Shown here: piece by piece, positions 1-64,000 of the stretch
Position numbering within the stretch: the first letter of the stretch is position 1
Layout of the letters: each line of letters starts with the position of its first letter
Assembly: GCF_016698645.1 (NCBI RefSeq)
Contig: NZ_CP068047.1
Location: forward strand, 310,001 to 374,000
DNA length: 64,000 nt
Source of the DNA: Devosia oryziradicis
GTDB taxonomy: Bacteria > Pseudomonadota > Alphaproteobacteria > Rhizobiales > Devosiaceae
Reading direction: 5' to 3'
Program-made: the position numbers and the translations under genes
The notes under the pieces: generated by a model
Seen by the model: the letters and a program-made list of their open reading frames with translations, nothing else
The model's database searches: none
Told to the model about the DNA's origin: nothing

Positions 1-273
1 GGCAAGCTCACCGGACGCGGCTCGCCGATCAAGCGTGGGCTGGCGGCCGGCATCATGACAGCCGTAGGTGGGCTCGGACATGCCCTGCCCTACCTGATCC
101 ACGATTTCACCATTGCCACCACCGTTGCCATCGCCGTGGTTCTCATCGAGCTGTGGGCTATCGCCTTCATCCAGAACCGCTATATGCAGACCCCGTTCTG
201 GCGGGCCGTGTTGCAGGTGGTGCTCGGCGGCTCGCTGGTCTTTGCCGCGGGGATCCTGATCGGCAGCGCCTAG
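1..273 (+). CDS. MbfA-like rubrerythrin/VIT1 iron exporter, C-terminal part
   Basis: An open frame enters from the left edge and ends in TAG at 271-273, giving 90 residues. The visible part is a membrane domain with about two and a half hydrophobic helices and the segment GIMTAVGGLGHALPYL, which resembles the end of VIT1/CCC1-type transporters. The closest match from memory is the C-terminus of alphaproteobacterial MbfA, a ferritin-like domain fused to a VIT1 domain that exports iron under excess; the ferritin-like part would lie outside the window. The ATG at 55 is internal and not a start. The last four bases (CTAG) are shared with the stop of the opposing gene. Confidence 0.75.
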   Translation, partial: GKLTGRGSPIKRGLAAGIMTAVGGLGHALPYLIHDFTIATTVAIAVVLIELWAIAFIQNRYMQTPFWRAVLQVVLGGSLVFAAGILIGSA

Positions 274-767
274 GCCGCGGCCGGCCGGGGGCGCAGGCGC
301 CGCGCTAGCAGCCAGGCGCCGAGCATGGCCGCGCCGATGACGATCAGTGAGGGCGTCCAGCCGGCATCGGGCCCGAACAGCACCATATGCATGCGCCGCC
401 CTGGCAGGAAGGTGAAGGCACCGGCCAGCATGAGCGTCCAGAGATAGGCGCCCTGCATGCCCGCGCGATGCGCCGCGACATTCTTGTCCACGATGATCGC
501 CCGAAGCGCCCTATAGAGGGTGACATAGGTCACGATCGAGAAGATGTGGATCGGGCTGAAAGGGCCGATCAACCGCATCTCATGGATGAACAGCGCACTC
601 GTCGCCACGGCCAGCATGAGCACGACCCAGATGCGGCCCAGCAGCTTATGGAGGCGCGTTCCCTTTTTCCGCCACAGCACGAAGGCGCCGAGGGGAAAGG
701 CTGCCACGGCCGAGAAGGCGTGAATCTGGATGGCGAGGGGGGCTTGCAGAAGAGGTTCGAGCGACAT
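270..767 (-). CDS. DUF2306-type membrane protein
   Basis: 165 residues with about four predicted membrane helices (roughly 10-32, 45-62, 70-88, 102-120) and a fifth near the C-terminus. The pattern of early histidines (IQIHAFSA near residue 14) and a basic loop RKKGTRLHKLLGR after the first helix is that of DUF2306 proteins, small inner-membrane proteins of unknown function. It ends in a basic tail. It converges on the MbfA-like gene and shares a 4-nt CTAG stop overlap with it. No function can be assigned. Confidence 0.7.
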   Translation of the reverse strand: MSLEPLLQAPLAIQIHAFSAVAAFPLGAFVLWRKKGTRLHKLLGRIWVVLMLAVATSALFIHEMRLIGPFSPIHIFSIVTYVTLYRALRAIIVDKNVAAHRAGMQGAYLWTLMLAGAFTFLPGRRMHMVLFGPDAGWTPSLIVIGAAMLGAWLLARRLRPRPAAA

Positions 768-893
768 TGGAAAGGACCTGGCTGGGGATTGCCAGCCTTC
801 GATGATCGGCTACAGTCCGCGCCGCAACGTTCCCTACGCCAATGGCGGCTCTGCTACGTGAACTTCACCACCCTGCAATCCACGCTTCGTGAA

Positions 894-1622
894 ATGCATG
901 CCATGGCGCGCGATCTGCGGATCTGGGCCGCGCTGGGTCTGTTGGGCCTGGTGGTGGGACTGGTCGGGCCATTCGGCACATTCGAGATGCCGCCGCTGGC
1001 GCGCGTGGCCTATTGGCTGGCGGTCGTGCTGGGCACGTCGGTGACGGGCACGCTGATTGCCGGCGCAACCGAGCGTATGCTGGCGACCCGTCTGCACCGG
1101 CTGGTGGCAGCTGCCATTGCGGGCGGCATCGCCGGCGTGCCGATCGCGCTGGTGGTCATGCTGATCAATGTCGCTGCCTATGGCATGTGGTTCCCACCCA
1201 TCGATGCGGTGACGCTGATGGTTTACTGCGTGGCGATCTCGGCGGCCGTAACCGTGCTTGGCGCCATTTTCGGGCGGACCCAACCGGCCGGTGCGACTGC
1301 GGACGGAACGCCAGCGCTGCTCGAGCGGCTGCCACTGCCGCAGCGGGGCCGCCTGCTGCATCTGGCAGTGGCCGACCACTATGTCGAAGTCACCACCGAC
1401 AGGGGGAGGGCGCTGCTGCTGCTGCGGCTGTCCGATGCCATTCGCGAAACCGAGCCGGTGCCTGGCCTGCAGGTGCATCGCTCGCATTGGGTGGCGCTGT
1501 CGGCCGTTCGCCGCGCCACGCGGCAGGCGGGCAAGCCGGTGCTGGAACTGGAAAATGGCGCCATCGTGCCGATCAGCCGCAGCTATCTGGCCGATGCAAG
1601 GGCGGCCGGACTCCTGACCTGA
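894..1622 (+). CDS. Membrane-anchored LytTR-family transcriptional regulator
   Basis: 242 residues from the ATG at 894; the ATG at 903 and an in-frame GTG at 858 are alternatives, and none has a clear ribosome site. The N-terminal half carries four hydrophobic helices (about 8-30, 40-65, 70-95, 100-125). The C-terminal half (about 150-240) is a LytTR DNA-binding domain: HLAVADHYVEV, LLRLSDAI, the HRSHWV motif and a terminal I-SRSYL segment. There is no receiver domain, so the signal probably comes through the membrane part, as in other membrane-LytTR proteins of alphaproteobacteria. It ends directly against the LysR gene (stop codons adjacent at 1622/1623). Target unknown. Confidence 0.75.
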   Translation: MHAMARDLRIWAALGLLGLVVGLVGPFGTFEMPPLARVAYWLAVVLGTSVTGTLIAGATERMLATRLHRLVAAAIAGGIAGVPIALVVMLINVAAYGMWFPPIDAVTLMVYCVAISAAVTVLGAIFGRTQPAGATADGTPALLERLPLPQRGRLLHLAVADHYVEVTTDRGRALLLLRLSDAIRETEPVPGLQVHRSHWVALSAVRRATRQAGKPVLELENGAIVPISRSYLADARAAGLLT

Positions 1623-2552
1623 TCAGGCGGCGCCGGCCAGCGCATCGAGCCGGTTGTCGATGATAGCTCCGACACTTCCGCATTCGAGGGCGATTTCGCG
1701 CACGAAATCGGCCAGCATGTCGCGCTCGAGGGCCGCGACCGAACGCACGACCATCGCGGTGTCGCGATGCAGGGGCTCGAAATTGGTGTGCGCGATCTCG
1801 ACCAGCCGGCCGGCCTTGACGTCGTCGGCCACCGCCGAATTGACGAAGAAGCCCAGCCCCTGTCCCTTGATGGCCAGCCGCCGGGCCGGGCCGGTGGGCA
1901 GTTCGACGCTGGTCTGGGCCATGCGCACCAAGGCCGCGGCGGTCTCCGGCTCGGCCTGCCACCAGCGCAGCGAGATGACCCGCGGCACCAGCGCCAGCAC
2001 GTCCTCGATGGTGGGCTGGGCGGGCAGGCGGGCGGCGATTTCGGGCGCCACCACCAGCGGCACGCGCTCGCGCATGATCAGCAGTGGAACCAGGTCGACG
2101 ACCAGCGGATCGATATTGGGCCAGCAGAGGATGCCCATCTCCACGTCGCGCTCATGCAGCATGGCGGCGATCTGGGCTTGCCGGCCTTCGTTCACGACCA
2201 CATCGACGCCGGGATATTTCTCCTGGAAGCGCAGAAGCGGCTCGGTGATGAGCGGCGAGACGAGACTGCGCAGCGAAGCGATGGCGATGCGGCCGCGCTC
2301 GACGCGGCGCAGGGCCTCGCGCCCCTCCTGCACCGTGCCGATGATGCGGCGGGCAAAGGGCAGGAAGGTCATGCCCTGATCGGTCAAGGTCACGGTGCGG
2401 CCGCGCTGGAAGAGGGTAACGCCCAAGAGGCTCTCGAGCGCCCGAATACGCATCGAGGCCGTGGCCTGGGTGATGTTCAGATAGGCCGCGGCCCGGGTGA
2501 AGCTTTGCTCGCGCACGATGCGGTCAAAGGTGCGAAGCTGATCGAGGTCCAT
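1623..2552 (-). CDS. LysR-family transcriptional regulator
   Basis: 309 residues, normal LysR length. The first 60 residues form the winged helix-turn-helix with the LysR signature (LRTFDRIVREQSFTRAAAYL, then TQATASMRIRALE). Residues about 90-295 form the effector-binding domain. The gene lies 84 bp downstream of sitD on the same strand, so some read-through from the sit operon is possible, but no LysR regulator of manganese uptake is known to me. Effector and targets cannot be read from the sequence. Confidence 0.85.
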   Translation of the reverse strand: MDLDQLRTFDRIVREQSFTRAAAYLNITQATASMRIRALESLLGVTLFQRGRTVTLTDQGMTFLPFARRIIGTVQEGREALRRVERGRIAIASLRSLVSPLITEPLLRFQEKYPGVDVVVNEGRQAQIAAMLHERDVEMGILCWPNIDPLVVDLVPLLIMRERVPLVVAPEIAARLPAQPTIEDVLALVPRVISLRWWQAEPETAAALVRMAQTSVELPTGPARRLAIKGQGLGFFVNSAVADDVKAGRLVEIAHTNFEPLHRDTAMVVRSVAALERDMLADFVREIALECGSVGAIIDNRLDALAGAA

Positions 2553-2636
2553 CGGTTTGGCTTATGACGCTGGGAAATCCGTTGCAGATTTCGAGCTTAG
2601 CATCGGGGATTGCGATGCGGAAGGACGGAACAGGGG

Positions 2637-3476
2637 CTAGGCGACCACTGCTGGGGGCCGTCGCAGCGTCGTGAGGATGAAGGTGACGATGAAGGTGGCG
2701 CTCATCAGCAGCACAATCGTGGGCGCCGGCGCGCTGTCGATGAAGAAGCTGAGATAGATGCCGACCAGGGAGCTCACAACCGAAACGGTCACGGCGATCA
2801 GCATCATGGGGGCGAAGCGTTTGGAGATGAGATAGGCGATGGCGCCGGGCGCGACGAGCAGGGCAATGACCAGCACGATGCCGACTGCGGTGAGAGCGGC
2901 GACAATGGTGAGCGACAGCAGCGCCAGCAGGCCATAGTGCAGCACGCGCACGGGCAGGCCAATGGCGCCGGCCTGTTGCGCATCGAAGGTGAAGAGCAGC
3001 AGATCGCGCCACTTGGCGAGGACGATCAGCGAGACGACCAGGGCGATTATGCCGGTCTGGAGGAGGTCGGCGGGCGAGACGCCCAGGATGTCGCCGAACA
3101 GGATATGGTCGAGATGCACATCGGTCTGGATGGAGGTGTAGAGCACGATGCCCAGGCCAAAGAGGCCGGCGAAGACCACGCCCATGACCGTATCTTCCTT
3201 GATGCGGCTGTTCTCCTTGAGATAGCCCACCGAGAGGGCACAGCCCATACCGGCGGCGAAGGCGCCGATGCCGAGGGGCAGGCCGACGATATAGGCCAGG
3301 ACCACGCCGGGCAGCACCGCGTGGGAAATGGCATCGCCCATCAGCGACCAGCCCTTGAGGACGAGGAAGCAGCTGAGGAGCGCCGTGGGGATGGCGACCA
3401 TCACCGCGATCAGCATGGCCGAGGTCATGAAGGGGAACTGGAACGGCCAGAGGGCGTAGGTGAGGAACTCGCTCAC
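2637..3476 (-). CDS. sitD: Manganese/iron ABC transporter permease SitD
   Basis: 279 residues with about eight to nine membrane helices, an ABC-3 family permease of cluster-9 (Mn/Zn/Fe) importers. Conserved features include the loop LKGWSLMGDAISHAVLPGV near residue 42, typical of MntB/ZnuB/SitC-D proteins. It is the last gene of a four-gene operon and overlaps sitC by 4 nt. It is clearly paralogous to sitC (same helix pattern and same WSL-GDA-SH motif), as expected for importers with a heterodimeric channel. The metal is inferred from the operator and the Mur context. Confidence 0.9.
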   Translation of the reverse strand: MSEFLTYALWPFQFPFMTSAMLIAVMVAIPTALLSCFLVLKGWSLMGDAISHAVLPGVVLAYIVGLPLGIGAFAAGMGCALSVGYLKENSRIKEDTVMGVVFAGLFGLGIVLYTSIQTDVHLDHILFGDILGVSPADLLQTGIIALVVSLIVLAKWRDLLLFTFDAQQAGAIGLPVRVLHYGLLALLSLTIVAALTAVGIVLVIALLVAPGAIAYLISKRFAPMMLIAVTVSVVSSLVGIYLSFFIDSAPAPTIVLLMSATFIVTFILTTLRRPPAVVA

Positions 3477-4327
3477 GAGGCGATCTCCGCTGCCGCCTTA
3501 CGCCGGGCGGCCAGCAATCCGTGCTTGGGGGCGAAAACGAAGGCGAGGAGGAAGACCAGCGTCTGCAGCACGACGATGACGCCGCCGGTGGCGCCATCGA
3601 GGAAGAAGGAAATGTAGGCGCCAACCAGGCTCGAAAGCGCCCCGACGGCGATGGCGATGAGGATCAACCGGGGGAAGCGGTCGGTCAGCAGGTAGGCGGT
3701 GGCACCGGGCGTGACCACCATGGCGATGACGAGGAAGGCGCCGACGGTCTGCATGGCCGCGACCGTGCAGGCCGCGAGCAGGGTAAAGAAGATCACCCGG
3801 AGCAGCGGCGGGTTGAGGCCGATGGAGCGGGCGTGGCTTTCGTCGAAGAAGGTGACCATGAGGTCCTTCCAGATGAAGAACATCACCACCAGCGTCACCA
3901 CTGAAATGATGACCAGTTGCAGCGTGTCCTCGGGCGTGACGGCCAGGATATTGCCCATGACGATGGTCTGGATGTTCACCGCGGTGGGCGACAGCGAGAT
4001 CATGAACAGGCCCAGGCCGAAAAAGGCGGTGAAGATGAGCCCGATGACCGCGTCTTCCTTGAGCTTGGTGCGCTGGGTGAGGAAGAGCATGGCGCCGGCG
4101 GCAAGCCCGCCCGAGAAGAAGGCGCCGATGGAAAAGGGCAGGCCCAGCATATAGGCGCCGGCGACGCCGGGGACGATGGAGTGGCTGAGGGCGTCGCCGA
4201 TCAGCGACCAGCCCTTGAGCATGAGGTAGGCCGAGAGAAAAGCACAGACGCCGCCCACCAGGGCCGAGACCCAGATGGCATTGATCATGTAGCCGTAGGA
4301 GAAGGGCAGCAGCAGCGTCTCGATCAT
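3473..4327 (-). CDS. sitC: Manganese/iron ABC transporter permease SitC
   Basis: 284 residues and about eight membrane helices, ABC-3 family. The [18 protein letters not shown] motif near residue 38 is the family signature. Its start overlaps the sitB stop by 4 nt and its stop overlaps the sitD start by 4 nt, so translation is probably coupled along the operon. It should form the channel with SitD, driven by SitB and fed by SitA. A zinc-specific role (ZnuB) is the alternative, but ZnuB is normally a single permease, and two permeases favour the Sit type. Confidence 0.9.
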
Positions 4328-5229
4328 TGACCGTCCACCGGATCGGACTGCTTGTGGGTCATCTTGCCCTTTTCGCCATACATGACGAGCGGGCGCTCAT
4401 CGTCGGTCAGCACCGAGATGTGGCGCGGATCGTCGTCGTCATGCAGGCCCGCACCGGCGAGGACGAAGTGGCGCAGGGCACCGCCGAAGGTGATTTCCAG
4501 CCATTCGCGGGTGAAGATTTCCGAGGTCGGACCGGAGGCAAGGACGGTACCCTTGACCAGCACGGTCCGGTCGCAGAATTCGGGGACCGAACCGAGATTG
4601 TGGGTCGAGACCAGCATGACCTTGCCCTCGTCGCGCAGGGCGCGCAGCAGGGCGACAATGGCATCCTCGGTCTTGACATCGACGCCGGTAAAGGGCTCGT
4701 CGAGCAGGATCACCTGCCCTTCCTGCGCCAGGGCACGGGCGAGGAAGACGCGCTTCTTCTGCCCACCCGAGAGCTCGCCGATCTGGCGATGGCGAAACTC
4801 GAGCATGTTGACGCGCTCCAGCGCCGCGGTGACCATCTGGTGGTCGACCGGCCGCGGGCGGCGCAGCATCCCCATATGGCCATAGCGGCCCATCATCACC
4901 ACATCCTCGACCAGCACGGGGAAATTCCAGTCGACATCCTCGGACTGGGGCACATAGGCGACGAGGTTGCGCTTGAGCGCCTGCCTGCCGGGAACGCCCA
5001 GGATATCCACCGCGCCCGATGCCAGCGGCACGAAGCCCATGATGGCCTTGAACAGGGTGGACTTGCCTGAGCCGTTGACGCCCACCAGGGCGGTGATCGA
5101 ACCACGCGGAATGGTGAAACTGGCATGCTTGATGGCAGTGGTGCCGTTGCGATAGGCGACCGTGATATCGCGCACATCAAGGCCGGGCGCAGTTGTCTGC
5201 TGCAGCGCGGCGGTGCTCAGATCGTTCAT
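4324..5229 (-). CDS. sitB: Manganese/iron ABC transporter ATP-binding protein SitB
   Basis: 301 residues. Walker [10 protein letters not shown] near 49-57, Q-loop [10 protein letters not shown] near 94, signature LSGGQKKR near 154, Walker B VILLDEPF near 175 and switch histidine in STHN near 209. The C-terminal 60 residues extend past the ATPase core and contain an acidic-basic stretch (LHDDDDPRH) and a charged tail, as seen in other SitB/MntB-type subunits. It overlaps sitA and sitC by 4 nt on either side. It powers metal import by the SitCD channel at the inner membrane. Confidence 0.92.
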
Positions 5230-6116
5230 GGGGTGAGGCCTTGTACGATGGTGCTTGATGTGACCGAGAGCAGGTCGAGATAAGTCGGCACCGGACCATC
5301 GGGTTCCGACAAGGAGTCCACATAGAGCACGCCGCCATACTTGATGCCGGTTTCGCGCGCGACCTGTTCGGCCGGCTTAGGGGAAATGGTCGATTCCGAG
5401 AAGATGGCGGGTACGGCGTTGGCGCGCACGGCGTCGATGACATGGCGCACCTGCTGCGGGGTGCCCTGCTGATCGGCATTGATGGGCCAGAGATAGAGCT
5501 CCTTGAGGCGGAAATCGCGGGCCAGGTAGCTGAAGGCGCCCTCGGAGGTCGCCAGCCAGCGCCGGTCCTCCGGGATGGCGTCGAGCGCCGCGCGGATGGG
5601 GGCCACGGTAGCGGTGATGCTGGCCGAATAGGCGGCGGCATTGGCATTGTAGGTCGCTTCATTGGCCGGATCGGCGGCGACGAAGGCCTTGCGGATATTC
5701 TCCACATAGATCAGCGCATCCGATGGCGACATCCAGGCATGGGGATTGGGCTTGCCCTGATAGGGGCCCTCGCCGATGCCCATGGGTTCGATACCCTCGG
5801 TGACCACGACGGACGGCACGTCGCCCAGATTGGCGAGGAACTGTTCGAACCACTGCTCCAGATTGAGCCCGTTCCACAGGATGAGGTCGGCATCCTGCGC
5901 CGCAATGAGGTCGCCCGGGGTGGGCTGGTAATTGTGGATCTCGGCGCCGGGCTTAGTGATGGAGACTACATCGGCGGCATCGCCGGCCACGTTGGCCGCC
6001 ATGTCGGCGATGATGGTGAAGGTGGTGACGGCCTTTAGACGATCCTGAGCGGCGACGGGCAGGCTGGCCACGAGGGCTGCCGAGAAGGCAAGAGCGGCAA
6101 AGGCATGGCGATGCAT
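5226..6116 (-). CDS. sitA: Periplasmic manganese/iron-binding protein SitA
   Basis: 296 residues. Signal peptide about 1-23 (cleavage near PVAA|Q) with no lipobox cysteine. Cluster-9 metal-binding protein: the four expected ligands are visible as His61 (EIHNYQPT), His126 (NPHAWMSP), Glu192 (TSEGAFSYL) and Asp267 (YVDSLS). This His2-Glu-Asp set is typical of Mn/Fe-binding proteins; there is no long His-rich loop as in ZnuA. The start at 6116 has a GGAG ribosome site about 8 nt upstream. It is first in a four-gene operon with 4-nt overlaps throughout, and a Mur-type palindrome sits 38 nt before the start. Confidence 0.93.
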
Positions 6117-6153
6117 CGATCACTCCAAATCAGAACACGAGATCAGTAGTGCA

Positions 6154-6172
6154 ATTGCAAATCATTCGCAAT
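6154..6172. promoter_or_regulatory. Mur/Fur-type operator upstream of sitA
   Basis: A 19-bp near-perfect palindrome, ATTGCAAAT-C-ATTCGCAAT (one mismatch per arm), 38 nt upstream of the sitA start. Its TGCAAAT half-sites resemble the Mur-responsive boxes in front of rhizobial sitABCD. A Mur-like gene is present at 25964-26407. With Mn bound, Mur would be expected to repress the operon. It also lies about 120 bp before murB on the other strand, but no link to murB is implied. Confidence 0.75.
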
Positions 6173-6292
6173 AGCAAATCTGATGAGGGTGACTGTGATC
6201 CGGCCATGGCGGCCACGGCCATGGCGCGCACGCTTGCGGCGCATGGCGCAACAGCGCTAAGTGCAACAACGTTCCCTGCCCGCCGAGCGCCG

Positions 6293-7297
6293 ATGACTTC
6301 TCCGATGCCGCTGAATTTCGACCTGACCGGCCACAATACGCTGGGGCTGCGGGCCAGCACGCATTATGCGCGCCGGATCGAGGATGCGAGCGAGCTGCCC
6401 GAATTGTTCGCGCAGGCGGAACGCGACGGCCTGCCGGTGCGACTGCTCGGGGGCGGCAGCAACGTGATCCTTGGTGAACACTATGAGGGCATTACCGCGC
6501 TCATGGCGACCAGGGGCAAGTCGCTGAGCGAAGGCGCCGATGGGGCGGTACTGCTCGAGGCACAGGCGGGCGAAACCTGGCATGACCTGGTGACCTGGAC
6601 GGTGGCGCAGGGCCTGTGGGGGCTGGAAAACCTGGCACTGATCCCCGGCACGGTGGGGGCGGCGCCGATCCAGAATATCGGTGCCTATGGGGTGGAACTA
6701 TGCGATCGCTTCCACTCGCTCGATGCCTATGACCGGACGACCGGCAGCGTGGTAACCCTCGGGGCGGCCGACTGCCGCTTCGCCTATAGGCATAGCGTGT
6801 TCAAGGAGCAGCCCGGGCGATACGTCGTGACCACGGTGCGGCTGCAGCTGAAGCGCAATGGCGAGCCGGAACTGAGCTATCGCGAGTTGTCGGGGCTGGG
6901 ATCGGTAGATCACCCGGCGCGGGTAATGGATGCGGTGATCGCGCTCCGCACGTCCAAGCTGCCGGACTGGCGCGTACTGGGCAATGCCGGTTCGTTCTTT
7001 CACAATCCCATCGTTTCGGCGACGGTCGGCCGCGCCTTTGGCGTAGCCAACCCGACGGCACCGGCTTATGCGCAGGCCGATGGCACGATCAAGCTTTCGG
7101 CAGGGTGGCTGATCGAACAGGCCGGGCTCAAGGGCTATCGCAGCGGACCAGTGGGGGTGTCAGAGCGCCACGCGCTGGTGCTGGTCAACTATGGCGGAGC
7201 CACGCGCACCGACCTGATGGCGCTGGCCGAGCATGTGGTCGAAACGGTGCAGCAGCGCTTTGCCATTGCGCTCAAGCGCGAGCCCGAACTGCTCTAG
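6293..7297 (+). CDS. murB: UDP-N-acetylenolpyruvoylglucosamine reductase, E. coli type (MurB type I)
   Basis: 334 residues from the ATG at 6293; an upstream reading frame exists but lacks family similarity. FAD-linked reduction of UDP-GlcNAc-enolpyruvate to UDP-MurNAc. The FAD motif is LLGGGSNVIL near 49; ENLALIPGTVGAAPIQNIGAYG near 104-125 matches type I MurB; the catalytic serine is in GNAGSFFHNP near 231, and a terminal glutamate lies in LKREPELL. The Y-loop segment (FAYRHSVFK near 163) and a type I-like length distinguish it from the type II MurB usually found in the dcw cluster of alphaproteobacteria. It stands alone, divergent from sitA. Stop shared as CTAG with the opposing small gene. 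Confidence 0.92.
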   Translation: MTSPMPLNFDLTGHNTLGLRASTHYARRIEDASELPELFAQAERDGLPVRLLGGGSNVILGEHYEGITALMATRGKSLSEGADGAVLLEAQAGETWHDLVTWTVAQGLWGLENLALIPGTVGAAPIQNIGAYGVELCDRFHSLDAYDRTTGSVVTLGAADCRFAYRHSVFKEQPGRYVVTTVRLQLKRNGEPELSYRELSGLGSVDHPARVMDAVIALRTSKLPDWRVLGNAGSFFHNPIVSATVGRAFGVANPTAPAYAQADGTIKLSAGWLIEQAGLKGYRSGPVGVSERHALVLVNYGGATRTDLMALAEHVVETVQQRFAIALKREPELL

Positions 7298-7491
7298 TGC
7301 TGGCCAAGCGGAGGTACGGGACTCAGGGGCAACAGGTCATGCACCTGTTCATAGGCCTTGGCTTCACAGCGGCGCGCGGCCTCTTCGACCAACAGGCGAA
7401 TGACGTCGGCGCCCTCGGGCGGGATAATGGCCAGAGCTTGCAGCAGATGATCGCGAGCGGCTTCGTAGCGGTGGTCCGGCAATGAGGTCAT
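7294..7491 (-). CDS. Small hypothetical protein
   Basis: 65 residues from the ATG at 7491 (MTSLPDHRYEAAR). The longer 139-residue reading from 7713 has a composition unlike a protein N-terminus, so the inner ATG is preferred. Residues 8-52 are predicted helical with an alternating charged pattern (ARDHLLQALAIIP, RLLVEEAARRCEAKAY); the tail is proline-rich. No family recognised; it is not an obvious NepR. It is divergent from the HWE kinase gene 209 bp away and converges on murB with a CTAG overlap. The 7492-7700 gap has no feature I can name. Confidence 0.5.
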   Translation of the reverse strand: MTSLPDHRYEAARDHLLQALAIIPPEGADVIRLLVEEAARRCEAKAYEQVHDLLPLSPVPPLGQH

Positions 7492-7700
7492 GGTGCATCC
7501 ACAACCCTCCCCCTGGCGATCATGGAAAGCGACGGAGAATGGCCGGTTAAGCGCACCGCGCCAATTTGGTGCATTTGCCATCGTTTGAGCGGAACGGGCA
7601 TGGCGCCGTCCGTGCACATTTGCACTGGCGTCAGCCGGCGCAATCCGGATAACTTTGGACGCAGGGCGAGCGGCCGGTTCGCCTCCATGTCGGAGGGGGC

Positions 7701-9425
7701 ATGAAAGCGCCAAGCCTGACGCTCAGCCAGAGATTGCTGCTGCTCACGGCGGTCGCCTTGTTGCCGGCGCTGGCCATTCTTGGCTTCAACGAGTTCAGCC
7801 TGCGCAAGACGCGCGAGGCCGAAGTGCATGCCTATGCCCTGCGCATGAGTGAGCTGGCAGCGCTGGAGATGCAGCGCATCCTGACCGGCGCGGGCGCCTT
7901 GATGGTGGCCGCGGCCAATGCGCCGGTGGTGCTGGCGGGCGGACCGGAATGCCAGGGATACATGGATCGGCTGGGAGCGCTGCTGCCGCAGGTAATGGTC
8001 ATCAACATTACCGATCGTGAGGGCAACAGCGTCTGCTCGAACAGCCACGACCCGGACGACCTGCGGCCGGCTGAAAGCGCAGGCGTGCGCAAGGCGCTGG
8101 AGACGGACTTCTTCCGGGTGGGCGAATATGTCGAGACCTCGCGCGGGCCAGGCCTGCTGCTGGGCACGCGGCGCACGGCGCCTGATGGCTCGGTACTGGG
8201 CTATGTGCTGGCGGCGGTGGGGCTGGACTATCTGGGCGCGGTGCTGAAGGACCGGCCCGACCTGGGCGGCGGCGCCATGACCATCGCCGACCGCAACGGC
8301 ACCTATCTGGCGCGCGAACCGCAGCCGGAGCGGTATGTCGGCACCAAGATTTCCGAAAGCTTCATGCCGAGACTGCAGGGACGCGAACCGGGCACGCTGC
8401 AGGTGGTGAGTGCCGATGGCAGCGAACGGATCGTCGGCTACCAGCCGGCCAGCGAAGCGCTGGGGCTCTATATCAGCGCCGGCCTGCCGCTGGGCGAGAG
8501 CATGGCGCCGATCAACGAAGCGAGCGTGCGCAGTTTGCTGCTGGCCGGAATCGGCGGGGTGGTGGCGCTGCTGCTGGCGCTCAGCTTCGGGCGGCAGTTC
8601 ATCCGGCGGCCGGTGCTGCGCCTGCTTGGCACCATTCGCGCCTGGCGCGCAGGAGACCACGCGGCCCGCACCGGCATGCCGCGGGGCCGGGCGGAATTCC
8701 ACCAGATCGGGCAGGCGATCGATGATCTGCTGGACGAGCTGGGCGAACGCCAGGCCGCGCAGGCCGAGGCGGAACAGCACCGCGATCTCCTGGCGCGCGA
8801 ACTCGATCACCGGGTGAAAAACCTGTTGGCGACGGTACAGGCGCTGGCGCGGCAGAGTCTCAAGGAAGCCAATGTTCCAGATGCACCGCTGCAAAGCTTC
8901 TACAACCGCCTTGCCGTGATGGCCGACGCCCATAAGCTGCTGACGGCACAGAGCAGCGAGAGCGCCGACATCAAGGCCGTGATCGATACCGCCATCGGGC
9001 CCTTCAGCGAGGCGGAGCGGCCGCGTTTCACCCTGGCGGGACCGGAGCTGGACCTTCATGCCAAGGCGGCGCTGTCACTGGCCATGGCGCTGCACGAGCT
9101 GTGCACCAATGCTGCCAAATACGGCGCATTGCGCAACGAAGCCGGGCGCGTGGCCATCGGCTGGGCCCTGACCGATGGACGGCAGCTGGTGATCACGTGG
9201 CGCGAAAGCGGTGGACCGGCCGTGGACGTGCCCACCAGGAAAGGTTTCGGCTCGCGCATGATCGAGCGGGCCCTGGCGGCCGACCTGGGGGCGACGGTCA
9301 ATTTCGACTATGCGCCCGATGGCCTGGTGGTGACCATCATCGCCGCGGAAACGGCGCTGGCCGGACGGCAGGTGTCCGGCGCCGGGCCGTTCCATCCGAT
9401 CAGCGCGGTGACCCGGAGGGCCTAG
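7701..9425 (+). CDS. Membrane HWE-family sensor histidine kinase with Cache-like sensor
   Basis: 574 residues. TM1 about 11-30, a periplasmic Cache-like sensor domain about 35-270, TM2 about 276-296, HAMP about 297-350, then an HWE/HisKA_2 kinase. The phospho-accepting His370 lies in RELDHRVKNLLATVQALARQ; the N-box is LHELCTNAAKYGAL, followed by the W-R-E-GGP block and GFGSRMIERAL. These kinases often feed stress or motility phosphorelays, but no response regulator lies next to it, so the partner is unknown. The start at 7701 follows GGAGGGGGC, a strong ribosome site. The stop forms a palindrome with the pheT stop. Confidence 0.88.
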   Translation: MKAPSLTLSQRLLLLTAVALLPALAILGFNEFSLRKTREAEVHAYALRMSELAALEMQRILTGAGALMVAAANAPVVLAGGPECQGYMDRLGALLPQVMVINITDREGNSVCSNSHDPDDLRPAESAGVRKALETDFFRVGEYVETSRGPGLLLGTRRTAPDGSVLGYVLAAVGLDYLGAVLKDRPDLGGGAMTIADRNGTYLAREPQPERYVGTKISESFMPRLQGREPGTLQVVSADGSERIVGYQPASEALGLYISAGLPLGESMAPINEASVRSLLLAGIGGVVALLLALSFGRQFIRRPVLRLLGTIRAWRAGDHAARTGMPRGRAEFHQIGQAIDDLLDELGERQAAQAEAEQHRDLLARELDHRVKNLLATVQALARQSLKEANVPDAPLQSFYNRLAVMADAHKLLTAQSSESADIKAVIDTAIGPFSEAERPRFTLAGPELDLHAKAALSLAMALHELCTNAAKYGALRNEAGRVAIGWALTDGRQLVITWRESGGPAVDVPTRKGFGSRMIERALAADLGATVNFDYAPDGLVVTIIAAETALAGRQVSGAGPFHPISAVTRRA

Positions 9426-9428
9426 GAA

Positions 9429-11846
9429 CTAGGCCCGCAGCACGCCGCCGGAGGTTTTGGTGACGGCGGCAATGATGGCGGCGGAGACCTTGTCGATTTC
9501 CTCGTCGGTCAGGGTCTTATCCGCTGGCTGCAGCGTCACCTCGATGGCGACCGACTTCTTGCCCTCGCCGACATGGCTGCCCTCGAAGACGTCGAACACA
9601 TTGACGTCCTTGATCAGCGCCTTGTCCGCCCCGCGCGCGGCCTTGAGGATGGCGCCTGCCGTCACCGTCTTGTCGACGACGAAGGCGAAGTCGCGGGTGA
9701 GCGGCATCAGCGCCGAGAGGTCGAGCGCCGGCTTGGTTTTGGTCGGTTTCTTGCGCGGCTCGGGCAAGGCATCTAGATCGAGTTCGAAGGCGGCGACCGG
9801 GAAGTCGATATCGAGCTCGGCCGCCCAGGCGGGGTGAAGTTCGCCGAACCAGCCCAGGGTCTTGGGCCCCTGGGCGACCCGGCCACCGCGACCGGGATGG
9901 CTCCAGGGCGCCGGCTCGGCAAAGAGCTGGACCTTGTCGATGTCATAGCCGAGCGCATCGAGGACGGCTCCCAGATCGGCCTTGGCATCGAAGACGCCGA
10001 CGGGCTGGGCCTTGCCGGACCAGTGGCGGCCCGAACCGACCAACCGGGCCGTACCGGTGCGGATGCCGGATGCATAGGTATGCTGGCCTTCGGGCGCATC
10101 GCTGAGGAAGACCTGGCCGACCTCGAACAGGGCCAGGTCGGAGGTGCCCCTGTTGGCATTGCGACGGGCTGCGGCGAGCAGGCCCGGCAACAGGGACGGG
10201 CGCATGTCGGTCATGTCGGAAGCGATGGCGTTGGCGAGCTGGAGGCTCTCCTGCCCGCCGCCGAAGCGGGCGGCTTCATCGTGGCTGATGAAGCTCCAGG
10301 TGACCGCCTCGTCGAGGCCGCGGGCGGCCAGCGCGCGGCGGGCGATGCGGCGGCGGTTCTGGATATTGGTCAGCATGCGCGGCGCGACGTGGCTGAGGCG
10401 CGGCAGCGGCTCGACCGGGACATTGTCCACGCCGACCATGCGCATGACCTCTTCGACGAGGTCCGCCTTCTGCGTCACGTCTGGGCGCCAGGAGGGAACA
10501 GTGACGGTCAAGACATCGCCCTTGCCTGCGATCTCGAAGCCGAGGCGGGAGAGGATTGCGGTGACGATCATGGGCTCGACATCAAGGCCGGTGAGGCGGC
10601 GGATCTCGCTCAGCGGGAACTCGACCACCGTATTGGGGAAGATGTCGCCGCCGGAAATGGCCGGCTCCATCGCCTCGCCACCGCAGAGTTCGAGCACGAG
10701 GCGGGTGGCGAGCTGGAGGCCGGGCTCGGTCAAAGCCGGATCGACATTGCGCTCGAGGCGGTAGCGAGCGTCGCTGACGATGCCGGTCTTACGGCCGGTG
10801 CGGGCGATGAGCTCGGGGTCCCAGCTGGCGCATTCCATGAAGACGTTGACGGTTTCGTCGGTGACGCCGGAGCGGATGCCGCCCATGATGCCGCCCAGGC
10901 ATAGGGGGCCGGTATCGTCGGCGATGACGGTCATGGTCTCGTCGAGGGTGTAGATCTTGTTGTCGAGCGCATCGAAGGCCTCGTTGCGGGCATTGCGCAA
11001 AACCGGCTGGCCATTGAGCTTGTCGGCATCATAGGCATGGAGCGGTCGGCCCCAGCCGAGCGACACCAGGTTGGTGATGTCGACGATGGTATTGATGGGC
11101 CTGAGGCCCACGGCGCGCAGGCGCTGCTGCAGCCAGGCCGGGGACGGACCGTTCTTGATGCCCTTGAGATAGCGGCCGGCGAATTTGCGGATCGCCTTGG
11201 GCTCGTCGGGACCGAACTGGTGCGGCAACGGGGCGATCGGGCTCGGGCCGCTGGAAGGCACGGGCGACATGTCGGTGGCCTTGAGCGTGCCCAGCCCGAA
11301 GGCCGCCAGGTCGCGTGCCACGCCATAGACGCCGGTGGCGTCGCCGCGGTTGGGCGTGATGGAGATATCGAAGACGACGCCATTGATGCCGGCATAGTCG
11401 ACATATTTGATGCCGACTGGCGCATCTGACGGCAGCTCGATGATGCCATCATGATCGTTGCTGAGCTCCAGCTCGGCATTGGAGCAGAGCATGCCGTTGG
11501 AGACCTGGCCGCGGATATTGCCCTTGCCGATGGTCATGTCCTTGCCCGGAATATAGGTGCCGGGGAAGGCGAAGACCGACTTGAGACCAGTGCGGGCATT
11601 GGGGGCGCCGCAGACCACGTCGATCAGCTCACCAGTGCCGGCATCGACCTTGCAGACGCGCAGCTTGTCGGCATTGGGATGCTGCTCGGCCGAGACGATG
11701 TGGGCGGTGACGAAAGCCGAGAGCGCCTCGCCCTGGTCTTCCATGCCTTCGAGTTCGAGGCCGACCTTGGTCAGCGTCTCGCCGATTTCAGCCGGCGAGG
11801 CATCGGTATCAAGGTGCTCCTTGAGCCAGTCGAGGGTGAATTTCAT
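9429..11846 (-). CDS. pheT: Phenylalanyl-tRNA synthetase beta subunit
   Basis: 805 residues, normal length. The N-terminal tRNA-binding OB domain shows SAEQHPNADKLRVCKVD near 52; then the B3/4 editing domain (about 215-390), B5 domain (about 400-475), a catalytic-like core and a C-terminal FDX-ACB anticodon domain (about 710-805; LMPLTRDFAFVVDK). Works as an alpha2-beta2 enzyme with PheS to charge tRNA-Phe. It is transcribed in the same direction as pheS but separated from it by two unrelated genes, which is unusual; the gap to the upstream ASCH-exonuclease gene is only 12 bp. Confidence 0.97.
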   Translation of the reverse strand: MKFTLDWLKEHLDTDASPAEIGETLTKVGLELEGMEDQGEALSAFVTAHIVSAEQHPNADKLRVCKVDAGTGELIDVVCGAPNARTGLKSVFAFPGTYIPGKDMTIGKGNIRGQVSNGMLCSNAELELSNDHDGIIELPSDAPVGIKYVDYAGINGVVFDISITPNRGDATGVYGVARDLAAFGLGTLKATDMSPVPSSGPSPIAPLPHQFGPDEPKAIRKFAGRYLKGIKNGPSPAWLQQRLRAVGLRPINTIVDITNLVSLGWGRPLHAYDADKLNGQPVLRNARNEAFDALDNKIYTLDETMTVIADDTGPLCLGGIMGGIRSGVTDETVNVFMECASWDPELIARTGRKTGIVSDARYRLERNVDPALTEPGLQLATRLVLELCGGEAMEPAISGGDIFPNTVVEFPLSEIRRLTGLDVEPMIVTAILSRLGFEIAGKGDVLTVTVPSWRPDVTQKADLVEEVMRMVGVDNVPVEPLPRLSHVAPRMLTNIQNRRRIARRALAARGLDEAVTWSFISHDEAARFGGGQESLQLANAIASDMTDMRPSLLPGLLAAARRNANRGTSDLALFEVGQVFLSDAPEGQHTYASGIRTGTARLVGSGRHWSGKAQPVGVFDAKADLGAVLDALGYDIDKVQLFAEPAPWSHPGRGGRVAQGPKTLGWFGELHPAWAAELDIDFPVAAFELDLDALPEPRKKPTKTKPALDLSALMPLTRDFAFVVDKTVTAGAILKAARGADKALIKDVNVFDVFEGSHVGEGKKSVAIEVTLQPADKTLTDEEIDKVSAAIIAAVTKTSGGVLRA

Positions 11847-11858
11847 TGCTGTGGCACC

Positions 11859-12899
11859 TTATCGGAAGTCGGACTTGCTGCCGGATATGGGCGGCAAGGC
11901 ACGGGAAAGCTTGATCAGTTCGACAAGCACATTGGCGAAGCCGCGGGCATCGTCGATGGCTTTGTGGGTGTGGGCGATGTGGCCGTAGAATTCGGCCGGC
12001 AGCTTGCTCATGCCCCAATCGAGATATGGCGCGCCGCGCAGGGTTCCGGCCATGGTGTAAAGGCAGATGCCGCCGCCGCGGAAGATCTGCCGGCCCTTGA
12101 ACGGGCCGGACAGTACGCGGGTGCCGGCAAATTCGTCCAGATAGTGGTCCATCCACAAACCATCGAAGATCATCGGCGCGGCAACGAAGACCTTGTGGCC
12201 GGGAAAGCTCTCGACCCAGTCCGCATAGCGCGGCATGACCACCGAGGGTTCTTCGGGATCGGTGGTGGTGGCGGCCCAGGCCTCGGGCTGGGTATCCCAC
12301 CAGGCCATGGTGGTTTCGTTGGGCGTCCGATCGGGCCGCTGATGGAGCTGGGCTTCGAACTCGCCATGCAGGGTGCCATCGGCCTCGATGGCGACCGAGG
12401 CGAAGCTCAGCATGGAATTGTGCAGCGGCGTGGGGCCATCGCTCTCGATATCGGTGACGATAAAGATGGGCGAAGCGACCTGATTGTAGAGATCGCGGCC
12501 GGCCGGCAGCACCTCGAGCAGTCGGAAGGTCTCGCAGACCACTTCCATATCGGGCGAGAAACCGCCATTGCGGGCGAAATAGGCCTCGTGTCCCGCGCGC
12601 CAGGCGGCGTAGTCGCCCTCCCCTTCGCGGTCGGTGAAACCGGGCTGGATGTCATCGAAGCGCTTGATCTCGACGCCGCGGGTTTCGATGACGCAGGCGG
12701 GTTCGCCGGCGCCGTTGCGCACGATATCGCGGCGGCCGACCTGCGGCAGCGGCTCCTTGCCCGGGCCATAGTCGCGCAGGGCGCCGCAGGTGGCGGTTTT
12801 CTTGCCGGAAAGAACCAGGGCCAGCAACTGTTCGGCCAGCTCGGGCGAGTCGCCAAAGCTGAACTGGATGGAATTGGCATATTGCGGCGGGAGGGTCAT
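11859..12899 (-). CDS. ASCH domain - DEDDh exonuclease fusion protein
   Basis: 346 residues. Residues about 10-135 look like an ASCH (PUA-like RNA-binding) domain, with the GxKxxT-type motif SGKKTATCGAL at 31-41. Residues about 143-335 look like a DnaQ-type 3'-5' exonuclease: ExoI D150-I-E152, a candidate ExoII Asp246 (MIFDGLW) and ExoIII H312-K-A-I-D-D317, matching HxAxxD. The combination would join RNA recognition to nuclease activity. The gene lies between the pheS-side secreted protein and pheT (12 bp before pheT), so it is probably co-expressed with translation genes. Substrate unknown; no related fusion is recalled with certainty. Confidence 0.75.
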   Translation of the reverse strand: MTLPPQYANSIQFSFGDSPELAEQLLALVLSGKKTATCGALRDYGPGKEPLPQVGRRDIVRNGAGEPACVIETRGVEIKRFDDIQPGFTDREGEGDYAAWRAGHEAYFARNGGFSPDMEVVCETFRLLEVLPAGRDLYNQVASPIFIVTDIESDGPTPLHNSMLSFASVAIEADGTLHGEFEAQLHQRPDRTPNETTMAWWDTQPEAWAATTTDPEEPSVVMPRYADWVESFPGHKVFVAAPMIFDGLWMDHYLDEFAGTRVLSGPFKGRQIFRGGGICLYTMAGTLRGAPYLDWGMSKLPAEFYGHIAHTHKAIDDARGFANVLVELIKLSRALPPISGSKSDFR

Positions 12900-12965
12900 T
12901 GCGGCGGCGCCTCACGTTGGACGCGAGCGGTCAATGCGGCGAGAGCCGGTACATTGCGCAGCGTT

Positions 12966-13376
12966 TCAGTCATACTGACCCTCGCGCGAGATAAAGCTGC
13001 AGGTGCCAACATCCAGGCTGCGATCGTGATCGTGCACGAACTGGAATTCTTCATTGTTGGTGCGGATGCGGATCAGCGAGCGCGTCGCCTCATGCCAGCC
13101 GATAAAATCGGCCTCGTCCCCATAGGCACCGCCATAGATGACTTCATAGGTGACATCGACCGGGTCGACGCCATCGTTCCAGTTCTGGTGGTAAGCGCCG
13201 GACTGGAGGTCGATAGTGAAGCCGGCGGCTTGCTGCTCGTCGTCAGTCAGAATCGTCGCCTGCGCCTCGCCCCCCGACCAATAGCCGAAGCTATTAGGCT
13301 TGCATTCGAGTACCTCGGCAAAAGCGGGGGCACTCGAGAGCAACAGCGCCAGCAAGGTTGACCAGGCCCAGCGCAT
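12966..13376 (-). CDS. Small secreted protein of unknown function
   Basis: 136 residues with a clear signal peptide (hydrophobic 4-17, cleavage near SAPAFA|E). The mature part is acidic and beta-rich in appearance, with only two cysteines (LECKP near the N-terminus and GTCSF near the C-terminus), which could form a disulfide in the periplasm. The ATG lies 1 bp after the pheS stop, so it is surely in the same transcript. No family recognised. A 66-bp gap separates it from the ASCH-exonuclease gene. Confidence 0.6.
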   Translation of the reverse strand: MRWAWSTLLALLLSSAPAFAEVLECKPNSFGYWSGGEAQATILTDDEQQAAGFTIDLQSGAYHQNWNDGVDPVDVTYEVIYGGAYGDEADFIGWHEATRSLIRIRTNNEEFQFVHDHDRSLDVGTCSFISREGQYD

Positions 13377-13377
13377 C

Positions 13378-14508
13378 CTAGCTGCTCAGCCCACCGAAGA
13401 GGGTGGGCAAATCCAGCGGGCGGAAGCCGTAGTGATCCAGCCAGCGCTGGTCACCATCAAAGAAGGCGCGCAGGTCCGGCATGCCGTATTTCAGCATGGC
13501 AATGCGGTCGATGCCCATGCCCCAGGCGAAGCCCTGGTAGACATCAGGGTCGAGGCCGGCATTGCGGATGACATTGGGATGGACCATGCCGCAACCGAGG
13601 ATTTCGAGCCAGTCGCTGCCCTCGCCGATCTTGACCTCGGCGCCAGAGCGATCGCATTGCACGTCCACTTCCATGGACGGCTCGGTGAACGGGAAGAAGC
13701 TGGGACGGAAGCGCAGGGTGACGTTGGGCACCTCGAAATAGGCCTTGAGGAATTCCTCCAGCACCCAGCGCAGCTGGCCGATATGGCTGGACTTGTCGAT
13801 GACGAGCCCCTCGACCTGATGGAACATCGGCGTATGGGTCTGGTCGCTGTCATTGCGATAGGTGCGGCCGGGAATCACCACGCGGATGGGTGGGTCCATG
13901 GCCGGCGTCATGTAGCCGGCCGCCGGCTTCTCGTTGGTCTTCTGCATGACGCGGACCTGCACCGGCGAGGTATGGGTGCGCAGCACCTTTTTCACGCCGT
14001 CAGCGCCGGGCTTCATGAAGAACGTGTCGTGCATCTCGCGGGCCGGGTGGCCTTCGGGGAAATTCAGGGCGGTGAAGTTGAAATAGTCGGTCTCGATATC
14101 GGGGCCTTCGGCGATCGAGAAACCCATGTCCGAGAAGATGGCGGTGATCTCGTCGATGGTCTGGCTGATGGGGTGAATGCGGCCCCTGGCCGTGGGAGCG
14201 GCCTGCAAAGGCAGGGTAATGTCAACGGTCTCGGCCTTGAGCCGGGCATCGAGCGCGGCGGATTTGAGCGCAGCGCTCTTGGTCTCGATCAGGGCGGATA
14301 CCTCGCCCTTGAGGCCGTTGATGGCGGGGCCGGCGCTCTTGCGCTCCTCGGGGGGCATCGCGCCGAGCGAGGCGAGGAGCGCCGAGACGCTGCCCTTCTT
14401 GCCCAGGGCGGCGACGCGCACTGCGTCCAGCGCGGCTTCGTCGGCAGCGGCCGAAATGGCGGCGGAGAGATCGGCGCGGAGAGTGGCGATCTGGCTATCG
14501 AGGGACAT
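13378..14508 (-). CDS. pheS: Phenylalanyl-tRNA synthetase alpha subunit
   Basis: 376 residues from the ATG at 14508 ([10 protein letters not shown]); a TTG four codons upstream is also in frame but less likely. N-terminal coiled coil about 1-90, then the class II core: motif 1 region [11 protein letters not shown] near 134, motif 2 [21 protein letters not shown], motif 3 [14 protein letters not shown] near 348. Charges tRNA-Phe together with PheT. It is the first gene of a pheS-secreted protein-ASCH/exonuclease-pheT run. It follows the rplT terminator by about 215 bp, so it probably has its own promoter in the 14509-14724 gap, which also holds a repeat pair. Confidence 0.96.
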
Positions 14509-14608
14509 GGTATTTCTCAACTCGGACGATTGCGGCGGTTAGAGCATTTTGGGCGGGCGGAGTCAGGGGGAAAATTCGTGTCTTGCGGCCCCGATCCTGA
14601 AGTCGGCC

Positions 14609-14704
14609 TTCCCTCCCCCTTGAGGGGAGGGATCGAGGGAGGGGGTGGTTGGGTGAAGCGCTGATGGACCCCCACCCCCGCCCCTCCCCTCAAGGGGGAG
14701 GGGA
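14609..14704. repeat. REP-like inverted repeat pair, family B (copy 1)
   Basis: Two G/C-rich palindromic units in opposite orientation. Arm 14609-14631 and arm 14682-14704 are reverse complements at 22 of 23 positions, and each arm is itself a hairpin (CCCTCCCC-TTGA-GGGGAGGG type). The central part also pairs (GGAGGGGGTGG with CCACCCCC). Related pairs occur at 48687-48794 and 50596-50711. It lies between pheS and the rplT terminator. No coding potential. Confidence 0.85.
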
Positions 14705-14724
14705 GCCCACGTTTCCTAACCAGC

Positions 14725-14771
14725 ACAAAACAAAACGCCCTGCGCCAGCCTTTATGGGGCGGCGCAAGGCG
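14725..14771 (-). terminator. Rho-independent terminator of rpmI-rplT
   Basis: On the minus strand an 11-bp stem (CGCCTTGCGCC pairing with GGCGCAGGGCG, one G-T pair) closes a loop of about 14 nt and is followed by TTTTGTTTTG. It lies 29 bp after the rplT stop. Confidence 0.85.
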
Positions 14772-14799
14772 CTATTTGACCTCAGCGAAGCTGGGTAGA

Positions 14800-15201
14800 T
14801 TAGGCGGTGACGCGCTCGTGGGTCGTCTTTTCGACGCCTTCGAGATATGCCAGAGCAGCCTTGGCCTTTGCGACCAGCACGCCAAACGCTTCGGGCTGGG
14901 TGATCGCCAGATCGCTCAGCACCTTGCGGTCAACGGCAACCTCAGCCTTGCTGAGGCCGTCGATAAATCGGCCATAGGTCAGTCCGTGGTCGCGCACGGC
15001 AGCGTTGATACGCTGGATCCACAGGGCGCGGAAATTGCGCTTCTTGACGCGACGATCGCGGTAGGCGTACTGGCCGGCCTTTTCGACGGCCTGCTTGGCG
15101 ATGCGGATCGTCGACTTGCGGCGGCCGTAATAGCCCTCGGCAGCCTTCAAGACCTTCTTGTGACGGGCGTGGTTGGTAACGCCTCTTTTAACGCGTGACA
15201 T
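14800..15201 (-). CDS. rplT: 50S ribosomal protein L20
   Basis: 133 residues; very basic. The N-terminus [20 protein letters not shown] and the segment [20 protein letters not shown] are diagnostic of L20. The C-terminus has an extra 10-15 residues (KTTHERVTA) as in other alphaproteobacteria. It follows rpmI by 20 bp and is closed by a strong terminator. infC, which usually precedes rpmI, is not here. Confidence 0.98.
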
Positions 15202-15221
15202 GTGTCAGCTTCCCTTCAGCG

Positions 15222-15422
15222 TTAGCGGTTGTACGGCATGTACCACTTGACCAGACCCTCGTCGCCCTTGGACAGGATCTTGGTGCCGCGGTTGGTGCGG
15301 ATGTACTTGGCGTTGTGGTTGATCAGGCGGTGGCGCTTGCCGGCGACGCCTGCCTTGACACGACCGGTCGCTGTGAAGCTGAAGCGCTTTTTGGCGCCAG
15401 ACTTCGTCTTCATCTTGGGCAT
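15222..15422 (-). CDS. rpmI: 50S ribosomal protein L35
   Basis: 66 residues, normal length. [14 protein letters not shown] at the start and [10 protein letters not shown] in the C-terminal half are diagnostic. A ribosome site AAAGGA lies about 8 nt before the ATG. First gene of the rpmI-rplT operon; its promoter should lie in 15423-15581, where I see no distinctive motif. Confidence 0.98.
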
Positions 15423-15581
15423 TTTGCGGGTCCTTTAAGAGTAGTCGGATGGATTTGGGCCCATCGCATTCAAGAACCGCCACGGCATGCCTTTTGGCCG
15501 GGCGGTCCGGAGAAGCCGCGTCTATAGGGGGAAAGCGGGGCGATGGCAAGGGGGCAGCGGGGCGCTGTCCGCGAGCCGAGC

Positions 15582-16424
15582 CTATCGGACCGCCGCCAGC
15601 ATCGGTTCGAGGTGATCCTCGAACAGCAGGCCCGGCGTTGCGGCCAGCGCAGCCTCATACTTTGCCTCTGCTTCCAGCGAGATGGTGAGGAAGGCGGCGA
15701 CGCCGTCGACTTCGGCCTGCGGCAGGCCATAATGGCCGGTCTGCAGGCGGCGCAGGATTTCGGTCTTGGAGCGGATCATGCCCTCGGCGACATTCTTGCC
15801 GTTGCTCATGGAGGAACTGCGCTTGACGTAGTCGTGCAGCGGGGTGCCCAGATGCATGGAGGCGGGCACCGTGCGGTAGAGCTGCAGCAGGAATTCAAGA
15901 TCGGTCATGTTGCTCATGGTGGGGTCATAGCGACCGTCGGCGCGGCGCCGGTCCCACACAATCATGGAATCCATCGAGAGGCTGACCCACTTGTGCGTGC
16001 CGGGCGAGAGTTCGCGATCGGGCCCGTCTCCGACATAGCGAAGGTGGCGGAAGTCGTCGGTCATCACGTCGAGCGCGGTCGAGACGATGCCATGATGTTC
16101 AAGTGCGGCGACGGCCCTTTCGAGCTTTTGCGGCTTCAGCCGGTCGTCGGCGTCGAGGATGGCGGCATAGGGCGCCGATATCTGCTCGAGGGCCACATTG
16201 CGCGTGTTGGAAGCGCCGCGGCCGGTGCCACCGCTGGAGAGAAAGCGGAAGCGGGGATCGGCAAGGCCAGCCTCGGCCAGGAACGCTCCGTAGTCGAAAC
16301 CGTCATCGGCGATGAGCCAGAGTTCCCAGTCCGCATGGGTCTGGGTGAGGACGCTCTGTACCGTGGTGACGATGGTGTCCTGCGCCTTCCATGCAGGTGT
16401 GATGACAGCGACGGTCTGGTCCAT
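15582..16424 (-). CDS. Glycosyltransferase family 2 protein
   Basis: 280 residues from the ATG at 16424 (MDQTVAVITPAWKAQ), which has a GGGGAAG ribosome site 7 nt upstream; a longer reading from 16445 adds seven residues. GT-A fold: an N-terminal beta strand with ITPAWKAQDTIVTTVQS, a first acidic site (LIADDG), and the DxD-like metal site ILDADD near 103-108. Probably transfers a sugar from a nucleotide sugar to an envelope polysaccharide or lipid. It stands alone and its acceptor cannot be inferred. Confidence 0.85.
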   Translation of the reverse strand: MDQTVAVITPAWKAQDTIVTTVQSVLTQTHADWELWLIADDGFDYGAFLAEAGLADPRFRFLSSGGTGRGASNTRNVALEQISAPYAAILDADDRLKPQKLERAVAALEHHGIVSTALDVMTDDFRHLRYVGDGPDRELSPGTHKWVSLSMDSMIVWDRRRADGRYDPTMSNMTDLEFLLQLYRTVPASMHLGTPLHDYVKRSSSMSNGKNVAEGMIRSKTEILRRLQTGHYGLPQAEVDGVAAFLTISLEAEAKYEAALAATPGLLFEDHLEPMLAAVR

Positions 16425-16547
16425 AGGCAGCTTCCCCGGGCGCACTTGAACGGGACCCTGGTCTGTCCCATATCTCTGGTCAGGCGCGCGATGCCAGGAT
16501 TGTTGGGTCCGCGCCGATACGTTGCTTGATAATCAAGGACGGCTTGG

Positions 16548-16967
16548 ATGTCGCGTATTTCAGTGTTTTCGGCTCCCTTTCTCCTCGGCTTCGACAGCTT
16601 CGAGGAACGCGTCGATCGGCTGGCAAAGTCCGCTGATGGCTATCCGCCCTACAATATCGAGCGCACCGTCGAGCCTGATGGCACGGAGCGGTTCCTGGTT
16701 TCCATTGCCGTCGCCGGCTTTGGCGCCAGCGAACTCGAAGTGCTGGCCGAGGACAACCAGATCGTGGTCCGCGGCAAGCAGAAGGACGAGCCCGGACGGG
16801 AGTTCCTGCACCGCGGAATCGCGGCGCGGCAGTTCCAGCGGAGCTTCCTTCTTGCCGATGGCATGATCGTGAAGGATGCAACTTTAGGGCATGGTATGCT
16901 CGTTGTTGCTCTAGAGCGTCCCAAAACGCAGAAGATCGCCCGACGTATCGACATTCGCTCATTGTGA
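16548..16967 (+). CDS. Small heat-shock protein (Hsp20/IbpA class)
   Basis: 139 residues. The alpha-crystallin domain spans about 35-125: YNIERT, the central VAVAGF-type strand (SIAVAGFGASELEV), the RGI-A-RQFQRSFLLADGM block, and VVALERPKTQK with a partly conserved I-x-I tail (RRIDIRSL). This is the bacterial class A sHsp of rhizobia, an ATP-independent holdase. The DUF1150 gene follows after 15 bp. The AAGGA ribosome site partly pairs with an upstream CTTGA, a possible temperature-sensitive hairpin. Confidence 0.93.
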   Translation: MSRISVFSAPFLLGFDSFEERVDRLAKSADGYPPYNIERTVEPDGTERFLVSIAVAGFGASELEVLAEDNQIVVRGKQKDEPGREFLHRGIAARQFQRSFLLADGMIVKDATLGHGMLVVALERPKTQKIARRIDIRSL

Positions 16968-16982
16968 GGAAAGGGCCGACAA

Positions 16983-17270
16983 ATGTTTGAAAAACGCAAC
17001 GAAATGGCCGCAGCCGAAGCGCTGAACCATCCCCTCAAGGACCTGACACGCGCGCAATTCGCCGCCTTGGGTGGCGACGCGGTGGTCTATGTCCGCCCGG
17101 TTCGCGGGGCGATCCTCTCGCTGATGATCCATGACGCCGAATTCGACGCGGCGACCGATTACCAGTTGGTCATGTCCGCCGATGGCACGCCGCTGCTGGT
17201 GACCGATACGGAAGATGCCGTGATCGAATGGCTGGGCGACAAGAATCTGGGTCTGGCGACGCTGCACTAG
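16983..17270 (+). CDS. DUF1150 family protein
   Basis: 95 residues. The pattern of an N-terminal helix, LTRAQFAALGGDAVVYVRP and a C-terminal VTDTEDAVIEWLGDKNL is typical of DUF1150, a family limited largely to alphaproteobacteria and very often found after an hsp20 gene, as here (15 bp gap). Its role is unknown; the linkage suggests a part in stress or protein quality control. A bidirectional terminator follows. Confidence 0.9.
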   Translation: MFEKRNEMAAAEALNHPLKDLTRAQFAALGGDAVVYVRPVRGAILSLMIHDAEFDAATDYQLVMSADGTPLLVTDTEDAVIEWLGDKNLGLATLH

Positions 17271-17287
17271 CGACCAGGCCCGCCGAA

Positions 17288-17330
17288 AAAACAAAAAGGC
17301 CCGCGTCTCATACGCGGGCCTTTTTGTTTT
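17288..17330. terminator. Bidirectional rho-independent terminator
   Basis: A perfect hairpin with up to 19-bp arms (core GGCCCGCGT/ACGCGGGCC) and a 5-nt loop, flanked by an A-tract on the left and a T-tract on the right. It can end both the plus-strand hsp20-DUF1150 transcript and the minus-strand ptsN transcript. Confidence 0.95.
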
Positions 17331-17342
17331 GGCCGTGTGCGC

Positions 17343-17810
17343 TCAGGCCGCGTAATGTGTCGCAACCGGAGCGGTGAAGATGGCGTAGAGCTGGTCGGCA
17401 TCGCTGGCAGAGCGGAGCTCCTCGACCACGGTTTCCGTGCGCAGCAGACGGGCTACGCGCGACAGGGCCTTGAGATGATCGGCGCCGGCGCCCGTGGGCG
17501 CCAGCAGCATCACCACGATATCGACAGGCTGGTCGTCGACCGAATCGTAGTCGATCGGCTGGTCCAGCCGGGCCAGCAGCGCGGTAACGCCCTTGAGGCC
17601 GGCAAGCTTGCCATGGGGAATGGCGATGCCATTGCCCAGACCGGTGGAGCCGAGCTCCTCCCGGCCGGTGATCGCCTCGCGGATTTCGGCCGCGTCGTGT
17701 CCGGTGATTTCCGCTGCCCGCTCGGCAAGCTCTTCAAATAACTGGCGTTTCGTCTTGGTGCCCGTGCAACACAGCACGGCACGCTTAGCCAGGATATCGG
17801 CCAATTCCAT
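17343..17810 (-). CDS. ptsN: Nitrogen-regulatory PTS EIIA protein
   Basis: 155 residues, full PTS EIIA type 2 domain. The phospho-accepting histidine is in GNGIAIPHGKL near residue 72. Part of the PTS-Ntr phosphorelay (PtsP-NPr-EIIANtr) that controls K+ transport, nitrogen and envelope functions. It closes the lptC-lptA-lptB-rpoN-hpf-ptsN run in its usual place and ends at the bidirectional terminator. Confidence 0.95.
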   Translation of the reverse strand: MELADILAKRAVLCCTGTKTKRQLFEELAERAAEITGHDAAEIREAITGREELGSTGLGNGIAIPHGKLAGLKGVTALLARLDQPIDYDSVDDQPVDIVVMLLAPTGAGADHLKALSRVARLLRTETVVEELRSASDADQLYAIFTAPVATHYAA

Positions 17811-17859
17811 TAAGTCTGCCTTAGAATAAACTCTGCTGATGTTTGGCGCGGGAAGTGGC

Positions 17860-18435
17860 TTAATTGGTCCCGAGAGCCGGATCGATCCAGCCTATATTGC
17901 CGTCGGAGCGGCGATAGACCACATTCAGCCCGCCATGTCCAGCATGGCGGAACATCACGACCTGGCTACCGGTCAGGTCGAGCTCCATCACCGCCTCCTC
18001 CACGCTCAGCTCGCGCAGGTTCTTGGTGGTCTCGGCGATCACGGGCGGCGCATAGTCTTCGTCCAGCTCATCCAGGTCATCGCTGGCGCCGAACACGGTA
18101 TACTGGGCCGTCAGGCCATCGGCCGAGCCGTTCACACCGCGGGGGCGCTGCTTGAGCTTGCGGTTATAGCGCCGCAGGCGCTTTTCGATATTGAGGGCCA
18201 TGCCTTCATAGGCGCTGGTGGCGTCGCCGCCTTGGGCACTGGCCTGCAGAGTAGCGCCGGAATCGAGGTGGACTACGCAATCGGCCCGAAAACCGATGCC
18301 ATCGGGGGTGAGAGTGAGATGTCCGTCATAGCCGCCGTCGAAATACTTGCCGACCACGGTGGCGAAATGATCCTCGGCCTTGCCACGCAGGGCATCGCCG
18401 ACATCCATGTTCTTTCCCGAAACGCGTAAAGTCAT
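17860..18435 (-). CDS. hpf: Ribosome hibernation promoting factor, long form
   Basis: 191 residues, the long HPF type. N-terminal S30AE domain about 1-100 (MTLRVSGKNMDVGDALRGKAE), a linker, and a C-terminal dimerisation domain about 130-190 (LDLTGSQVVMFRHAGHGGLNVVYRRSDGNIGWIDP). It joins 70S ribosomes into inactive 100S dimers in stationary phase. It lies 49 bp before ptsN, and 400 bp from rpoN; that gap holds an inverted repeat pair, so hpf-ptsN may have its own promoter. Confidence 0.95.
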   Translation of the reverse strand: MTLRVSGKNMDVGDALRGKAEDHFATVVGKYFDGGYDGHLTLTPDGIGFRADCVVHLDSGATLQASAQGGDATSAYEGMALNIEKRLRRYNRKLKQRPRGVNGSADGLTAQYTVFGASDDLDELDEDYAPPVIAETTKNLRELSVEEAVMELDLTGSQVVMFRHAGHGGLNVVYRRSDGNIGWIDPALGTN

Positions 18436-18714
18436 GGCTTCCTCTTCCTTTTGTCGTTCTGGTTCGACGCGAGGATCTCGAAAGCCGGTTCCCGGTTTTC
18501 GGGATCACGTCTGCTGCCTACCCAATCCATGTGGGAAGCCAGCATGGCCGATGCTAGACCCGCCCGCGCCCGGGACGCAATGCGCAAGACCCCCCTCGGG
18601 TTCGTTTATGTCTTGGACATCGCCACACAATGGCCTTAGCCTTCGCGGGCGGTTAAAGCGGGCGTGGTGATTTGCCGCGCCGAGCCCTGCTCAAAGCTCT
18701 ATCCTTCGCAGATC

Positions 18715-18797
18715 GTCACCCTCGGGCTTGACCCGAGGGCTCTTCACTTACCGACGCTCCGCAAGTGCAACGCCCTCGGGTCAAGCCCGAGGGTGAC
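18715..18797. repeat. REP-like inverted repeat pair, family A
   Basis: Two 26-nt arms, 18715-18740 and 18772-18797, are perfect reverse complements separated by 31 nt, and each arm is a smaller hairpin (CCTCGGG-CTTGA-CCCGAGG). A related single unit is at 47254-47280. The 400-bp gap from 18436 to 18835 also holds a degenerate palindromic remnant near 18480-18510 and presumably the hpf promoter; no gene is visible in it. Confidence 0.88.
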
Positions 18798-18835
18798 GGC
18801 CGGTGGGTGAGTAGGCCCGCACTGGCCAAAGGCCC

Positions 18836-20344
18836 TCAAGCCTTCTCCAGATTTTTCTTCTGCCGGCGCCGGATCACCGACGAGGGGATATTCATGCCCT
18901 CGCGGTATTTCGCCACCGTGCGGCGGGCCACGTCGATGCCCTGCTCTTTTTTCAGCACTTCGGCGATGGTGTCGTCGCTGAGGATATCGCTGATGGCTTC
19001 GGCATCGATGAGCTGCTTGATGCGGTGACGCACCGCTTCCGCCGAGTGGTCGCCGCCACCGTCGCTGGAGGCGATGGCAGTGGTGAAGAAATACTTCATC
19101 TCGTAGAGGCCGCGTGGGGTCGCCATGTATTTGTTGGAGGTGACGCGGCTCACCGTCGATTCATGCATGTCGATGGTTTCGGCCACCATCTTGAGCGTCA
19201 TGGGCTTGAGGTGGGCGATGCCGTGGGTGAGGAAGCCATCCTGCTGGCGCACGATTTCGGCGGCCACCTTGAGGATGGTCTGCGCCCGTTGGTCGAGGCT
19301 CTTGGTCAGCCAGTTGGCAGTGGCCAGGCAATCGGAGAGGAACGCCTTTTCGGCCGGGTCACGGGTCTTCTTGGTCACCGTGGCGTAGTAGACCCGGTTC
19401 ACCAGCACGCGCGGCAGGGTCTCGGTGTTGAGCTCGATTTGCCAGGCGCCATCGGGGCCGCGGCGGACAAAGACATCGGGCACCACCGCCTCGACCGGGC
19501 CACTATCAAAGGCGAGGCCCGGCTTGGGGTCGAGCTGGCGGATTTCGGCCAGCATGTCGGCGAGATCCTCGCGGTCACAACCCACGGCCTTCATCAGGCC
19601 GGCCATGTTGTGCTCGGCCAGCATGCCGATATTGTCGAGCAAGGCCAGCATCATCGGATCGAGGCGGTCGCGGTCGCGCAATTGGATGGCAAGGCATTCC
19701 GGCACCGAGCGGGCGAAGACCCCGATGGGGTCACAGCCCTGGAGCGCCTCGAGCACGGCATCGATGTCCGCACGTTCGGCGCCGAGCTGCTCCGAGAGGG
19801 CATCGAGATCGGCGGTGAGATAGCCGGCTTCGTTGAGACCGTCGATAAGGTGCCGGGCGATCAGCCGATCGGCCGGGGTGCGCAGGAGCATGTTGGCCTG
19901 CGCTTCCAGGTGCTCGCTCAGCAGCGGGCGGCTGGCGACGAACTGGTCGATGTCGGGCGCCTCGCCGGCCTCGCTGGAACCATTGCGGTCGAGCCGGCTC
20001 TGCGGATTGAGCTGATCCTGCGCGCTCTGGTCGGGGAAGACGTTGTCGACCGAGGTGTCATAGCCATCGGCGATGGAGGCCGCGTCCTGGATGCGCTCGC
20101 CGCGCTCGACAGTATCTTCGTAAGCGCTGATCTCGGTGGAACGCTCGGGGATTTCGGCTGGCTCGGCCTCGCCGGGTTCGCCGCCATCCTCGCGTTCGAG
20201 CAGCGGATTGCGCAGCAGCTCGGCGTCGACGAAATCATTGAGCTCAAGGTGGCTCAGCTGCAGCAGCCGGATCGACTGCATCAGTTGCGGCGTCAGTGTC
20301 AGGCTCTGGGCCTGACGAAATTCCAGACGCGGCGAAAGTGCCAT
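18836..20344 (-). CDS. rpoN: RNA polymerase sigma-54 factor
   Basis: 502 residues from the ATG at 20344 (MALSPRLEFRQAQSLTLTPQL); a longer reading adds 13 residues. N-terminal region I is the glutamine/leucine-rich activator-interacting segment; an acidic region II about 50-130; the core-binding domain, and the C-terminal DNA-binding domain with the RpoN box ARRTVAKYRE near 483. Directs nitrogen, motility or transport promoters under enhancer-binding proteins. Located in the standard lpt-rpoN-hpf-ptsN order; 222 bp separate it from lptB. Confidence 0.96.
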   Translation of the reverse strand: MALSPRLEFRQAQSLTLTPQLMQSIRLLQLSHLELNDFVDAELLRNPLLEREDGGEPGEAEPAEIPERSTEISAYEDTVERGERIQDAASIADGYDTSVDNVFPDQSAQDQLNPQSRLDRNGSSEAGEAPDIDQFVASRPLLSEHLEAQANMLLRTPADRLIARHLIDGLNEAGYLTADLDALSEQLGAERADIDAVLEALQGCDPIGVFARSVPECLAIQLRDRDRLDPMMLALLDNIGMLAEHNMAGLMKAVGCDREDLADMLAEIRQLDPKPGLAFDSGPVEAVVPDVFVRRGPDGAWQIELNTETLPRVLVNRVYYATVTKKTRDPAEKAFLSDCLATANWLTKSLDQRAQTILKVAAEIVRQQDGFLTHGIAHLKPMTLKMVAETIDMHESTVSRVTSNKYMATPRGLYEMKYFFTTAIASSDGGGDHSAEAVRHRIKQLIDAEAISDILSDDTIAEVLKKEQGIDVARRTVAKYREGMNIPSSVIRRRQKKNLEKA

Positions 20345-20525
20345 TAAATCGAGACCCTTGAGTGGCGTTTTCGGCCGGACCATGACTCAATTTGAGGCTG
20401 AGGGCAAGTTCTGTGCCAAGTCATGGCCTAGGTCTTGACCTTACAGTGTCATAGCGCGTCGGAGGGAGATTGAAGGTCCGGGACATCTGGGCCATTCGAG
20501 CGTAGCTCTCATGGCCTAGTCTGCT

Positions 20526-20550
20526 CAAATCGCTCCACTGGAGCGATTTG
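20526..20550. repeat. 25-bp perfect palindrome between lptB and rpoN
   Basis: Arms CAAATCGCTCCA and TGGAGCGATTTG (12 bp each, perfect) with a single central base. It lies 17 bp downstream of the lptB stop, in the 222-bp gap before rpoN. No T-tract follows on either strand, so it is not a classical terminator. It could be an RNA-processing hairpin, a protein site, or a member of a dispersed repeat family. Confidence 0.75.
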
Positions 20551-20566
20551 CCCAATGGGTCGCAGC

Positions 20567-21325
20567 CTAGAGCTCGAACCCTTCGCCCAGATACACCCGC
20601 CTTGCGTCGGGGTCGGCGCTGATGGTTTCGGGGCGGCCCTGAATCATCACCTTGCCGCCATGGATGACGTAGGCCCGATCGACCAGGCCCAGCGTCTCGC
20701 GCACGGCATGGTCGGTGATCAGCACGCCGATGCCGCGGCGCGTCAGCTGCCGCACCAGGCCCTTGACCTCGTTGACGGCGATGGGATCGACGCCGGCAAA
20801 AGGTTCGTCGAGCAGCATGAAGACCGGATCGGCGGCGAGGGCGCGGGCGATCTCGACGCGCCGGCGCTCGCCGCCCGAAAGCGCCAGGGCATTGGACCTG
20901 GCGAGGTGGCGGATGGAGAATTCGTCGAGCAGTGCCTCGAGCCGGGCCTGGCGTTCCCCCCTGCCCTTCACATGGTTTTCCAGCACCGCCATGATGTTGC
21001 CGCGCACGCTGAGGCCGCGGAAGATCGAGGGCTCCTGCGGCAGGTAGCCGATGCCGAGCTGGCCGCGCTGGAACAGGGGCAGGCGGGTGATTTCGCGACC
21101 ATCCAGGCTGATCGAGCCGCCATCGGGTTTGACCAGCCCCATGATCATGGTGAAGACCGTCGTCTTGCCGGCGCCGTTGGGCCCGAGCAGGCCAACAGCC
21201 TCGCCGCGGCGCACGGCGATGGAGACGTCACGCACGACCACGCGCTTGCCGAAGCTCTTGGCCAGGCTATGGGCGACGAGCCACCCGGTCTGGTCGATAC
21301 GCGGCTTGGCCGGAGCGTCCGTCAT
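20567..21325 (-). CDS. lptB: LPS export ABC transporter ATP-binding protein
   Basis: 252 residues. Walker A GLLGPNGAGKTT near 45, Q-loop YLPQEPSIFRGL near 93, signature LSGGERRR near 150, Walker B VFMLLDEPFAGVDP near 168, switch His in ITDHAV. The EPSIF-motif and length are typical of LptB. It drives extraction of LPS from the inner membrane by LptFG, which are not in this window. Overlaps the lptA stop by 4 nt. Confidence 0.96.
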   Translation of the reverse strand: MTDAPAKPRIDQTGWLVAHSLAKSFGKRVVVRDVSIAVRRGEAVGLLGPNGAGKTTVFTMIMGLVKPDGGSISLDGREITRLPLFQRGQLGIGYLPQEPSIFRGLSVRGNIMAVLENHVKGRGERQARLEALLDEFSIRHLARSNALALSGGERRRVEIARALAADPVFMLLDEPFAGVDPIAVNEVKGLVRQLTRRGIGVLITDHAVRETLGLVDRAYVIHGGKVMIQGRPETISADPDARRVYLGEGFEL

Positions 21326-21777
21326 TGGCTGGTGAACACGCCGGTGACGCGCCCGCTGCTGCCCGAGCTGGTGAAGGTGGAAACATTGGTTTCCATGTTC
21401 ACCACCAGTTCGCCCGCCTGGATGGTGCCGCTGGCATTGATGACCACCACATTGCCGGTGAGGCGCAGCAACTGGTCACCGGGGGTAAACACGGCCTGGT
21501 CGCCGGTCGCGGTCTGCTCGTCGGTCTCGAGCTTCACCTTGCCCGAGGCGATGAAGCTCTCGATATCGCTGGGGCCCTCCTGGCCATAGACGGCGACGAC
21601 CTTGTCGGCCCAGACCTTTACCGTGGGATGGACCACCACGACGTTGCCGGTGAACACGGCTTCCTTGGTCTTCTCATCGACGGTGAACAGATCTGACGTG
21701 ATCTGCACCGGCTGCTGGGCAAAGGCGGGCAGCGCCAGCAGGAGCAGGATGGCGGCCAGCAAGAAGCGCTTGATCAT
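21322..21777 (-). CDS. lptA: LPS transport periplasmic protein LptA
   Basis: 151 residues with a signal peptide (cleavage near AFA|QQ at residue 20). The OstA-like beta-jellyroll follows (about 25-135), with the strand repeats VDEKTKEAVFTGNVVV and QLLRLTGNVVVINASG. It forms the periplasmic bridge between LptC and LptD. Overlaps both lptC and lptB by 4 nt. Confidence 0.94.
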   Translation of the reverse strand: MIKRFLLAAILLLLALPAFAQQPVQITSDLFTVDEKTKEAVFTGNVVVVHPTVKVWADKVVAVYGQEGPSDIESFIASGKVKLETDEQTATGDQAVFTPGDQLLRLTGNVVVINASGTIQAGELVVNMETNVSTFTSSGSSGRVTGVFTSQ

Positions 21778-22427
21778 GGTGTGGGCATGGCGGGTTGGTT
21801 GGCTCCGGGCGTATCGGGCAAGGTGACGGTGGCACGCGTGAATGTCCAGACCATCGCCGCCGCGTCATAGGTGAGGCCTTCGGCCAGAAGCTTGGTGCCG
21901 TCGGCATAGTCGATGTCGACCTTGCCGGTGCCAGTGAGGCGCTGGGCGACATAGTCGAACACGGTGTTGCGCAGAACGCCCGACGTGCCCAGCGAGTTGC
22001 TGACCTCTGCCATGCCTTCGATCTCGACGATCTGCCCGGTCGTATCGAGAACGGCGGCAGGCGTATCGACCTGGATGGTCACGCCGTCGGGCTTGACCAT
22101 GGTTAGCGAGGCATCGGAAAGCCCGATGCGATCGGTCGCCTCGACGGCGGCGCGGGCCGAGCTGGCCGAAACGCGATAGGCGGTCCCGTCATCCAGCACG
22201 CCGGAATATTCGGGGGTCTCCACGCTGATGCTGTCGGGCGAAACCACGATCTGGCTAATGCCGAAGCGCGCGGTCTGGCTGGACATGTAGATCTGCAGCA
22301 GCAGCGCCGAAAGGGCGACTGCCCCCAGGGCCGGCACGCCGACGCGCAGGATCGCCACGAGCCGGTTGCGGGCTTCGAGGCCCCGGTAGATCGCCAGGCG
22401 CTGGGCTGCATCGGCATGCAGGGTCAT
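21774..22427 (-). CDS. lptC: LPS export system protein LptC
   Basis: 217 residues. One N-terminal membrane anchor (about 27-48, RVGVPALGAVALSALLLQI) preceded by a cytoplasmic stretch of some 26 residues, then the periplasmic LptC/OstA-like domain with the pattern D-GTAYRVSASSARA. It docks LptA to LptB2FG. It lies 12 bp after the RNase D-like gene and overlaps lptA by 4 nt, so all four are likely one transcript. Confidence 0.92.
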   Translation of the reverse strand: MTLHADAAQRLAIYRGLEARNRLVAILRVGVPALGAVALSALLLQIYMSSQTARFGISQIVVSPDSISVETPEYSGVLDDGTAYRVSASSARAAVEATDRIGLSDASLTMVKPDGVTIQVDTPAAVLDTTGQIVEIEGMAEVSNSLGTSGVLRNTVFDYVAQRLTGTGKVDIDYADGTKLLAEGLTYDAAAMVWTFTRATVTLPDTPGANQPAMPTP

Positions 22428-22439
22428 GGGCAGGCGCCT

Positions 22440-23054
22440 CTAGCTATGGGCGAAGATATCGGTTTCCTGCCAGCCCAGCAGATCGAGCTCGCAGCGGGTG
22501 GGGAGAAAGTCGAAGCATTGCTGCGCCAGTTCCATGCGGTTCTCGCGCTTGAGCATGCGATCGAGATGGCGCTTGAGATCGTGCAGGTAGAGCACGTCGG
22601 AGGCGGCATAATCGAGCTGCGCCTCGGTCAGCTTGTCTGCACCCCAGTCCGAGCTCTGCTGCTGCTTGGAGAGGTCGATGTTGAGCAGTTCGCGCACCAG
22701 GTCTTTTAGTCCGTGGCGATCGGTATAGGTGCGCACGAGGCGTGAGGCGATCTTGGTGCAGTAGAGCGGGCCGGTGACCACGCCGAAGCGCTGCTTGAGC
22801 GCGGCCACATCGAACCGGGCATAGTGGAAAATCTTGGTGACGCCGGGATCGGCGAGCAAGCGGACCAGGTTGGGCGCCTCGGTCGCGTCCTGGGGAAGCT
22901 GCACGATATCGGCGCTGCCATCGCCTGCCGAGAGCTGGACCACGCAGAGCCGGTCGCGATGCGGGTCGAGCCCCATGGTCTCGGTATCAACAGCGACCTC
23001 GCGGCCAAAGCGGCCAAGGTCAGGCAGATCGCCGCGATGCAGTCGGATGGTCAT
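22440..23054 (-). CDS. Ribonuclease D-like 3'-5' exonuclease, short form
   Basis: 204 residues, half the length of E. coli RNase D: only the DEDDy exonuclease domain is present, with no HRDC domains. ExoI VDTETMG near 22, ExoII FHYARFD near 76, ExoIII YAASDVLYL near 149 (Tyr-x3-Asp). This short form is common upstream of lptC in Hyphomicrobiales. Probably trims tRNA or other structured RNA 3' ends. Confidence 0.9.
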   Translation of the reverse strand: MTIRLHRGDLPDLGRFGREVAVDTETMGLDPHRDRLCVVQLSAGDGSADIVQLPQDATEAPNLVRLLADPGVTKIFHYARFDVAALKQRFGVVTGPLYCTKIASRLVRTYTDRHGLKDLVRELLNIDLSKQQQSSDWGADKLTEAQLDYAASDVLYLHDLKRHLDRMLKRENRMELAQQCFDFLPTRCELDLLGWQETDIFAHS

Positions 23055-23123
23055 GGCTTACTCGCAATTGGATGTATCCCCGTGATGACACAGCAAGGGG
23101 GCGATGGAAAGGCAAAGGCGCAG

Positions 23124-24737
23124 CTAGAGCGGGCGGCGGCGATCGGCGCGCGCCGCGGCCAGGGAGATGAGCAGGCCCGCCAGGATCGCGATCAGCAGGG
23201 GCCAATGGCGGACCTGCGCAAAGACTGTGGTGGCGAGCCGTTCATGCGGGCGGACATCGAGCGCGGCCATTTCCTGGGGCGCGATCTCGGCCGTGATACG
23301 CCCCAGCGGATCGGTGGCGAAGGTAAGGCCGGTATTGGCGGAGCGCACCAGGCTCATGCCCTCTTCGACGGCGCGGATGCGGGCGTGATGGGCATGCTGG
23401 GCGGGACCGATGGAGCCATCGAACCAGGCGTCATTGGTGATATTGAGCAGGAACTGAGCGCCCGAAGTGTCGCCGAGATCGCCCGAAAACAGGATTTCGT
23501 AGCAGATCAGCGCGAGGAAGGGCGGCGTGGCCGGCAGGCTCATCAGGCGCCGGCGCCCGTCACCATGGGCCCAGCCTTCGGCGCCGGGCACGAATTGCTT
23601 GATGCCCAGCCGGGCGAAGAACTCGCCAAAGGGCAGGAATTCGCCGAAGGGCACCAGATGGGATTTGTCATAGCTGGCGATCACCTCGCCATTGGTGTCG
23701 ATGGCCAGGAGCGAATTGTACGGCGGACCGGATGCCTCCGTGGCGCCGGGTTCATATTGCTGGCGCGGCGCGCCGGTCAGCAGCGTCGCATCCTCGGGCA
23801 GCAGGCGGGCAATGCGGGCCAGTGCCTCGGGATAGGTGGCGAGGAAGAAGGGGAGGCTCGATTCGGGCCAGACCAGATGGGTGATGTCGGCCAGGCCCTG
23901 GTCCGAAGGATCCATGCGCATGTCCGAGAGCATCAGCAGGCGGTCGATCAGCGCTACCGGGTCGACATTGCCGAAATCGGCATGCTCATAGACCAGCGGC
24001 TGCACCAGGCGCAGGGAAATGTCGGACCGCTCGGTGGCCGTGGTGCCGACGAGGCGGTTGTAGCCATAGGCGAGCTGGCCGGCGATGACGAGGAGCGCCA
24101 GGAACAGCGGGAGGAGCCGGCGGGAAAGGCTGCGATCGTCGGCCGGCCAGATCAGTGCCGGCGTCATGGCGAGGAGCGCGGCGAGGTAGGTGAGGCCATA
24201 GATGCCGATGACCGAGGTGATCTGCATCATCTCGTCGGTGGGCGTCAGGGCATAACCGAGCAGGTCGAAGGGAAAGCCGGTCAGCACATGGCCACGAGCC
24301 CATTCGGCAATGGTGAGGAAGGTCGCCAGCGTGACGATGCGCCAGGCGCCATGCGACCAAAACAGGTGCGCCAGCGCCGAAGCCACGCCCCAGAAAAAGG
24401 CGATCATGGCTGCCAGCGCCAGGATGGCAAAGGGCATGACGACCAGCATGATCCCGCCATCGACGAAGAAGGCGGCACCCAGCCAATGGAAGGCGACGGT
24501 GAAATAGCCCCAGCCGAAAGCAAAGCCGATGGTAAAGGCCGGACCGACGAGACGACGCCAGCCCCGGACGCGCTCGGCCCCATCGAGGCACCAGACCCAG
24601 ACCGGGAAGGCGACAAACAAAGCCGGCACAACAAAGAGCGGCGGTACCGAAAGGCCGGCAATGGCTCCCGCCAGCACCAGCAGCAGGAAGCGCCGCCAGC
24701 CATGGCTCAGCATGGCATTCTCGGCCAGCCAGGTCAT
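23124..24737 (-). CDS. lnt: Apolipoprotein N-acyltransferase
   Basis: 537 residues. Six to eight membrane helices in residues 1-215, then the nitrilase domain (about 240-485), and a last helix near 515. The catalytic triad is visible: Glu in WPESSLPF near 281, Lys in YDKSHLVPFGE near 347, Cys in ALICYEILFSG near 399. Adds the third acyl chain to lipoproteins in the inner membrane. It is 69 bp before the RNase D-like gene on the same strand and divergent from tsaB. Confidence 0.96.
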   Translation of the reverse strand: MTWLAENAMLSHGWRRFLLLVLAGAIAGLSVPPLFVVPALFVAFPVWVWCLDGAERVRGWRRLVGPAFTIGFAFGWGYFTVAFHWLGAAFFVDGGIMLVVMPFAILALAAMIAFFWGVASALAHLFWSHGAWRIVTLATFLTIAEWARGHVLTGFPFDLLGYALTPTDEMMQITSVIGIYGLTYLAALLAMTPALIWPADDRSLSRRLLPLFLALLVIAGQLAYGYNRLVGTTATERSDISLRLVQPLVYEHADFGNVDPVALIDRLLMLSDMRMDPSDQGLADITHLVWPESSLPFFLATYPEALARIARLLPEDATLLTGAPRQQYEPGATEASGPPYNSLLAIDTNGEVIASYDKSHLVPFGEFLPFGEFFARLGIKQFVPGAEGWAHGDGRRRLMSLPATPPFLALICYEILFSGDLGDTSGAQFLLNITNDAWFDGSIGPAQHAHHARIRAVEEGMSLVRSANTGLTFATDPLGRITAEIAPQEMAALDVRPHERLATTVFAQVRHWPLLIAILAGLLISLAAARADRRRPL

Positions 24738-24850
24738 CGGGTGGTGCTCGGCGAATCAGGAAGCATGCCGCAAGGTCGCCGCGACGGGGTGGGGCGTCAA
24801 GGCGGGGTTGGTGGCTCGACACATCAAGCACACGGCGCTAGAGCGGATGC

Positions 24851-25453
24851 ATGACCATTACGCTAGCCATCGACACCGCCGCGCCGCGACTGCAATTGGG
24901 CCTGCTGCTCGACGATGGTCACACCGACATGGCGATCGACGAGATCGCCACCGGCCATGCCGAGCTGATCTTCGGCCGGATCGCCGCGCTGCTTGGCCGC
25001 AACGGGGTGGGCTATGCCGACCTGGAGCGGGTGGTCACGACGACGGGGCCGGGTTCGTTCACGGGCTTGCGGATCGGCCTCAGCGCCGCGCGCGGCATCG
25101 GCCTGGCACGGGGGATACCGGTGATCGGCGTATCAAGCCTGGTGGCCCTGTCGCTGGCCGCCGATGGACCGGCGATGGTGTTGCTCGATGCGCGGCGGGG
25201 CGAAGCCTATTTCCAGACCTTTGCCGGGCCGGGGCAGCCCATGACGGCGGGCGAGCTGGTGCCCATGGTCATCGCCCAGGCGGCGATCGTGCCGGGCACG
25301 ACGCTGATCACCACGCCCTTCGTCGATATCGCCGCCCTCGCACGCTACGGCGCGACCCTCGACCCGGCTGGCAATCCGCCCGAACCGAACTATATCCGCG
25401 ATGCCGATGCCAAGCCGCAGACGGCGGCGCGGATCGAAAGGCGGGGCGCATGA
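24851..25453 (+). CDS. tsaB: tRNA t6A biosynthesis protein TsaB
   Basis: 200 residues. ASKHA fold with the N-terminal LAIDTAAPRLQLGLL and the diagnostic TTTGPGSFTGLRIGLSAARGI near 65-80. It pairs with TsaD to place threonylcarbamoyl on A37 of tRNAs. First gene of tsaB-rimI-mur-plsC; it overlaps rimI by 4 nt. Confidence 0.95.
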   Translation: MTITLAIDTAAPRLQLGLLLDDGHTDMAIDEIATGHAELIFGRIAALLGRNGVGYADLERVVTTTGPGSFTGLRIGLSAARGIGLARGIPVIGVSSLVALSLAADGPAMVLLDARRGEAYFQTFAGPGQPMTAGELVPMVIAQAAIVPGTTLITTPFVDIAALARYGATLDPAGNPPEPNYIRDADAKPQTAARIERRGA

Positions 25454-25929
25454 TCAAGCTGTGGATGGCCCCAGGTGGCCTGCATATCGAGCCCGGCAGG
25501 ATGAGCGATGCCAAGGAACTGGCGCGCATCCATGCGCTGGGCTTCTACCGCGGCTGGCCGGCGGGCGAGTTCGAAAGCTTCCTGGGCGATGCCGATACGC
25601 CGGTTTACGTGGCCTGCGACCCCAGGCGTCGCATCGCCGGCTTCGCGCTGATCCGCGTGGTCGAGGACGAGGCGGAACTCCTCACCATTGCCGTGGATCC
25701 CAAATGGCGCGGCAAACGCATCGGCCAGGCCCTGATGAAGGCGGTGTTCGACGACCTGCTGCTGTCGCCGGCGCGCAAGATGTTCCTCGAAGTGAGCGAG
25801 GAAAATGCGCCTGCCATCAAGCTCTACCAGCGTGAGGGTTTTGCCACCATTTCCACGCGCAAGGGCTATTATCCCAAGGCCGATGGGTCGCAGGCCACCG
25901 CGCTTGTCATGGCGCGTGATCTTGGGTAA
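25450..25929 (+). CDS. rimI: Ribosomal-protein-alanine N-acetyltransferase-like GNAT protein
   Basis: 159 residues, a GNAT fold: motif A ELLTIAVDPKWRGKRIGQALM near 78-96 with the acetyl-CoA loop RGKRIG, motif B MFLEVSEENAPAIKLYQREGF near 118. The tsaB-rimI pairing is standard and supports assignment to RimI, which acetylates the S18 N-terminus in E. coli. An 11-residue N-terminal extension precedes the usual start. Other protein substrates are possible. Confidence 0.88.
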   Translation: MIKLWMAPGGLHIEPGRMSDAKELARIHALGFYRGWPAGEFESFLGDADTPVYVACDPRRRIAGFALIRVVEDEAELLTIAVDPKWRGKRIGQALMKAVFDDLLLSPARKMFLEVSEENAPAIKLYQREGFATISTRKGYYPKADGSQATALVMARDLG

Positions 25930-25963
25930 CCCGGTCGGACATGGACCGGTTGGGAGCGCGAGC

Positions 25964-26407
25964 GTGAGCAGAAGCCAGACTGACCCGACGCTTGAAGAGG
26001 CCTGCGTCTCCAAGGGCATGCGCATGACCGACCAGCGGCGCGTCATCGCGCGGGTGATCGAGGCGGCCTCGGACCACCCTGATGTCGAAGAACTCTACCG
26101 GCGCGCCTCCGCGGTGGACGACCGCATCTCGCTCTCGACCGTCTACCGGACCGTCAACCTGTTCGAGGAAGCCGGGCTCGTCACCAAGCATGACTTCAAG
26201 GATGGCCGGGCGAGGTTCGAGCTGATCCCGGACGAACACCACGATCACCTGATCGATATCCGCAGCGGCATGGTCATCGAGTTCCGCAACGAGGAAATCG
26301 AGGCCATCCAGGAGGTCATCGCCAAGCGGCTGGGCTATCGCCTGGTCGACCATCGGCTCGAACTCTATGCCGTTCCGATCGAAAGCGCCGACAAAAGCAA
26401 AAAATGA
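25964..26407 (+). CDS. mur: Fur-family manganese-responsive regulator Mur
   Basis: 147 residues from the GTG at 25964, chosen because GGGAG lies about 8 nt upstream. N-terminal winged helix with GMRMTDQRRVIARVIEAA and STVYRTVNLFEEAGLV (recognition helix); the metal-binding region has DEHHDHLIDI and a C-terminal DHRLELYAV. No CxxC zinc pairs. The gene order rimI-mur-plsC is that of rhizobial Mur, which represses sitABCD when Mn is plentiful; the sitA operator at 6154-6172 fits this. Plain Fur function cannot be excluded from sequence alone. The stop overlaps plsC by 4 nt. Confidence 0.88.
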   Translation: MSRSQTDPTLEEACVSKGMRMTDQRRVIARVIEAASDHPDVEELYRRASAVDDRISLSTVYRTVNLFEEAGLVTKHDFKDGRARFELIPDEHHDHLIDIRSGMVIEFRNEEIEAIQEVIAKRLGYRLVDHRLELYAVPIESADKSKK

Positions 26408-27207
26408 TCTTCCGCGTCCTGTTCTTCCTCTTCGTGCTCGTGCCGGTGATGATTGTGGTCATACCGGCCCAGGCGGTGATCAACGCGCTCAAGCTGCCGT
26501 TCTGGAACGTGCTGCCGCGCTTCTTTCATCGGATCGGCTGCATCTTCCTGGGCCTGCGGGTCAACGTGGTGGGCAAGCCGGCGACCGGACGGCCGACCCT
26601 CTTGGTTTCCAACCACATTTCCTGGACCGACATCGTCGCCGTCGGCTCGGTGGCCGATGTCACCTTCGTCGCCAAGCGCGAGGTCGCCGACTGGTTTTTC
26701 GTGGGCATGATGGCGCGGCTGCAGAAGACCATCTTCGTCGATCGCACGCGGCGCAGCGATACCGGCCGCACCGCCTCGGAAATGGGTGCGCACATGGCGG
26801 GCGGAAATGCGGTGCTGCTGTTTGCCGAGGGCCAGTCCGATATCGGTACCCACGTGCTGCCGTTCCGCTCGGCGCTGGTCGGAGCGGCCCAGCATGCCAT
26901 GCTGGCGGCGGGCGCCCAGGACGTCATGATCCAGCCGCTGACCATCGCCTATACCAAGCTGCAGGGACTGCCGGTGGGCCGCACCGAGCGGTCGTTGATC
27001 GCCTGGATCAAGTCCAAGTCGGCGGGCCGCAACATTCGCGAAATCCTGGGGGGGCCGACCAAGGAGGTCACGGTGGCCTTCGGTGCGCCGCGGCCGTTAC
27101 GCGATACGGACAACCGCAAGCAGGTGACCAAGGCGGCCGAGGACGATGTACGGGCCATGCTGGTGGCGCTCAATCGCGGGCGGAACCTGCCGGCGATCAG
27201 GGCCTGA
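26404..27207 (+). CDS. plsC: 1-acyl-sn-glycerol-3-phosphate acyltransferase (PlsC family)
   Basis: 267 residues. One N-terminal helix (about 2-25), then the LPLAT domain: motif I SNHISWTD near 75 (H-x4-D), motif III-like FVDRTRR near 117 and motif II FAEGQSDIG near 141, a variant of the usual EGTR. Makes phosphatidic acid in the inner membrane, or may acylate ornithine lipids (OlsA-like); the two cannot be told apart here. Overlaps the mur stop by 4 nt. miaB, often next in related genomes, is absent here. Confidence 0.88.
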   Translation: MIFRVLFFLFVLVPVMIVVIPAQAVINALKLPFWNVLPRFFHRIGCIFLGLRVNVVGKPATGRPTLLVSNHISWTDIVAVGSVADVTFVAKREVADWFFVGMMARLQKTIFVDRTRRSDTGRTASEMGAHMAGGNAVLLFAEGQSDIGTHVLPFRSALVGAAQHAMLAAGAQDVMIQPLTIAYTKLQGLPVGRTERSLIAWIKSKSAGRNIREILGGPTKEVTVAFGAPRPLRDTDNRKQVTKAAEDDVRAMLVALNRGRNLPAIRA

Positions 27208-27208
27208 C

Positions 27209-27469
27209 CTAAGGGGACGGCGTAGGGGTGAGGTTGGCCTTGAGCCGGCCGATGATGTCGGCGGCCTTGACCATGAGGGCCATGTCGATATCGGCGTCGC
27301 TGGTCCCCTCGGGCAGGTCGGCCCAGACAGGAATGGTCAATTCGTGGGTCTGGTCCTTGCCGCCGACAGTTTCCTGCAGCACGGCTCGGACGTGACCGGT
27401 CATGCGTCCGGCAAGGCGCGGATGCGCCTGCTTGTCGCGCACGTTGATATCGATAAGCTGCAATTCCAT
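27209..27469 (-). CDS. Hypothetical protein
   Basis: 86 residues, no signal peptide or membrane segment. Pattern: a beta strand MELQLIDINVR, a basic segment, a second strand HELTIPVWADLP, then an amphipathic helix ADIDMALMVKAADIIGRL. No family recognised. It begins 122 bp after pncB on the same strand and ends 1 bp from the plsC stop. Confidence 0.55.
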   Translation of the reverse strand: MELQLIDINVRDKQAHPRLAGRMTGHVRAVLQETVGGKDQTHELTIPVWADLPEGTSDADIDMALMVKAADIIGRLKANLTPTPSP

Positions 27470-27590
27470 TCGGCCCCTGATGGAGCCCCCGCCAGAAGGC
27501 TAGTGCGGCATGGTTCCCAAGGCGTAAACGCCGCCGGGACGCCGGGGCTTTCTCCACAACCGGTAATGCCGCCGGTTGCAATCGGTTCCA

Positions 27591-28898
27591 CTAGACCTTT
27601 ACGGGGTGGTTGACCCTGCCGGCATCGCCGAAAATGCGGAGATAGCGGGCGATTTCGTCGGGATTGCCAGTGGCCTTGGCCGGGTTGTCGCTCAGCTTCA
27701 CCGCCGGCCTGCCATTGGCATCGCTGACCTTGGCCACGATCGAAATGGGCATCAGCCCCGGATTGGGCTCGGGGGCGCAGTCCTCGAAATCGTTGGTGAG
27801 GTTGGTGCCCCAGCCGAAGGCCATGCGCACCTTGCCGTCGAAATGCAGGTAGGCTTCTTCGATCATGTCGACGTCCAGGCCATCGGAGAAGATCAGCAGC
27901 TTCTCGCGCGGGTCGCGGCCGCGTTCCTTCCACCAGGCAATGATGCGTTCGCCGCCCTCGATGGCCGGGGCGCTGTCCGGGCGGAAGCCGGTCCAGTCGG
28001 CGACCCAGTCGGGCGCATTGCGCAGGAAGCTGTCGGTGCCGAAGGCATCGGGCAGCACGATCTTGAGATTGCCGCCATAGTAGCTCTCCCAATCCTGCAG
28101 CACCTGGTAGGGCGCGGCCATCAGGGCCTCGTCGGTCTTGGCCAGGGCAGCCAGCACCATGGGCAGTTCATGCGCATTGGTGCCGAGCGCTTCCAGATCA
28201 TTGTCCATGGCCAGCTTGACGTTGGACGTGCCGGTAAAGGCCTCGCCGATCCCCTCCTTGAGCGCCTCGACACACCAGCGCTGCCACAGGAAGGAGTGGC
28301 GGCGGCGGGTACCGAAATCGGAAATGCGCAAATCGGGGAGCTTCTGCAGCCGCTCCACCTTTTCCCACATCTTGGCCTTGGCGCGCGCATAGAGGACGTC
28401 GAGCGTGAACGGGCCATAAAGCTTCATGGCGGCGCGGGAGCGCAGCTCGTTGATGATGGCGAGCGCGGGGATTTCCCACATCGAGGTTTCGAGCCACAGG
28501 CCGGGAAAATCCAGCACGAACTGGCCGTCGCGCTTTTCCAGCCGATATTCGGGCAGGCGGAAATCCTCCAGCCACTTGAGGAAGGCCGGCTCGAAGATCT
28601 GCTTGCTGCCGTAAAAGCTGTTACCGGCCAGCCAGATCATTTCCTTCTTGGTGAAGCGCAACGTGCGCACGTGATCGAGTTGGGCCCGCAGTTCCTCGAT
28701 GTCGATCTCGTCGGCCAGCCGCACCGACTTGGTGCGGTTGATCAGCGAGAAGGTGGCCGAGACCTTGGGGTAGAGACCCCAGATCATCTGCAACATCAGC
28801 AGCTTGTAGAAATCGGTGTCGAGGAGGCTGCGAACGATGGGGTCGAGCTTCCAGGTGTGGTTGTATACCCGCCGGGCAATGTCAGTATAAGTCGCCAT
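27591..28898 (-). CDS. pncB: Nicotinate phosphoribosyltransferase
   Basis: 435 residues from the ATG at 28898 ([14 protein letters not shown]); a GTG four codons upstream is also open. Full-length Pnc[16 protein letters not shown] near 21, the [12 protein letters not shown] active-site block near 211, and [11 protein letters not shown] near 378. Converts nicotinate, PRPP and ATP to nicotinate mononucleotide in NAD salvage. Single gene, divergent from the SDR gene. Confidence 0.96.
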
Positions 28899-29089
28899 GG
28901 TGGTCCCCACTGTCAGCCACGGCTTTTAGCGTGACGCGCCGATGAATGAAAGCTTCGAACCGGCCGAAGGCAAAATCGCCCCCCAGGAGGGAAGGCCATG
29001 AGGCTAGGCCCGGATGGCGGCCGCTTGCCCGTTTTGGGAATGCTGGTTTCGGGGTAGCCTGAACAACCGATTCCGAATGCGAGGACGCC

Positions 29090-29854
29090 ATGAGCCATCC
29101 CGATTTCAGCCTTTCCGGCAAGGTTGCCGTGGTGACCGGCGCCAGCATGGGCATCGGCCATGGCCTGGCCAAGGCGGTCGCGGCGGCCGGGGCGCGCGTC
29201 GCCGTGGCATCGCGCGACAAGGAAAAGCTCGACCGGCTGGTCAGTGAAATCCAGGCCGAAGGCGGCGAAGCGGCAGCCTTTACCCTCGATGTGCGCAATG
29301 TGAATTCGATCGGTCCCACTTTTGCGGCGATCCGGGCGCATTTCGGCGCGGTCGATATCCTGGTCAACAATGCGGGGCTCGGGGACAACCACCCGGCCGA
29401 GGACGTGACCGAGGCCGATTGGGACGGCATGATGGCGGTCAACCTCAAGGGCAGCTTCTTCGTCGCCCAGGCCGCTGGGCGCATCATGCTGGCGCAGGGT
29501 GCGGGCCGCATCGTCAATATCAGTTCGCAGGCCGGCAGCGTCGGCATCCGCGACCATGCGGTCTATTGCGCCACCAAGGGGGGCGTCGACCAGTTCACCC
29601 GCGTGCTGGCCCTCGAATGGGGCCATCGCGGCGTCACGGTCAACGCGGTGGCGCCCACCTTCATCTATACGCCGGGCACCGCCGAGCGGCTCGACCAGCC
29701 CGACTATCTCAAGGGCGTGCTCGACCGGCTGCCGATCGGGCGCGTCGGCACGATCGGCGACGTGGCGGGCGCGGTGATCTACCTTGCCTCGCCCGCTGGC
29801 GGCCTGGTCAATGGCGCCGTGCTGATGGTGGATGGCGGCTGGACCGCGCAATAG
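29090..29854 (+). CDS. SDR-family oxidoreductase
   Basis: 254 residues, classical short-chain dehydrogenase. Nucleotide motif TGASMGIGHG near 18, NNAG near 94, catalytic Ser in NISSQAGS near 143 and Y-x3-K in VYCATKGG near 160. Similar to glucose/gluconate 5-dehydrogenase-like members; substrate not determinable. It stands alone, divergent from pncB with a 190-bp gap. The gap has no recognised site. Confidence 0.9.
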   Translation: MSHPDFSLSGKVAVVTGASMGIGHGLAKAVAAAGARVAVASRDKEKLDRLVSEIQAEGGEAAAFTLDVRNVNSIGPTFAAIRAHFGAVDILVNNAGLGDNHPAEDVTEADWDGMMAVNLKGSFFVAQAAGRIMLAQGAGRIVNISSQAGSVGIRDHAVYCATKGGVDQFTRVLALEWGHRGVTVNAVAPTFIYTPGTAERLDQPDYLKGVLDRLPIGRVGTIGDVAGAVIYLASPAGGLVNGAVLMVDGGWTAQ

Positions 29855-29927
29855 CGACGTTAGTCGCCGAGCCGGATCATCCGCTCGAAACCCGGCTGGC
29901 TCATAGTTCCTAATTCACCGAGCAATA

Positions 29928-29944
29928 CTGACACCGTTTGTCAG
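29928..29944. promoter_or_regulatory. Candidate operator palindrome upstream of the VOC gene
   Basis: CTGACA-CCGTT-TGTCAG, a perfect 6-bp inverted repeat with a 5-nt spacer, 42 bp before the VOC gene start. The shape and spacing suit a TetR- or MarR-type dimer, but no such regulator gene is adjacent. Confidence 0.45.
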
Positions 29945-29986
29945 GCCGGGCGTTCATGATGCCGTAGATCAAGACGGAGCTAGACC

Positions 29987-30481
29987 ATGAACGCTGTGCC
30001 CAATGGTTATACCACGATCACGCCCTGGATTATCGGTCAGAATACTGCTGGCCTGATGGATTTTCTGGCCCGCGCCTTTGGCGCGGAGGATCTGGGCCGG
30101 ATGGAGGTAGGCGGCCGGATCGGCCATGCCGAGATGCGTATCGGATCGGGCGTTGTGATGATGTTCGACGCGCCCGAAGGCTGGGCGCCGACGCCGGCAT
30201 TCATTCGCCTCTTTATGCCGGATGCCCAGTCGGCGTTCGATGCGGCAGTGCGGGCGGGTGCCGAAGTGGTGACCGAACCCACGATGCTCGCATTCGGCGA
30301 CAAGGTGGGTCGGGTGCGCGACCCGTTCGGCAATATCTGGTGGCTGCAACAGCGCGTCGAGGATGTGAGCCAGGACGAGATGATGCGTCGTTGGAGTGAT
30401 CCGCAATGGACCAGGGCGATGGACTATCTGCAGACCAGCCTCGCGCAGTCGGGGCCGAAGCGACCTGACGATCCGCGCTAG
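29987..30481 (+). CDS. VOC-family (PhnB/glyoxalase-like) protein
   Basis: 164 residues. The paired beta-alpha-beta modules of the VOC fold are visible: YTTITPWIIGQNTAGLMDFLARAFG at the start, GHAEMRIGSGVVMMFD, and VGRVRDPFGNIWWLQQR near 105-120. The metal ligands expected of true glyoxalases are only partly present, so its activity is uncertain. A palindrome lies 42 bp upstream. Its stop is shared as CTAG with the opposing YcaQ-like gene. Confidence 0.82.
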   Translation: MNAVPNGYTTITPWIIGQNTAGLMDFLARAFGAEDLGRMEVGGRIGHAEMRIGSGVVMMFDAPEGWAPTPAFIRLFMPDAQSAFDAAVRAGAEVVTEPTMLAFGDKVGRVRDPFGNIWWLQQRVEDVSQDEMMRRWSDPQWTRAMDYLQTSLAQSGPKRPDDPR

Positions 30482-31737
30482 TCGCCCAGTTGGAAGCGCT
30501 GGAATCGTCCTAGCGCTTCCTCGATCGCGTGCTCGCCCTCGGCGCCGACGTCGGCAAAATCGGTGCGCTTCTGGATCAAGACGGTCCCGGCAGTTCGGTC
30601 GGTCTTGAGGTCGAGCGCGGCGACGATGCGGTCGCCCATGAGCACGGGCAGTGCGAAATAGCCCAGCTTGCGCTTTGCGGCGGGTATGTAGGCCTCGAAG
30701 AGATGGTCGTAGCCGAAGAAGAGCTTGAGCCGCTTGCGCTGGATGATCAGCGGATCGAAGGGCGAGAGAATGTGGACCAGGTTGGGCTGCTCGCCGGTCA
30801 GGGCTTCGAGCGTCGCGGGCTCGGCCCAGTGCGCCACCTTTTCGGCACCCTCGATCGCGACCGGAACGAGTAGCCTGCGCCGCACGCGGCTCTCGATCAG
30901 CTCCCGCACTGCCTTTTTGGCCGGTGCATCGAGGTGGCAGATCGAATCGAGGCTGACGACCCCCTGGCTGCGCAAGGCGCGATCGAGCTTGTAGGCCACG
31001 ATCTGCCGCTCGGTGGCCGCCTTGGGCTGGCCGGTCCAGCCGAAATGGCGGCCGATCAGATCATAGGTCTTGACCATGCCCTGTCGGGCGGCGATGGCCA
31101 CCAGGCCCTGGTAGAACATCAGCTGCAGTACCCGCTTACTCGGCTTGCGGCTGGCCCAGGGATGGTCTTTGTCGACCAGCTCGTCATCGTCGATGTCCCG
31201 GATCGACAGCGGCCCTTCCGTCTTGAGGCGCCGCGTCATCTTGCGCACCTCGTCGGGCGTGACGCTGCCGAACCAGGCGCTCGGCTTGTGGCGATAGGCC
31301 TTCATGGCCGGCACGAAAAACGGCAGGTCCTCCGTGGGCACGTAGCTCAGGGCATGGGTCCAGTATTCGAACACCGATTTGTCGACGGACTGGTTCTGCG
31401 CCAGGTCGCCGCGCCGGTAGCCCGGAATGCGTGACCAGAGGATGTGGTGATGGCAACGCTCGATGACATTGATGGTATCGATCTGCACATAGCCCAGATG
31501 GGCAATGGCAGCCCGGGTCGCGGCCGGACCGTCGCCAAAGGGCGCCGCGGTGTCGAGGCGCTGCGCCGCGATCCAGATATGGCGGGCAGCAATCTGGCTG
31601 AGGGCAAGTGGGGCTTTGGCCACGGGTGCATCCGAATCTTGAACAGGACCAGAAGAACCAAGCCCCCGCGCAGCGTCAATTGATGGCAGGAGGGCGGGAC
31701 GGCTTGGGCCTGAATGGAAACTGAATGCCGCCATCAC
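30478..31737 (-). CDS. YcaQ-like DNA crosslink-repair glycosylase (HTH_42)
   Basis: Up to 419 residues; the first 38 look non-homologous, so a GTG at 31623 is a likely alternative start (381 residues). Winged-helix YcaQ/AlkZ-type protein: the catalytic-loop motif LGYVQIDTINVIERCHHHILWSRI-like block (Gln-Ile-Asp) and the C-terminal ILSPFDPLIIQRKRLKLFFGYDHLFEAYIP block near 330. E. coli YcaQ unhooks interstrand crosslinks. It converges on the VOC gene (CTAG overlap) and is divergent from the next hypothetical gene. Confidence 0.85.
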   Translation of the reverse strand: MMAAFSFHSGPSRPALLPSIDAARGLGSSGPVQDSDAPVAKAPLALSQIAARHIWIAAQRLDTAAPFGDGPAATRAAIAHLGYVQIDTINVIERCHHHILWSRIPGYRRGDLAQNQSVDKSVFEYWTHALSYVPTEDLPFFVPAMKAYRHKPSAWFGSVTPDEVRKMTRRLKTEGPLSIRDIDDDELVDKDHPWASRKPSKRVLQLMFYQGLVAIAARQGMVKTYDLIGRHFGWTGQPKAATERQIVAYKLDRALRSQGVVSLDSICHLDAPAKKAVRELIESRVRRRLLVPVAIEGAEKVAHWAEPATLEALTGEQPNLVHILSPFDPLIIQRKRLKLFFGYDHLFEAYIPAAKRKLGYFALPVLMGDRIVAALDLKTDRTAGTVLIQKRTDFADVGAEGEHAIEEALGRFQRFQLGD

Positions 31738-31807
31738 CGGCCGTTCAATCGAGCGACCCTAACGGTCCGCGCGCATTCCCGCATCATCGCTGTCTGATGG
31801 CACTGTC

Positions 31808-32650
31808 ATGATTCCGATCCCGGCCGCTCTTGCCCCCGCCTTCCTGGCCCTATTCTGCCTGCTCATCGTGGGCACGGGAGTGTGGATTGTAGCGGTTACG
31901 TTGCGCCAAAGCGGCCCCGCCGGCGTGCCGACGCTGGCGCCGTGGCGCGCCGTCTTCCTCGGGCGCCTGCAGATGGACGGCCGCTGGACCACCAGCGCCG
32001 GACCGTTCTCCCGCCGGATGGAATGCCTGCTCTATGCGCCGTCGGGTCGCGCCGGCGAGACGCGATCCATGCCAAAGGCTGCTCGCTTCTCCCACACCGT
32101 CCGGGCCATTGGCCCCTGGGTACTGGAGGCTTCCACGCGGCTCGAGACCTCCGGGCACGAAGTCGACCTCGCCGCCACGAACTATCTCGAACTGCTGCCG
32201 CAATGGGGACTGAGGCCCCGGCGCTGGACCGTGTCGATCGATGGCGTGGCCATGGGATCGCTGACCCGTACTGACGGCGCCATCGTGGCCCGAAATACGG
32301 CTGGCGACGTCGTCGGTCGCTGGATCGCGCCATCGGCGCCTGGCGCGCTGCGCCATCCCGCACCCAGCGAGATCGAGGCCAGGCAGCCCTGGTTTACCGC
32401 ACTCGACATCCCGGGCACGCGCGTCCAGCTGCGCCTGCCGTTCTTCGATGGGCGCCAGCACCCTTATGATTTCGCCAGCCTGCCTTTTATCCAGGGCGAC
32501 GTAGGCGAAGGCACGGCCGCCGAGGACTGGACGCTCGCCTTCATTGCCCTGGCGAGCCAGGCAGCGCTGGCGCTGCGCATCGTCACGCCGCGCCGGGCCT
32601 CTGCGCCGATCGCAAGCCACGCCGGCAAGCGGACCAGCGTGATGCTGTAG
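31808..32650 (+). CDS. Membrane-anchored protein of unknown function
   Basis: 280 residues. One N-terminal hydrophobic helix (about 6-32) places the rest at one membrane face. The remainder is rich in short strands with several Trp residues (WTVSIDGVAMGSL; LELLPQWGLRPRRW), and another hydrophobic stretch lies near 240-260. No family recognised. It starts 70 bp from the divergent YcaQ-like gene and ends 74 bp before the HtrA-like gene, so the two may be co-transcribed. Confidence 0.55.
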   Translation: MIPIPAALAPAFLALFCLLIVGTGVWIVAVTLRQSGPAGVPTLAPWRAVFLGRLQMDGRWTTSAGPFSRRMECLLYAPSGRAGETRSMPKAARFSHTVRAIGPWVLEASTRLETSGHEVDLAATNYLELLPQWGLRPRRWTVSIDGVAMGSLTRTDGAIVARNTAGDVVGRWIAPSAPGALRHPAPSEIEARQPWFTALDIPGTRVQLRLPFFDGRQHPYDFASLPFIQGDVGEGTAAEDWTLAFIALASQAALALRIVTPRRASAPIASHAGKRTSVML

Positions 32651-32724
32651 CGGCGGAGCCGCGCGCTCTTGCGGGAATTCCCCTTCGGCCTATCTAGAGG
32701 GAAGGCGAAAGGCAGGTGGCGAAC

Positions 32725-33627
32725 ATGACCCATTCCATGCGCAAATCGATCGTATCCCTCAGGGCGCAGGTGCCGGACACGGCCTTCACGGCCTCGACGC
32801 TTGGCACCGTGCGCGAAGGCAGCGGCGTGGTGATCGGCGAGGATGGCCTGATCGTAACCATCGGCTACCTGATCACCGAGGCCGAGGAGGTCTGGCTCAC
32901 CACCTATGACGAGCGCGTCCTGCCCGCGCATGTGGTGGGCTACGACCAGCAGACCGGGTTCGGCCTAGTGCAGGCGCTGGGCAAGCTCGACCTGCCGGCG
33001 CTGGAACTGGGCAATTCGAAGGACACCAGGGTCGGCGACCGGGCGACCATCATCGATGGCCAGGGCCTCGACGTGCCGACCGCGATCGTCGCGCGGCAGG
33101 AATTTGCCGGCTATTGGGAATATCTGCTCGACGAAGCCCTCTTCGCCGCGCCGTTCCACCCCTCCTGGGGTGGCGCCGCCGTGGTGGATGCCGACAACCG
33201 GTTGATCGGCATCGGTTCGCTGCGGCTGCAGATGCTGCAAATGGGCAAGACCACCGACATCACCATGCTGGTGCCGATCGACCTGCTCAAGCCCATTCTC
33301 GGCGACCTGATCGCCGCCGGGCGGCCCAAGCGCGAATCCCGGCCCTGGCTGGGCGTGTTCTCGGCCGAGCAGAGCAATGAAGTGGTGGTGATGAGCGTGG
33401 CTGGCGGCGGCCCCGCCGAACAGGCGGGCATCCGTAGCGGCGACGTCATCAGCGAACTCGATGGCGACGAAGTGGAGGGCCTGGCCGACTTCTACCGCAA
33501 ACTATGGCGCCGGGCGCCGGCGGGCAGCGAATTCTCCATGCGCATCCTGCGCGACGGACGCGAAAGCTGGGTCCGCATCAAGACAGCGGATCGGGACGCA
33601 TTCCTGCAGAAGCCGCAATTGCAATGA
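32725..33627 (+). CDS. HtrA/DegP-like PDZ protein lacking the catalytic triad
   Basis: 300 residues from the ATG at 32725 with AGGTGG about 7 nt upstream; a GTG at 32716 is also in frame. Residues about 25-185 align with the trypsin-like domain of S1C proteases (GSGVVIGEDGLIVTIG), and about 195-285 form a PDZ domain (WLGVFSAEQS, GPAEQAGIRSGDVISELDG). The expected triad is gone: His position is Tyr48 (TIGYLI for TNNHVV), Asp position is Gly78, and Ser position is Trp148 (PSWGGA for GNSGGP). No signal peptide is apparent. Probably a binding or sensing pseudoprotease. Confidence 0.8.
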   Translation: MTHSMRKSIVSLRAQVPDTAFTASTLGTVREGSGVVIGEDGLIVTIGYLITEAEEVWLTTYDERVLPAHVVGYDQQTGFGLVQALGKLDLPALELGNSKDTRVGDRATIIDGQGLDVPTAIVARQEFAGYWEYLLDEALFAAPFHPSWGGAAVVDADNRLIGIGSLRLQMLQMGKTTDITMLVPIDLLKPILGDLIAAGRPKRESRPWLGVFSAEQSNEVVVMSVAGGGPAEQAGIRSGDVISELDGDEVEGLADFYRKLWRRAPAGSEFSMRILRDGRESWVRIKTADRDAFLQKPQLQ

Positions 33628-33750
33628 GGGCATGCGACAAGTGTCTTGGGCGAGGCCCGTAGCTGAGTTCCGGGACGGCGTGTGCGAAGAGTGCACCGCC
33701 AATGCGCCACACACGTTGTTCGATATGCTGGGCCTTTGAGAGGAAGGAAT

Positions 33751-33826
<76 letters not shown>

Positions 33827-33968
33827 ATTCCTTTGGGTCTTGGAGGGCGGCTCGCCCGTCCGAAGCGAGGCGGAACCTATTGGATGATCCGCCCCCGTGC
33901 AAGTGCCTAAATGACACTTTTTTGCTTGGCCGGCTGAATGTCGCAGCCGGCCAAAAACTCAAGTCAAA

Positions 33969-34373
33969 TCAACGATCTTCGTCGCCACCAACTTCAAAGC
34001 CAAGTTCGTCGTCCTCGTCTTCGTCTTCCTCGAGGAAGACGTCGGCATCATCGTCGCCAAGCTCCTCGTCGACTTCGACGTCATCGGTCTCGGGGATTTC
34101 CTCGTCGCCGGATTCCTCGGCATCGGCATCCTCGAGCGAGACGATTTCGGGCGCTGCCGCGTCCTCGGCCTCTTCTTCGATCTCCTCATCGTCCTCGTCA
34201 TCCACCTTGCGGGCGGAAGCGGGGGAGGGCTTGCCGGCGAGCACCTGCTCGAAATAGGAGCGGGGATAGCTCTTGCCGGTATAGGGCGAGACGATCGGGT
34301 CCATATTGAGATCGTAGAACTTCTTGCCCGTTTCAGGATCGGTGCGCTTGGTGCCGCGTTCGGAACTGGCCAT
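33969..34373 (-). CDS. TIGR02300 (FYDLN acid) family protein
   Basis: 134 residues. The N-terminal 50 residues carry the family core RGTKRTDPETGKKFYDLN-DPIVSPYTGKSYPRSYFE; the remaining 85 residues are extremely acidic (mostly Asp/Glu, disordered). Found across alphaproteobacteria, usually next to a tRNA-Ala and aroA-cmk-rpsA, as here. Function unknown; the highly charged tail suggests binding to basic proteins or metals. Confidence 0.92.
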   Translation of the reverse strand: MASSERGTKRTDPETGKKFYDLNMDPIVSPYTGKSYPRSYFEQVLAGKPSPASARKVDDEDDEEIEEEAEDAAAPEIVSLEDADAEESGDEEIPETDDVEVDEELGDDDADVFLEEDEDEDDELGFEVGGDEDR

Positions 34374-34534
34374 CGATGTTCCTCGTAAGGTTTTGCGGGG
34401 CTTCTGGCCCCGGTTCGGTCAGTCCGGTTATGGACAAACACCGCCCCTGTCAAACCGAAAATGTGGAGAGCTGGTTCCCGCCGTCCGGGGGTAGTGGCCT
34501 TGCCGCGCCGGGGCATGCTACAGCCGGCTCGCCC

Positions 34535-35887
34535 ATGATCCAAACCGCCCATCCGATTCCAGCCGATAGCGGCCCGCTCGCGAGCCACGGGGCCAACCCG
34601 CTTTCGGGGCGGTTTGCCACGCCGGGCGACCGAGCCATTGCCCATCGGGCGCTGATCGTGTCGGCACTGGCGGTCGGACACAGCACGATCGAGGGCCTGC
34701 CCGACAGCGCCGAGGTGCTGGCGACGGCGGCGGCCCTGCGACAACTGGGGGTGCGCCTGGAGGCGCGGGACGGTGCCTGGCACGTATACGGCCTGGGCGT
34801 CGGCGGGCTGCTCGAGCCGCAGGGACCGCTTGAACTGGGCTTGGCCGGCGAGGGCGGGCCGCTGCTGCTGGGGCTGCTGGCCCCCTACCCATTCTCCACG
34901 CGCTGTTCGGGCGGCCCGGCGCTGACGAGCCAGCCGCTGCTGGACGCCCTGGCGCGCATCGGCACGACAGTGACGCAGGGCGGCGGGCTGACGGTGACAC
35001 TACACGGCCCGATCATGCCGCTGCCCTTGCGGCACGAAATGGCGGCCGCTTCCGCGACGGTCAAATCCGCGCTCTTGCTGGCCGGAGCGCAGATGGCGGG
35101 ACGGACCACCATTGTCGAGCCCGTGGCGACGAGCGATCATACCGAAAAGCTGCTGGCCGACTTTGGTGCCACCATCGCCGTTCACAGCGACGAGGCGGGC
35201 GGCGCCAGCATCGGCGTGACCGGGCTTGCCGAATTGCAGCCGCGCCGGGTGCTGGTGCCAGGCGATCCATCGGCCGCGGCCTATGCGCTGGTGGCGGCAC
35301 TTGTCGTGCCGGGCTCGGACCTGACAATCGAGAAGGTGCTGGTCAATCCGGCGCGAACGGGCCTGATCGACACGCTGCTCGAAATGGGTGGCGATATTCA
35401 GTTTCTCAACCAGCATGAGAGCCAGGGCGAGCATGTCGCCGACCTCAGGGTCCGCTCGTCGCGCCTCAAGGGCATTCATGTGGGTGCCGGCCATGCCGCC
35501 GCCATGCTGGACGATATCCCGGCCCTGGCGGTTGCGGCCGCCTACGCGCAGGGCGAGACGGTGATCGAGGGACTGGCACCGTTGCGTGCCGTGGGCGGAG
35601 ATCGACTGGCCGCGACCGCCGCGGGCCTGGCCACGTCAAAGGTGACGGTGACCGAGGGCGAGGACAGCCTCACCATTGGCGGTATCGGCAAGGTCGAGGG
35701 CGGTGGCATGGTGGCGAGCCGCGGCGATGGCGCCGTCGCCATGAGTTTCCTTGTGCTGGGCCTAGCCAGCCACAAGCGTGTTACGCTGGATGATACCAGC
35801 GGCATTGCCACGAGCTTTCCGGGCTTCGTGGCCGCCATGACCGCGGCGGGTGCGCGGTTCGAACCGGTGAAAGGACGCCTGGGATGA
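34535..35887 (+). CDS. AroA-like protein with degraded EPSP synthase active site
   Basis: 450 residues from the ATG at 34535. It aligns over its whole length with class II EPSP synthases (for example the Agrobacterium CP4 enzyme, compared from memory) and sits in the standard aroA-cmk-rpsA place, overlapping cmk by 4 nt. However the key residues differ: Arg33 for the catalytic Lys of PGDKSISHR, Leu103, Glu106 and Pro109 in the GNAATGCR loop, Gln133 for Arg of TKRP, Thr175 for Gln, Ser200 for Arg, Val353/Gly354 for Lys-Glu of KESDR, Ala400 for Arg of DHRIAMS. Asp326, Lys177 and Arg357 remain. The frame is intact, so this looks like a conserved pseudoenzyme rather than a decayed gene. No symbol is given because activity is doubtful. 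Confidence 0.85.
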   Translation: MIQTAHPIPADSGPLASHGANPLSGRFATPGDRAIAHRALIVSALAVGHSTIEGLPDSAEVLATAAALRQLGVRLEARDGAWHVYGLGVGGLLEPQGPLELGLAGEGGPLLLGLLAPYPFSTRCSGGPALTSQPLLDALARIGTTVTQGGGLTVTLHGPIMPLPLRHEMAAASATVKSALLLAGAQMAGRTTIVEPVATSDHTEKLLADFGATIAVHSDEAGGASIGVTGLAELQPRRVLVPGDPSAAAYALVAALVVPGSDLTIEKVLVNPARTGLIDTLLEMGGDIQFLNQHESQGEHVADLRVRSSRLKGIHVGAGHAAAMLDDIPALAVAAAYAQGETVIEGLAPLRAVGGDRLAATAAGLATSKVTVTEGEDSLTIGGIGKVEGGGMVASRGDGAVAMSFLVLGLASHKRVTLDDTSGIATSFPGFVAAMTAAGARFEPVKGRLG

Positions 35888-36531
35888 TCATTGCCGTCGA
35901 TGGACCCGCCGCGTCGGGCAAGGGCACGCTGGCCTCGGGCCTGGCCAAGCATTATGGCCTGCCGTACCTCGATACCGGCCTGCTCTACCGGGCCGTTGGG
36001 CGGGCAGTGGAACAGTATGAGAATTCGCCCGAATTCGAGCAGCGCGCCATCGCGGCCGCCCAGACGCTGGACGAGAACGACCTCGAGCCAGAATTCCTGC
36101 TTTCGGCCAAGGTGGGGACTCTGGCTTCCAAGGTGGCCGTGATCGGCGCGGTTCGGCATGCCCTTTTCGACTACCAGCGGCAGTTCGCGACCCAGGATGG
36201 CGGCGCGGTGCTCGATGGCCGCGACATCGGCACGGTCATTGCCCCCGAGGCCGATGCCAAGCTGTTCATCCAGGCCGACAGCAAGGCCCGCATGGAGCGC
36301 CGGGCGCGGCAGCTCGAAGCCCGCGGCCAGGAGGTTGACCGCTACGCCCTCTATCACCAGATAGAGGAGCGGGACGCGCGCGACATGGCCAACCCCAATG
36401 GGGGCTTCTACAAAGCCGCCGACGCGCACTTGCTCGATACCACGCTTCTCGATATAGAAGCCGCACTCCGCGCAGCCATCGCGATCGTCGATGGGGCCAT
36501 GGCGTCCAAGGCAGGGTCCAACAGACCTTAA
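35884..36531 (+). CDS. cmk: Cytidylate kinase
   Basis: 215 residues. P-loop AVDGPAASGKGTLAS near 4-17, then LDTGLLYRAVG near 31, the CMP-binding DGRDIGTVIAPEADAKLFI near 114, and the lid with RRARQLEARGQ. Phosphorylates CMP and dCMP. Overlaps the AroA-like gene (ATGA) and lies 161 bp before rpsA. Confidence 0.96.
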   Translation: MIIAVDGPAASGKGTLASGLAKHYGLPYLDTGLLYRAVGRAVEQYENSPEFEQRAIAAAQTLDENDLEPEFLLSAKVGTLASKVAVIGAVRHALFDYQRQFATQDGGAVLDGRDIGTVIAPEADAKLFIQADSKARMERRARQLEARGQEVDRYALYHQIEERDARDMANPNGGFYKAADAHLLDTTLLDIEAALRAAIAIVDGAMASKAGSNRP

Positions 36532-36692
36532 TCCAACCTTGGGTGTTCCTGGTTCCCGGCCATCACCAACGAAGCGCGCGGGAATAATCTGAAATCAACG
36601 TTTCGATCGGGCGCTCGCGCGCCGGCATTCTCGTTTCGCGAGATGGCGGGCCCCGGTCTTCACCTCAACCACCGGTGCAACGGAGAAGATAT

Positions 36693-38411
36693 TTGGCACA
36701 GCAAACTGTGACTAAGGAAGATTTTGAATCGCTGCTGATGGACTCGTTCATCGACAACGAGCCGCTAGAGGGCGCCGTCGTCAAGGGCACCGTCGTTGCG
36801 ATCGAAAAGGACCTGGCGATCATCGACGTCGGTCTCAAGACCGAAGGCCGCATCGCGCTCAAGGAATTCGGCCAGGCCGGCCGTGACGGCACCATCAAGG
36901 TCGGCTCGATCGTCGAGGTCTATGTCGACCGCGTCGAAAACGCCGCCGGTGAAGCCGTGCTGTCGCGCGAGAAGGCTCGCCGCGAGGAGAGCTGGGTCAA
37001 GCTCGAAGAGATGTACAACAACAACGAGCGCGTTGAAGGCACCATCTTCAACCAGGTCAAGGGTGGTTTCACCGTCGACCTCGAAGGCGCCATCGCCTTC
37101 CTGCCGCGCTCGCAGGTGGACATCCGTCCGATCCGCGACATCGCGCCGCTCATGAACGTGCCGCAGCCGTTCCAGATCCTCAAGATGGACAAGCGTCGCG
37201 GCAATATCGTCGTGTCGCGCCGCGCCATTCTCGAAGAATCGCGCGCCGAACAGCGTTCGGAAATCGTGCAGCAGCTCGAAGAGGGCCAGGTTGTCGACGG
37301 CGTGGTCAAGAACATCACCGATTACGGTGCGTTCGTCGACCTGGGCGGCATTGATGGCCTGCTCCATGTCACCGACATCGCATGGCGTCGCGTGAACCAT
37401 CCGTCCGAAGTGCTGACGATCGGCGAGACCATCAAGGTCCAGATCGTTCGCATCAACCATGAATCGCACCGCATCTCGCTCGGCATGAAGCAGCTGCAGG
37501 CCGATCCGTGGGATGGCATCGAAGCCAAGTACCCGATCAACGCCAAGTTCACCGGCCGCGTCACCAACATCACCGACTACGGTGCGTTCGTGGAACTGGA
37601 GCCGGGCATCGAAGGCCTGATCCACGTCTCGGAAATGAGCTGGACCAAGAAGAACGTCCACCCCGGCAAGATCGTCTCGACCTCCCAGGAAGTCGAAGTC
37701 GTCGTGCTGGAAGTCGATCCGGACAAGCGCCGCATTTCGCTCGGTCTCAAGCAGACCCTGGCCAATCCGTGGGAAAGCTTCGCCGAGAAGTTCCCCGTCG
37801 GTTCGGTCATCGAAGGCGAAGTCAAGAACAAGACCGAATTCGGCCTGTTTATCGGCCTCGACGGCGATGTGGACGGCATGGTCCATCTCTCCGACCTCGA
37901 CTGGCAGAAGTCGGGCGAAGTGGCCCTGGAAGACTACAACCGCGGCGACATGGTTTCGGCCAAGGTCCTCGACGTTGACGTCGAAAAGGAACGCATCAGC
38001 CTGGGCATCAAGCAGCTCGCCACCGGCGAGACTTCGTCGGCTGCCGGCGCTGATGCTGCTGGCGAAGCTGGCGGCCTGCGCAAGAATGCCGTCGTCACCG
38101 GCACCGTGATCGAAGTCAACGATGGGGGCATCGAAGTCCGCATCGAGGGCACCGACATGACCGCCTTCATCCGTCGTGCGGACCTCAGCCGCGATCGCAA
38201 CGACCAGCGTCCGGAGCGTTTCTCCAAGGGCGAAAAGGTCGACGCGCGCGTTACCCAGTACGACCGCAAGACCTCGCGCATCCAGCTGTCGATCAAGGCA
38301 CTTGAGATCGCCGAGGAAAAGGAAGCCGTCGCCAATTACGGTTCGTCGGATTCGGGCGCTTCGCTCGGCGACATCCTGGGCGCCGCGCTCAAGGGCCGCG
38401 AAGAGAAGTAA
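36693..38411 (+). CDS. rpsA: 30S ribosomal protein S1
   Basis: 572 residues. Start chosen as TTG at 36693 because GGAGAAG lies 4 nt upstream and the product then begins AQQTVTKEDFESLL, as in other S1 proteins; a GTG at 36675 is in frame but lacks a ribosome site. Six S1 repeats of about 75 residues follow (for example VKNITDYGAFVDLGGIDGLLHVTD and VTNITDYGAFVELEPGIEGLIHVSE). Binds mRNA leaders on the 30S subunit. A strong terminator follows. The 161-bp leader has G/C-rich inverted repeats (36600-36665) that might serve autoregulation. Confidence 0.97.
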   Translation: MAQQTVTKEDFESLLMDSFIDNEPLEGAVVKGTVVAIEKDLAIIDVGLKTEGRIALKEFGQAGRDGTIKVGSIVEVYVDRVENAAGEAVLSREKARREESWVKLEEMYNNNERVEGTIFNQVKGGFTVDLEGAIAFLPRSQVDIRPIRDIAPLMNVPQPFQILKMDKRRGNIVVSRRAILEESRAEQRSEIVQQLEEGQVVDGVVKNITDYGAFVDLGGIDGLLHVTDIAWRRVNHPSEVLTIGETIKVQIVRINHESHRISLGMKQLQADPWDGIEAKYPINAKFTGRVTNITDYGAFVELEPGIEGLIHVSEMSWTKKNVHPGKIVSTSQEVEVVVLEVDPDKRRISLGLKQTLANPWESFAEKFPVGSVIEGEVKNKTEFGLFIGLDGDVDGMVHLSDLDWQKSGEVALEDYNRGDMVSAKVLDVDVEKERISLGIKQLATGETSSAAGADAAGEAGGLRKNAVVTGTVIEVNDGGIEVRIEGTDMTAFIRRADLSRDRNDQRPERFSKGEKVDARVTQYDRKTSRIQLSIKALEIAEEKEAVANYGSSDSGASLGDILGAALKGREEK

Positions 38412-38431
38412 TTCTCTTCCGCCACCCATCG

Positions 38432-38466
38432 GGCCCGCGCTTCACAGCGCGGGCCTTTTGCTTTTT
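38432..38466 (+). terminator. Rho-independent terminator of rpsA
   Basis: GGCCCGCGC pairs perfectly with GCGCGGGCC across a 6-nt loop, followed by TTTTGCTTTTT. It lies 20 bp after the rpsA stop and just before the GNAT gene. Confidence 0.95.
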
Positions 38467-38487
38467 AACAACGCCATGAGAAACGCT

Positions 38488-38976
38488 ATGCACTGGCGCG
38501 GACTGACCGCACTCGACCTGCCCGAGGTGGAAGCCATCGCCGCCCAGGTGCATCCCGATTTCCCCGAGGACATGGTGGTGTTCGCCGAACGGCAGCGGCT
38601 TTATCCCGACGGCGCGCGCCTCCTCGAGCTGGACGGCGTCCCGGCCGGCTACGTGCTGAGCCATCCCTGGCACTTGGGCGCCCTGCCGGCGCTCAATGCG
38701 CTCCTGGGCGCGATTCCCGAAGATGCCGACACCTTTTACCTGCATGATCTGGCCCTGTTGCCACGGGCGCGTGGGACCGGCGCCGCCGCCATGATCGTGG
38801 GCGACATGCTGCGCCACGCCCGCGCCAACGGGCTGCCCAGCGCCAGTCTGGTCGCTGTAAACGGCTCGCTGCCCTTCTGGTACAAGCACGGCTTCCGGGC
38901 GCTCAAGGCGCCCGAGCTCGAGGCGAAGCTGGGCAGCTACGAGGCGGCGGCGCGCTACATGGTCAAGCGCTTCTGA
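38488..38976 (+). CDS. GNAT-family N-acetyltransferase
   Basis: 162 residues from the ATG at 38488, which has GAGAAA about 5 nt upstream; an ATG at 38476 adds four residues. GNAT motif A is FYLHDLALLPRARGTGAAAMIV near 85-105 with the acetyl-CoA loop ARGTGA; motif B ASLVAVNGSLPFWYKHGF near 125. The substrate is unknown. It starts just after the rpsA terminator and is followed by sppA after 57 bp. Confidence 0.85.
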   Translation: MHWRGLTALDLPEVEAIAAQVHPDFPEDMVVFAERQRLYPDGARLLELDGVPAGYVLSHPWHLGALPALNALLGAIPEDADTFYLHDLALLPRARGTGAAAMIVGDMLRHARANGLPSASLVAVNGSLPFWYKHGFRALKAPELEAKLGSYEAAARYMVKRF

Positions 38977-39033
38977 CTTGTCAAACGGCCTGGTCGGCTC
39001 TACCGGTCGAGGCCGTTCAGCCACGAGGCCACG

Positions 39034-39978
39034 ATGACCGACCAGCCCCCCTCCGACGCGCACGCCACCATCGCGGCCTATACCTATCGCAAGTCGCGCG
39101 GGCGCTGGCGGGTGCTGGCCTTCATCGCGCTGGCGATCGCGGTGCTTGTCGGCCTGGGGCGGTTCGCCCTGCCGCAGGGCCCGGCCAGCGATCACATTGC
39201 GCGCCTGGTCATCGACGGCACCATCACCACCGATCGGGCGCGGCTGGCGGTCATCTCGGACCTGGCCGAGGACTCCTCGGTCAAGGCGGTCATCGTTGCC
39301 ATCAACTCGCCGGGCGGCACCACGGCGGGCGGCGAGGAACTCTACGAGGCGCTGGGGCAGTTGCGCGCCGCCAAGCCCACCGTTGCCGTCATCGGCGAAT
39401 TGGGGGCGTCGGCGGCCTATATGACCGCCATTGCCAGCGACCGCATCTTTGCGCGCCGCCTGTCCATCGTGGGCTCGATCGGCGTGCTGTTCCAGCATGT
39501 CAATGCCGGCAAGCTGATGGAAACGATCGGTGTCGACCTCGACAAGGTCGCCTCCGGGCCGCTCAAGGCGGAACCCGATTTCGACGAGCCGATGGAAGGG
39601 GCGCCGCGCGCCTCGATCGCCGCGCTGGTCGATGACAGCTTCCAGTGGTTCGTCGACGTGGTTGCCGAGCGGCGCGGCCTCAGCCGCGATGCGACGCTGG
39701 CGCTGGCGGACGGACGCATCGTCACTGGCCGCGTTGCCTTGGAGGCCGGGCTGATCGACGCGATCGGCGGCGAACTGGAAGCCATCGACTGGCTCGAGGC
39801 CGAACACGGCCTGGCAGCGGACCTCGCCGTCGCCACCGTCTGGCCGGAGCCGCAGCAGGGATTTGACCTCCTCGGCACCTTCCTGGGCGGCCAGGCCCGG
39901 GCCGTGCTGGGTCTGCCCGAGGGCCCCATCACGCTTGACGGGCTGGTTTCGCTTTGGCAGGTTGGTTCAGCCCTCTGA
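39034..39978 (+). CDS. sppA: Signal peptide peptidase SppA, S49 family
   Basis: 314 residues: one N-terminal membrane anchor (about 27-47, RVLAFIALAIAVLVGLGRFAL) and a single S49 domain, so this is the short SppA type. SPGGTTAGGEELYEAL near 90, catalytic Ser in GELGASAAYMTA near 125 and general-base Lys in VASGPLKAEPDF near 177. Cleaves leftover signal peptides on the periplasmic side. ihfB follows in 34 bp; the order sppA-ihfB-lapA-trpF is common in this order. Confidence 0.93.
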   Translation: MTDQPPSDAHATIAAYTYRKSRGRWRVLAFIALAIAVLVGLGRFALPQGPASDHIARLVIDGTITTDRARLAVISDLAEDSSVKAVIVAINSPGGTTAGGEELYEALGQLRAAKPTVAVIGELGASAAYMTAIASDRIFARRLSIVGSIGVLFQHVNAGKLMETIGVDLDKVASGPLKAEPDFDEPMEGAPRASIAALVDDSFQWFVDVVAERRGLSRDATLALADGRIVTGRVALEAGLIDAIGGELEAIDWLEAEHGLAADLAVATVWPEPQQGFDLLGTFLGGQARAVLGLPEGPITLDGLVSLWQVGSAL

Positions 39979-40012
39979 GCCATAGGGTAGACGTTCAGAT
40001 GCGGAGCCTTTG

Positions 40013-40294
40013 ATGATCAAGTCGGAACTGGTCGAGAAACTCGCGGCGGAAAATCCGCATCTGTTCCAGCGTGATATCGAAAACATCGTCAATGCCATCC
40101 TCGACGAGATCGGAGACGCCATGGCGCGGGGCGACCGGGTCGAACTGCGCGGCTTCGGTGCCTTCTCGGTCAAGAACCGGCCGGCGCGCGTGGGCCGGAA
40201 CCCGCGGACCGGTGAGCAGGTTGATGTGGGCGAAAAGTACGTGCCGCAGTTCAAGGCCGGCAAGGAAATCCGCGAGCGGCTCAACCGCAGCTAG
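40013..40294 (+). CDS. ihfB: Integration host factor beta subunit
   Basis: 93 residues from the ATG at 40013 with GGAG about 7 nt upstream. [17 protein letters not shown] at the start and the DNA-binding arm [22 protein letters not shown] are diagnostic of HU/IHF proteins; the VELRGFGAF and [16 protein letters not shown] ends fit IHF-beta. Pairs with IhfA (elsewhere) to bend DNA. Confidence 0.95.
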
Positions 40295-40302
40295 CGTTTC
40301 CA

Positions 40303-40324
40303 GGAAAAGTGGCCCCACTTTTCC
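40303..40324. repeat. Short perfect inverted repeat after ihfB
   Basis: GGAAAAGTGG and CCACTTTTCC, 10-bp perfect arms with a 2-bp centre, 9 bp after the ihfB stop. No T-tract follows. It resembles the palindromic mosaic elements common in intergenic regions of rhizobia, from memory; a related degraded segment is near 18480-18510. Confidence 0.65.
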
Positions 40325-40385
40325 GGTTCGGAAGCGCGCAGAACGCTCTTTCAACGGGGCCAGGGCTCCATAGGTTACCAGACGC

Positions 40386-40748
40386 ATGGTCAACAGAATC
40401 GTCGGTTGGGTGGTGCTCGTCCCGCTATGCCTGGGGCTGATTGTCTTCGCCCTGGCCAACCGACACTTCGTCGCGGTCAATTTCAATCCGTTTGCACCCG
40501 TCGATGGTGCGGTGGCGCCTGGCTACGGCGTGCCGATGTTCGTGGTGCTCTATGTGGTGCTTCTGGTGGGGGTGCTGCTGGGCGGCATCGCCACCTGGTT
40601 TGCCCAGGCCAGCCATCGCCGGCGCGAAAAACACTGGCGGCGCGAAGCCCATATGCTCAATGGCGAGCTGGAAAAGCTGCGCCGCCATCACGGCCAGGCC
40701 AGTTCGGGCCCGCTGGCTGAAGTCGATGACCTCCTGGAGCTGCGCTGA
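40386..40748 (+). CDS. LapA-domain (DUF1049) membrane protein
   Basis: 120 residues. Two membrane helices (about 7-26 and 48-72) and a charged coiled-coil tail (about 77-100, RRREKHWRREAHMLNGELEKLRR-like), the standard LapA/DUF1049 layout. The E. coli counterpart LapA works with LapB in LPS assembly control, but the role in alphaproteobacteria is unproven. It precedes trpF by 5 bp, so the two are co-transcribed. Confidence 0.85.
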   Translation: MVNRIVGWVVLVPLCLGLIVFALANRHFVAVNFNPFAPVDGAVAPGYGVPMFVVLYVVLLVGVLLGGIATWFAQASHRRREKHWRREAHMLNGELEKLRRHHGQASSGPLAEVDDLLELR

Positions 40749-40753
40749 GCGCG

Positions 40754-41401
40754 ATGGCCGACCCCCTGATCATCAAGATTTGCGGTATCAAGACCCCCGA
40801 AATCCTCGAGACGGCCATCGACGCCGGGGCCGACATGGTCGGCTTCATGCATTTTTCGCGCTCGCCGCGTCATGTAACCATCGAAGAGATCGCCACGCTG
40901 ATCTCGGAGGCACGCGGGCGCATCCAGACCTGCGTCGTACTGGTCAATCCGGACAATAGCTGCGTCGCCGAAGTCGCCGCCCTCGGGCCGGATTGGATCC
41001 AGCTGCACGGCCCGGAAACACCGCACCGCGTCGAAGCCATCCGCGCCGAGGCCGGTGTCGAGATCATGAAGGCGCTGCCCATCGGCACGGCCGAGGATGT
41101 GGCGCATGTCGCCGATTTCGTCGATGTGGCCGACGGCATCCTGCTCGATGCCAAGCCCCCCAAGGGGGCCGATCGGCCGGGCGGGCTGGGTGAGACCTTC
41201 GACTGGAGCCTGCTCAAGGCGCTTGACCCATCCATCCCCTTCATGCTTTCGGGAGGGCTGACGCCGCAGACCGTGGCCGACGCCGTCAGAAGCATCCGCC
41301 CCTACGGGGTCGACGTGTCATCGGGTGTCGAAAGCGCGCCTGGCGTCAAGGACAAGCGGCTGGTCGAGGCGTTCATCCGGAACGCGCGAGCGGCACAGTA
41401 A
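40754..41401 (+). CDS. trpF: Phosphoribosylanthranilate isomerase
   Basis: 215 residues, TIM barrel. Catalytic Cys in IKICGIKTPE near 10; DMVGFMHFSRSPRHV near 28; Asp in GILLDAKPPKG near 130; phosphate-binding loops FMLSGGLTPQTVADAV and VDVSSGVESAPGVKD near 182-196. Converts phosphoribosylanthranilate to CdRP in tryptophan synthesis. First of trpF-trpB-trpA, separated from trpB by 113 bp that hold a repeat pair. Confidence 0.96.
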   Translation: MADPLIIKICGIKTPEILETAIDAGADMVGFMHFSRSPRHVTIEEIATLISEARGRIQTCVVLVNPDNSCVAEVAALGPDWIQLHGPETPHRVEAIRAEAGVEIMKALPIGTAEDVAHVADFVDVADGILLDAKPPKGADRPGGLGETFDWSLLKALDPSIPFMLSGGLTPQTVADAVRSIRPYGVDVSSGVESAPGVKDKRLVEAFIRNARAAQ

Positions 41402-41415
41402 GTAAGCACTGACAG

Positions 41416-41489
41416 ACCTCACGGTGAGCCTGTCGAACCGCGAGGTCGGGCGCACCGAACCTCGTCCTTCGACAAGCTCAGGATGAGGT
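41416..41489. repeat. REP-like inverted repeat pair, family C
   Basis: Two 31-nt units, 41416-41446 and 41459-41489, in opposite orientation with a 12-nt spacer. They match as reverse complements except for a few positions, and the changes are compensated so that each unit still folds on itself (ACCTC...GAGGT ends). The core CTTCGACAAGCTCAGGATG is a very common intergenic repeat in alphaproteobacterial genomes (from memory). It lies in the trpF-trpB gap, 25 bp before trpB. Confidence 0.85.
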
Positions 41490-41514
41490 TCTCTCGGGGC
41501 ATCGAGAGGACGCA

Positions 41515-42726
41515 ATGGACGGCATCAACTCCCTGCGCAACGGTCCCGACGAGGATGGCCGCTTCGGGCTCTATGGCGGCCGCTTTGTCGCCGAGACCCT
41601 GATGCCGCTGATCCTGGACCTGGAAGGCCAGTACCGCGCGGCCAAGACCGACCCCGCCTTCAAGGCCGAACTGTCCGACCTCAGCGTGCATTATGCCGGG
41701 CGGCCGAGCCCGCTCTACTTCGCCAAGCGGCTGACCGAGCATCTGGGTGGCGCCAAGGTCTGGTTCAAGCGCGAGGAGCTCAACCATACCGGCAGCCACA
41801 AGATCAACAATTGCCTGGGGCAGATCCTGCTTGCCAAGCGCATGGGCAAGACGCGGGTGATCGCCGAGACCGGCGCCGGCCAGCATGGCGTGGCGACGGC
41901 GACGGTATGCGCCAAGTTCGACCTGCCCTGTACCATCTTCATGGGCGCGACCGACGTCGAGCGGCAGATGCCCAACGTGTTGCGCATGAAGATGCTGGGT
42001 GCGGAAGTGCGGCCCGTCACGGCCGGCGCCGGCACGCTCAAGGACGCCATGAACGAGGCGTTGCGCGACTGGGTGACCAATGTGGACACCACCTATTACC
42101 TGATCGGCACGGCGGCAGGCCCGCATCCCTATCCGGAAATGGTGCGCGACTTCCAGAGCGTCATCGGCACCGAGCTCAAGGAGCAGTTCAGGGCATCCGA
42201 GGGCAAGCTGCCCGACGCGGTCGTGGCCTGTGTCGGCGGCGGCTCCAATGCCATTGGCAGCTTCTATGCCTTCCTCGATGATCCCGAGGTCAGGCTCTAT
42301 GGCGCCGAAGCGGGCGGGCATGGCATCGACACCGAGAACGGCCATGCCGCCTCGATGACCGGCGGCCGGCCGGGCGTGCTGCATGGCAACCGTACCTACC
42401 TGCTGCAGGACAAGGACGGGCAGATCCTCGAGGGCCATTCCATCTCCGCCGGCCTCGACTATCCCGGCGTCGGTCCGGAACACGCCTTCCTCCATGACAG
42501 CAAGCGCGTCACCTATGCGCCCATCACGGACAACGAGGCGCTCGAGGCCTTTCAGCTGTGCACGCGGCTCGAAGGCATCATCCCAGCGCTGGAATCGGCG
42601 CATGGGCTGGCGCAGCTGATGAAGGTCGCGCCATCCATGGGCAAGGATCAGTCGATCGTGCTGTGCCTTTCGGGGCGCGGCGACAAGGACGTCGAGAGCG
42701 TCGGCAAATATCTGGGGCTGCTGTAG
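41515..42726 (+). CDS. trpB: Tryptophan synthase beta chain
   Basis: 403 residues. PLP lysine in [11 protein letters not shown] near 93, [12 protein letters not shown] near 118, the PLP-phosphate loop GGGSNAIG near 240, and ESAHGLAQL near 361. Joins indole and serine. trpA follows after 2 bp; both are in the standard order with accD downstream. Confidence 0.98.
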
Positions 42727-42728
42727 TC

Positions 42729-43550
42729 ATGTCGCGTATCGAGAAGCGTTTCGCCGAAGCCAAGGCAGCCAACCGGCCGGCTTTGGTCACCTATGTGATG
42801 GCCGGCGACCCTGACCTCGCCACCAGCCAGGCGATCATGGAGGCCCTGCCCCAGGCCGGATCCGATATCATCGAGTTCGGCATGCCCTTTTCCGACCCGA
42901 TGGCCGATGGCGTCGCCATCCAGCTGGCCGGGCAGCGTTCGCTGGCCGGCGGCATGACGCTGCGTGGCGTGCTCGGCATGGTGGAAGATTTCCGCCGCAA
43001 GGACGAGACCACGCCCATCGTGTTGATGGGCTACTACAACCCGATCTACATCTTCGGCGTCGACAAGTTCCTGGCCGCGGCCAAGGATGCCGGCGTCGAT
43101 GGCCTGATTATCGTCGACCTGCCGCCGGAAGAGGACGACGAACTCTGCATTCCCGCGCTCAAGGCCGGGCTTAACTTCATTCGCCTCACCACGCCGACGA
43201 CCGACGACAAGCGGCTGCCGGCGGTGCTCAAGAACACCTCGGGCTTCGTCTACTACGTATCCATGACCGGCATTACCGGCGGCGCCATCAAGTCGCGTGG
43301 CGCGGTGGGCGAGGCGGTGGCCCGCATCAAGGGTCATACCGACCTGCCGGTGGCCGTCGGCTTCGGCATCAAGACGGCCGAGGACGCCGAAGAGATCGGC
43401 AAGCATGCCGACGGCATCGTCGTGGGCACCGTGCTGGTGGACGCGGTGGGCAAGTCGCTGCTCGATTGCAAGGCAACCGACAAGACGGTCGCCGCGGTGC
43501 GCGACCTGGTCGCCGACATTGCCGGTGGGGTCAAACGGGCAAGGGCATAA
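42729..43550 (+). CDS. trpA: Tryptophan synthase alpha chain
   Basis: 273 residues from the ATG at 42729. Catalytic Glu in [16 protein letters not shown] near 48 and Asp in IIVDLPPEE near 134; phosphate loops VGFGIKT near 214 and GTVLVDAV near 237. Cleaves indole-3-glycerol phosphate and passes indole to TrpB. The next gene, accD, starts 94 bp later. Confidence 0.98.
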
Positions 43551-43644
43551 CCCCCGGCCCCGCCTTAACCTCGCCGCTCGGCCCTGATAAGATTCGCCAC
43601 AATTTACCCCTAGGTGACATCCCAGTCCCTTTGCGAGGCTCGCC

Positions 43645-44619
43645 ATGAACTGGATCGATAACTTCGTCCGTCCGAAAATCCGCTCGATGCTCGGCGCCAA
43701 GCCGACCATTGCCGAAAACCTCTGGGTCAAGGATCCGGAATCGGGCGAGATGGTGTTCTATCGCGATCTGGAAGCCAACCAGTGGGTGGTGCCCAATTCG
43801 GGTTATCACATGAAGATCAAGCCGGCCGACCGGCTCAAGACCTTCCTCGACAATGGCGCCTATGAACTGGTGCCGGTCCCGGCGGTGCCGGTCGATCCGC
43901 TCAAGTTCCGCGACCAGAAGCGCTATCCCGATCGCCTCAAGGAAAACCGGGCCAAGACCGGGTTCGACGACTCGGTGATCGTGGCGACGGGCAAGCTGTT
44001 CGAGCGCGACATCACGGTCGCGATCCAGGATTTCGACTTCATGGGCGGCTCGCTCGGCATGGCCGCCGGCCAGGGCATCATCACCGGGCTTGAAACCGCC
44101 GTTGCCCGCAAGACCGCCTTCGTGCTCTTTGTAGCCTCGGGCGGCGCGCGCATGCAGGAAGGCGTGCTGAGCCTCATGCAGATGCCGCGCACCACGGTTG
44201 CCGTGCTGCGCCTGCGCGAAGCGGGCCTGCCCTTTTTCGTGGTGCTGACCAATCCCACCACCGGCGGCGTCACCGCCTCCTATGCCATGCTGGGCGACGT
44301 GCACCTGGCCGAGCCGGGCGCGCAGATCGGCTTTGCCGGCGCCCGCGTGATCGAGCAGACCATCCGCGAAAAGCTGCCCAAGGGCTTCCAGCGTTCTGAA
44401 TATCTCTATGAGCACGGCATGGTCGACATGGTGGTGCACCGCCACAACCTGCGCTCGACCATCGGTTCGCTGTCGGCGATCCTGACCAAGGTGGAAGCCT
44501 CGGGTGCCCTGACCAGCACGGCGCCCGCTGTTGCCCGCACCAGCCTGCGCGATGCGGCGGTGGCGGCGGAAGCCGATGATGGCGATCTGCCGCCGGTCAG
44601 CGCCGCTCACGCCGAGTAG
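43645..44619 (+). CDS. accD: Acetyl-CoA carboxylase carboxyltransferase beta subunit
   Basis: 324 residues. The crotonase-like core is complete ([13 protein letters not shown] near 134, [10 protein letters not shown] near 166, [16 protein letters not shown] near 210, [16 protein letters not shown] near 232). The N-terminal zinc ribbon has lost all four cysteines: DPESGEM near 30 and VVPNSGYH near 48 stand where CPxC and VCPKCGxH are usual. A similar loss is known to me from rhizobial AccD. The tail after 295 is Ala-rich. Works with AccA, not in the window. A chemoreceptor gene separates it from folC. Confidence 0.96.
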
Positions 44620-44712
44620 GCCTTTACCCGCACTTAAGGACGACTCGCTAGAGTTTGCGGAAATTATGGGCAGGCCGAACCATCCGGCCGCCTTTCCGCC
44701 AGGTGAGTCCGA

Positions 44713-47232
44713 ATGTTCAAATTTTCTCTGCCGATCGCCCGCAAGCTGCCGCTGGCCCTCCTGGGGTCTGCCCTGCTGGTCAGCCTTGGCGTGGGCACGG
44801 CCAGTTACCTGATCGGCAGCCAGGCGCTGCGCACTTCGGCGGAAACCAACCTGACGACGCTGGCCAGCGAGCGCGCCGCGGCCGTCTCGACCTATCTCAA
44901 GTCGGTAGAAGACGATCTGGTCGCCACCTCGCGCTCGGAAGCCAGCATCCAGGCCCTGCGCGATTTCGGCGGTGCCTGGCTAGGCTTCAAGGTCGATCCG
45001 ACCGCCGAAGTCCGCAAGCTCTTCGTGGATGACAACCCGAACAAGGAAGACCTGGCGGCGCTCGAAACGCTGGGGACGACGGGCACCTACGACGTGACGC
45101 ATACCCGCTTCCACCCCATTTTCCGCCGCCAGATCGCCGCGCGCGGCTATCGCGATCTTTATCTGTTCGATCCGAAGGGCTTCATGGTCTATTCGGTCAA
45201 CAAGGCCGAGGATTTCGGCACCAGCTTTGCCGAGGGCGGCCCGCTGGCCAATTCGAGCCTGGGGAAGGTGTTCCAGCAGGCCGTGGCCATCGAAAACCCC
45301 GATGAGCTGGTCTTTGCCGATTTCGCGCCCTACCAGGCCGCCGGCGGCCTGCCGGCAAGCTTCTTTGCCAAGCCCGTGTTCAATGCCCAGGGCCGCAAGG
45401 TGGGTGTGCTGGCCATCCAACTGCCATCGGAACGCCTCGATGCCGTGATCGGCGACCGCACGGGCCTGGGCGAAACCGGCGAAGTGCTGGTGGTCGGTCC
45501 GGATGGGCTGTTGCGCAGCGATTCCAGCTTCACCGAAGGCAATGACGCGATGGTGACCCCGTTTGCCGGCCCGGTGCTCGACACCGCGCTGGCAGGCAAG
45601 GCCAACAATGGCGAAACCGATACCTACCGCGCCACCGACATGCTGGTTGCCGCCGCGCCGATCGCGACGCGCGGCCAGCCCTGGGCAGCTGTCGCCGTGA
45701 TGGCGACCGACGAGGTGCTGGCCCCGGTGGCCAACATGCGCAACATGATGCTGGCCATCGGCGCGGGCCTGTTGGTCGTGGTCGCGGCGCTGGGCCTGCT
45801 CTTCTCGCGCACCATCACCAAGCCGATTACGCGCCTCACCGATACGATGGATGCCCTGGCCAAGGGCGACCTCGAAGTCGAAGTGCGCGGCGCAGACCGC
45901 ACCGACGAACTGGGCGCCATGGCGCGCGCCGTCGAAGTGTTCCGCGAGAACGGCCAGAAGGTGGCGCAGCTGACCGAGGCGGAAGCCGCCCAGGTGCTGG
46001 CCAACCAGGCCGAACGCGCCCGCATGATGCAGAGCCTGCAGCGCGCCTTCGGCGACGTGGTGGATGCCGCCATTGCCGGCGACTTCAGCAAGCGCGTCGA
46101 GGCCGAATTCCCCGATGCCGAGCTCAATACGCTCGCCCGCTCGGTCAACTCGCTGGTCGAGACGGTCGATCGCGGCCTGGGCGAAACCGGCGAAGTGCTG
46201 TCGGCGCTGGCCGATACCAACCTCACGCGCCGGGTGCGCGGCGACTATGAGGGCGCCTTTGCCCGCCTCAAGGCCGATACCAATGCGGTGGCCGAGAAGC
46301 TGGGCCAGATCGTCGGCCAGCTGCGCCAGACCTCGAGCGCGCTCAAGACCGCGACGGGGGAAATTCTCTCTGGCGCCAACGACCTGAGCGAACGCACCAC
46401 CCGCCAGGCCGCCACGATCGAAGAAACCTCGGCGACCATGGAGCAGCTGGCAGCTACGGTGCTGGAGAACGCGGCCAAGGCCGAGGCGGCCAGCAAGCAG
46501 GCCCAGGCCGTTTCCGAAACCGCCGAGGAAGGCGGCCGGGTGATGACCGAGGCGACCGACGCCATGGACCGGATCACGGCCTCGTCTGGCAAGATTTCCA
46601 ACATCATCGGGCTGATCGACGACATCGCCTTCCAGACCAACCTGCTGGCCCTCAACGCCTCGGTGGAAGCGGCGCGCGCCGGCGATGCCGGCAAGGGCTT
46701 TGCCGTGGTGGCCGTGGAAGTGCGGCGCCTGGCGCAGTCGGCGGCCAGCGCCTCGGCCGACGTCAAGGTGCTGATCGAGCAGAGCGCCAACGAGGTCAAG
46801 GGCGGCTCGCGCCTGGTGGCCGACGCGGCCGCCAAGCTCTCGGGCATGCTGGGCGCCATCCGCGACAACACCGCGGCGCTGGAGGCCATTTCGCGCGACA
46901 GCCGCAGCCAGGCCAGCGCAATCGACGAGGTCAATGTCGCCGTCCGCACCATGGACGAGATGACCCAGCACAATGCGGCGCTGGTCGAAGAAACCAATGC
47001 TGCCATCGAGCAGACCGAAGCGCAGGCCACCGAGCTCGACCACATCGTGGACGTGTTCACCATCGACGAAAACCAGGCACGCTCGGTCGCCCCCGCCCGG
47101 CCAGCGGCGCCGGCTCCGGCCGCTGCCGCCCCCGGTGGCATCCGCGGCATGCAGGAAAAGCTCAAGACCGTGGCCAAGTCCTATCTCAGTCGCGGCAATG
47201 CCGCCGTCGACCAGGACTGGAACGAGTTCTGA
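44713..47232 (+). CDS. Methyl-accepting chemotaxis protein
   Basis: 839 residues. TM1 about 14-36, a large periplasmic sensor region about 37-340 (probably Cache-type), TM2 about 343-365, HAMP about 366-418, a second HAMP-like segment about 440-545, then the signalling domain with its hairpin tip [20 protein letters not shown] near 645. It ends in DWNEF, close to the NWETF-type pentapeptide that tethers CheR/CheB in other receptors. The ligand is unknown. It is inserted between accD and folC, which are usually neighbours. Confidence 0.93.
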
Positions 47233-47253
47233 TCGCCGAACGTCGACAGTGAA

Positions 47254-47280
47254 TCACCCTCGGGTCAGGCCCGGGGGTGA
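47254..47280. repeat. REP-like unit, family A (single)
   Basis: A 27-nt imperfect palindrome (TCACCCTCGGG-TCAGG-CCCGGGGGTGA) 22 bp after the chemoreceptor stop. It matches the units at 18715-18740 and 18772-18797 with a few base changes. It could act as a weak stop or RNA stabiliser, but no T-tract follows. Confidence 0.75.
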
Positions 47281-47348
47281 CAATTGGTGGGTGTTGCAGC
47301 CCACCGATATCGGCGCTACCTCATCAGCCCACCGCTGATGAGTTCTCC

Positions 47349-48644
47349 ATGTCCCGCACCGATGCCATTCTCAAGCGCCTGTCGGCGCTGCATCCCAAGC
47401 TGATCGACCTCAGCCTCGATCGCATCCTGCCGCTGCTGGCAGCCCTGGGTGACCCCCATGAGCGCCTGCCGCCGGTGATCCATGTGGCCGGCACCAATGC
47501 CAAGGGATCCACGATCGCCTATCTCAGGGCGTTTCTGGAAGCGTCCGGCAAGCGGGTGCATGTCTATAATTCGCCGCATCTGGTGCGTTTCAACGAGCGT
47601 ATCCGGCTGGCCGGCAAGCTGGTCGGCACACGGCGGCTCAATGCTTCGCTCGAAAAGGTCGAGGCCGTCAACGCGCAGCGGCCGATGACCTTTTTCGAGA
47701 TCACGACCGCGGCGGCCTTCATGCTTTTTGCCGAGACCGAAGCCGATTACCTGCTGCTCGAAACCGGCATGGGCGGCACCTATGACACCACCAATGTGGT
47801 GCGCCGGCCGCTGGGCGTCATCATCACGCCGGTCGATCTCGACCACCAGGCATTCCTGGGCAATACGATCGCCAAGATTGCCGGCGAAAAGGCGGGCATC
47901 TTCAAGCGCGGCAGCAAGGCCGTGATCGGCATCCAGCAGGACGAGGGCCGGGCCGTGCTCGACCGGGCAGCACGGCGGCTGGGCATTGTGCCGCTGTTCC
48001 AGGGCGAGGACTTTCACGGTTCGCAGCAGGATGGACGGCTGGTCTACCAGGATGAACAGGGGCTGCTCGACCTGCCCCCTCCCGCCTTGCTGGGGGCGCA
48101 TCAGTTCGACAATGCCGCTCTCGCCATCGCCGCGGCGCGGCATTTCGGGCTGCCGGTCAGCGAGGACGGTTTTGCCCGCGGACTGCGTCAGGCGAGCTGG
48201 CCGGCGCGCATGACGCCGCTCCAGACCGGACCGCTGCGCAACCTTTTGGGCCCGGGCGCCGAACTCTGGCTCGACGGCATCCACAATGCGCATGGCGCGG
48301 CGGCCGTGGCCACCGCATTGCGAGACCTCGACAAGGCCCGTCCCGCGCCGCTGGTGCTGATCATGGGATTGATGAACACCCGTGAGCCGGCCGCCGTGCT
48401 GGCGCCGTTCGCCGGCATGGCCAAGGAGGTGCTGACGCTCACCATTCCGGGCGAGACCAATGCCCACAAGGCGGACTACATTGCCCAAGAGGCCCGCAAG
48501 GCCGGTTTCAAGGCCCGCCGGATGCGCTCGGTGGTGACGGCCCTCCGGGCCGCAGCCGACGTCCCCAATGCCCGCGTCCTGATCTGCGGCTCGCTCTACC
48601 TGGCCGGCGATGTGCTGGCACGGAATGGGACGCCGCCGGATTGA
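47349..48644 (+). CDS. folC: Folylpolyglutamate synthase / dihydrofolate synthase
   Basis: 431 residues from the ATG at 47349. P-loop VAGTNAKGSTIAYL near 42-55, Mur-ligase-type blocks ETGMGGTYDTTNVV near 138 and PVDLDHQAFLGNTIAKIAGEKAGIFK near 162, C-terminal domain with LWLDGIHNAHGA near 307. Joins dihydropteroate with glutamate and adds more glutamates. In related genomes it directly follows accD; here the chemoreceptor intervenes. Confidence 0.95.
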   Translation: MSRTDAILKRLSALHPKLIDLSLDRILPLLAALGDPHERLPPVIHVAGTNAKGSTIAYLRAFLEASGKRVHVYNSPHLVRFNERIRLAGKLVGTRRLNASLEKVEAVNAQRPMTFFEITTAAAFMLFAETEADYLLLETGMGGTYDTTNVVRRPLGVIITPVDLDHQAFLGNTIAKIAGEKAGIFKRGSKAVIGIQQDEGRAVLDRAARRLGIVPLFQGEDFHGSQQDGRLVYQDEQGLLDLPPPALLGAHQFDNAALAIAAARHFGLPVSEDGFARGLRQASWPARMTPLQTGPLRNLLGPGAELWLDGIHNAHGAAAVATALRDLDKARPAPLVLIMGLMNTREPAAVLAPFAGMAKEVLTLTIPGETNAHKADYIAQEARKAGFKARRMRSVVTALRAAADVPNARVLICGSLYLAGDVLARNGTPPD

Positions 48645-48686
48645 GTTTGACGGGTTCCCGAGGGCCCCAAGCTCGGGGTTCCTGAC

Positions 48687-48794
48687 TCACCCCCACCCTT
48701 GATCCCTCCCCACAAGGGGGAGGGAGACGATGAACTTAGGCATCGGAGCTGGCGCCTCCCTCCCCTTGATGGGGAGGGAATGAGGGTGGGGTGA
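48687..48794. repeat. REP-like inverted repeat pair, family B (copy 2)
   Basis: Two opposed units: the first runs CACCCCCACCC then a hairpin CCCTCCCC-ACAA-GGGGGAGGG, the second the reverse pattern CCCTCCCC-TTGAT-GGGGAGGG then GGGTGGGGTG. It fills the gap between the convergent folC and GH3 genes, where it could help to end transcription from both sides. Confidence 0.85.
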
Positions 48795-48816
48795 CGAGAG
48801 CCACAAAGGGAGGCCC

Positions 48817-50490
48817 TCAATACCTCCCCTGCTCGCTGCCCACGAACGGATCCACCGGGCTGGTGCCGGCAAAGGCCTGGCGGCCCATGAGGCATTCCAG
48901 GGCAGCGGCCTGCAGCGCTTCGCTCGAGCCATAGACGTTGACATAGGTGGGCACGCGCGGGGCGTCGTAGAGGTAGTAGGGATAGCCGAACGAGACCATC
49001 ACCGTGGGAATGTCATGCCAATGGCGGCTCATGGCGCCGAAGACCGAGCCGGTCAGCCGGGTCCAGTCCAGGAAGATGCGGCTGCGGGTGAGGACGGTTT
49101 CTTCGGCGAAAAGATAGAGCACCAGGTCGAAGTTGCGGGGGCTCACCTCCATGCCGGCTTCATAGACCGTCACCTCGAAGCCCTCCTCTTCGAGCCGCTT
49201 TGGCAAGCTCAGGGGCAGTGGGTGGGGCACGAAGGGCAGGATGACGCCACCCGAATAGACCAGTACGCGCTTGGTCTTGGCCGGTGACAGCGGCAGCAGG
49301 TTCCTGATGTCCTTGACCAGCGTGGGGACCCGTGCGGTGACGCCTTGGGCGATCAGCCGGTTCTCCTCGGTGGCCACGACGCGGCGCGCCGCATCGAGAT
49401 TGGGTTCAGGGCGATCGGCTTTGTGGAGACCCAGGGCTGCCTTGAGCGCCAGGACGCGCGTCACCGCCTCGTCGACCCGCTCCTGGCTCAGCCGGCCATC
49501 GGCGACGGCCTTGACCAGCCGCATCAGGTCGCCATTGGGATCGTCCGAGAAGAGGATCACATCGCAGCCCGAGATGATGACCTCGGGCAGCACCTCGTCA
49601 CGCGGGCCCCAGTCACCCATGCCTGCCATCGGAGTGGCGTCGGAGACGATGAGGCCGTTGAACCCCAGCTCGCGGCGCAGCAGGTCCTGGTTCAGCAGCT
49701 TGCTTAGCGACGCGGGGCGGTAGGCTTCGGCGCCGGCATCGGGATCGATGGCACGTGCGAAAGCCGGCAGGGCAATATGGGCGGACATGACGCTCATTAC
49801 GCCGGCTTGGATGGCCTTGCGATAGAGCCGGCCGAAGCTGGCTTCCCATTCGGGCATCGAAAGCGGATTGACCGTGGTCACCAGATGCTGGTCGCGGTCG
49901 TCATAACCCTCGCCGGGCCAGTGCTTGACGGTCGCCGCCACGCCGTTGGCCTGGAAGGCGGCGATCTGCGCCAGTGCGTGGCGCTCGACCTTGTCGATGT
50001 CGCTGCCATAGGAACGGGTACCGACAATGGCGCTGCGCCAGGCGGCGTTGATATCGATGACCGGGGTAAAGCTCCAGTTAAGCCCGACCGCATGGGCCTC
50101 GCGCGCCATGATCGTCGAGATGGCTGTGGTGGCTTCGACGTCATCGACCGCCGCCAGCCCGAGCGGATTGGGCACCGGCGTGCCCAGGGGCAGGCTCATG
50201 CGGCTGCCTTCGAGATCGGCACTGACCAGCAAGGGCACGGCGCTCAGCGTGCCCAGGTCGCGCGCCAGCTCGATTTCGGCATGGAGGTCGTCGCTATAGA
50301 TGCGGGTGATACCGCCGGGCCGGAAGCTCCGGACACTTTCCGCCGCTTCCGCCGGGGAACCTCGCTCGAGCAGCACGAAGAGCTGGGACAGCTTGTCCCG
50401 TGGCGTAAAGGCATCGCGCGTCGCCGCGACCCAGGCCATGGCCTCGTCATCAAGATTGAACGGGGCGGCGGAAAGGTCGATCGGGGCCAA
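48817..50490 (-). CDS. Glycoside hydrolase family 3, beta-N-acetylhexosaminidase type
   Basis: 557 residues from a TTG at 50490 with GAGGA about 8 nt upstream; a GTG at 50523 is the longer alternative. The GH3 barrel spans about 10-340: the family motif KHWPGEGYDDRDQH near 190 keeps the Asp-Gln-His end that serves as acid/base in NagZ-type enzymes, and the nucleophile is in GLIVSDATPMAG near 286. The C-terminal part (about 410-557) resembles a second GH3-like domain, so it is longer than NagZ. No signal peptide, so probably cytosolic; likely acts in peptidoglycan or chitin sugar recycling. Confidence 0.88.
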   Translation of the reverse strand: MAPIDLSAAPFNLDDEAMAWVAATRDAFTPRDKLSQLFVLLERGSPAEAAESVRSFRPGGITRIYSDDLHAEIELARDLGTLSAVPLLVSADLEGSRMSLPLGTPVPNPLGLAAVDDVEATTAISTIMAREAHAVGLNWSFTPVIDINAAWRSAIVGTRSYGSDIDKVERHALAQIAAFQANGVAATVKHWPGEGYDDRDQHLVTTVNPLSMPEWEASFGRLYRKAIQAGVMSVMSAHIALPAFARAIDPDAGAEAYRPASLSKLLNQDLLRRELGFNGLIVSDATPMAGMGDWGPRDEVLPEVIISGCDVILFSDDPNGDLMRLVKAVADGRLSQERVDEAVTRVLALKAALGLHKADRPEPNLDAARRVVATEENRLIAQGVTARVPTLVKDIRNLLPLSPAKTKRVLVYSGGVILPFVPHPLPLSLPKRLEEEGFEVTVYEAGMEVSPRNFDLVLYLFAEETVLTRSRIFLDWTRLTGSVFGAMSRHWHDIPTVMVSFGYPYYLYDAPRVPTYVNVYGSSEALQAAALECLMGRQAFAGTSPVDPFVGSEQGRY

Positions 50491-50595
50491 GGGTACATCC
50501 TCTGTTTTGTCTGCTTCTAGCACTCAAAGGATCAAGGCGGCAAAGTCATGACGGGGAATGAAACGGCAGTCGAGGCTCGGAATCGAGCCCGCGGC

Positions 50596-50711
50596 CCCAC
50601 CCCCTCCTACCTCCCCCATCAGAAGGGGAGGTTTCTCTCCACTCGGAGGCACAATCGCGGCCAGCCACAGATCGGCACCTCCCCTTGACGGGGGAGGTTG
50701 GGAGGGGGTGG
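50596..50711. repeat. REP-like inverted repeat pair, family B (copy 3)
   Basis: Two opposed units: CCACCCCCTCC then hairpin ACCTCCCC-CATCAGA-AGGGGAGGT, and the reverse pattern ACCTCCCC-TTGACG-GGGGAGGT then GGAGGGGGTGG. It lies in the 250-bp gap between truB (downstream end) and the GH3 start. Same family as copies at 14609 and 48687. Confidence 0.85.
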
Positions 50712-50742
50712 ATGGCGGGCGCGATGACGGCGATGGCCCGGC

Positions 50743-51645
50743 CTAGTTGAACACCCGGCGGCACTTGAACTGGCCGAATTCGACCCAGCCGGTGGCGAGG
50801 ACCTGGCCCCGGAAGCTCACCCAGCATTCGTCCAGCGAAACCGGGGCGCCTGCGCCGGTCAGCAGCACTGGATTGCCATGGCGGACGGCGGTCGCCTGCT
50901 GCGGGTCCAGGCGGATCTCGGGCAGGTCGGCAAAGCCCGCCGCAACCGGCTTGAGCAGCGCATCGCGCGCTTCGGGCGGCAGGGCCTCGAGCTGGTCGAT
51001 GGTGAGGGCGTCAGCGTCGTGGAACGGCCCCACCGCGGCGCGATGCAGCATGCCGACATGGCCGCGCGTATCGAGGGCTTCGGCGATATCGCGCGCCAGC
51101 GAGCGCACATAGGTGCCCTTGCCGCAGGTGACTTCGAGCACCGACTTTTCGTTGCCATGCTCGATGAGCGCTATGGCATCGACGTCGATCTGTCGCGGCG
51201 GAAGGTCCACCGCTTCGCCCGCCCGCGCCAGGTCGTAGGCGCGTTCGCCATCGACCTTGAGCGCCGAATAGATCGGCGGGCGCTGCCAGATGGTGCCGGT
51301 GAATTGCGGCAGCACGGCTTCCAGCGCCGCCTGGCTGGGCCGGATATCGGATGTCGCCACGACGCTGCCTTCGGCATCATCGGTCGTGGTGGCGCTGCCC
51401 CACTTGATGGCGAAGCGATAGACCTTGGTCCCTTCCTGCACCTGGGGCACGGCCTTGGTGGCCTCGCCCAACGCGATCGGCAGGATGCCGGTGGCCAGCG
51501 GGTCGAGCGTGCCGGCATGGCCGGCCTTGGCGGCGCCAAACAGCCAGCGCACCTTGCCCACCGCCTGGGTAGAGGTCATGTCATAGGGCTTGTCGAGCAC
51601 CACCCAACCGGAAATGGCGCGCTTGGTCCGCTTGGGGTGGCTCAC
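50743..51645 (-). CDS. truB: tRNA pseudouridine(55) synthase
   Basis: 300 residues. Catalytic Asp in GHAGTLDPLATGILPI near 46; QRPPIYSALKVDGERAY near 117; CGKGTYVRSLARDI near 169; a C-terminal PUA-like part. Overlaps rbfA by 4 nt. In this genome the rbfA-truB pair is detached from nusA-infB and rpsO, which normally flank it. Confidence 0.96.
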   Translation of the reverse strand: MSHPKRTKRAISGWVVLDKPYDMTSTQAVGKVRWLFGAAKAGHAGTLDPLATGILPIALGEATKAVPQVQEGTKVYRFAIKWGSATTTDDAEGSVVATSDIRPSQAALEAVLPQFTGTIWQRPPIYSALKVDGERAYDLARAGEAVDLPPRQIDVDAIALIEHGNEKSVLEVTCGKGTYVRSLARDIAEALDTRGHVGMLHRAAVGPFHDADALTIDQLEALPPEARDALLKPVAAGFADLPEIRLDPQQATAVRHGNPVLLTGAGAPVSLDECWVSFRGQVLATGWVEFGQFKCRRVFN

Positions 51646-52049
51646 TCGGTCTCGCCGTCTTCGTCGCTCAGGTCGCGCTGCACCTTGTCGGAGCGCAGCA
51701 GGCTGTCGATGCGGCTGGCCTCCTCGAACGTGTCGTCGACATAGAAGCGCACTTCGGGCGCAAACTTCATGTTGATCTGCGGCGCCACACGGCCGCGCAC
51801 GAACTTGCGGTGCCGGTTGAGGGCCGCCACGATCTCCTCGGCATGCATGCCGCCCAGCGGCATGATGTAGGCATTGGCGATCTTGAGGTCGGGGGTCATG
51901 CGCACTTCGGGCACGGTAATGACCGCGCCGCGCAGGGCGTCGTCCTCGATCTCGCCCCGGGCGAACATGGCGGCCAGCGCGTGGCGCACCAGTTCGCCGA
52001 CGCGCAGCATGCGCTGGCTTGGGCCGGTTGGTCTGTTGTCTTTGCTCAT
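51642..52049 (-). CDS. rbfA: Ribosome-binding factor A
   Basis: 135 residues, a KH-like fold: RVGELVRHALAAMFARGEI at the start, the ITVPEVRMTPDLKIANAYIMPLGG block near 45-65 and PEVRFYVDDTFEEASRIDSLL near 99-119. Needed for late 30S maturation. The ATG has no gene overlap upstream; a 31-bp gap separates it from the secreted protein gene on the same strand. Confidence 0.96.
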   Translation of the reverse strand: MSKDNRPTGPSQRMLRVGELVRHALAAMFARGEIEDDALRGAVITVPEVRMTPDLKIANAYIMPLGGMHAEEIVAALNRHRKFVRGRVAPQINMKFAPEVRFYVDDTFEEASRIDSLLRSDKVQRDLSDEDGETE

Positions 52050-52080
52050 TGGGCGGGATTAGGCCTTCCCCGCGCCGCCG

Positions 52081-52746
52081 TCAATCGGCGAGGGCCAGGC
52101 TGGCTTCGGCCTGCAGCTGCTCCGCCCGCGCCTTGAGCACATCGGTGCTGACAGGCCAGGTTTCCGGATTGGACGGGTCGAACAGGGGCCCGCGCCATTC
52201 CTGGTAGGCGATGGCAACGCCCTTTTCGGTCTTGGAAAAGGCCATGACCATGACCTCGCCCTGGCCCTGGTAGCCCTCCAGGCGATCCAGATAGGCACCG
52301 CAGACATAGCCGAGCGCGGCCAGGTCGTCGCCATTGTCCTCACCGAACTGGAAGAAGCCGCTGAGCTTGGGATTGCAGGTCTGGCTGTAGCCATACATCA
52401 CCGCGCTGCGATAGTCGGTCAGCGGCCGGCTGGCTTCGAGCGTTATGCGCGCGCCATAGAGCGTGGTCCACTGCTCGGGTGTCTCACCCTTGGGATAGAT
52501 TTCGAGCAGGGCCTGGGTGGGGTCGGAGCGGAAGCTGGTTTCGACCAGCGGCTGGACATTGCCAGAGAGGCGCTCAGCCGGGGTCAGCCAGTCGGGCAGC
52601 GGCAGGGTGAACTTGTGCCCGACCGAGGTCAGGACCAGGGCATTGCCTTCCTCGACGAGAGGGGCCTCGGTGACCACCTGGGCAAAGGCCGGGGCCGGGC
52701 CGGCAAGAAGCAGGAAAACTGCCAGCATGCTGCGAGCAAAAGTCAT
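52081..52746 (-). CDS. Secreted protein of unknown function
   Basis: 221 residues with a signal peptide (hydrophobic 6-20, cleavage near AFA|QV at 22). The mature part has two cysteines (SQTCNPKL and GYVCGAYL) that could pair, and mixed strand/helix predictions with a leading THKFTLPLPDWLTPAE-like segment. No family recognised. It is upstream of rbfA-truB on the same strand. The 104-bp gap above (52747-52850) has no visible feature. Confidence 0.6.
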   Translation of the reverse strand: MTFARSMLAVFLLLAGPAPAFAQVVTEAPLVEEGNALVLTSVGHKFTLPLPDWLTPAERLSGNVQPLVETSFRSDPTQALLEIYPKGETPEQWTTLYGARITLEASRPLTDYRSAVMYGYSQTCNPKLSGFFQFGEDNGDDLAALGYVCGAYLDRLEGYQGQGEVMVMAFSKTEKGVAIAYQEWRGPLFDPSNPETWPVSTDVLKARAEQLQAEASLALAD

Positions 52747-52850
52747 GTTTGCTTGGGTCTCCTCAGCCCCATGTCTTGCCTATGCCGTCGAGCCTTATGG
52801 GGGAGGCGGAGGCTGGGCAAGTCAAATTATATCGATTGCGGTAAACGCGC

Positions 52851-53867
52851 TCAGCTGCGCAGCCCGCCGCGGCCACCTTCGGGCAGCACCCGGTGAGGCG
52901 GCTGGTGGCCATCCATGAAGGCCCGGATATTGACGATGACGGTCTCGCCCATCTCGATGCGGGCCTCCAGCGTTGCCGAGGCCATGTGGGCGGTCAGCAC
53001 CACCTTATTGGCTTCGGCCAAGGCCAGCAGGCGCGGGTCGATTCCACGTTTGTTTTCAAACACATCGAGTGCTGCGCCGCTCAGGTGTCCGCTTTCGATG
53101 GCCGCGATCAGAGCCGCTTCGTCGACCAGTTCGGGCCTGGACACATTGACCACGAAACTCCCCGGCCGCATCCGCGCGAGCCGCTCGGCGGAAAGGATAT
53201 GGAAGGTTTCGCGGGTGTGAGGCGTGTGCAAGGAGACGATATCGACGGCTTCCACCATGGCGTCGAGATCGTGCCAATAGGTGGCCTCGAGCGGATTTTC
53301 GAGGCCCGGCGGGCGGCGATTGCGCGAGAAATAGTGGATGTTGAGGCCGAAGGCCTTGGCGCGCTGGGCGACGGCCGTGCCGATGCGACCCATGCCGACA
53401 ATGCCCAGCGCCTTGCCACGCAGCCGATGGCCGAGCATTGAGGTGGGCGACCAGCCGGCCCAGACCCCGTCGCGCACCAGCATCTGAGTGCCCTCGACAA
53501 GTCGGCGGGGCAGAGCCAGCATCAGCACCATGGCCATGTCGGCCGTGTCCTCGGTGAGCACCGATGGCGTGTTGGTCACGGTCAGGCCAGCGGCCCAGGC
53601 GGCCTCGATGTCGATATTGTCGACGCCATTGCCGAACTGGGCGATCAGCCGCACGCTCTTGGGCAGGCGGGCGATAAGGTCGGCATCGATGCGGTCGGTG
53701 ATGGACGAGACCAGCACATCCTGGCCCTCGAGCCCGGCGATGATGTCGTCCGAGGTCAACATGACATCGCCTTCGTTGACGTGAGTCTCGAACAGCGTCG
53801 CCATGCGCGCCTCGATGGTCTCGGGCAGGCGCCGCGTCACGAGAATATTGGGTTTCTGGCTGGTCAT
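52851..53867 (-). CDS. D-2-hydroxyacid dehydrogenase (glyoxylate reductase-like)
   Basis: 338 residues from the ATG at 53867 (MTSQKPNILVTRR). NAD-binding loop GIVGMGRIGTAVAQ near 153, catalytic Arg in NVSRPELVDEAAL near 239, Glu in DVFENKRGIDPRLL near 268 and His in LTAHMASATLEAR near 287. Probably reduces glyoxylate or hydroxypyruvate; the exact substrate is not settled by sequence. Single gene, divergent from the SH3 gene. Confidence 0.9.
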   Translation of the reverse strand: MTSQKPNILVTRRLPETIEARMATLFETHVNEGDVMLTSDDIIAGLEGQDVLVSSITDRIDADLIARLPKSVRLIAQFGNGVDNIDIEAAWAAGLTVTNTPSVLTEDTADMAMVLMLALPRRLVEGTQMLVRDGVWAGWSPTSMLGHRLRGKALGIVGMGRIGTAVAQRAKAFGLNIHYFSRNRRPPGLENPLEATYWHDLDAMVEAVDIVSLHTPHTRETFHILSAERLARMRPGSFVVNVSRPELVDEAALIAAIESGHLSGAALDVFENKRGIDPRLLALAEANKVVLTAHMASATLEARIEMGETVIVNIRAFMDGHQPPHRVLPEGGRGGLRS

Positions 53868-53971
53868 ATGTTCCGCAGGCGGGGGCGCTACGGGGTGTGG
53901 AAAACCCACCCTTCAGTGCCCATTAAGGATCATTGGCTAGTGATAGGGCAATTCATTTGTTACGCAAAGTC

Positions 53972-54550
53972 ATGTTTGACGAGACCCTGCGCGGCGCCCT
54001 CGGCCGCATGTTCATCGCCCTTTGCCGCCGCCTGCCCTGGATCATGCTGGCGCTCGCCCTGCTGGCGCCGGCGGCCTCCGCACAGTCGGCCAATCCGAGC
54101 GGCTTGCCCCTGCCGCGCTTTGCCACGACGCGATCCGAACCGATCAATGTCCGCGTCGGCCCGGGCCAGAAATACGACATTGCCTGGACCTACCTCAAAT
54201 CGGGCATTCCGGTGGAGATCGTCCAGGAATTCGATACCTGGCGCAAGATTCGCGATGTGGATGGCACAGAGGGATGGATCCACCAGAACCTGCTAGCCGG
54301 CACCCGCGCCGGCTATGTGACGCCGCTGATCGCCAATGGCGAAATCGCCCTGCGGGCCGGCAAATCGGACGAAGCCGGTGTGCGCGCCCGGCTGGGACCG
54401 GGGCTCAAGGTCACCATTACCGAATGCGATGGTGCGTGGTGCCAGGTCAGCGCCGCCGGGCAGGACGCGGCACAGCGCGGCAGCACCTATACGGGATACC
54501 TGCACCAGGAAGAGCTCTGGGGTGTCTATCCGGACGAAGTGTTCGACTAG
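53972..54550 (+). CDS. Secreted protein with two SH3b domains
   Basis: 192 residues from the ATG at 53972; the ATG at 54008 gives a more usual signal peptide. Signal peptide ends near ASA|QS. Two bacterial SH3-like domains follow: RSEPINVRVGPGQKYDIAW...TEGWIHQNLL and the second with GEIALRAGKSDEAGVRARLGPGL...CDGAWCQVSA. Such DUF1058-type proteins are periplasmic and may bind peptidoglycan. The stop is shared as CTAG with the FhuF-like gene. Confidence 0.85.
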   Translation: MFDETLRGALGRMFIALCRRLPWIMLALALLAPAASAQSANPSGLPLPRFATTRSEPINVRVGPGQKYDIAWTYLKSGIPVEIVQEFDTWRKIRDVDGTEGWIHQNLLAGTRAGYVTPLIANGEIALRAGKSDEAGVRARLGPGLKVTITECDGAWCQVSAAGQDAAQRGSTYTGYLHQEELWGVYPDEVFD

Positions 54551-55329
54551 CCCAGTTCCGCCAGGGCATTGGCCGTCTGGCGCGCGACGCGCACCGCATC
54601 ATCCTGCTTGGGACAGGTAGCGCAGTAGCGGCCGGGGTCGATGCGATAGTCGAGGCAACAGCCCTTGCGCCTGACGATCAGCAGGCGATGGCCGCCGGCC
54701 TTGACCGGCTCCAGCGTGCCCTGCCCGCTCAGGCCCAGACCCTCGAGCCAGCGGGCCGCATAGGTCTCGATCGTCTCGGTCGACAGGTCGCGCCGGCGCT
54801 GGCCGAGCCAGAGCATCAGGCTGAGCATCCGGTCGGCCAGCAGGCGCCGCGCCGGAAGGGGCCGGAGCCTGGCCTGCCTGTTGACTTCATCCAGCATGGT
54901 CGCGGCCATGGCGGTCAATTGCCCCGCCGCATTGTCGATCAATTGCTCGACGGTTCCTTGGGCCTGCGCGCCCGGCAGCAGGCGATAGCCATCGACATAG
55001 ACGCCGCGCCGCTGCTGGGCGAGGCCGGACAAATCCGGCATCGCCCCATGGATGTGGGCGGCGATCACGGCCAGGTAGGCGGGTTGCCAGATCAGGTTGG
55101 TCCAGAGGCGGACCGCGTGGAAGGCCGGTCCGGCCTGGGGATAGGTGGCAGCCAGGGCGGCATGCAGCTCGGCCAGCATGGCGGAATTGTCGGCGCCGGG
55201 TTGATACCAGCCCGGACGCGTCGGGCCGGGTTCGCCCTTCATGAAGCCGGTGAGTTGCGCCGCCGTCGCGATCAACCGCGTCGTGGCGGCGTCGCCGGTA
55301 TCTTGGGCAAAAAGGAAGGAGCGAGCCAT
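54547..55329 (-). CDS. FhuF-like siderophore ferric reductase
   Basis: 260 residues. The C-terminal motif RKGCCLDYRIDPGRYCATCP (two adjacent Cys, then Cys-x2-Cys) near 223-242 matches the iron-sulfur binding site of FhuF-type siderophore-iron reductases. The upstream part is helical with RLWTNLIWQPAYLAVIAAHIHG. Frees iron from imported siderophores in the cytoplasm. No siderophore transporter is adjacent. CTAG overlap with the SH3 gene. Confidence 0.85.
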   Translation of the reverse strand: MARSFLFAQDTGDAATTRLIATAAQLTGFMKGEPGPTRPGWYQPGADNSAMLAELHAALAATYPQAGPAFHAVRLWTNLIWQPAYLAVIAAHIHGAMPDLSGLAQQRRGVYVDGYRLLPGAQAQGTVEQLIDNAAGQLTAMAATMLDEVNRQARLRPLPARRLLADRMLSLMLWLGQRRRDLSTETIETYAARWLEGLGLSGQGTLEPVKAGGHRLLIVRRKGCCLDYRIDPGRYCATCPKQDDAVRVARQTANALAELG

Positions 55330-55368
55330 GGCCGCCCTTCTAGCGCCCCCACTGCCACGAGAAAAGCC

Positions 55369-56127
55369 TCAGGCCGCCGCCTTGGCCGCGGCAATCGTGG
55401 CGCGCACCGCATCCACGTCGGTCAGGGTGATCTCGTATTCGCGCTCGATGGCGGTGCCGCCCATGCCGACATGGGGATTGCGGAAGTACATGGCCGATTT
55501 GACCGTGTGGAGGGCTGCGAAGTGCATTTCGTCGACACCTGTAGCCTGCCGTACCCGGGCGATATTGTTGGCGTCGAGGGCGCCGCAGGCCATGATGACG
55601 ATGCGGCCATCGGCGCGGGCCTGCGTGTCCCTCAGAATATCGATGCCCTCGATGGCGGTGTCGCGCTGGCCGCTGGTCAGCACCCGGTCGACGCCGCAAC
55701 GCACGAGGGCCTCCAGAGCTTCGCGGTAGTCGGCCGTCATGTCGAAGGCGCGGTGGCAGGTGACCTTGAGTGGCCGGGCGGCGTCGACGAGCGCCTTGGT
55801 CCTGGCCTCGTCGATGCGGCCATCCGCGGTCAGGCAGCCGATGACGACGCCAGCCACGCCCAGTTCGCGCATGGCCTTGACGTCGTCGAGCATGGTGGCG
55901 AATTCGAGCTCGGAATAGAGGAAGTCCCCACCGCGCGGCCGGATAATGACATGGAAGGGAATGGTCGCCACCCGCAACGCCTCGCGCACGACACCAAGGC
56001 TCGGGGTCAACCCGCCCTCGAGCAGGCTGGCGCAGAGTTCGACCCGGTCCGCCCCCGCCGTCTGCGCCGCCACCAGGCCGTCGATGCCTTCGACGCAGAT
56101 TTCGATCTTGAACGGGTGACTGGCCAT
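55369..56127 (-). CDS. cutC: CutC family protein
   Basis: 252 residues from the ATG at 56127, which has GGAG 8 nt upstream; a longer frame from 56181 is less likely. TIM-barrel CutC: FKIEICVEGIDGL, AGADRVELCASLLEGGLTPSLG near 27-48, VIIRPRGGDFLYSE near 63 and VGMGGTAIEREYEITLTD near 222. Originally linked to copper homeostasis in E. coli, but a direct copper role is disputed. Ends 40 bp before the FhuF-like start on the same strand. Confidence 0.92.
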   Translation of the reverse strand: MASHPFKIEICVEGIDGLVAAQTAGADRVELCASLLEGGLTPSLGVVREALRVATIPFHVIIRPRGGDFLYSELEFATMLDDVKAMRELGVAGVVIGCLTADGRIDEARTKALVDAARPLKVTCHRAFDMTADYREALEALVRCGVDRVLTSGQRDTAIEGIDILRDTQARADGRIVIMACGALDANNIARVRQATGVDEMHFAALHTVKSAMYFRNPHVGMGGTAIEREYEITLTDVDAVRATIAAAKAAA

Positions 56128-56196
56128 CAGTGGTCTCCAATTGGTATTCAATTGGATAGTGCGAATGCGCGCAGGCGGCAAGCCCCGGCACTGCGC

Positions 56197-56565
56197 CTAG
56201 GTGGCGGCGAAGCTGATCCCGCAGTTCTTGACCCGGTTTACCTGCTCGATGGCCTGCATCTCGCCCTTGAGCCGTGCCACTTCTGCCGCGTCGGCGCCGT
56301 CACCCTTGAGGAAGAAGGCGGCGGGCCAGAACAGCACCAACGACACCGTTGTCATGGCCGCATCGCGACCGCGATTCTGGTCCTGCCGCCCGAAGGCAGC
56401 CGATGCGCGGGCCGAAACACTTTCCGCCTCGGCACGCAACTGTCCGCAGGAAAGGTTCTCGTAGAGACCCGTCGAAACATAGGCCGGCGCAATGTCCTTG
56501 GGCGGCGTGGCGCAGCCAGCCAGCATCAGGGCCAGCGCGGCGCTGGCAACCATCGTCTTGCTCAT
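56197..56565 (-). CDS. Small lipoprotein
   Basis: 122 residues with a lipobox LAGC (Cys18) after a hydrophobic 6-17 stretch. The mature part includes an amphipathic helix (about 43-62), a hydrophobic segment TTVSLVLFWPAAFFL near 71-85 that could enter the membrane, and a second helix. Two further cysteines. No family recognised beyond lipoproteins of alphaproteobacteria. Divergent from the GntR gene. Confidence 0.75.
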   Translation of the reverse strand: MSKTMVASAALALMLAGCATPPKDIAPAYVSTGLYENLSCGQLRAEAESVSARASAAFGRQDQNRGRDAAMTTVSLVLFWPAAFFLKGDGADAAEVARLKGEMQAIEQVNRVKNCGISFAAT

Positions 56566-56650
56566 GAAAATCCCCCCATTCCCGGTAGGTTAGCCACCCG
56601 CCCAGGCGGTCGCTATCCGTAATGCTACGAAGGGTGTTGACTCGTCGTCT

Positions 56651-56676
56651 TAGTGTGCTACATATCTAGCACACTA
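56651..56676. promoter_or_regulatory. Operator palindrome of the GntR-ABC operon
   Basis: TAGTGTGCTA and TAGCACACTA, perfect 10-bp arms with a 6-nt spacer, 14 bp before the GntR start. A TTGACT -35 box lies at 56637-56642, and a -10 (TACATA at 56659-56664) falls inside the palindrome, so bound regulator would block the promoter. Typical of YtrA-type GntR autoregulation. Confidence 0.85.
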
Positions 56677-56690
56677 GATAGGCACAACAC

Positions 56691-57065
56691 ATGGATGACT
56701 TTCACACAAGCCAGCCGATCTTCGTCCAGATCCGGCAGCGGCTGACCGAAATGATCCTGCGCGGCGCTGTGGGCGAGGGCGATGCACTGCCCTCGGTCCG
56801 CACCATCGCGGCGGATCTGTCGGTCAATCCACTGACGGTCACCAAGGCATTCGAAGCGCTGGTCGATGTGGGCGTGGTGGAAAAACGAAGGGGACTTGGG
56901 ATGTTCGTCAAAGCCGGGGCGCGCGCCCAATTGCTCGCGCATGAGCGGGAGAAGTTTCTGCGGGAAGACTGGCCGCGCATCGCCACCCAGATCAGGGCGC
57001 TCGATCTCGATCTCAAGACACTTCTGGACACATCAACCGATGCCAAGGGGCAAAACCATGAATGA
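56691..57065 (+). CDS. GntR-family regulator, YtrA subfamily
   Basis: 124 residues, short as in YtrA-type GntR proteins. The winged HTH spans about 8-75 (PIFVQIRQRLTEMI, ALPSVRTIAADLSVNPLTVTKAFEAL), followed by a short helical dimerisation tail with no large effector domain. The adjacent ABC genes and perfect palindrome show local autoregulation. Its stop lies 8 nt inside the ATPase gene. Confidence 0.92.
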   Translation: MDDFHTSQPIFVQIRQRLTEMILRGAVGEGDALPSVRTIAADLSVNPLTVTKAFEALVDVGVVEKRRGLGMFVKAGARAQLLAHEREKFLREDWPRIATQIRALDLDLKTLLDTSTDAKGQNHE

Positions 57066-57972
57066 GCTTTCCCTCGCCACCGGGCCCGAAACCGTCGAGC
57101 CGATCGTCTCGGCGCGCGGACTGCGCAAGACATTCGGCCGCAAGGAAATCCTGCACGGGCTCGACTTCGATATTCCGCCCGGCCGCATCTATGGCCTGAT
57201 CGGCCATAACGGCGCCGGCAAGACGACGACGCTCAACGCCATGCTGGGCCTGACCAATTGCGAAGGCACCATTCGGGTGCTGGGAGAAGACCCCTTCGCC
57301 AAGCGCGCCAAGCTGATGAACAACGTCGCCTTCATTTCCGACGTGGCCAGCCTGCCGCGGTTCCTGCGGGTGCGGGAGCTGTTTGCGCTGCTGTCCAACA
57401 TCCATCCCAATTTCAGTCAGGACAAGGCGCGCAGCTTCCTCGAAGGCACCGACATCAAGCCCGAGATGAAGATCAAGCACCTGAGCAAGGGCATGATCGC
57501 CCAGTTGCACCTGGCCGTGGTGATGGCGATCGATGCCAAGCTCCTGGTGCTCGACGAGCCCACGCTTGGGCTCGACATTACCTATCGCAAGCGCTTCTAC
57601 CGGCGGCTGCTGGAAGACTACATGACCGAGGAGCGCACCCTGCTCATCACCACCCACCAGGTGGACGAGATAGAGTTCATGCTCTCCGACATCATGTTCA
57701 TCCGCGACGGCGAGCTGATCCTGCATATGCAGATGGAGACCGTGAACGACAAGTTCACCCAGCTTGTCGTCAACGATCCCGAGCAGCAGGCCGCTGCGCG
57801 CCAGCACAACCCGGTCTATGAGGAAACCCGCTTCGGCCAGACCGTGATGATCTTCGATGGCGTCGATCGCGCACTGCTCGAACCCTATGGCCGGCTGTCA
57901 ACACCTACGCTCAGCGACCTGTTCGTGGCCTTGATGCAGCGGCCGACCGCCAACCCGGAGAGCGCTCGATGA
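57058..57972 (+). CDS. ABC transporter ATP-binding protein
   Basis: 304 residues from the ATG at 57058. Walker A GLIGHNGAGKTTTLNA near 45, signature-like LSKGMIAQL near 146, Walker B LLVLDEPTLGLD near 166 and switch His in ITTHQV. The usual Q-loop glutamine is not obvious (NVAFISDVASLPRF). A C-terminal 80-residue extension follows. Pairs with the downstream permease (4-nt overlap); YtrB-type, possibly involved in export or antibiotic stress. Substrate unknown. Confidence 0.9.
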   Translation: MNELSLATGPETVEPIVSARGLRKTFGRKEILHGLDFDIPPGRIYGLIGHNGAGKTTTLNAMLGLTNCEGTIRVLGEDPFAKRAKLMNNVAFISDVASLPRFLRVRELFALLSNIHPNFSQDKARSFLEGTDIKPEMKIKHLSKGMIAQLHLAVVMAIDAKLLVLDEPTLGLDITYRKRFYRRLLEDYMTEERTLLITTHQVDEIEFMLSDIMFIRDGELILHMQMETVNDKFTQLVVNDPEQQAAARQHNPVYEETRFGQTVMIFDGVDRALLEPYGRLSTPTLSDLFVALMQRPTANPESAR

Positions 57973-58868
57973 AGGCTTTCATCGCCCTGGTCCACCGTGA
58001 GCTCATCGAGCATCGCGGGGCCTTTCTGATCGGGCCGCTGCTGCTGGTGGGGATCATTCTTGGGGTCACGATACTGGCTTTTACCGTCGGCCGCATCGAC
58101 ACCCGGTTTTCGGGCGACATGCTGAATGTGTCGACCATCGCGATCCCGTTTTTCGGCTCGCTCTTCCTCGGCGTCGCCTGGGGTCTCTACCTGCTGGCGA
58201 CCCTGTTCTTCTACTGCGCCGACGGGTTCGCCGCCGACAAGCGCAACAATGCCCTGCTGTTCTGGAAGTCGATGCCGGTCAGCGATTTCCGCATCCTGCT
58301 CGCCAAGCTGGTGGCTGCGGTCACCATTCTTCCAGGCGCAGTTTTTGCGGTGGTGCTTTTGAGCATGGCGCTCATGCTGGGTACGGCACAGATCACCATG
58401 CTGTTCAGCGGCCTTCCGATGGGCTTTGGCTTTGCCGGCCTCTGGCAGGTGTTCTGGAACGTGGCACTGATCGAACTGGTGCAACTGGCGGCGTCCCTGC
58501 TGTGGTACCTGCCCTTCATGGCCCTGGTTGGCGCCATGGCCACTGTGGTCGGTCGCTGGGCGATCCCCGGCGCTCTCCTGCTCCCGGCCTTGGCGTCGAC
58601 GCTGGAATGGGTGACGCTGGGCGGCACACATCCCTTTGCCACCCGCACATGGAATTATCTGACCTACCGCATGACCGTTCCTGAATCGCGGATGGTCGAC
58701 CACTGGATGCAGGGCAACCCGATGACCGTGGATGTATCGGCCGGGCTTGCCTATGCGTCCGACCTGATCGCCCTCCTCGATTGGACGCAGGTTGGCATTG
58801 GCGCAGTATTCGCCGTGGCGGTGATCTACCTGGCCAGCGAATATCGCCGGCGCAGCAACGACAATTGA
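57969..58868 (+). CDS. ABC transporter permease (ABC-2-like)
   Basis: 299 residues with six predicted helices (about 17-38, 58-80, 107-132, 150-175, 184-210 and 262-285). Before the third helix it carries DGFAADKRNNALLFWKSMPVSD, a block common in ABC-2-type and YtrC-like permeases. Works with the preceding ATPase. Overlaps it by 4 nt. A strong terminator follows. Confidence 0.88.
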   Translation: MKAFIALVHRELIEHRGAFLIGPLLLVGIILGVTILAFTVGRIDTRFSGDMLNVSTIAIPFFGSLFLGVAWGLYLLATLFFYCADGFAADKRNNALLFWKSMPVSDFRILLAKLVAAVTILPGAVFAVVLLSMALMLGTAQITMLFSGLPMGFGFAGLWQVFWNVALIELVQLAASLLWYLPFMALVGAMATVVGRWAIPGALLLPALASTLEWVTLGGTHPFATRTWNYLTYRMTVPESRMVDHWMQGNPMTVDVSAGLAYASDLIALLDWTQVGIGAVFAVAVIYLASEYRRRSNDN

Positions 58869-58896
58869 CCTTTGGCTGACCTCCAGGCCACTGTCG

Positions 58897-58927
58897 CCGC
58901 CGCATCCCCGGATGCGGCGGTTTCTTG
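58897..58927 (+). terminator. Rho-independent terminator of the GntR-ABC operon
   Basis: CCGCCGCATCC pairs perfectly with GGATGCGGCGG across a 2-nt centre, followed by TTTCTTG. It lies 28 bp after the permease stop and just ahead of the next gene. Confidence 0.9.
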
Positions 58928-58941
58928 TTGTCGGAGCATCC

Positions 58942-59523
58942 ATGCAGGCCCTTGTCGTTCTTGCCCATCCCCTGGGTGACAGCCTCTGCGCCCACCTGGC
59001 GCGTGAAGCCATCGACGCGCTCCGCGCCCGCGGCGCCAGGGTCGACGTGCTCGACCTCTATGCCGAGGACTTCCAGCCGGCGCTGACCGCCGCCGAGCGC
59101 CGCCTGCATTACGCGACGCCCGAGCCCGGCCCCGAAATCGTCGCCTTGCAACAGCGGCTGGCCAATGCCGATACGCTGGTGCTGGTCTTTCCCACCTGGT
59201 GGTTTTCCATGCCGGCGATCCTCAAGGGATGGTTCGATCGGGTCTGGGCGCCCAAATTCGCCTTCGAGCATGGCACGCCGATCAGGCCGTTGCTGACCGG
59301 GCTCAAGTCGTGCCTCGTGGTCACGACGCTGGGGTCGCCTTGGTGGATCGACCGGATCGTGATGCGTCAGCCGGTCAAGCGCGTGCTCAAGCTGGGGCTG
59401 GTCTTTGCCTGCGCGCCCCAGGCGCGGTTCGACATGCTGTCGTTCCCTGCGGCGGAAACGGCGGACAAGCGGCAGGTTGAGCGCTTTGTGGGGCGGATGC
59501 GCAAGGCGATCGGGCAGCTCTGA
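58942..59523 (+). CDS. NAD(P)H-dependent flavodoxin-fold oxidoreductase
   Basis: 193 residues from the ATG at 58942 with GGAG 6 nt upstream. NQO1/MdaB-like flavodoxin_2 family: MQALVVLAHPLGDSL, then FPTWWFSMPAILKGWFDRVW near 82-101 and VTTLGSPWWI near 128. Probably an FMN- or FAD-dependent quinone or NADPH oxidoreductase. No operon partner. Confidence 0.88.
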   Translation: MQALVVLAHPLGDSLCAHLAREAIDALRARGARVDVLDLYAEDFQPALTAAERRLHYATPEPGPEIVALQQRLANADTLVLVFPTWWFSMPAILKGWFDRVWAPKFAFEHGTPIRPLLTGLKSCLVVTTLGSPWWIDRIVMRQPVKRVLKLGLVFACAPQARFDMLSFPAAETADKRQVERFVGRMRKAIGQL

Positions 59524-59586
59524 GCTGTTGATGCGTCCATATGCACGCCTCTGGACAACGCCACCTTCGCCCCGTCTTATCCCCTC

Positions 59587-60276
59587 ATGACAGACGCCCG
59601 ATTCCCCGATGTGATGCTGCTGGCCGCAGGCCTGGGCACGCGGTTGCGGCCGATCACCGAGGCGATCCCAAAGCCGCTGGTGCCGGTGGCCGGGGTGCCG
59701 CTGATCGAGCGCATCATGGGCAATGCGCGGGCCGAGGGGGCAAAGCGGTTCGTCGCCAATGCGCATTATCGCGCCGACCAGATCCTGGCCCATTTCGGCG
59801 GGTTGCTTAAGGTTAGCCGCGAGGATGAGCTTTTGGGCACCGGCGGCGGGGTAAAGCGCGCGCTGCCTATGCTGCATTCCGACCCGATCCTGGTGATGAA
59901 TACCGACGCATTCTGGCCGGCTGGGTCGGACGCGCCGATCGCGCGCATGCTGGCACGCTATGGCGGGCCGGACGATATCGTCCTGCTCTGCGTGCATCCC
60001 CGCAACGCCACCGGCTTCGGTCGCAGCCACGATTTCTGCCTGTCACCACAGGGCGAGGTGACGCGCGACTATGGCGCGCCGGTGATCTATGCCGGCGTGG
60101 CGCTATTAGGCAAAAAGCTGTTCGACGGCACGCCGGATGGCGCGTTTTCGCTCAACGCCCTGTTCGAAGCGGCGCTGGAGCGCGAGACTCTATATGGCGT
60201 GGTGCTCGATGCGCCCTGGTTCCATGTCGGGGATCCGCAGGCGCTGGCGGAAGCGGAGCGCCAGCTCGGGCCATGA
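59587..60276 (+). CDS. murU: Nucleotidyltransferase, MurU type
   Basis: 229 residues. Nucleotide-binding LLAAGLGTRLRPITEAIPKPLVPVAG near 10-36, a metal site NTDAFW near 103, and a substrate loop with FHVGDPQALAEAE near 213-225. In alphaproteobacteria the gene before addB encodes N-acetylmuramate-1-phosphate uridylyltransferase (MurU), which feeds recycled MurNAc back to peptidoglycan. Its usual partners tsaE and amgK are not next to it here. It overlaps addB by 4 nt. Confidence 0.85.
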   Translation: MTDARFPDVMLLAAGLGTRLRPITEAIPKPLVPVAGVPLIERIMGNARAEGAKRFVANAHYRADQILAHFGGLLKVSREDELLGTGGGVKRALPMLHSDPILVMNTDAFWPAGSDAPIARMLARYGGPDDIVLLCVHPRNATGFGRSHDFCLSPQGEVTRDYGAPVIYAGVALLGKKLFDGTPDGAFSLNALFEAALERETLYGVVLDAPWFHVGDPQALAEAERQLGP

Positions 60277-63200
60277 CGCTCTATTCCATCGCACCGCACG
60301 CACCGTTCCTCGCCACGCTGGCCGACCGCATTATCGACGGGACGCTGCTGGGCGACTGGGACCGCAGCGGGCCGTTCTGGCTCAGCGATGTCACCATCAT
60401 TCTGCCGACCGCACGCGCCCGGTTGGCGCTGGCCGACCAGTTGGCCCGGCGCGGCGTTGGCCTGTTGCCGGATCTGCGGACGTTGGGCAGCGATGTGGAC
60501 GGCGAAGAACCGTTCCTCGTCAGCGAAACGCCGGCGCCGTTGCCCGCAGCCTCCGGCCTCGAGCGGCGGCTGGGCCTGTCGGACCTGGTGGCGGGCTGGG
60601 CCGCGAGCCCGGATGGGCGCCGGGCCTTTTCGAGCCCGCCCACCGCCGCCGAAATCCTCGCCATGGCCGGCTCGCTGGGTGAACTGATCGACGACCTCGT
60701 CACCGAGGAACGCAGCGATGCGGACCTGCGCGCCATCGCCCCCGATATCGAAGCCAACCTCGGTGAATACTGGCAGCAGACGCTCAAATTCCTCGATATC
60801 GCGCTGACCTACTGGCCGGCCAAGCTGGCGCAGATCGGCAAGGACGATGCCAGCCGCCTGCGCGGACAACGCCTCGACCGACAGGCCGGTTCGGCCAGCC
60901 AGACCTTTGGCGACCGCCCGGTGATCGTGGCCGGTTCGACCGGCTCGATCCCCGCCACCGCGCGGCTGCTGGGGGCGATCAACGCCCTGCCGCGCGGCGC
61001 GGTCGTGCTGCCGGGGCTCGATTGCAGCCTGACGCCGGCCCAGCACGAGGCGCTGCTGGCGACCGACCAGGCGCCGCATGGCCATCCTCAATATGGCCTG
61101 GCCCGACTGTTGCGGCGGCTCGGTGCTGCTGTCAGCGATGTGACCGAACTGGCGAGGGAGGGCGACGACAGCCGAACGCGGCTGGTGCTGACCGCGCTTG
61201 CCCTGCCCGACGACACGGCACGCTGGCCGCAATTGCGGGCGCAGGAGCTGGAATATGGCTTGGGAACGGCGACCGAGGGCCTGGCCATCCTCGAAGCCCG
61301 CAACGAAGATGAGGAAGCCCGCGCCATCGCCATTGCAGCGCGGGCAAGCCTTGAGAACAAGCGAACCGTCGGCATCGTTACGCCCGACCGGAACCTCGCC
61401 CGTCGCATCGCTGCCGAACTCAAGCGCTTCGACATTCTCGTCGACGATGCGGCCGGTACGCCGCTGTTCCAGTCGGCGGCCGGGCGGCTGGCGCGGCAGG
61501 TGCTGGCCGTGGCAGCGGGAGGCTGCGCCGCGGTCGACATCATTGCCCTCTTGCGCAATCGCGCCGTCAGCTTCGGGCTCGAACGCTGGAAGGTGGGACA
61601 CCTGGCCGATGATATCGAGTTGGGCCTGCTGCGCGGCCAGCGCGCGGCGCCAGGGCTCGACGGCTTGCGCAAGCTGCTGGCCGACAATGTCTCTGGCTAT
61701 ACCAAATATCCGGCGCGCAGCCTGCGCGAGCGGCATGTGCCCGAAATCGAGGATTTGCTGGATCGCCTCGCCACAGCACTCAAGCCGCTGCACGACCTGC
61801 TGGACCAGCCGCTGCTCGCTTCGAGCGACCTTGCCAAAGCCATCTGCGCGACGCTGGAGGCGGTGACCGATGATGTGGACCTGGCGGGCCGGCGCGAGCT
61901 GGCTGCCTGGGGCGAGCAGATGACGGCACTCGCCGGCCAGGGCCACCACTTCCCGCCGCGCAGCCTTGAGACGGTGCTGGCGGCGCTGATGACCGGCTTT
62001 TCGGTGCGCACCCGCGAGGATCGGCGGCAGGACATTGCCATCTGGGGCCAGCTCGAAGCGCGCCTGCAGAATCCGGACCTCTTGATCCTGGCCGGGTTGA
62101 ACGAAGATGTGTGGCCAGAAGTGGCCGATCCGGGCCCCTGGCTCAGCCGCGGCATGCGGCTGGCGGCGGGGCTTGAGCCGCCCGAGCGGCGCCAGGGCCA
62201 GGCGGCGCATGATTTCGCCCAGACTTTGGGCAATGAGCAGGTCATCGTCGCCTATGCCGGTCGCGTCGGGACCAGCCCGGCCCAACCGTCGCGGCTGTTG
62301 CAGCGGCTCGAAGCCTATGCCGGCCAGGGACTGGCGGCGAACTGGCGCAAGCGCGGCGAAGACTGGGTGAGCCTCGCCCGGCGCCTCGATGCCGTTGACG
62401 CCACGCAGCCGGCGCCGCGCCCCGCACCCAATCCGCCTTCCGACGTCCGGCCGCGGAAACTGTCGGTGACGCAGATCGAGACGCTGATGCGCTCGCCTTA
62501 TGACATCTACGCCAAGGAAGTGCTGCGGCTCAGTCGCATCGATCCACTGGGCGAAACCGCCGATGCGCGCGAGCGCGGCAATACCGTCCATGAAGTGCTC
62601 GGTCGCTTCGTCGAGGAGGGCCATGACGTGATGGCGCCCGACGCCATGGACGTGCTGCAGCGGCTGGCCGTCGAGGAATTCGGCAAGCTCCATGTCAGTG
62701 CCGAGCTGCGCGCCATCTGGCTGCGACGCTTCGAAACGGCGGCGCGGCAGTTCCTCGATTTCGAGCAGGACCGCAATGCCGGCGTGCGCAAGCGCCATGC
62801 CGAAATCAAGGGCAAGTGGGAATTGCCGATGGGCTTTACCCTGACCGGCCGGGCCGACCGGGTGGACGAAATGGTCGATGGCACGCTCGAGATCATGGAT
62901 TTCAAGACCGGCTCGGTGCCCCAACCCGCCACTATGAAGGCATTCGAAGCGCCGCAACTGCTGCTCGAGGCGGCCATGGCCAAAGCCGGCGCCATGGCAG
63001 GCGTCGTGCCGGCGGACGCTTCGGCCCTCACCTATGTCAAGATCGGCCTCGGCCCCGATGCCTTCCAGCCCAAGCCGTTCAGCCTCGCCAGCGAGCACGA
63101 CGTCATGAGCGCCGCGCACGAAATCGAACGCCGCATGCAAAGCCACGTCGATTTCTTCCTGTTCCGCGACACGCCGATGCCGGCGCGCCTCCTGCCGCTC

Positions 63201-63290
63201 AAGACGCAGCGGTTTCCCGGTCCGTACGACCACCTCTCGCGCATGGCCGAGTGGACGGCAGTCGACGACGACGAGGAGGACCTGTGGTGA
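60273..63290 (+). CDS. addB: Double-strand break repair protein AddB
   Basis: 1005 residues. Alphaproteobacterial AddB: an inactive helicase-like N-terminal part beginning APHAPFLATLADRI, a LAGLNEDVWPEVADPGPWLSRGMR block near 610-632, and a C-terminal PD-(D/E)xK nuclease (ARERGNTVHEVLGRFVEEGH near 769, LEIMDFKTGSVP near 875). Works with AddA in end resection. The start overlaps murU and the stop overlaps addA by 4 nt. A large opposite-strand open frame covering most of it is a codon-bias shadow. Confidence 0.94.
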   Translation: MTLYSIAPHAPFLATLADRIIDGTLLGDWDRSGPFWLSDVTIILPTARARLALADQLARRGVGLLPDLRTLGSDVDGEEPFLVSETPAPLPAASGLERRLGLSDLVAGWAASPDGRRAFSSPPTAAEILAMAGSLGELIDDLVTEERSDADLRAIAPDIEANLGEYWQQTLKFLDIALTYWPAKLAQIGKDDASRLRGQRLDRQAGSASQTFGDRPVIVAGSTGSIPATARLLGAINALPRGAVVLPGLDCSLTPAQHEALLATDQAPHGHPQYGLARLLRRLGAAVSDVTELAREGDDSRTRLVLTALALPDDTARWPQLRAQELEYGLGTATEGLAILEARNEDEEARAIAIAARASLENKRTVGIVTPDRNLARRIAAELKRFDILVDDAAGTPLFQSAAGRLARQVLAVAAGGCAAVDIIALLRNRAVSFGLERWKVGHLADDIELGLLRGQRAAPGLDGLRKLLADNVSGYTKYPARSLRERHVPEIEDLLDRLATALKPLHDLLDQPLLASSDLAKAICATLEAVTDDVDLAGRRELAAWGEQMTALAGQGHHFPPRSLETVLAALMTGFSVRTREDRRQDIAIWGQLEARLQNPDLLILAGLNEDVWPEVADPGPWLSRGMRLAAGLEPPERRQGQAAHDFAQTLGNEQVIVAYAGRVGTSPAQPSRLLQRLEAYAGQGLAANWRKRGEDWVSLARRLDAVDATQPAPRPAPNPPSDVRPRKLSVTQIETLMRSPYDIYAKEVLRLSRIDPLGETADARERGNTVHEVLGRFVEEGHDVMAPDAMDVLQRLAVEEFGKLHVSAELRAIWLRRFETAARQFLDFEQDRNAGVRKRHAEIKGKWELPMGFTLTGRADRVDEMVDGTLEIMDFKTGSVPQPATMKAFEAPQLLLEAAMAKAGAMAGVVPADASALTYVKIGLGPDAFQPKPFSLASEHDVMSAAHEIERRMQSHVDFFLFRDTPMPARLLPLKTQRFPGPYDHLSRMAEWTAVDDDEEDLW

Positions 63291-64000
63291 GCGATCGCGG
63301 CAAGCTCGTCATCCCCTCGACCACCCGGCGCTACCAGGCGACGGCGGCCGATCCGCGCCGCTCGATTTGGGTGGGCGCCAATGCCGGCTCGGGCAAGACC
63401 TTCGTGCTGACCCAGCGCGTGCTGCGCCTGCTGCTGACCGGGGTCAATCCGCAGTCGATCCTCTGCCTGACCTATACCAAGGCGGCCGCCGCAGAGATGC
63501 GGGCCCGTGTTGCAAAGAGCCTCGCAGAATGGGCGGTGATGCCGCAGGTCGAGCTGGCCAAGACCCTGCGGGAGATCGAAGGCAGCCGCGTCGACGACGC
63601 GCTGGTCGAGCGAGCGCGCACACTGTTTGCCCGGGCGCTCGAAACCCCCGGCGGGCTCAAGATCGTCACGATCCACGCCTTCTGCGAGTCGGTGTTGCAC
63701 CGCTTTCCGCTCGAAGCCGGCGTGCCGTTCGACTTCGAGGTGATCGAGGATGACGAGCGCGCCACGCTCATCCGGGCGGCCCGCGAGGCGGTGCTGGCCG
63801 AAGGCCTGCGCGGCGCTGCCGGGGCGTCGGCGGTCGAGACGCTGTTCGACCGGCTGAGCAATTTCCAGATCGAGGAAGCGATCGATATCGCCCTCAGCGA
63901 CACCCGCCGCCTCAAGGCGGTGCTATCGGACACCAGCGCCGCCAAGGCGCGGCTGCGGGCGCTGGTCGGGGTCGGCAACACCGATTCCGCCACCTTGCGC
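63287..64000 (+). CDS. addA: Double-strand break repair helicase-nuclease AddA, N-terminal part
   Basis: Begins at a GTG (63287) overlapping the addB stop and runs off the window after 238 codons. UvrD-type Walker A in WVGANAGSGKTFVL near 32-41 and motif Ia CLTYTKAAAAEMRARV near 63-78, then TIHAFCESVLHRFPLEAG near 130-150, all diagnostic of AddA. The nuclease end is beyond the window. No frame break in the visible part. Confidence 0.93.
   Translation, partial: MSDRGKLVIPSTTRRYQATAADPRRSIWVGANAGSGKTFVLTQRVLRLLLTGVNPQSILCLTYTKAAAAEMRARVAKSLAEWAVMPQVELAKTLREIEGSRVDDALVERARTLFARALETPGGLKIVTIHAFCESVLHRFPLEAGVPFDFEVIEDDERATLIRAAREAVLAEGLRGAAGASAVETLFDRLSNFQIEEAIDIALSDTRRLKAVLSDTSAAKARLRALVGVGNTDSATLR

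Follow-up and report, generated by a model that had tools for sequence, protein, structure and literature searches.

A probable conserved pseudoenzyme derived from a displaced, acceptor-remodelled AroA in Devosia oryziradicis

The closest described relative of the protein considered here is the class II EPSP synthase of the CP4 type (PDB 2gg4/2gg6/2ggd; PF00275, TIGR01356), whose fold, length and locus it shares and of which it is a direct descendant, although most of the substrate and catalytic residues have been lost and its TIGR01356 score lies under the cut-off. Sister copies, referred to as the QEC type for the Q-E-C that they carry at positions 353 to 355, differ from the class II enzyme in having a changed acceptor side. 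From the crystal structures of the E. coli and CP4 enzymes, we take S29, A174, R200 and K353 to face shikimate 3-phosphate (S3P) and K28, R128, E354, R357 and R405 to face PEP, with D326 and E354 presumably acting as the proton shuttle. EPSPS-family transferases with other acceptors exist, such as NikO of nikkomycin synthesis, in which the EPSPS fold serves another acceptor; the QEC form would share this idea.

Three papers agree in outline with these assignments. In E. coli EPSPS, Lys22, Arg124 and Lys411 are involved in PEP binding (PMC3411725), and the re-docked co-crystal ligand of 2AAY is surrounded by Arg27, Ser23, Lys22, Asp313 and Lys340 (PMC10305266). The terminal domain is associated with the glyphosate carboxyl and the S3P hydroxyls, and the central domain with the glyphosate phosphate and the S3P carboxylate and phosphate (PMC8983318). 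A pseudoenzyme retained under selection is reported from plant indole synthesis and likewise belongs to aromatic metabolism, but that is another enzyme in other organisms (PMC12727527). A search of the open-licence literature found no described AroA pseudoenzyme and no account of a Devosia aroA case.

A class II AroA homologue beside cmk and rpsA

The gene lies on the plus strand at 34535..35887 of the window, that is, the whole stretch of 64,000 nucleotides that was analysed, and is predicted to encode a degenerate class II AroA, a pseudoenzyme of 450 amino acids with the EPSP synthase fold. Its frame is open from an ATG at 34535 to a stop at 35885-35887; an alternative in-frame ATG upstream, at 34376, would give 503 amino acids, and the protein analyses began at the codon at 34538, without the Met. 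The product scores 217 bits against PF00275, which places it in the EPSP_synthase domain and fold, and 262 bits against TIGR01356, under the cut-off of 287.25 for an AroA equivalog. A divergent gene of the TIGR02300 (FYDLN_acid) family precedes it (33969..34373, minus strand; 101.6 bits), and it is followed on the plus strand by cmk, encoding (d)CMP kinase (35884..36531; TIGR00017, 140.8 bits, above its cut-off), and then by rpsA, encoding ribosomal protein S1 (36699..38411; NF004955, 1041.8 bits). The stop of aroA overlaps the start of cmk in the sequence ATGA (35884..35887, plus strand). Where public names accompany the listed homologues, they are mostly '3-phosphoshikimate 1-carboxyvinyltransferase', with a few entries called 'hypothetical protein' or 'aroA'.

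Alignment to CP4 EPSPS (chain 2ggd) revealed that the window copy retains 9 of the 21 active-site positions checked, namely R33, A99, G100, G102, S173, K177, H202, D326 and R357, with D326 (35510..35512) at the catalytic-base position. K28R and S29A convert PGDKS to PGDRA (R33-A34 in the numbering of the protein; 34631..34636), and N98L, T101E and R104P fall in the lost PEP loop, where GNAxTGxRL has become GLAGEGGPL (L103, E106 and P109; 34841..34861). R128Q places Q133 where the PEP-binding Arg is expected (34931..34933), Q175T replaces Gln175 with T175 (35057..35059), and R200S places S200 on the acceptor side (35132..35134). In the C-terminal part, K353V, E354G and S355G leave V353-G354-G355 where canonical copies have K-E-S and QEC copies Q-E-C (35591..35599), while H404G and R405A leave G399-A400 in the DHR motif (35729..35734); all of these features lie on the plus strand.

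The first-pass annotation had named most of these residue losses and attributed them to something other than random decay. The losses are as it stated, and the pattern does not look like mere random decay, given that purifying selection continues (see below), that 8 of 20 invariant active-site sites are kept in the window copy compared with 96 of 138 other invariant sites (Fisher p = 0.012, with sites taken as independent), and that the PEP side was lost 8 or 9 times across the tree as a whole. Conservation of the same residues at shifted positions is unlikely, since the alignment shows colinearity and conserved flanks and the predicted structure of the window protein superposes on CP4 EPSPS over 433 residues, with about 45% identity in the structural alignment. 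A MurA-type (UDP-GlcNAc enolpyruvyl transferase) paralogue was considered and rejected, as the protein scores 35.3 bits against TIGR01072, for which the cut-off is 392.7, and the genome has a separate MurA.

A DegP/HtrA-like protein with a PDZ-like end is encoded about 1 kb from the aroA-type gene (32716-33627, plus strand; TIGR02037, 101 bits versus a cut-off of 416). At the positions that we take to be those of the catalytic-triad His, Asp and Ser, its alignment with a DegP-like chain reads Tyr, Gly and Gly. Judged by its sequence, the triad looks lost and this protein is likely a second pseudoenzyme in the neighborhood.

A second AroA and the states of the old copy

The genome is a single contig of 3.5 Mb, 98.5% complete, with three family members: MurA, the window gene and a second AroA (L002), the last matching the expectation that another aroA with intact motifs might be present. 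L002 scores 336.5 bits against TIGR01356, above the cut-off, and has the equivalents of CP4 K28, S29, R33, N98, G100, T101, R104, R128, S173, Q175, R200, D326, K353, E354, R357, H404 and R405; positions 174 and 355 are S and T. All seven motifs checked were found in 19 of 20 second-AroA loci, the remaining one (L052) being without KT[FY]P. As read by eye, L002 (1468-2784, minus strand) sits between iron-sulfur assembly-like genes and a GGDEF-type gene.

Across the family, with the window protein as query (E 1e-30), the old type was found in 60 of 121 sampled genomes and 9 of 16 genera, and a search with L002 at the same threshold found the new type in 88 of 121 genomes and 8 of 16 genera. In six of the 88 the match to L002 has no more than 35-40% identity, which limits the close new type to five genera (g1, g7, g8, g9 and g12). 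Seven genera (g3, g5, g6, g10, g11, g15 and g16) contribute 26 sampled genomes with the old type, none of which is among the 88; 16 of them are listed as searched without a match, and 10 are placed among 13 further negatives on the assumption of an identical genome sample. In the 20 of these old copies that were read, the active site is essentially complete, with 21 of 21 positions in 19 copies and 20 in the other. The active-site count leaves out L084 (a duplicate of L041), L022 (from G039, with internal stops) and L068 (from G123, truncated at a contig end and read separately).

Devosia accounts for 60 of the 88 new-type genomes and for none of the 20 negatives listed, and in one search all 61 genomes gave at least a weak match, taken as the new type, L002 being that match in the window genome. 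Of 75 Devosia genomes, 32 retain the old type (E 1e-20). The new type accompanies it in 28 of these at E 1e-30 and, by weak match only, in G037, G038, G039 and G050. Six genomes of genus g12 have an old-type copy, and five of the six also have the new type; the sixth, G123, has a degenerate old copy (3 of 21 positions) and no new AroA at E 1e-30, in a fragmented assembly with 7% contamination. Class-wide, the new type is rare, being found at E 1e-60 in the genome itself and in 9 of 289 others, seven of them at 62-76% identity. This rarity and the reciprocal distribution of old and new types fit horizontal gain of the new AroA followed by displacement of the old one, and the second AroA, patchy in Alphaproteobacteria, was probably acquired horizontally; searches of relatives and of the class identified no donor.

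The 32 old copies of Devosia fall into distinct states. Thirteen keep the PEP side and carry K353Q and S355C (QEC type), 15, including that of the window, are degenerate, and those of G047 and G008 are in a part-way state. The copy of G039 is QEC-like at the positions checked and is the sole one of the 32 with stops well inside the match, two in number; these are likely an assembly error, because the FYDLN gene of G039 is also split over two frames. The copy of G043 is nearly canonical save for K28R, K353R and R357L, in a genome that also has a second AroA, and is read as an independent or early displacement step.

Composition of the QEC class was further examined by a protein search with a QEC query, the best 120 of 8000 matches being classified as 27 canonical, 41 QEC type, 5 in between and 46 degenerate, plus P0051, degenerate in spite of its K353 and kept out of the canonical group; these being the best matches to one QEC query, the proportions are not those found in nature. 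The class was defined by retention of 13 or 14 of 14 PEP-side residues and absence of K353. Among the 120 best matches, Q353, C355 and an acidic position 174 (A174D/E) occur in 41/41 of its members, A29 in 38/41 and R200 in only 11/41. When the Q-C pair was the sole criterion for grouping, 42 of 48 proteins with the pair had at least 9 of 10 PEP-side residues, versus 1 of 44 with neither the pair nor K353. A changed acceptor side and an intact PEP side thus go together, as expected of a working site, and an acidic residue where the S3P phosphate should bind speaks against S3P as the QEC substrate.

In our view, the QEC ancestor was an enzyme that used PEP with a different acceptor. Conservation of the PEP side beside a changed acceptor side would also be expected of a PEP-binding sensor or regulator, from which the window copy would derive as a form no longer sensing PEP. 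This alternative seems unlikely, since D326 and E354, the presumed proton shuttle, are kept in 40/41 and 41/41 of the QEC proteins among the best 120, and a mere sensor would have no need of them.

In a tree of 119 tips, all 62 Q-C tips lie under one node (support 0.958), and the same node holds the window copy, whose descent from a QEC-type ancestor is well supported. On a tree built without the active-site columns, PEP-side losses number 9 overall, or 8 with weak branches collapsed; inside the QEC clade there are 8, or 7 with weak branches collapsed, or 6 if loss is defined as fewer than 6 of 10 residues. The loss of the active site reported by the first-pass annotation is confirmed and can be refined: it was stepwise, affecting the acceptor side first, in a common ancestor, and the PEP side later and repeatedly. 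Old-copy degeneration is also seen in a second genus, g12 (L040, L068, L069, L070, L071 and L072), apparently without a QEC step, as the Q-C pair is absent from these copies.

Constraint on the degenerate copies and loss of the gene

Codon models (GY94 with F3x4, in our own script) gave dN/dS values of 0.038-0.044 for four canonical clades, 0.067, 0.081 and 0.057 for three QEC clades, 0.175 for the part-way pair, and 0.116, 0.196, 0.146 and 0.114 for the four usable degenerate clades, clades E and F being left out for saturated synonymous sites. A value of 1 was rejected in all 14 sets (2ΔlnL 93-788), so that purifying selection, for which the first-pass annotation had proposed a test of dN/dS below 1, does act on the old copy, at 0.11-0.20 in degenerate form. 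The degenerate values are about 3-5 times the canonical ones, which indicates weaker constraint. Between G000 and G033, dN/dS is 0.116 for the old copy, 0.028 for the new AroA and 0.064 for cmk, and in clade B the old copy has 0.196 and cmk 0.148. Values for the cmk control spread widely, from 0.036 to 0.171, and the new-AroA control fits for G047-G008 and G030-G126, covering 6 codons, were left out. The pair G027-G024 alone gives 0.041 with a total dS of 5.85, which indicates that single-pair estimates can be unstable.

The branch leading to the window copy has a dN/dS of 0.10 on a six-genome tree (2ΔlnL versus 1: 106), and neutrality would predict about 8.6 stop codons on it, where none is observed. 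In a two-ratio model, the window pair (0.123) is not higher than the tree background (0.130), which includes part-way and QEC copies. G000 and G033 differ at 68, 59 and 185 sites of codon positions 1, 2 and 3, a third-position share of 0.59 versus 0.33 in neutral simulation. A neutral pseudogene was accordingly rejected, in view of the open frame and of the ratio on the window branch. Retention of glycines was tried as a sign of fold constraint and discarded, since neutral simulation gives equal retention. Degenerate copies yield confident CP4-like structure models, and the window copy combines the features of a pseudoenzyme: its catalytic residues are lost, while purifying selection and the predicted fold remain.

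At E 1e-20, no old aroA was matched in 43 of 75 Devosia genomes. In all ten loci inspected in such genomes, the distance between cmk and the FYDLN gene is 0.13-0.35 kb, and no aroA remnant was detected; the best two tblastn matches per locus had E values of at least 0.005, the best lying beyond the far side of cmk.

Absence from so many genomes and repeated loss of the active site are what redundancy predicts, and with dN/dS raised over canonical copies they could be read as slow decay of a functionless relic, its low ratio being left from a working past before displacement. Such a relic is improbable. Losses common to all members of clade B (G100A and R104A, 4/4) and of clade C (a deletion at the K353-E354 loop, 3/3) predate the branches analysed, yet the ratios there are 0.196 and 0.146, indicating that selection went on after the loss. 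Nor would slow decay account well for the low ratio and the absence of stop codons on the window branch, for the restriction of stops well inside the match to one of 32 copies, from an assembly that breaks the FYDLN frame too, or for the missing remnants.

The distribution of constraint within the protein bears on whether the window copy has remained an enzyme, one with a new pocket and a different pair of substrates. Near the old active site, the fits of one canonical clade and two QEC clades gave a dN/dS below that of the rest of the protein, and degenerate clades A and B a value above it; for clades C and D the corresponding fits were at bounds or saturated, as were those of the central domain for A and C, and none of these was used. 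Among 57 degenerate rows (46 from the protein list and 11 from genomes, with some proteins entering from both sources), the most variable segments are the old active-site loops 93-104, 117-128, 165-176 and 345-356 (1.8-2.2 bits). Continuing purifying selection and retention of D326, R357, K177, H202, S173 and R33 would suit a new enzyme, but the loops of the old pocket are the most variable part of the degenerate copies, and the replacement residues at lost positions differ between related lineages, with no conserved new pocket found in the alignments. An enzyme of this kind is correspondingly given little probability.

The most conserved stretch of the degenerate copies comprises residues 273-308 (35351..35458, plus strand), a helix and strand hairpin of the terminal domain, with an entropy of 0.32-0.57 bits per site in the same 57 rows. 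QEC copies are about equally conserved in this segment, and canonical copies, which come from more genera, are less so.

The relationship to cmk was also considered. The old aroA stop lies at most 18 bases from the cmk start in all 15 degenerate Devosia copies, with the ATGA overlap in the window and several relatives, and the gap is about 85-110 bases in five QEC copies; L016, L017, L036 and L037, of one QEC clade, have a gap of about 110 bases, most copies overlapping or nearly touching. That the frame stays open solely for translational coupling to cmk, its amino acids hardly mattering, is very improbable, for although the close spacing would fit, coupling would explain an open frame and not a dN/dS near 0.1, the five wider gaps do not fit it, and cmk is present in 73 of 75 Devosia genomes, whether or not they have the gene. 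A cmk tree, built without L025 and L041 (short cmk matches), had weak support.

The first-pass annotation had offered either a second aroA elsewhere or a new role tied to cmk and rpsA. Both halves are partly true, in that the second AroA exists and purifying selection acts on the old copy; the tie to cmk and rpsA is not supported. The position is inherited from ordinary AroA, and cmk and rpsA seem not to need the old aroA, because the gene is missing from more than half of the Devosia genomes and cmk persists beside the FYDLN gene in the ten such loci inspected.

Proposed history and its meaning for Devosia

The reading preferred here, with a probability of roughly 0.7, is that the window gene is the displaced original AroA, now a conserved pseudoenzyme derived from an acceptor-remodelled AroA paralogue and serving a non-catalytic role. 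The original class II EPSP synthase of the lineage would have been displaced by the second AroA. Freed of the shikimate pathway, the old copy may then have had its acceptor side rebuilt in a Devosia ancestor through K353Q, S355C and A174D/E, usually with S29A and often with loss of R200, its PEP-binding and proton-transfer residues being kept. The resulting QEC form would bind PEP and probably pass the enolpyruvate to an acceptor other than S3P. Loss of the PEP side would have followed in 6 to 8 lineages of the QEC clade, depending on how losses are counted, that of the window included, leaving a folded protein still under purifying selection. The window product is most likely dead as an EPSP synthase, retained for a purpose that depends on its fold, and may act non-catalytically, for example by partner binding, perhaps through the segment 273-308 as a candidate site and thus more through the terminal domain than through the cleft. 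The more specific proposal, in which the QEC copies are a new enolpyruvyl transferase with a non-S3P acceptor and the window copy a later pseudoenzyme with a second function located in the terminal domain, is put forward as a tentative possibility.

Since proteins of this kind are mostly named 3-phosphoshikimate 1-carboxyvinyltransferase, pathway models and glyphosate-sensitivity classes based on the aroA locus may be incorrect for Devosia. A concrete lead to a new PEP-dependent reaction comes from the QEC proteins, and the keeping of the original AroA, an enzyme of amino-acid synthesis that has lost its active site here, as an intact, folded protein suggests that it has gained another job. 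One bacterial family thereby offers a natural, replicated series, from intact enzyme through acceptor-side remodelling and a dead but selected fold to deletion, in which it can be studied how an essential enzyme, once displaced, takes on another function and which features stay when catalysis goes.
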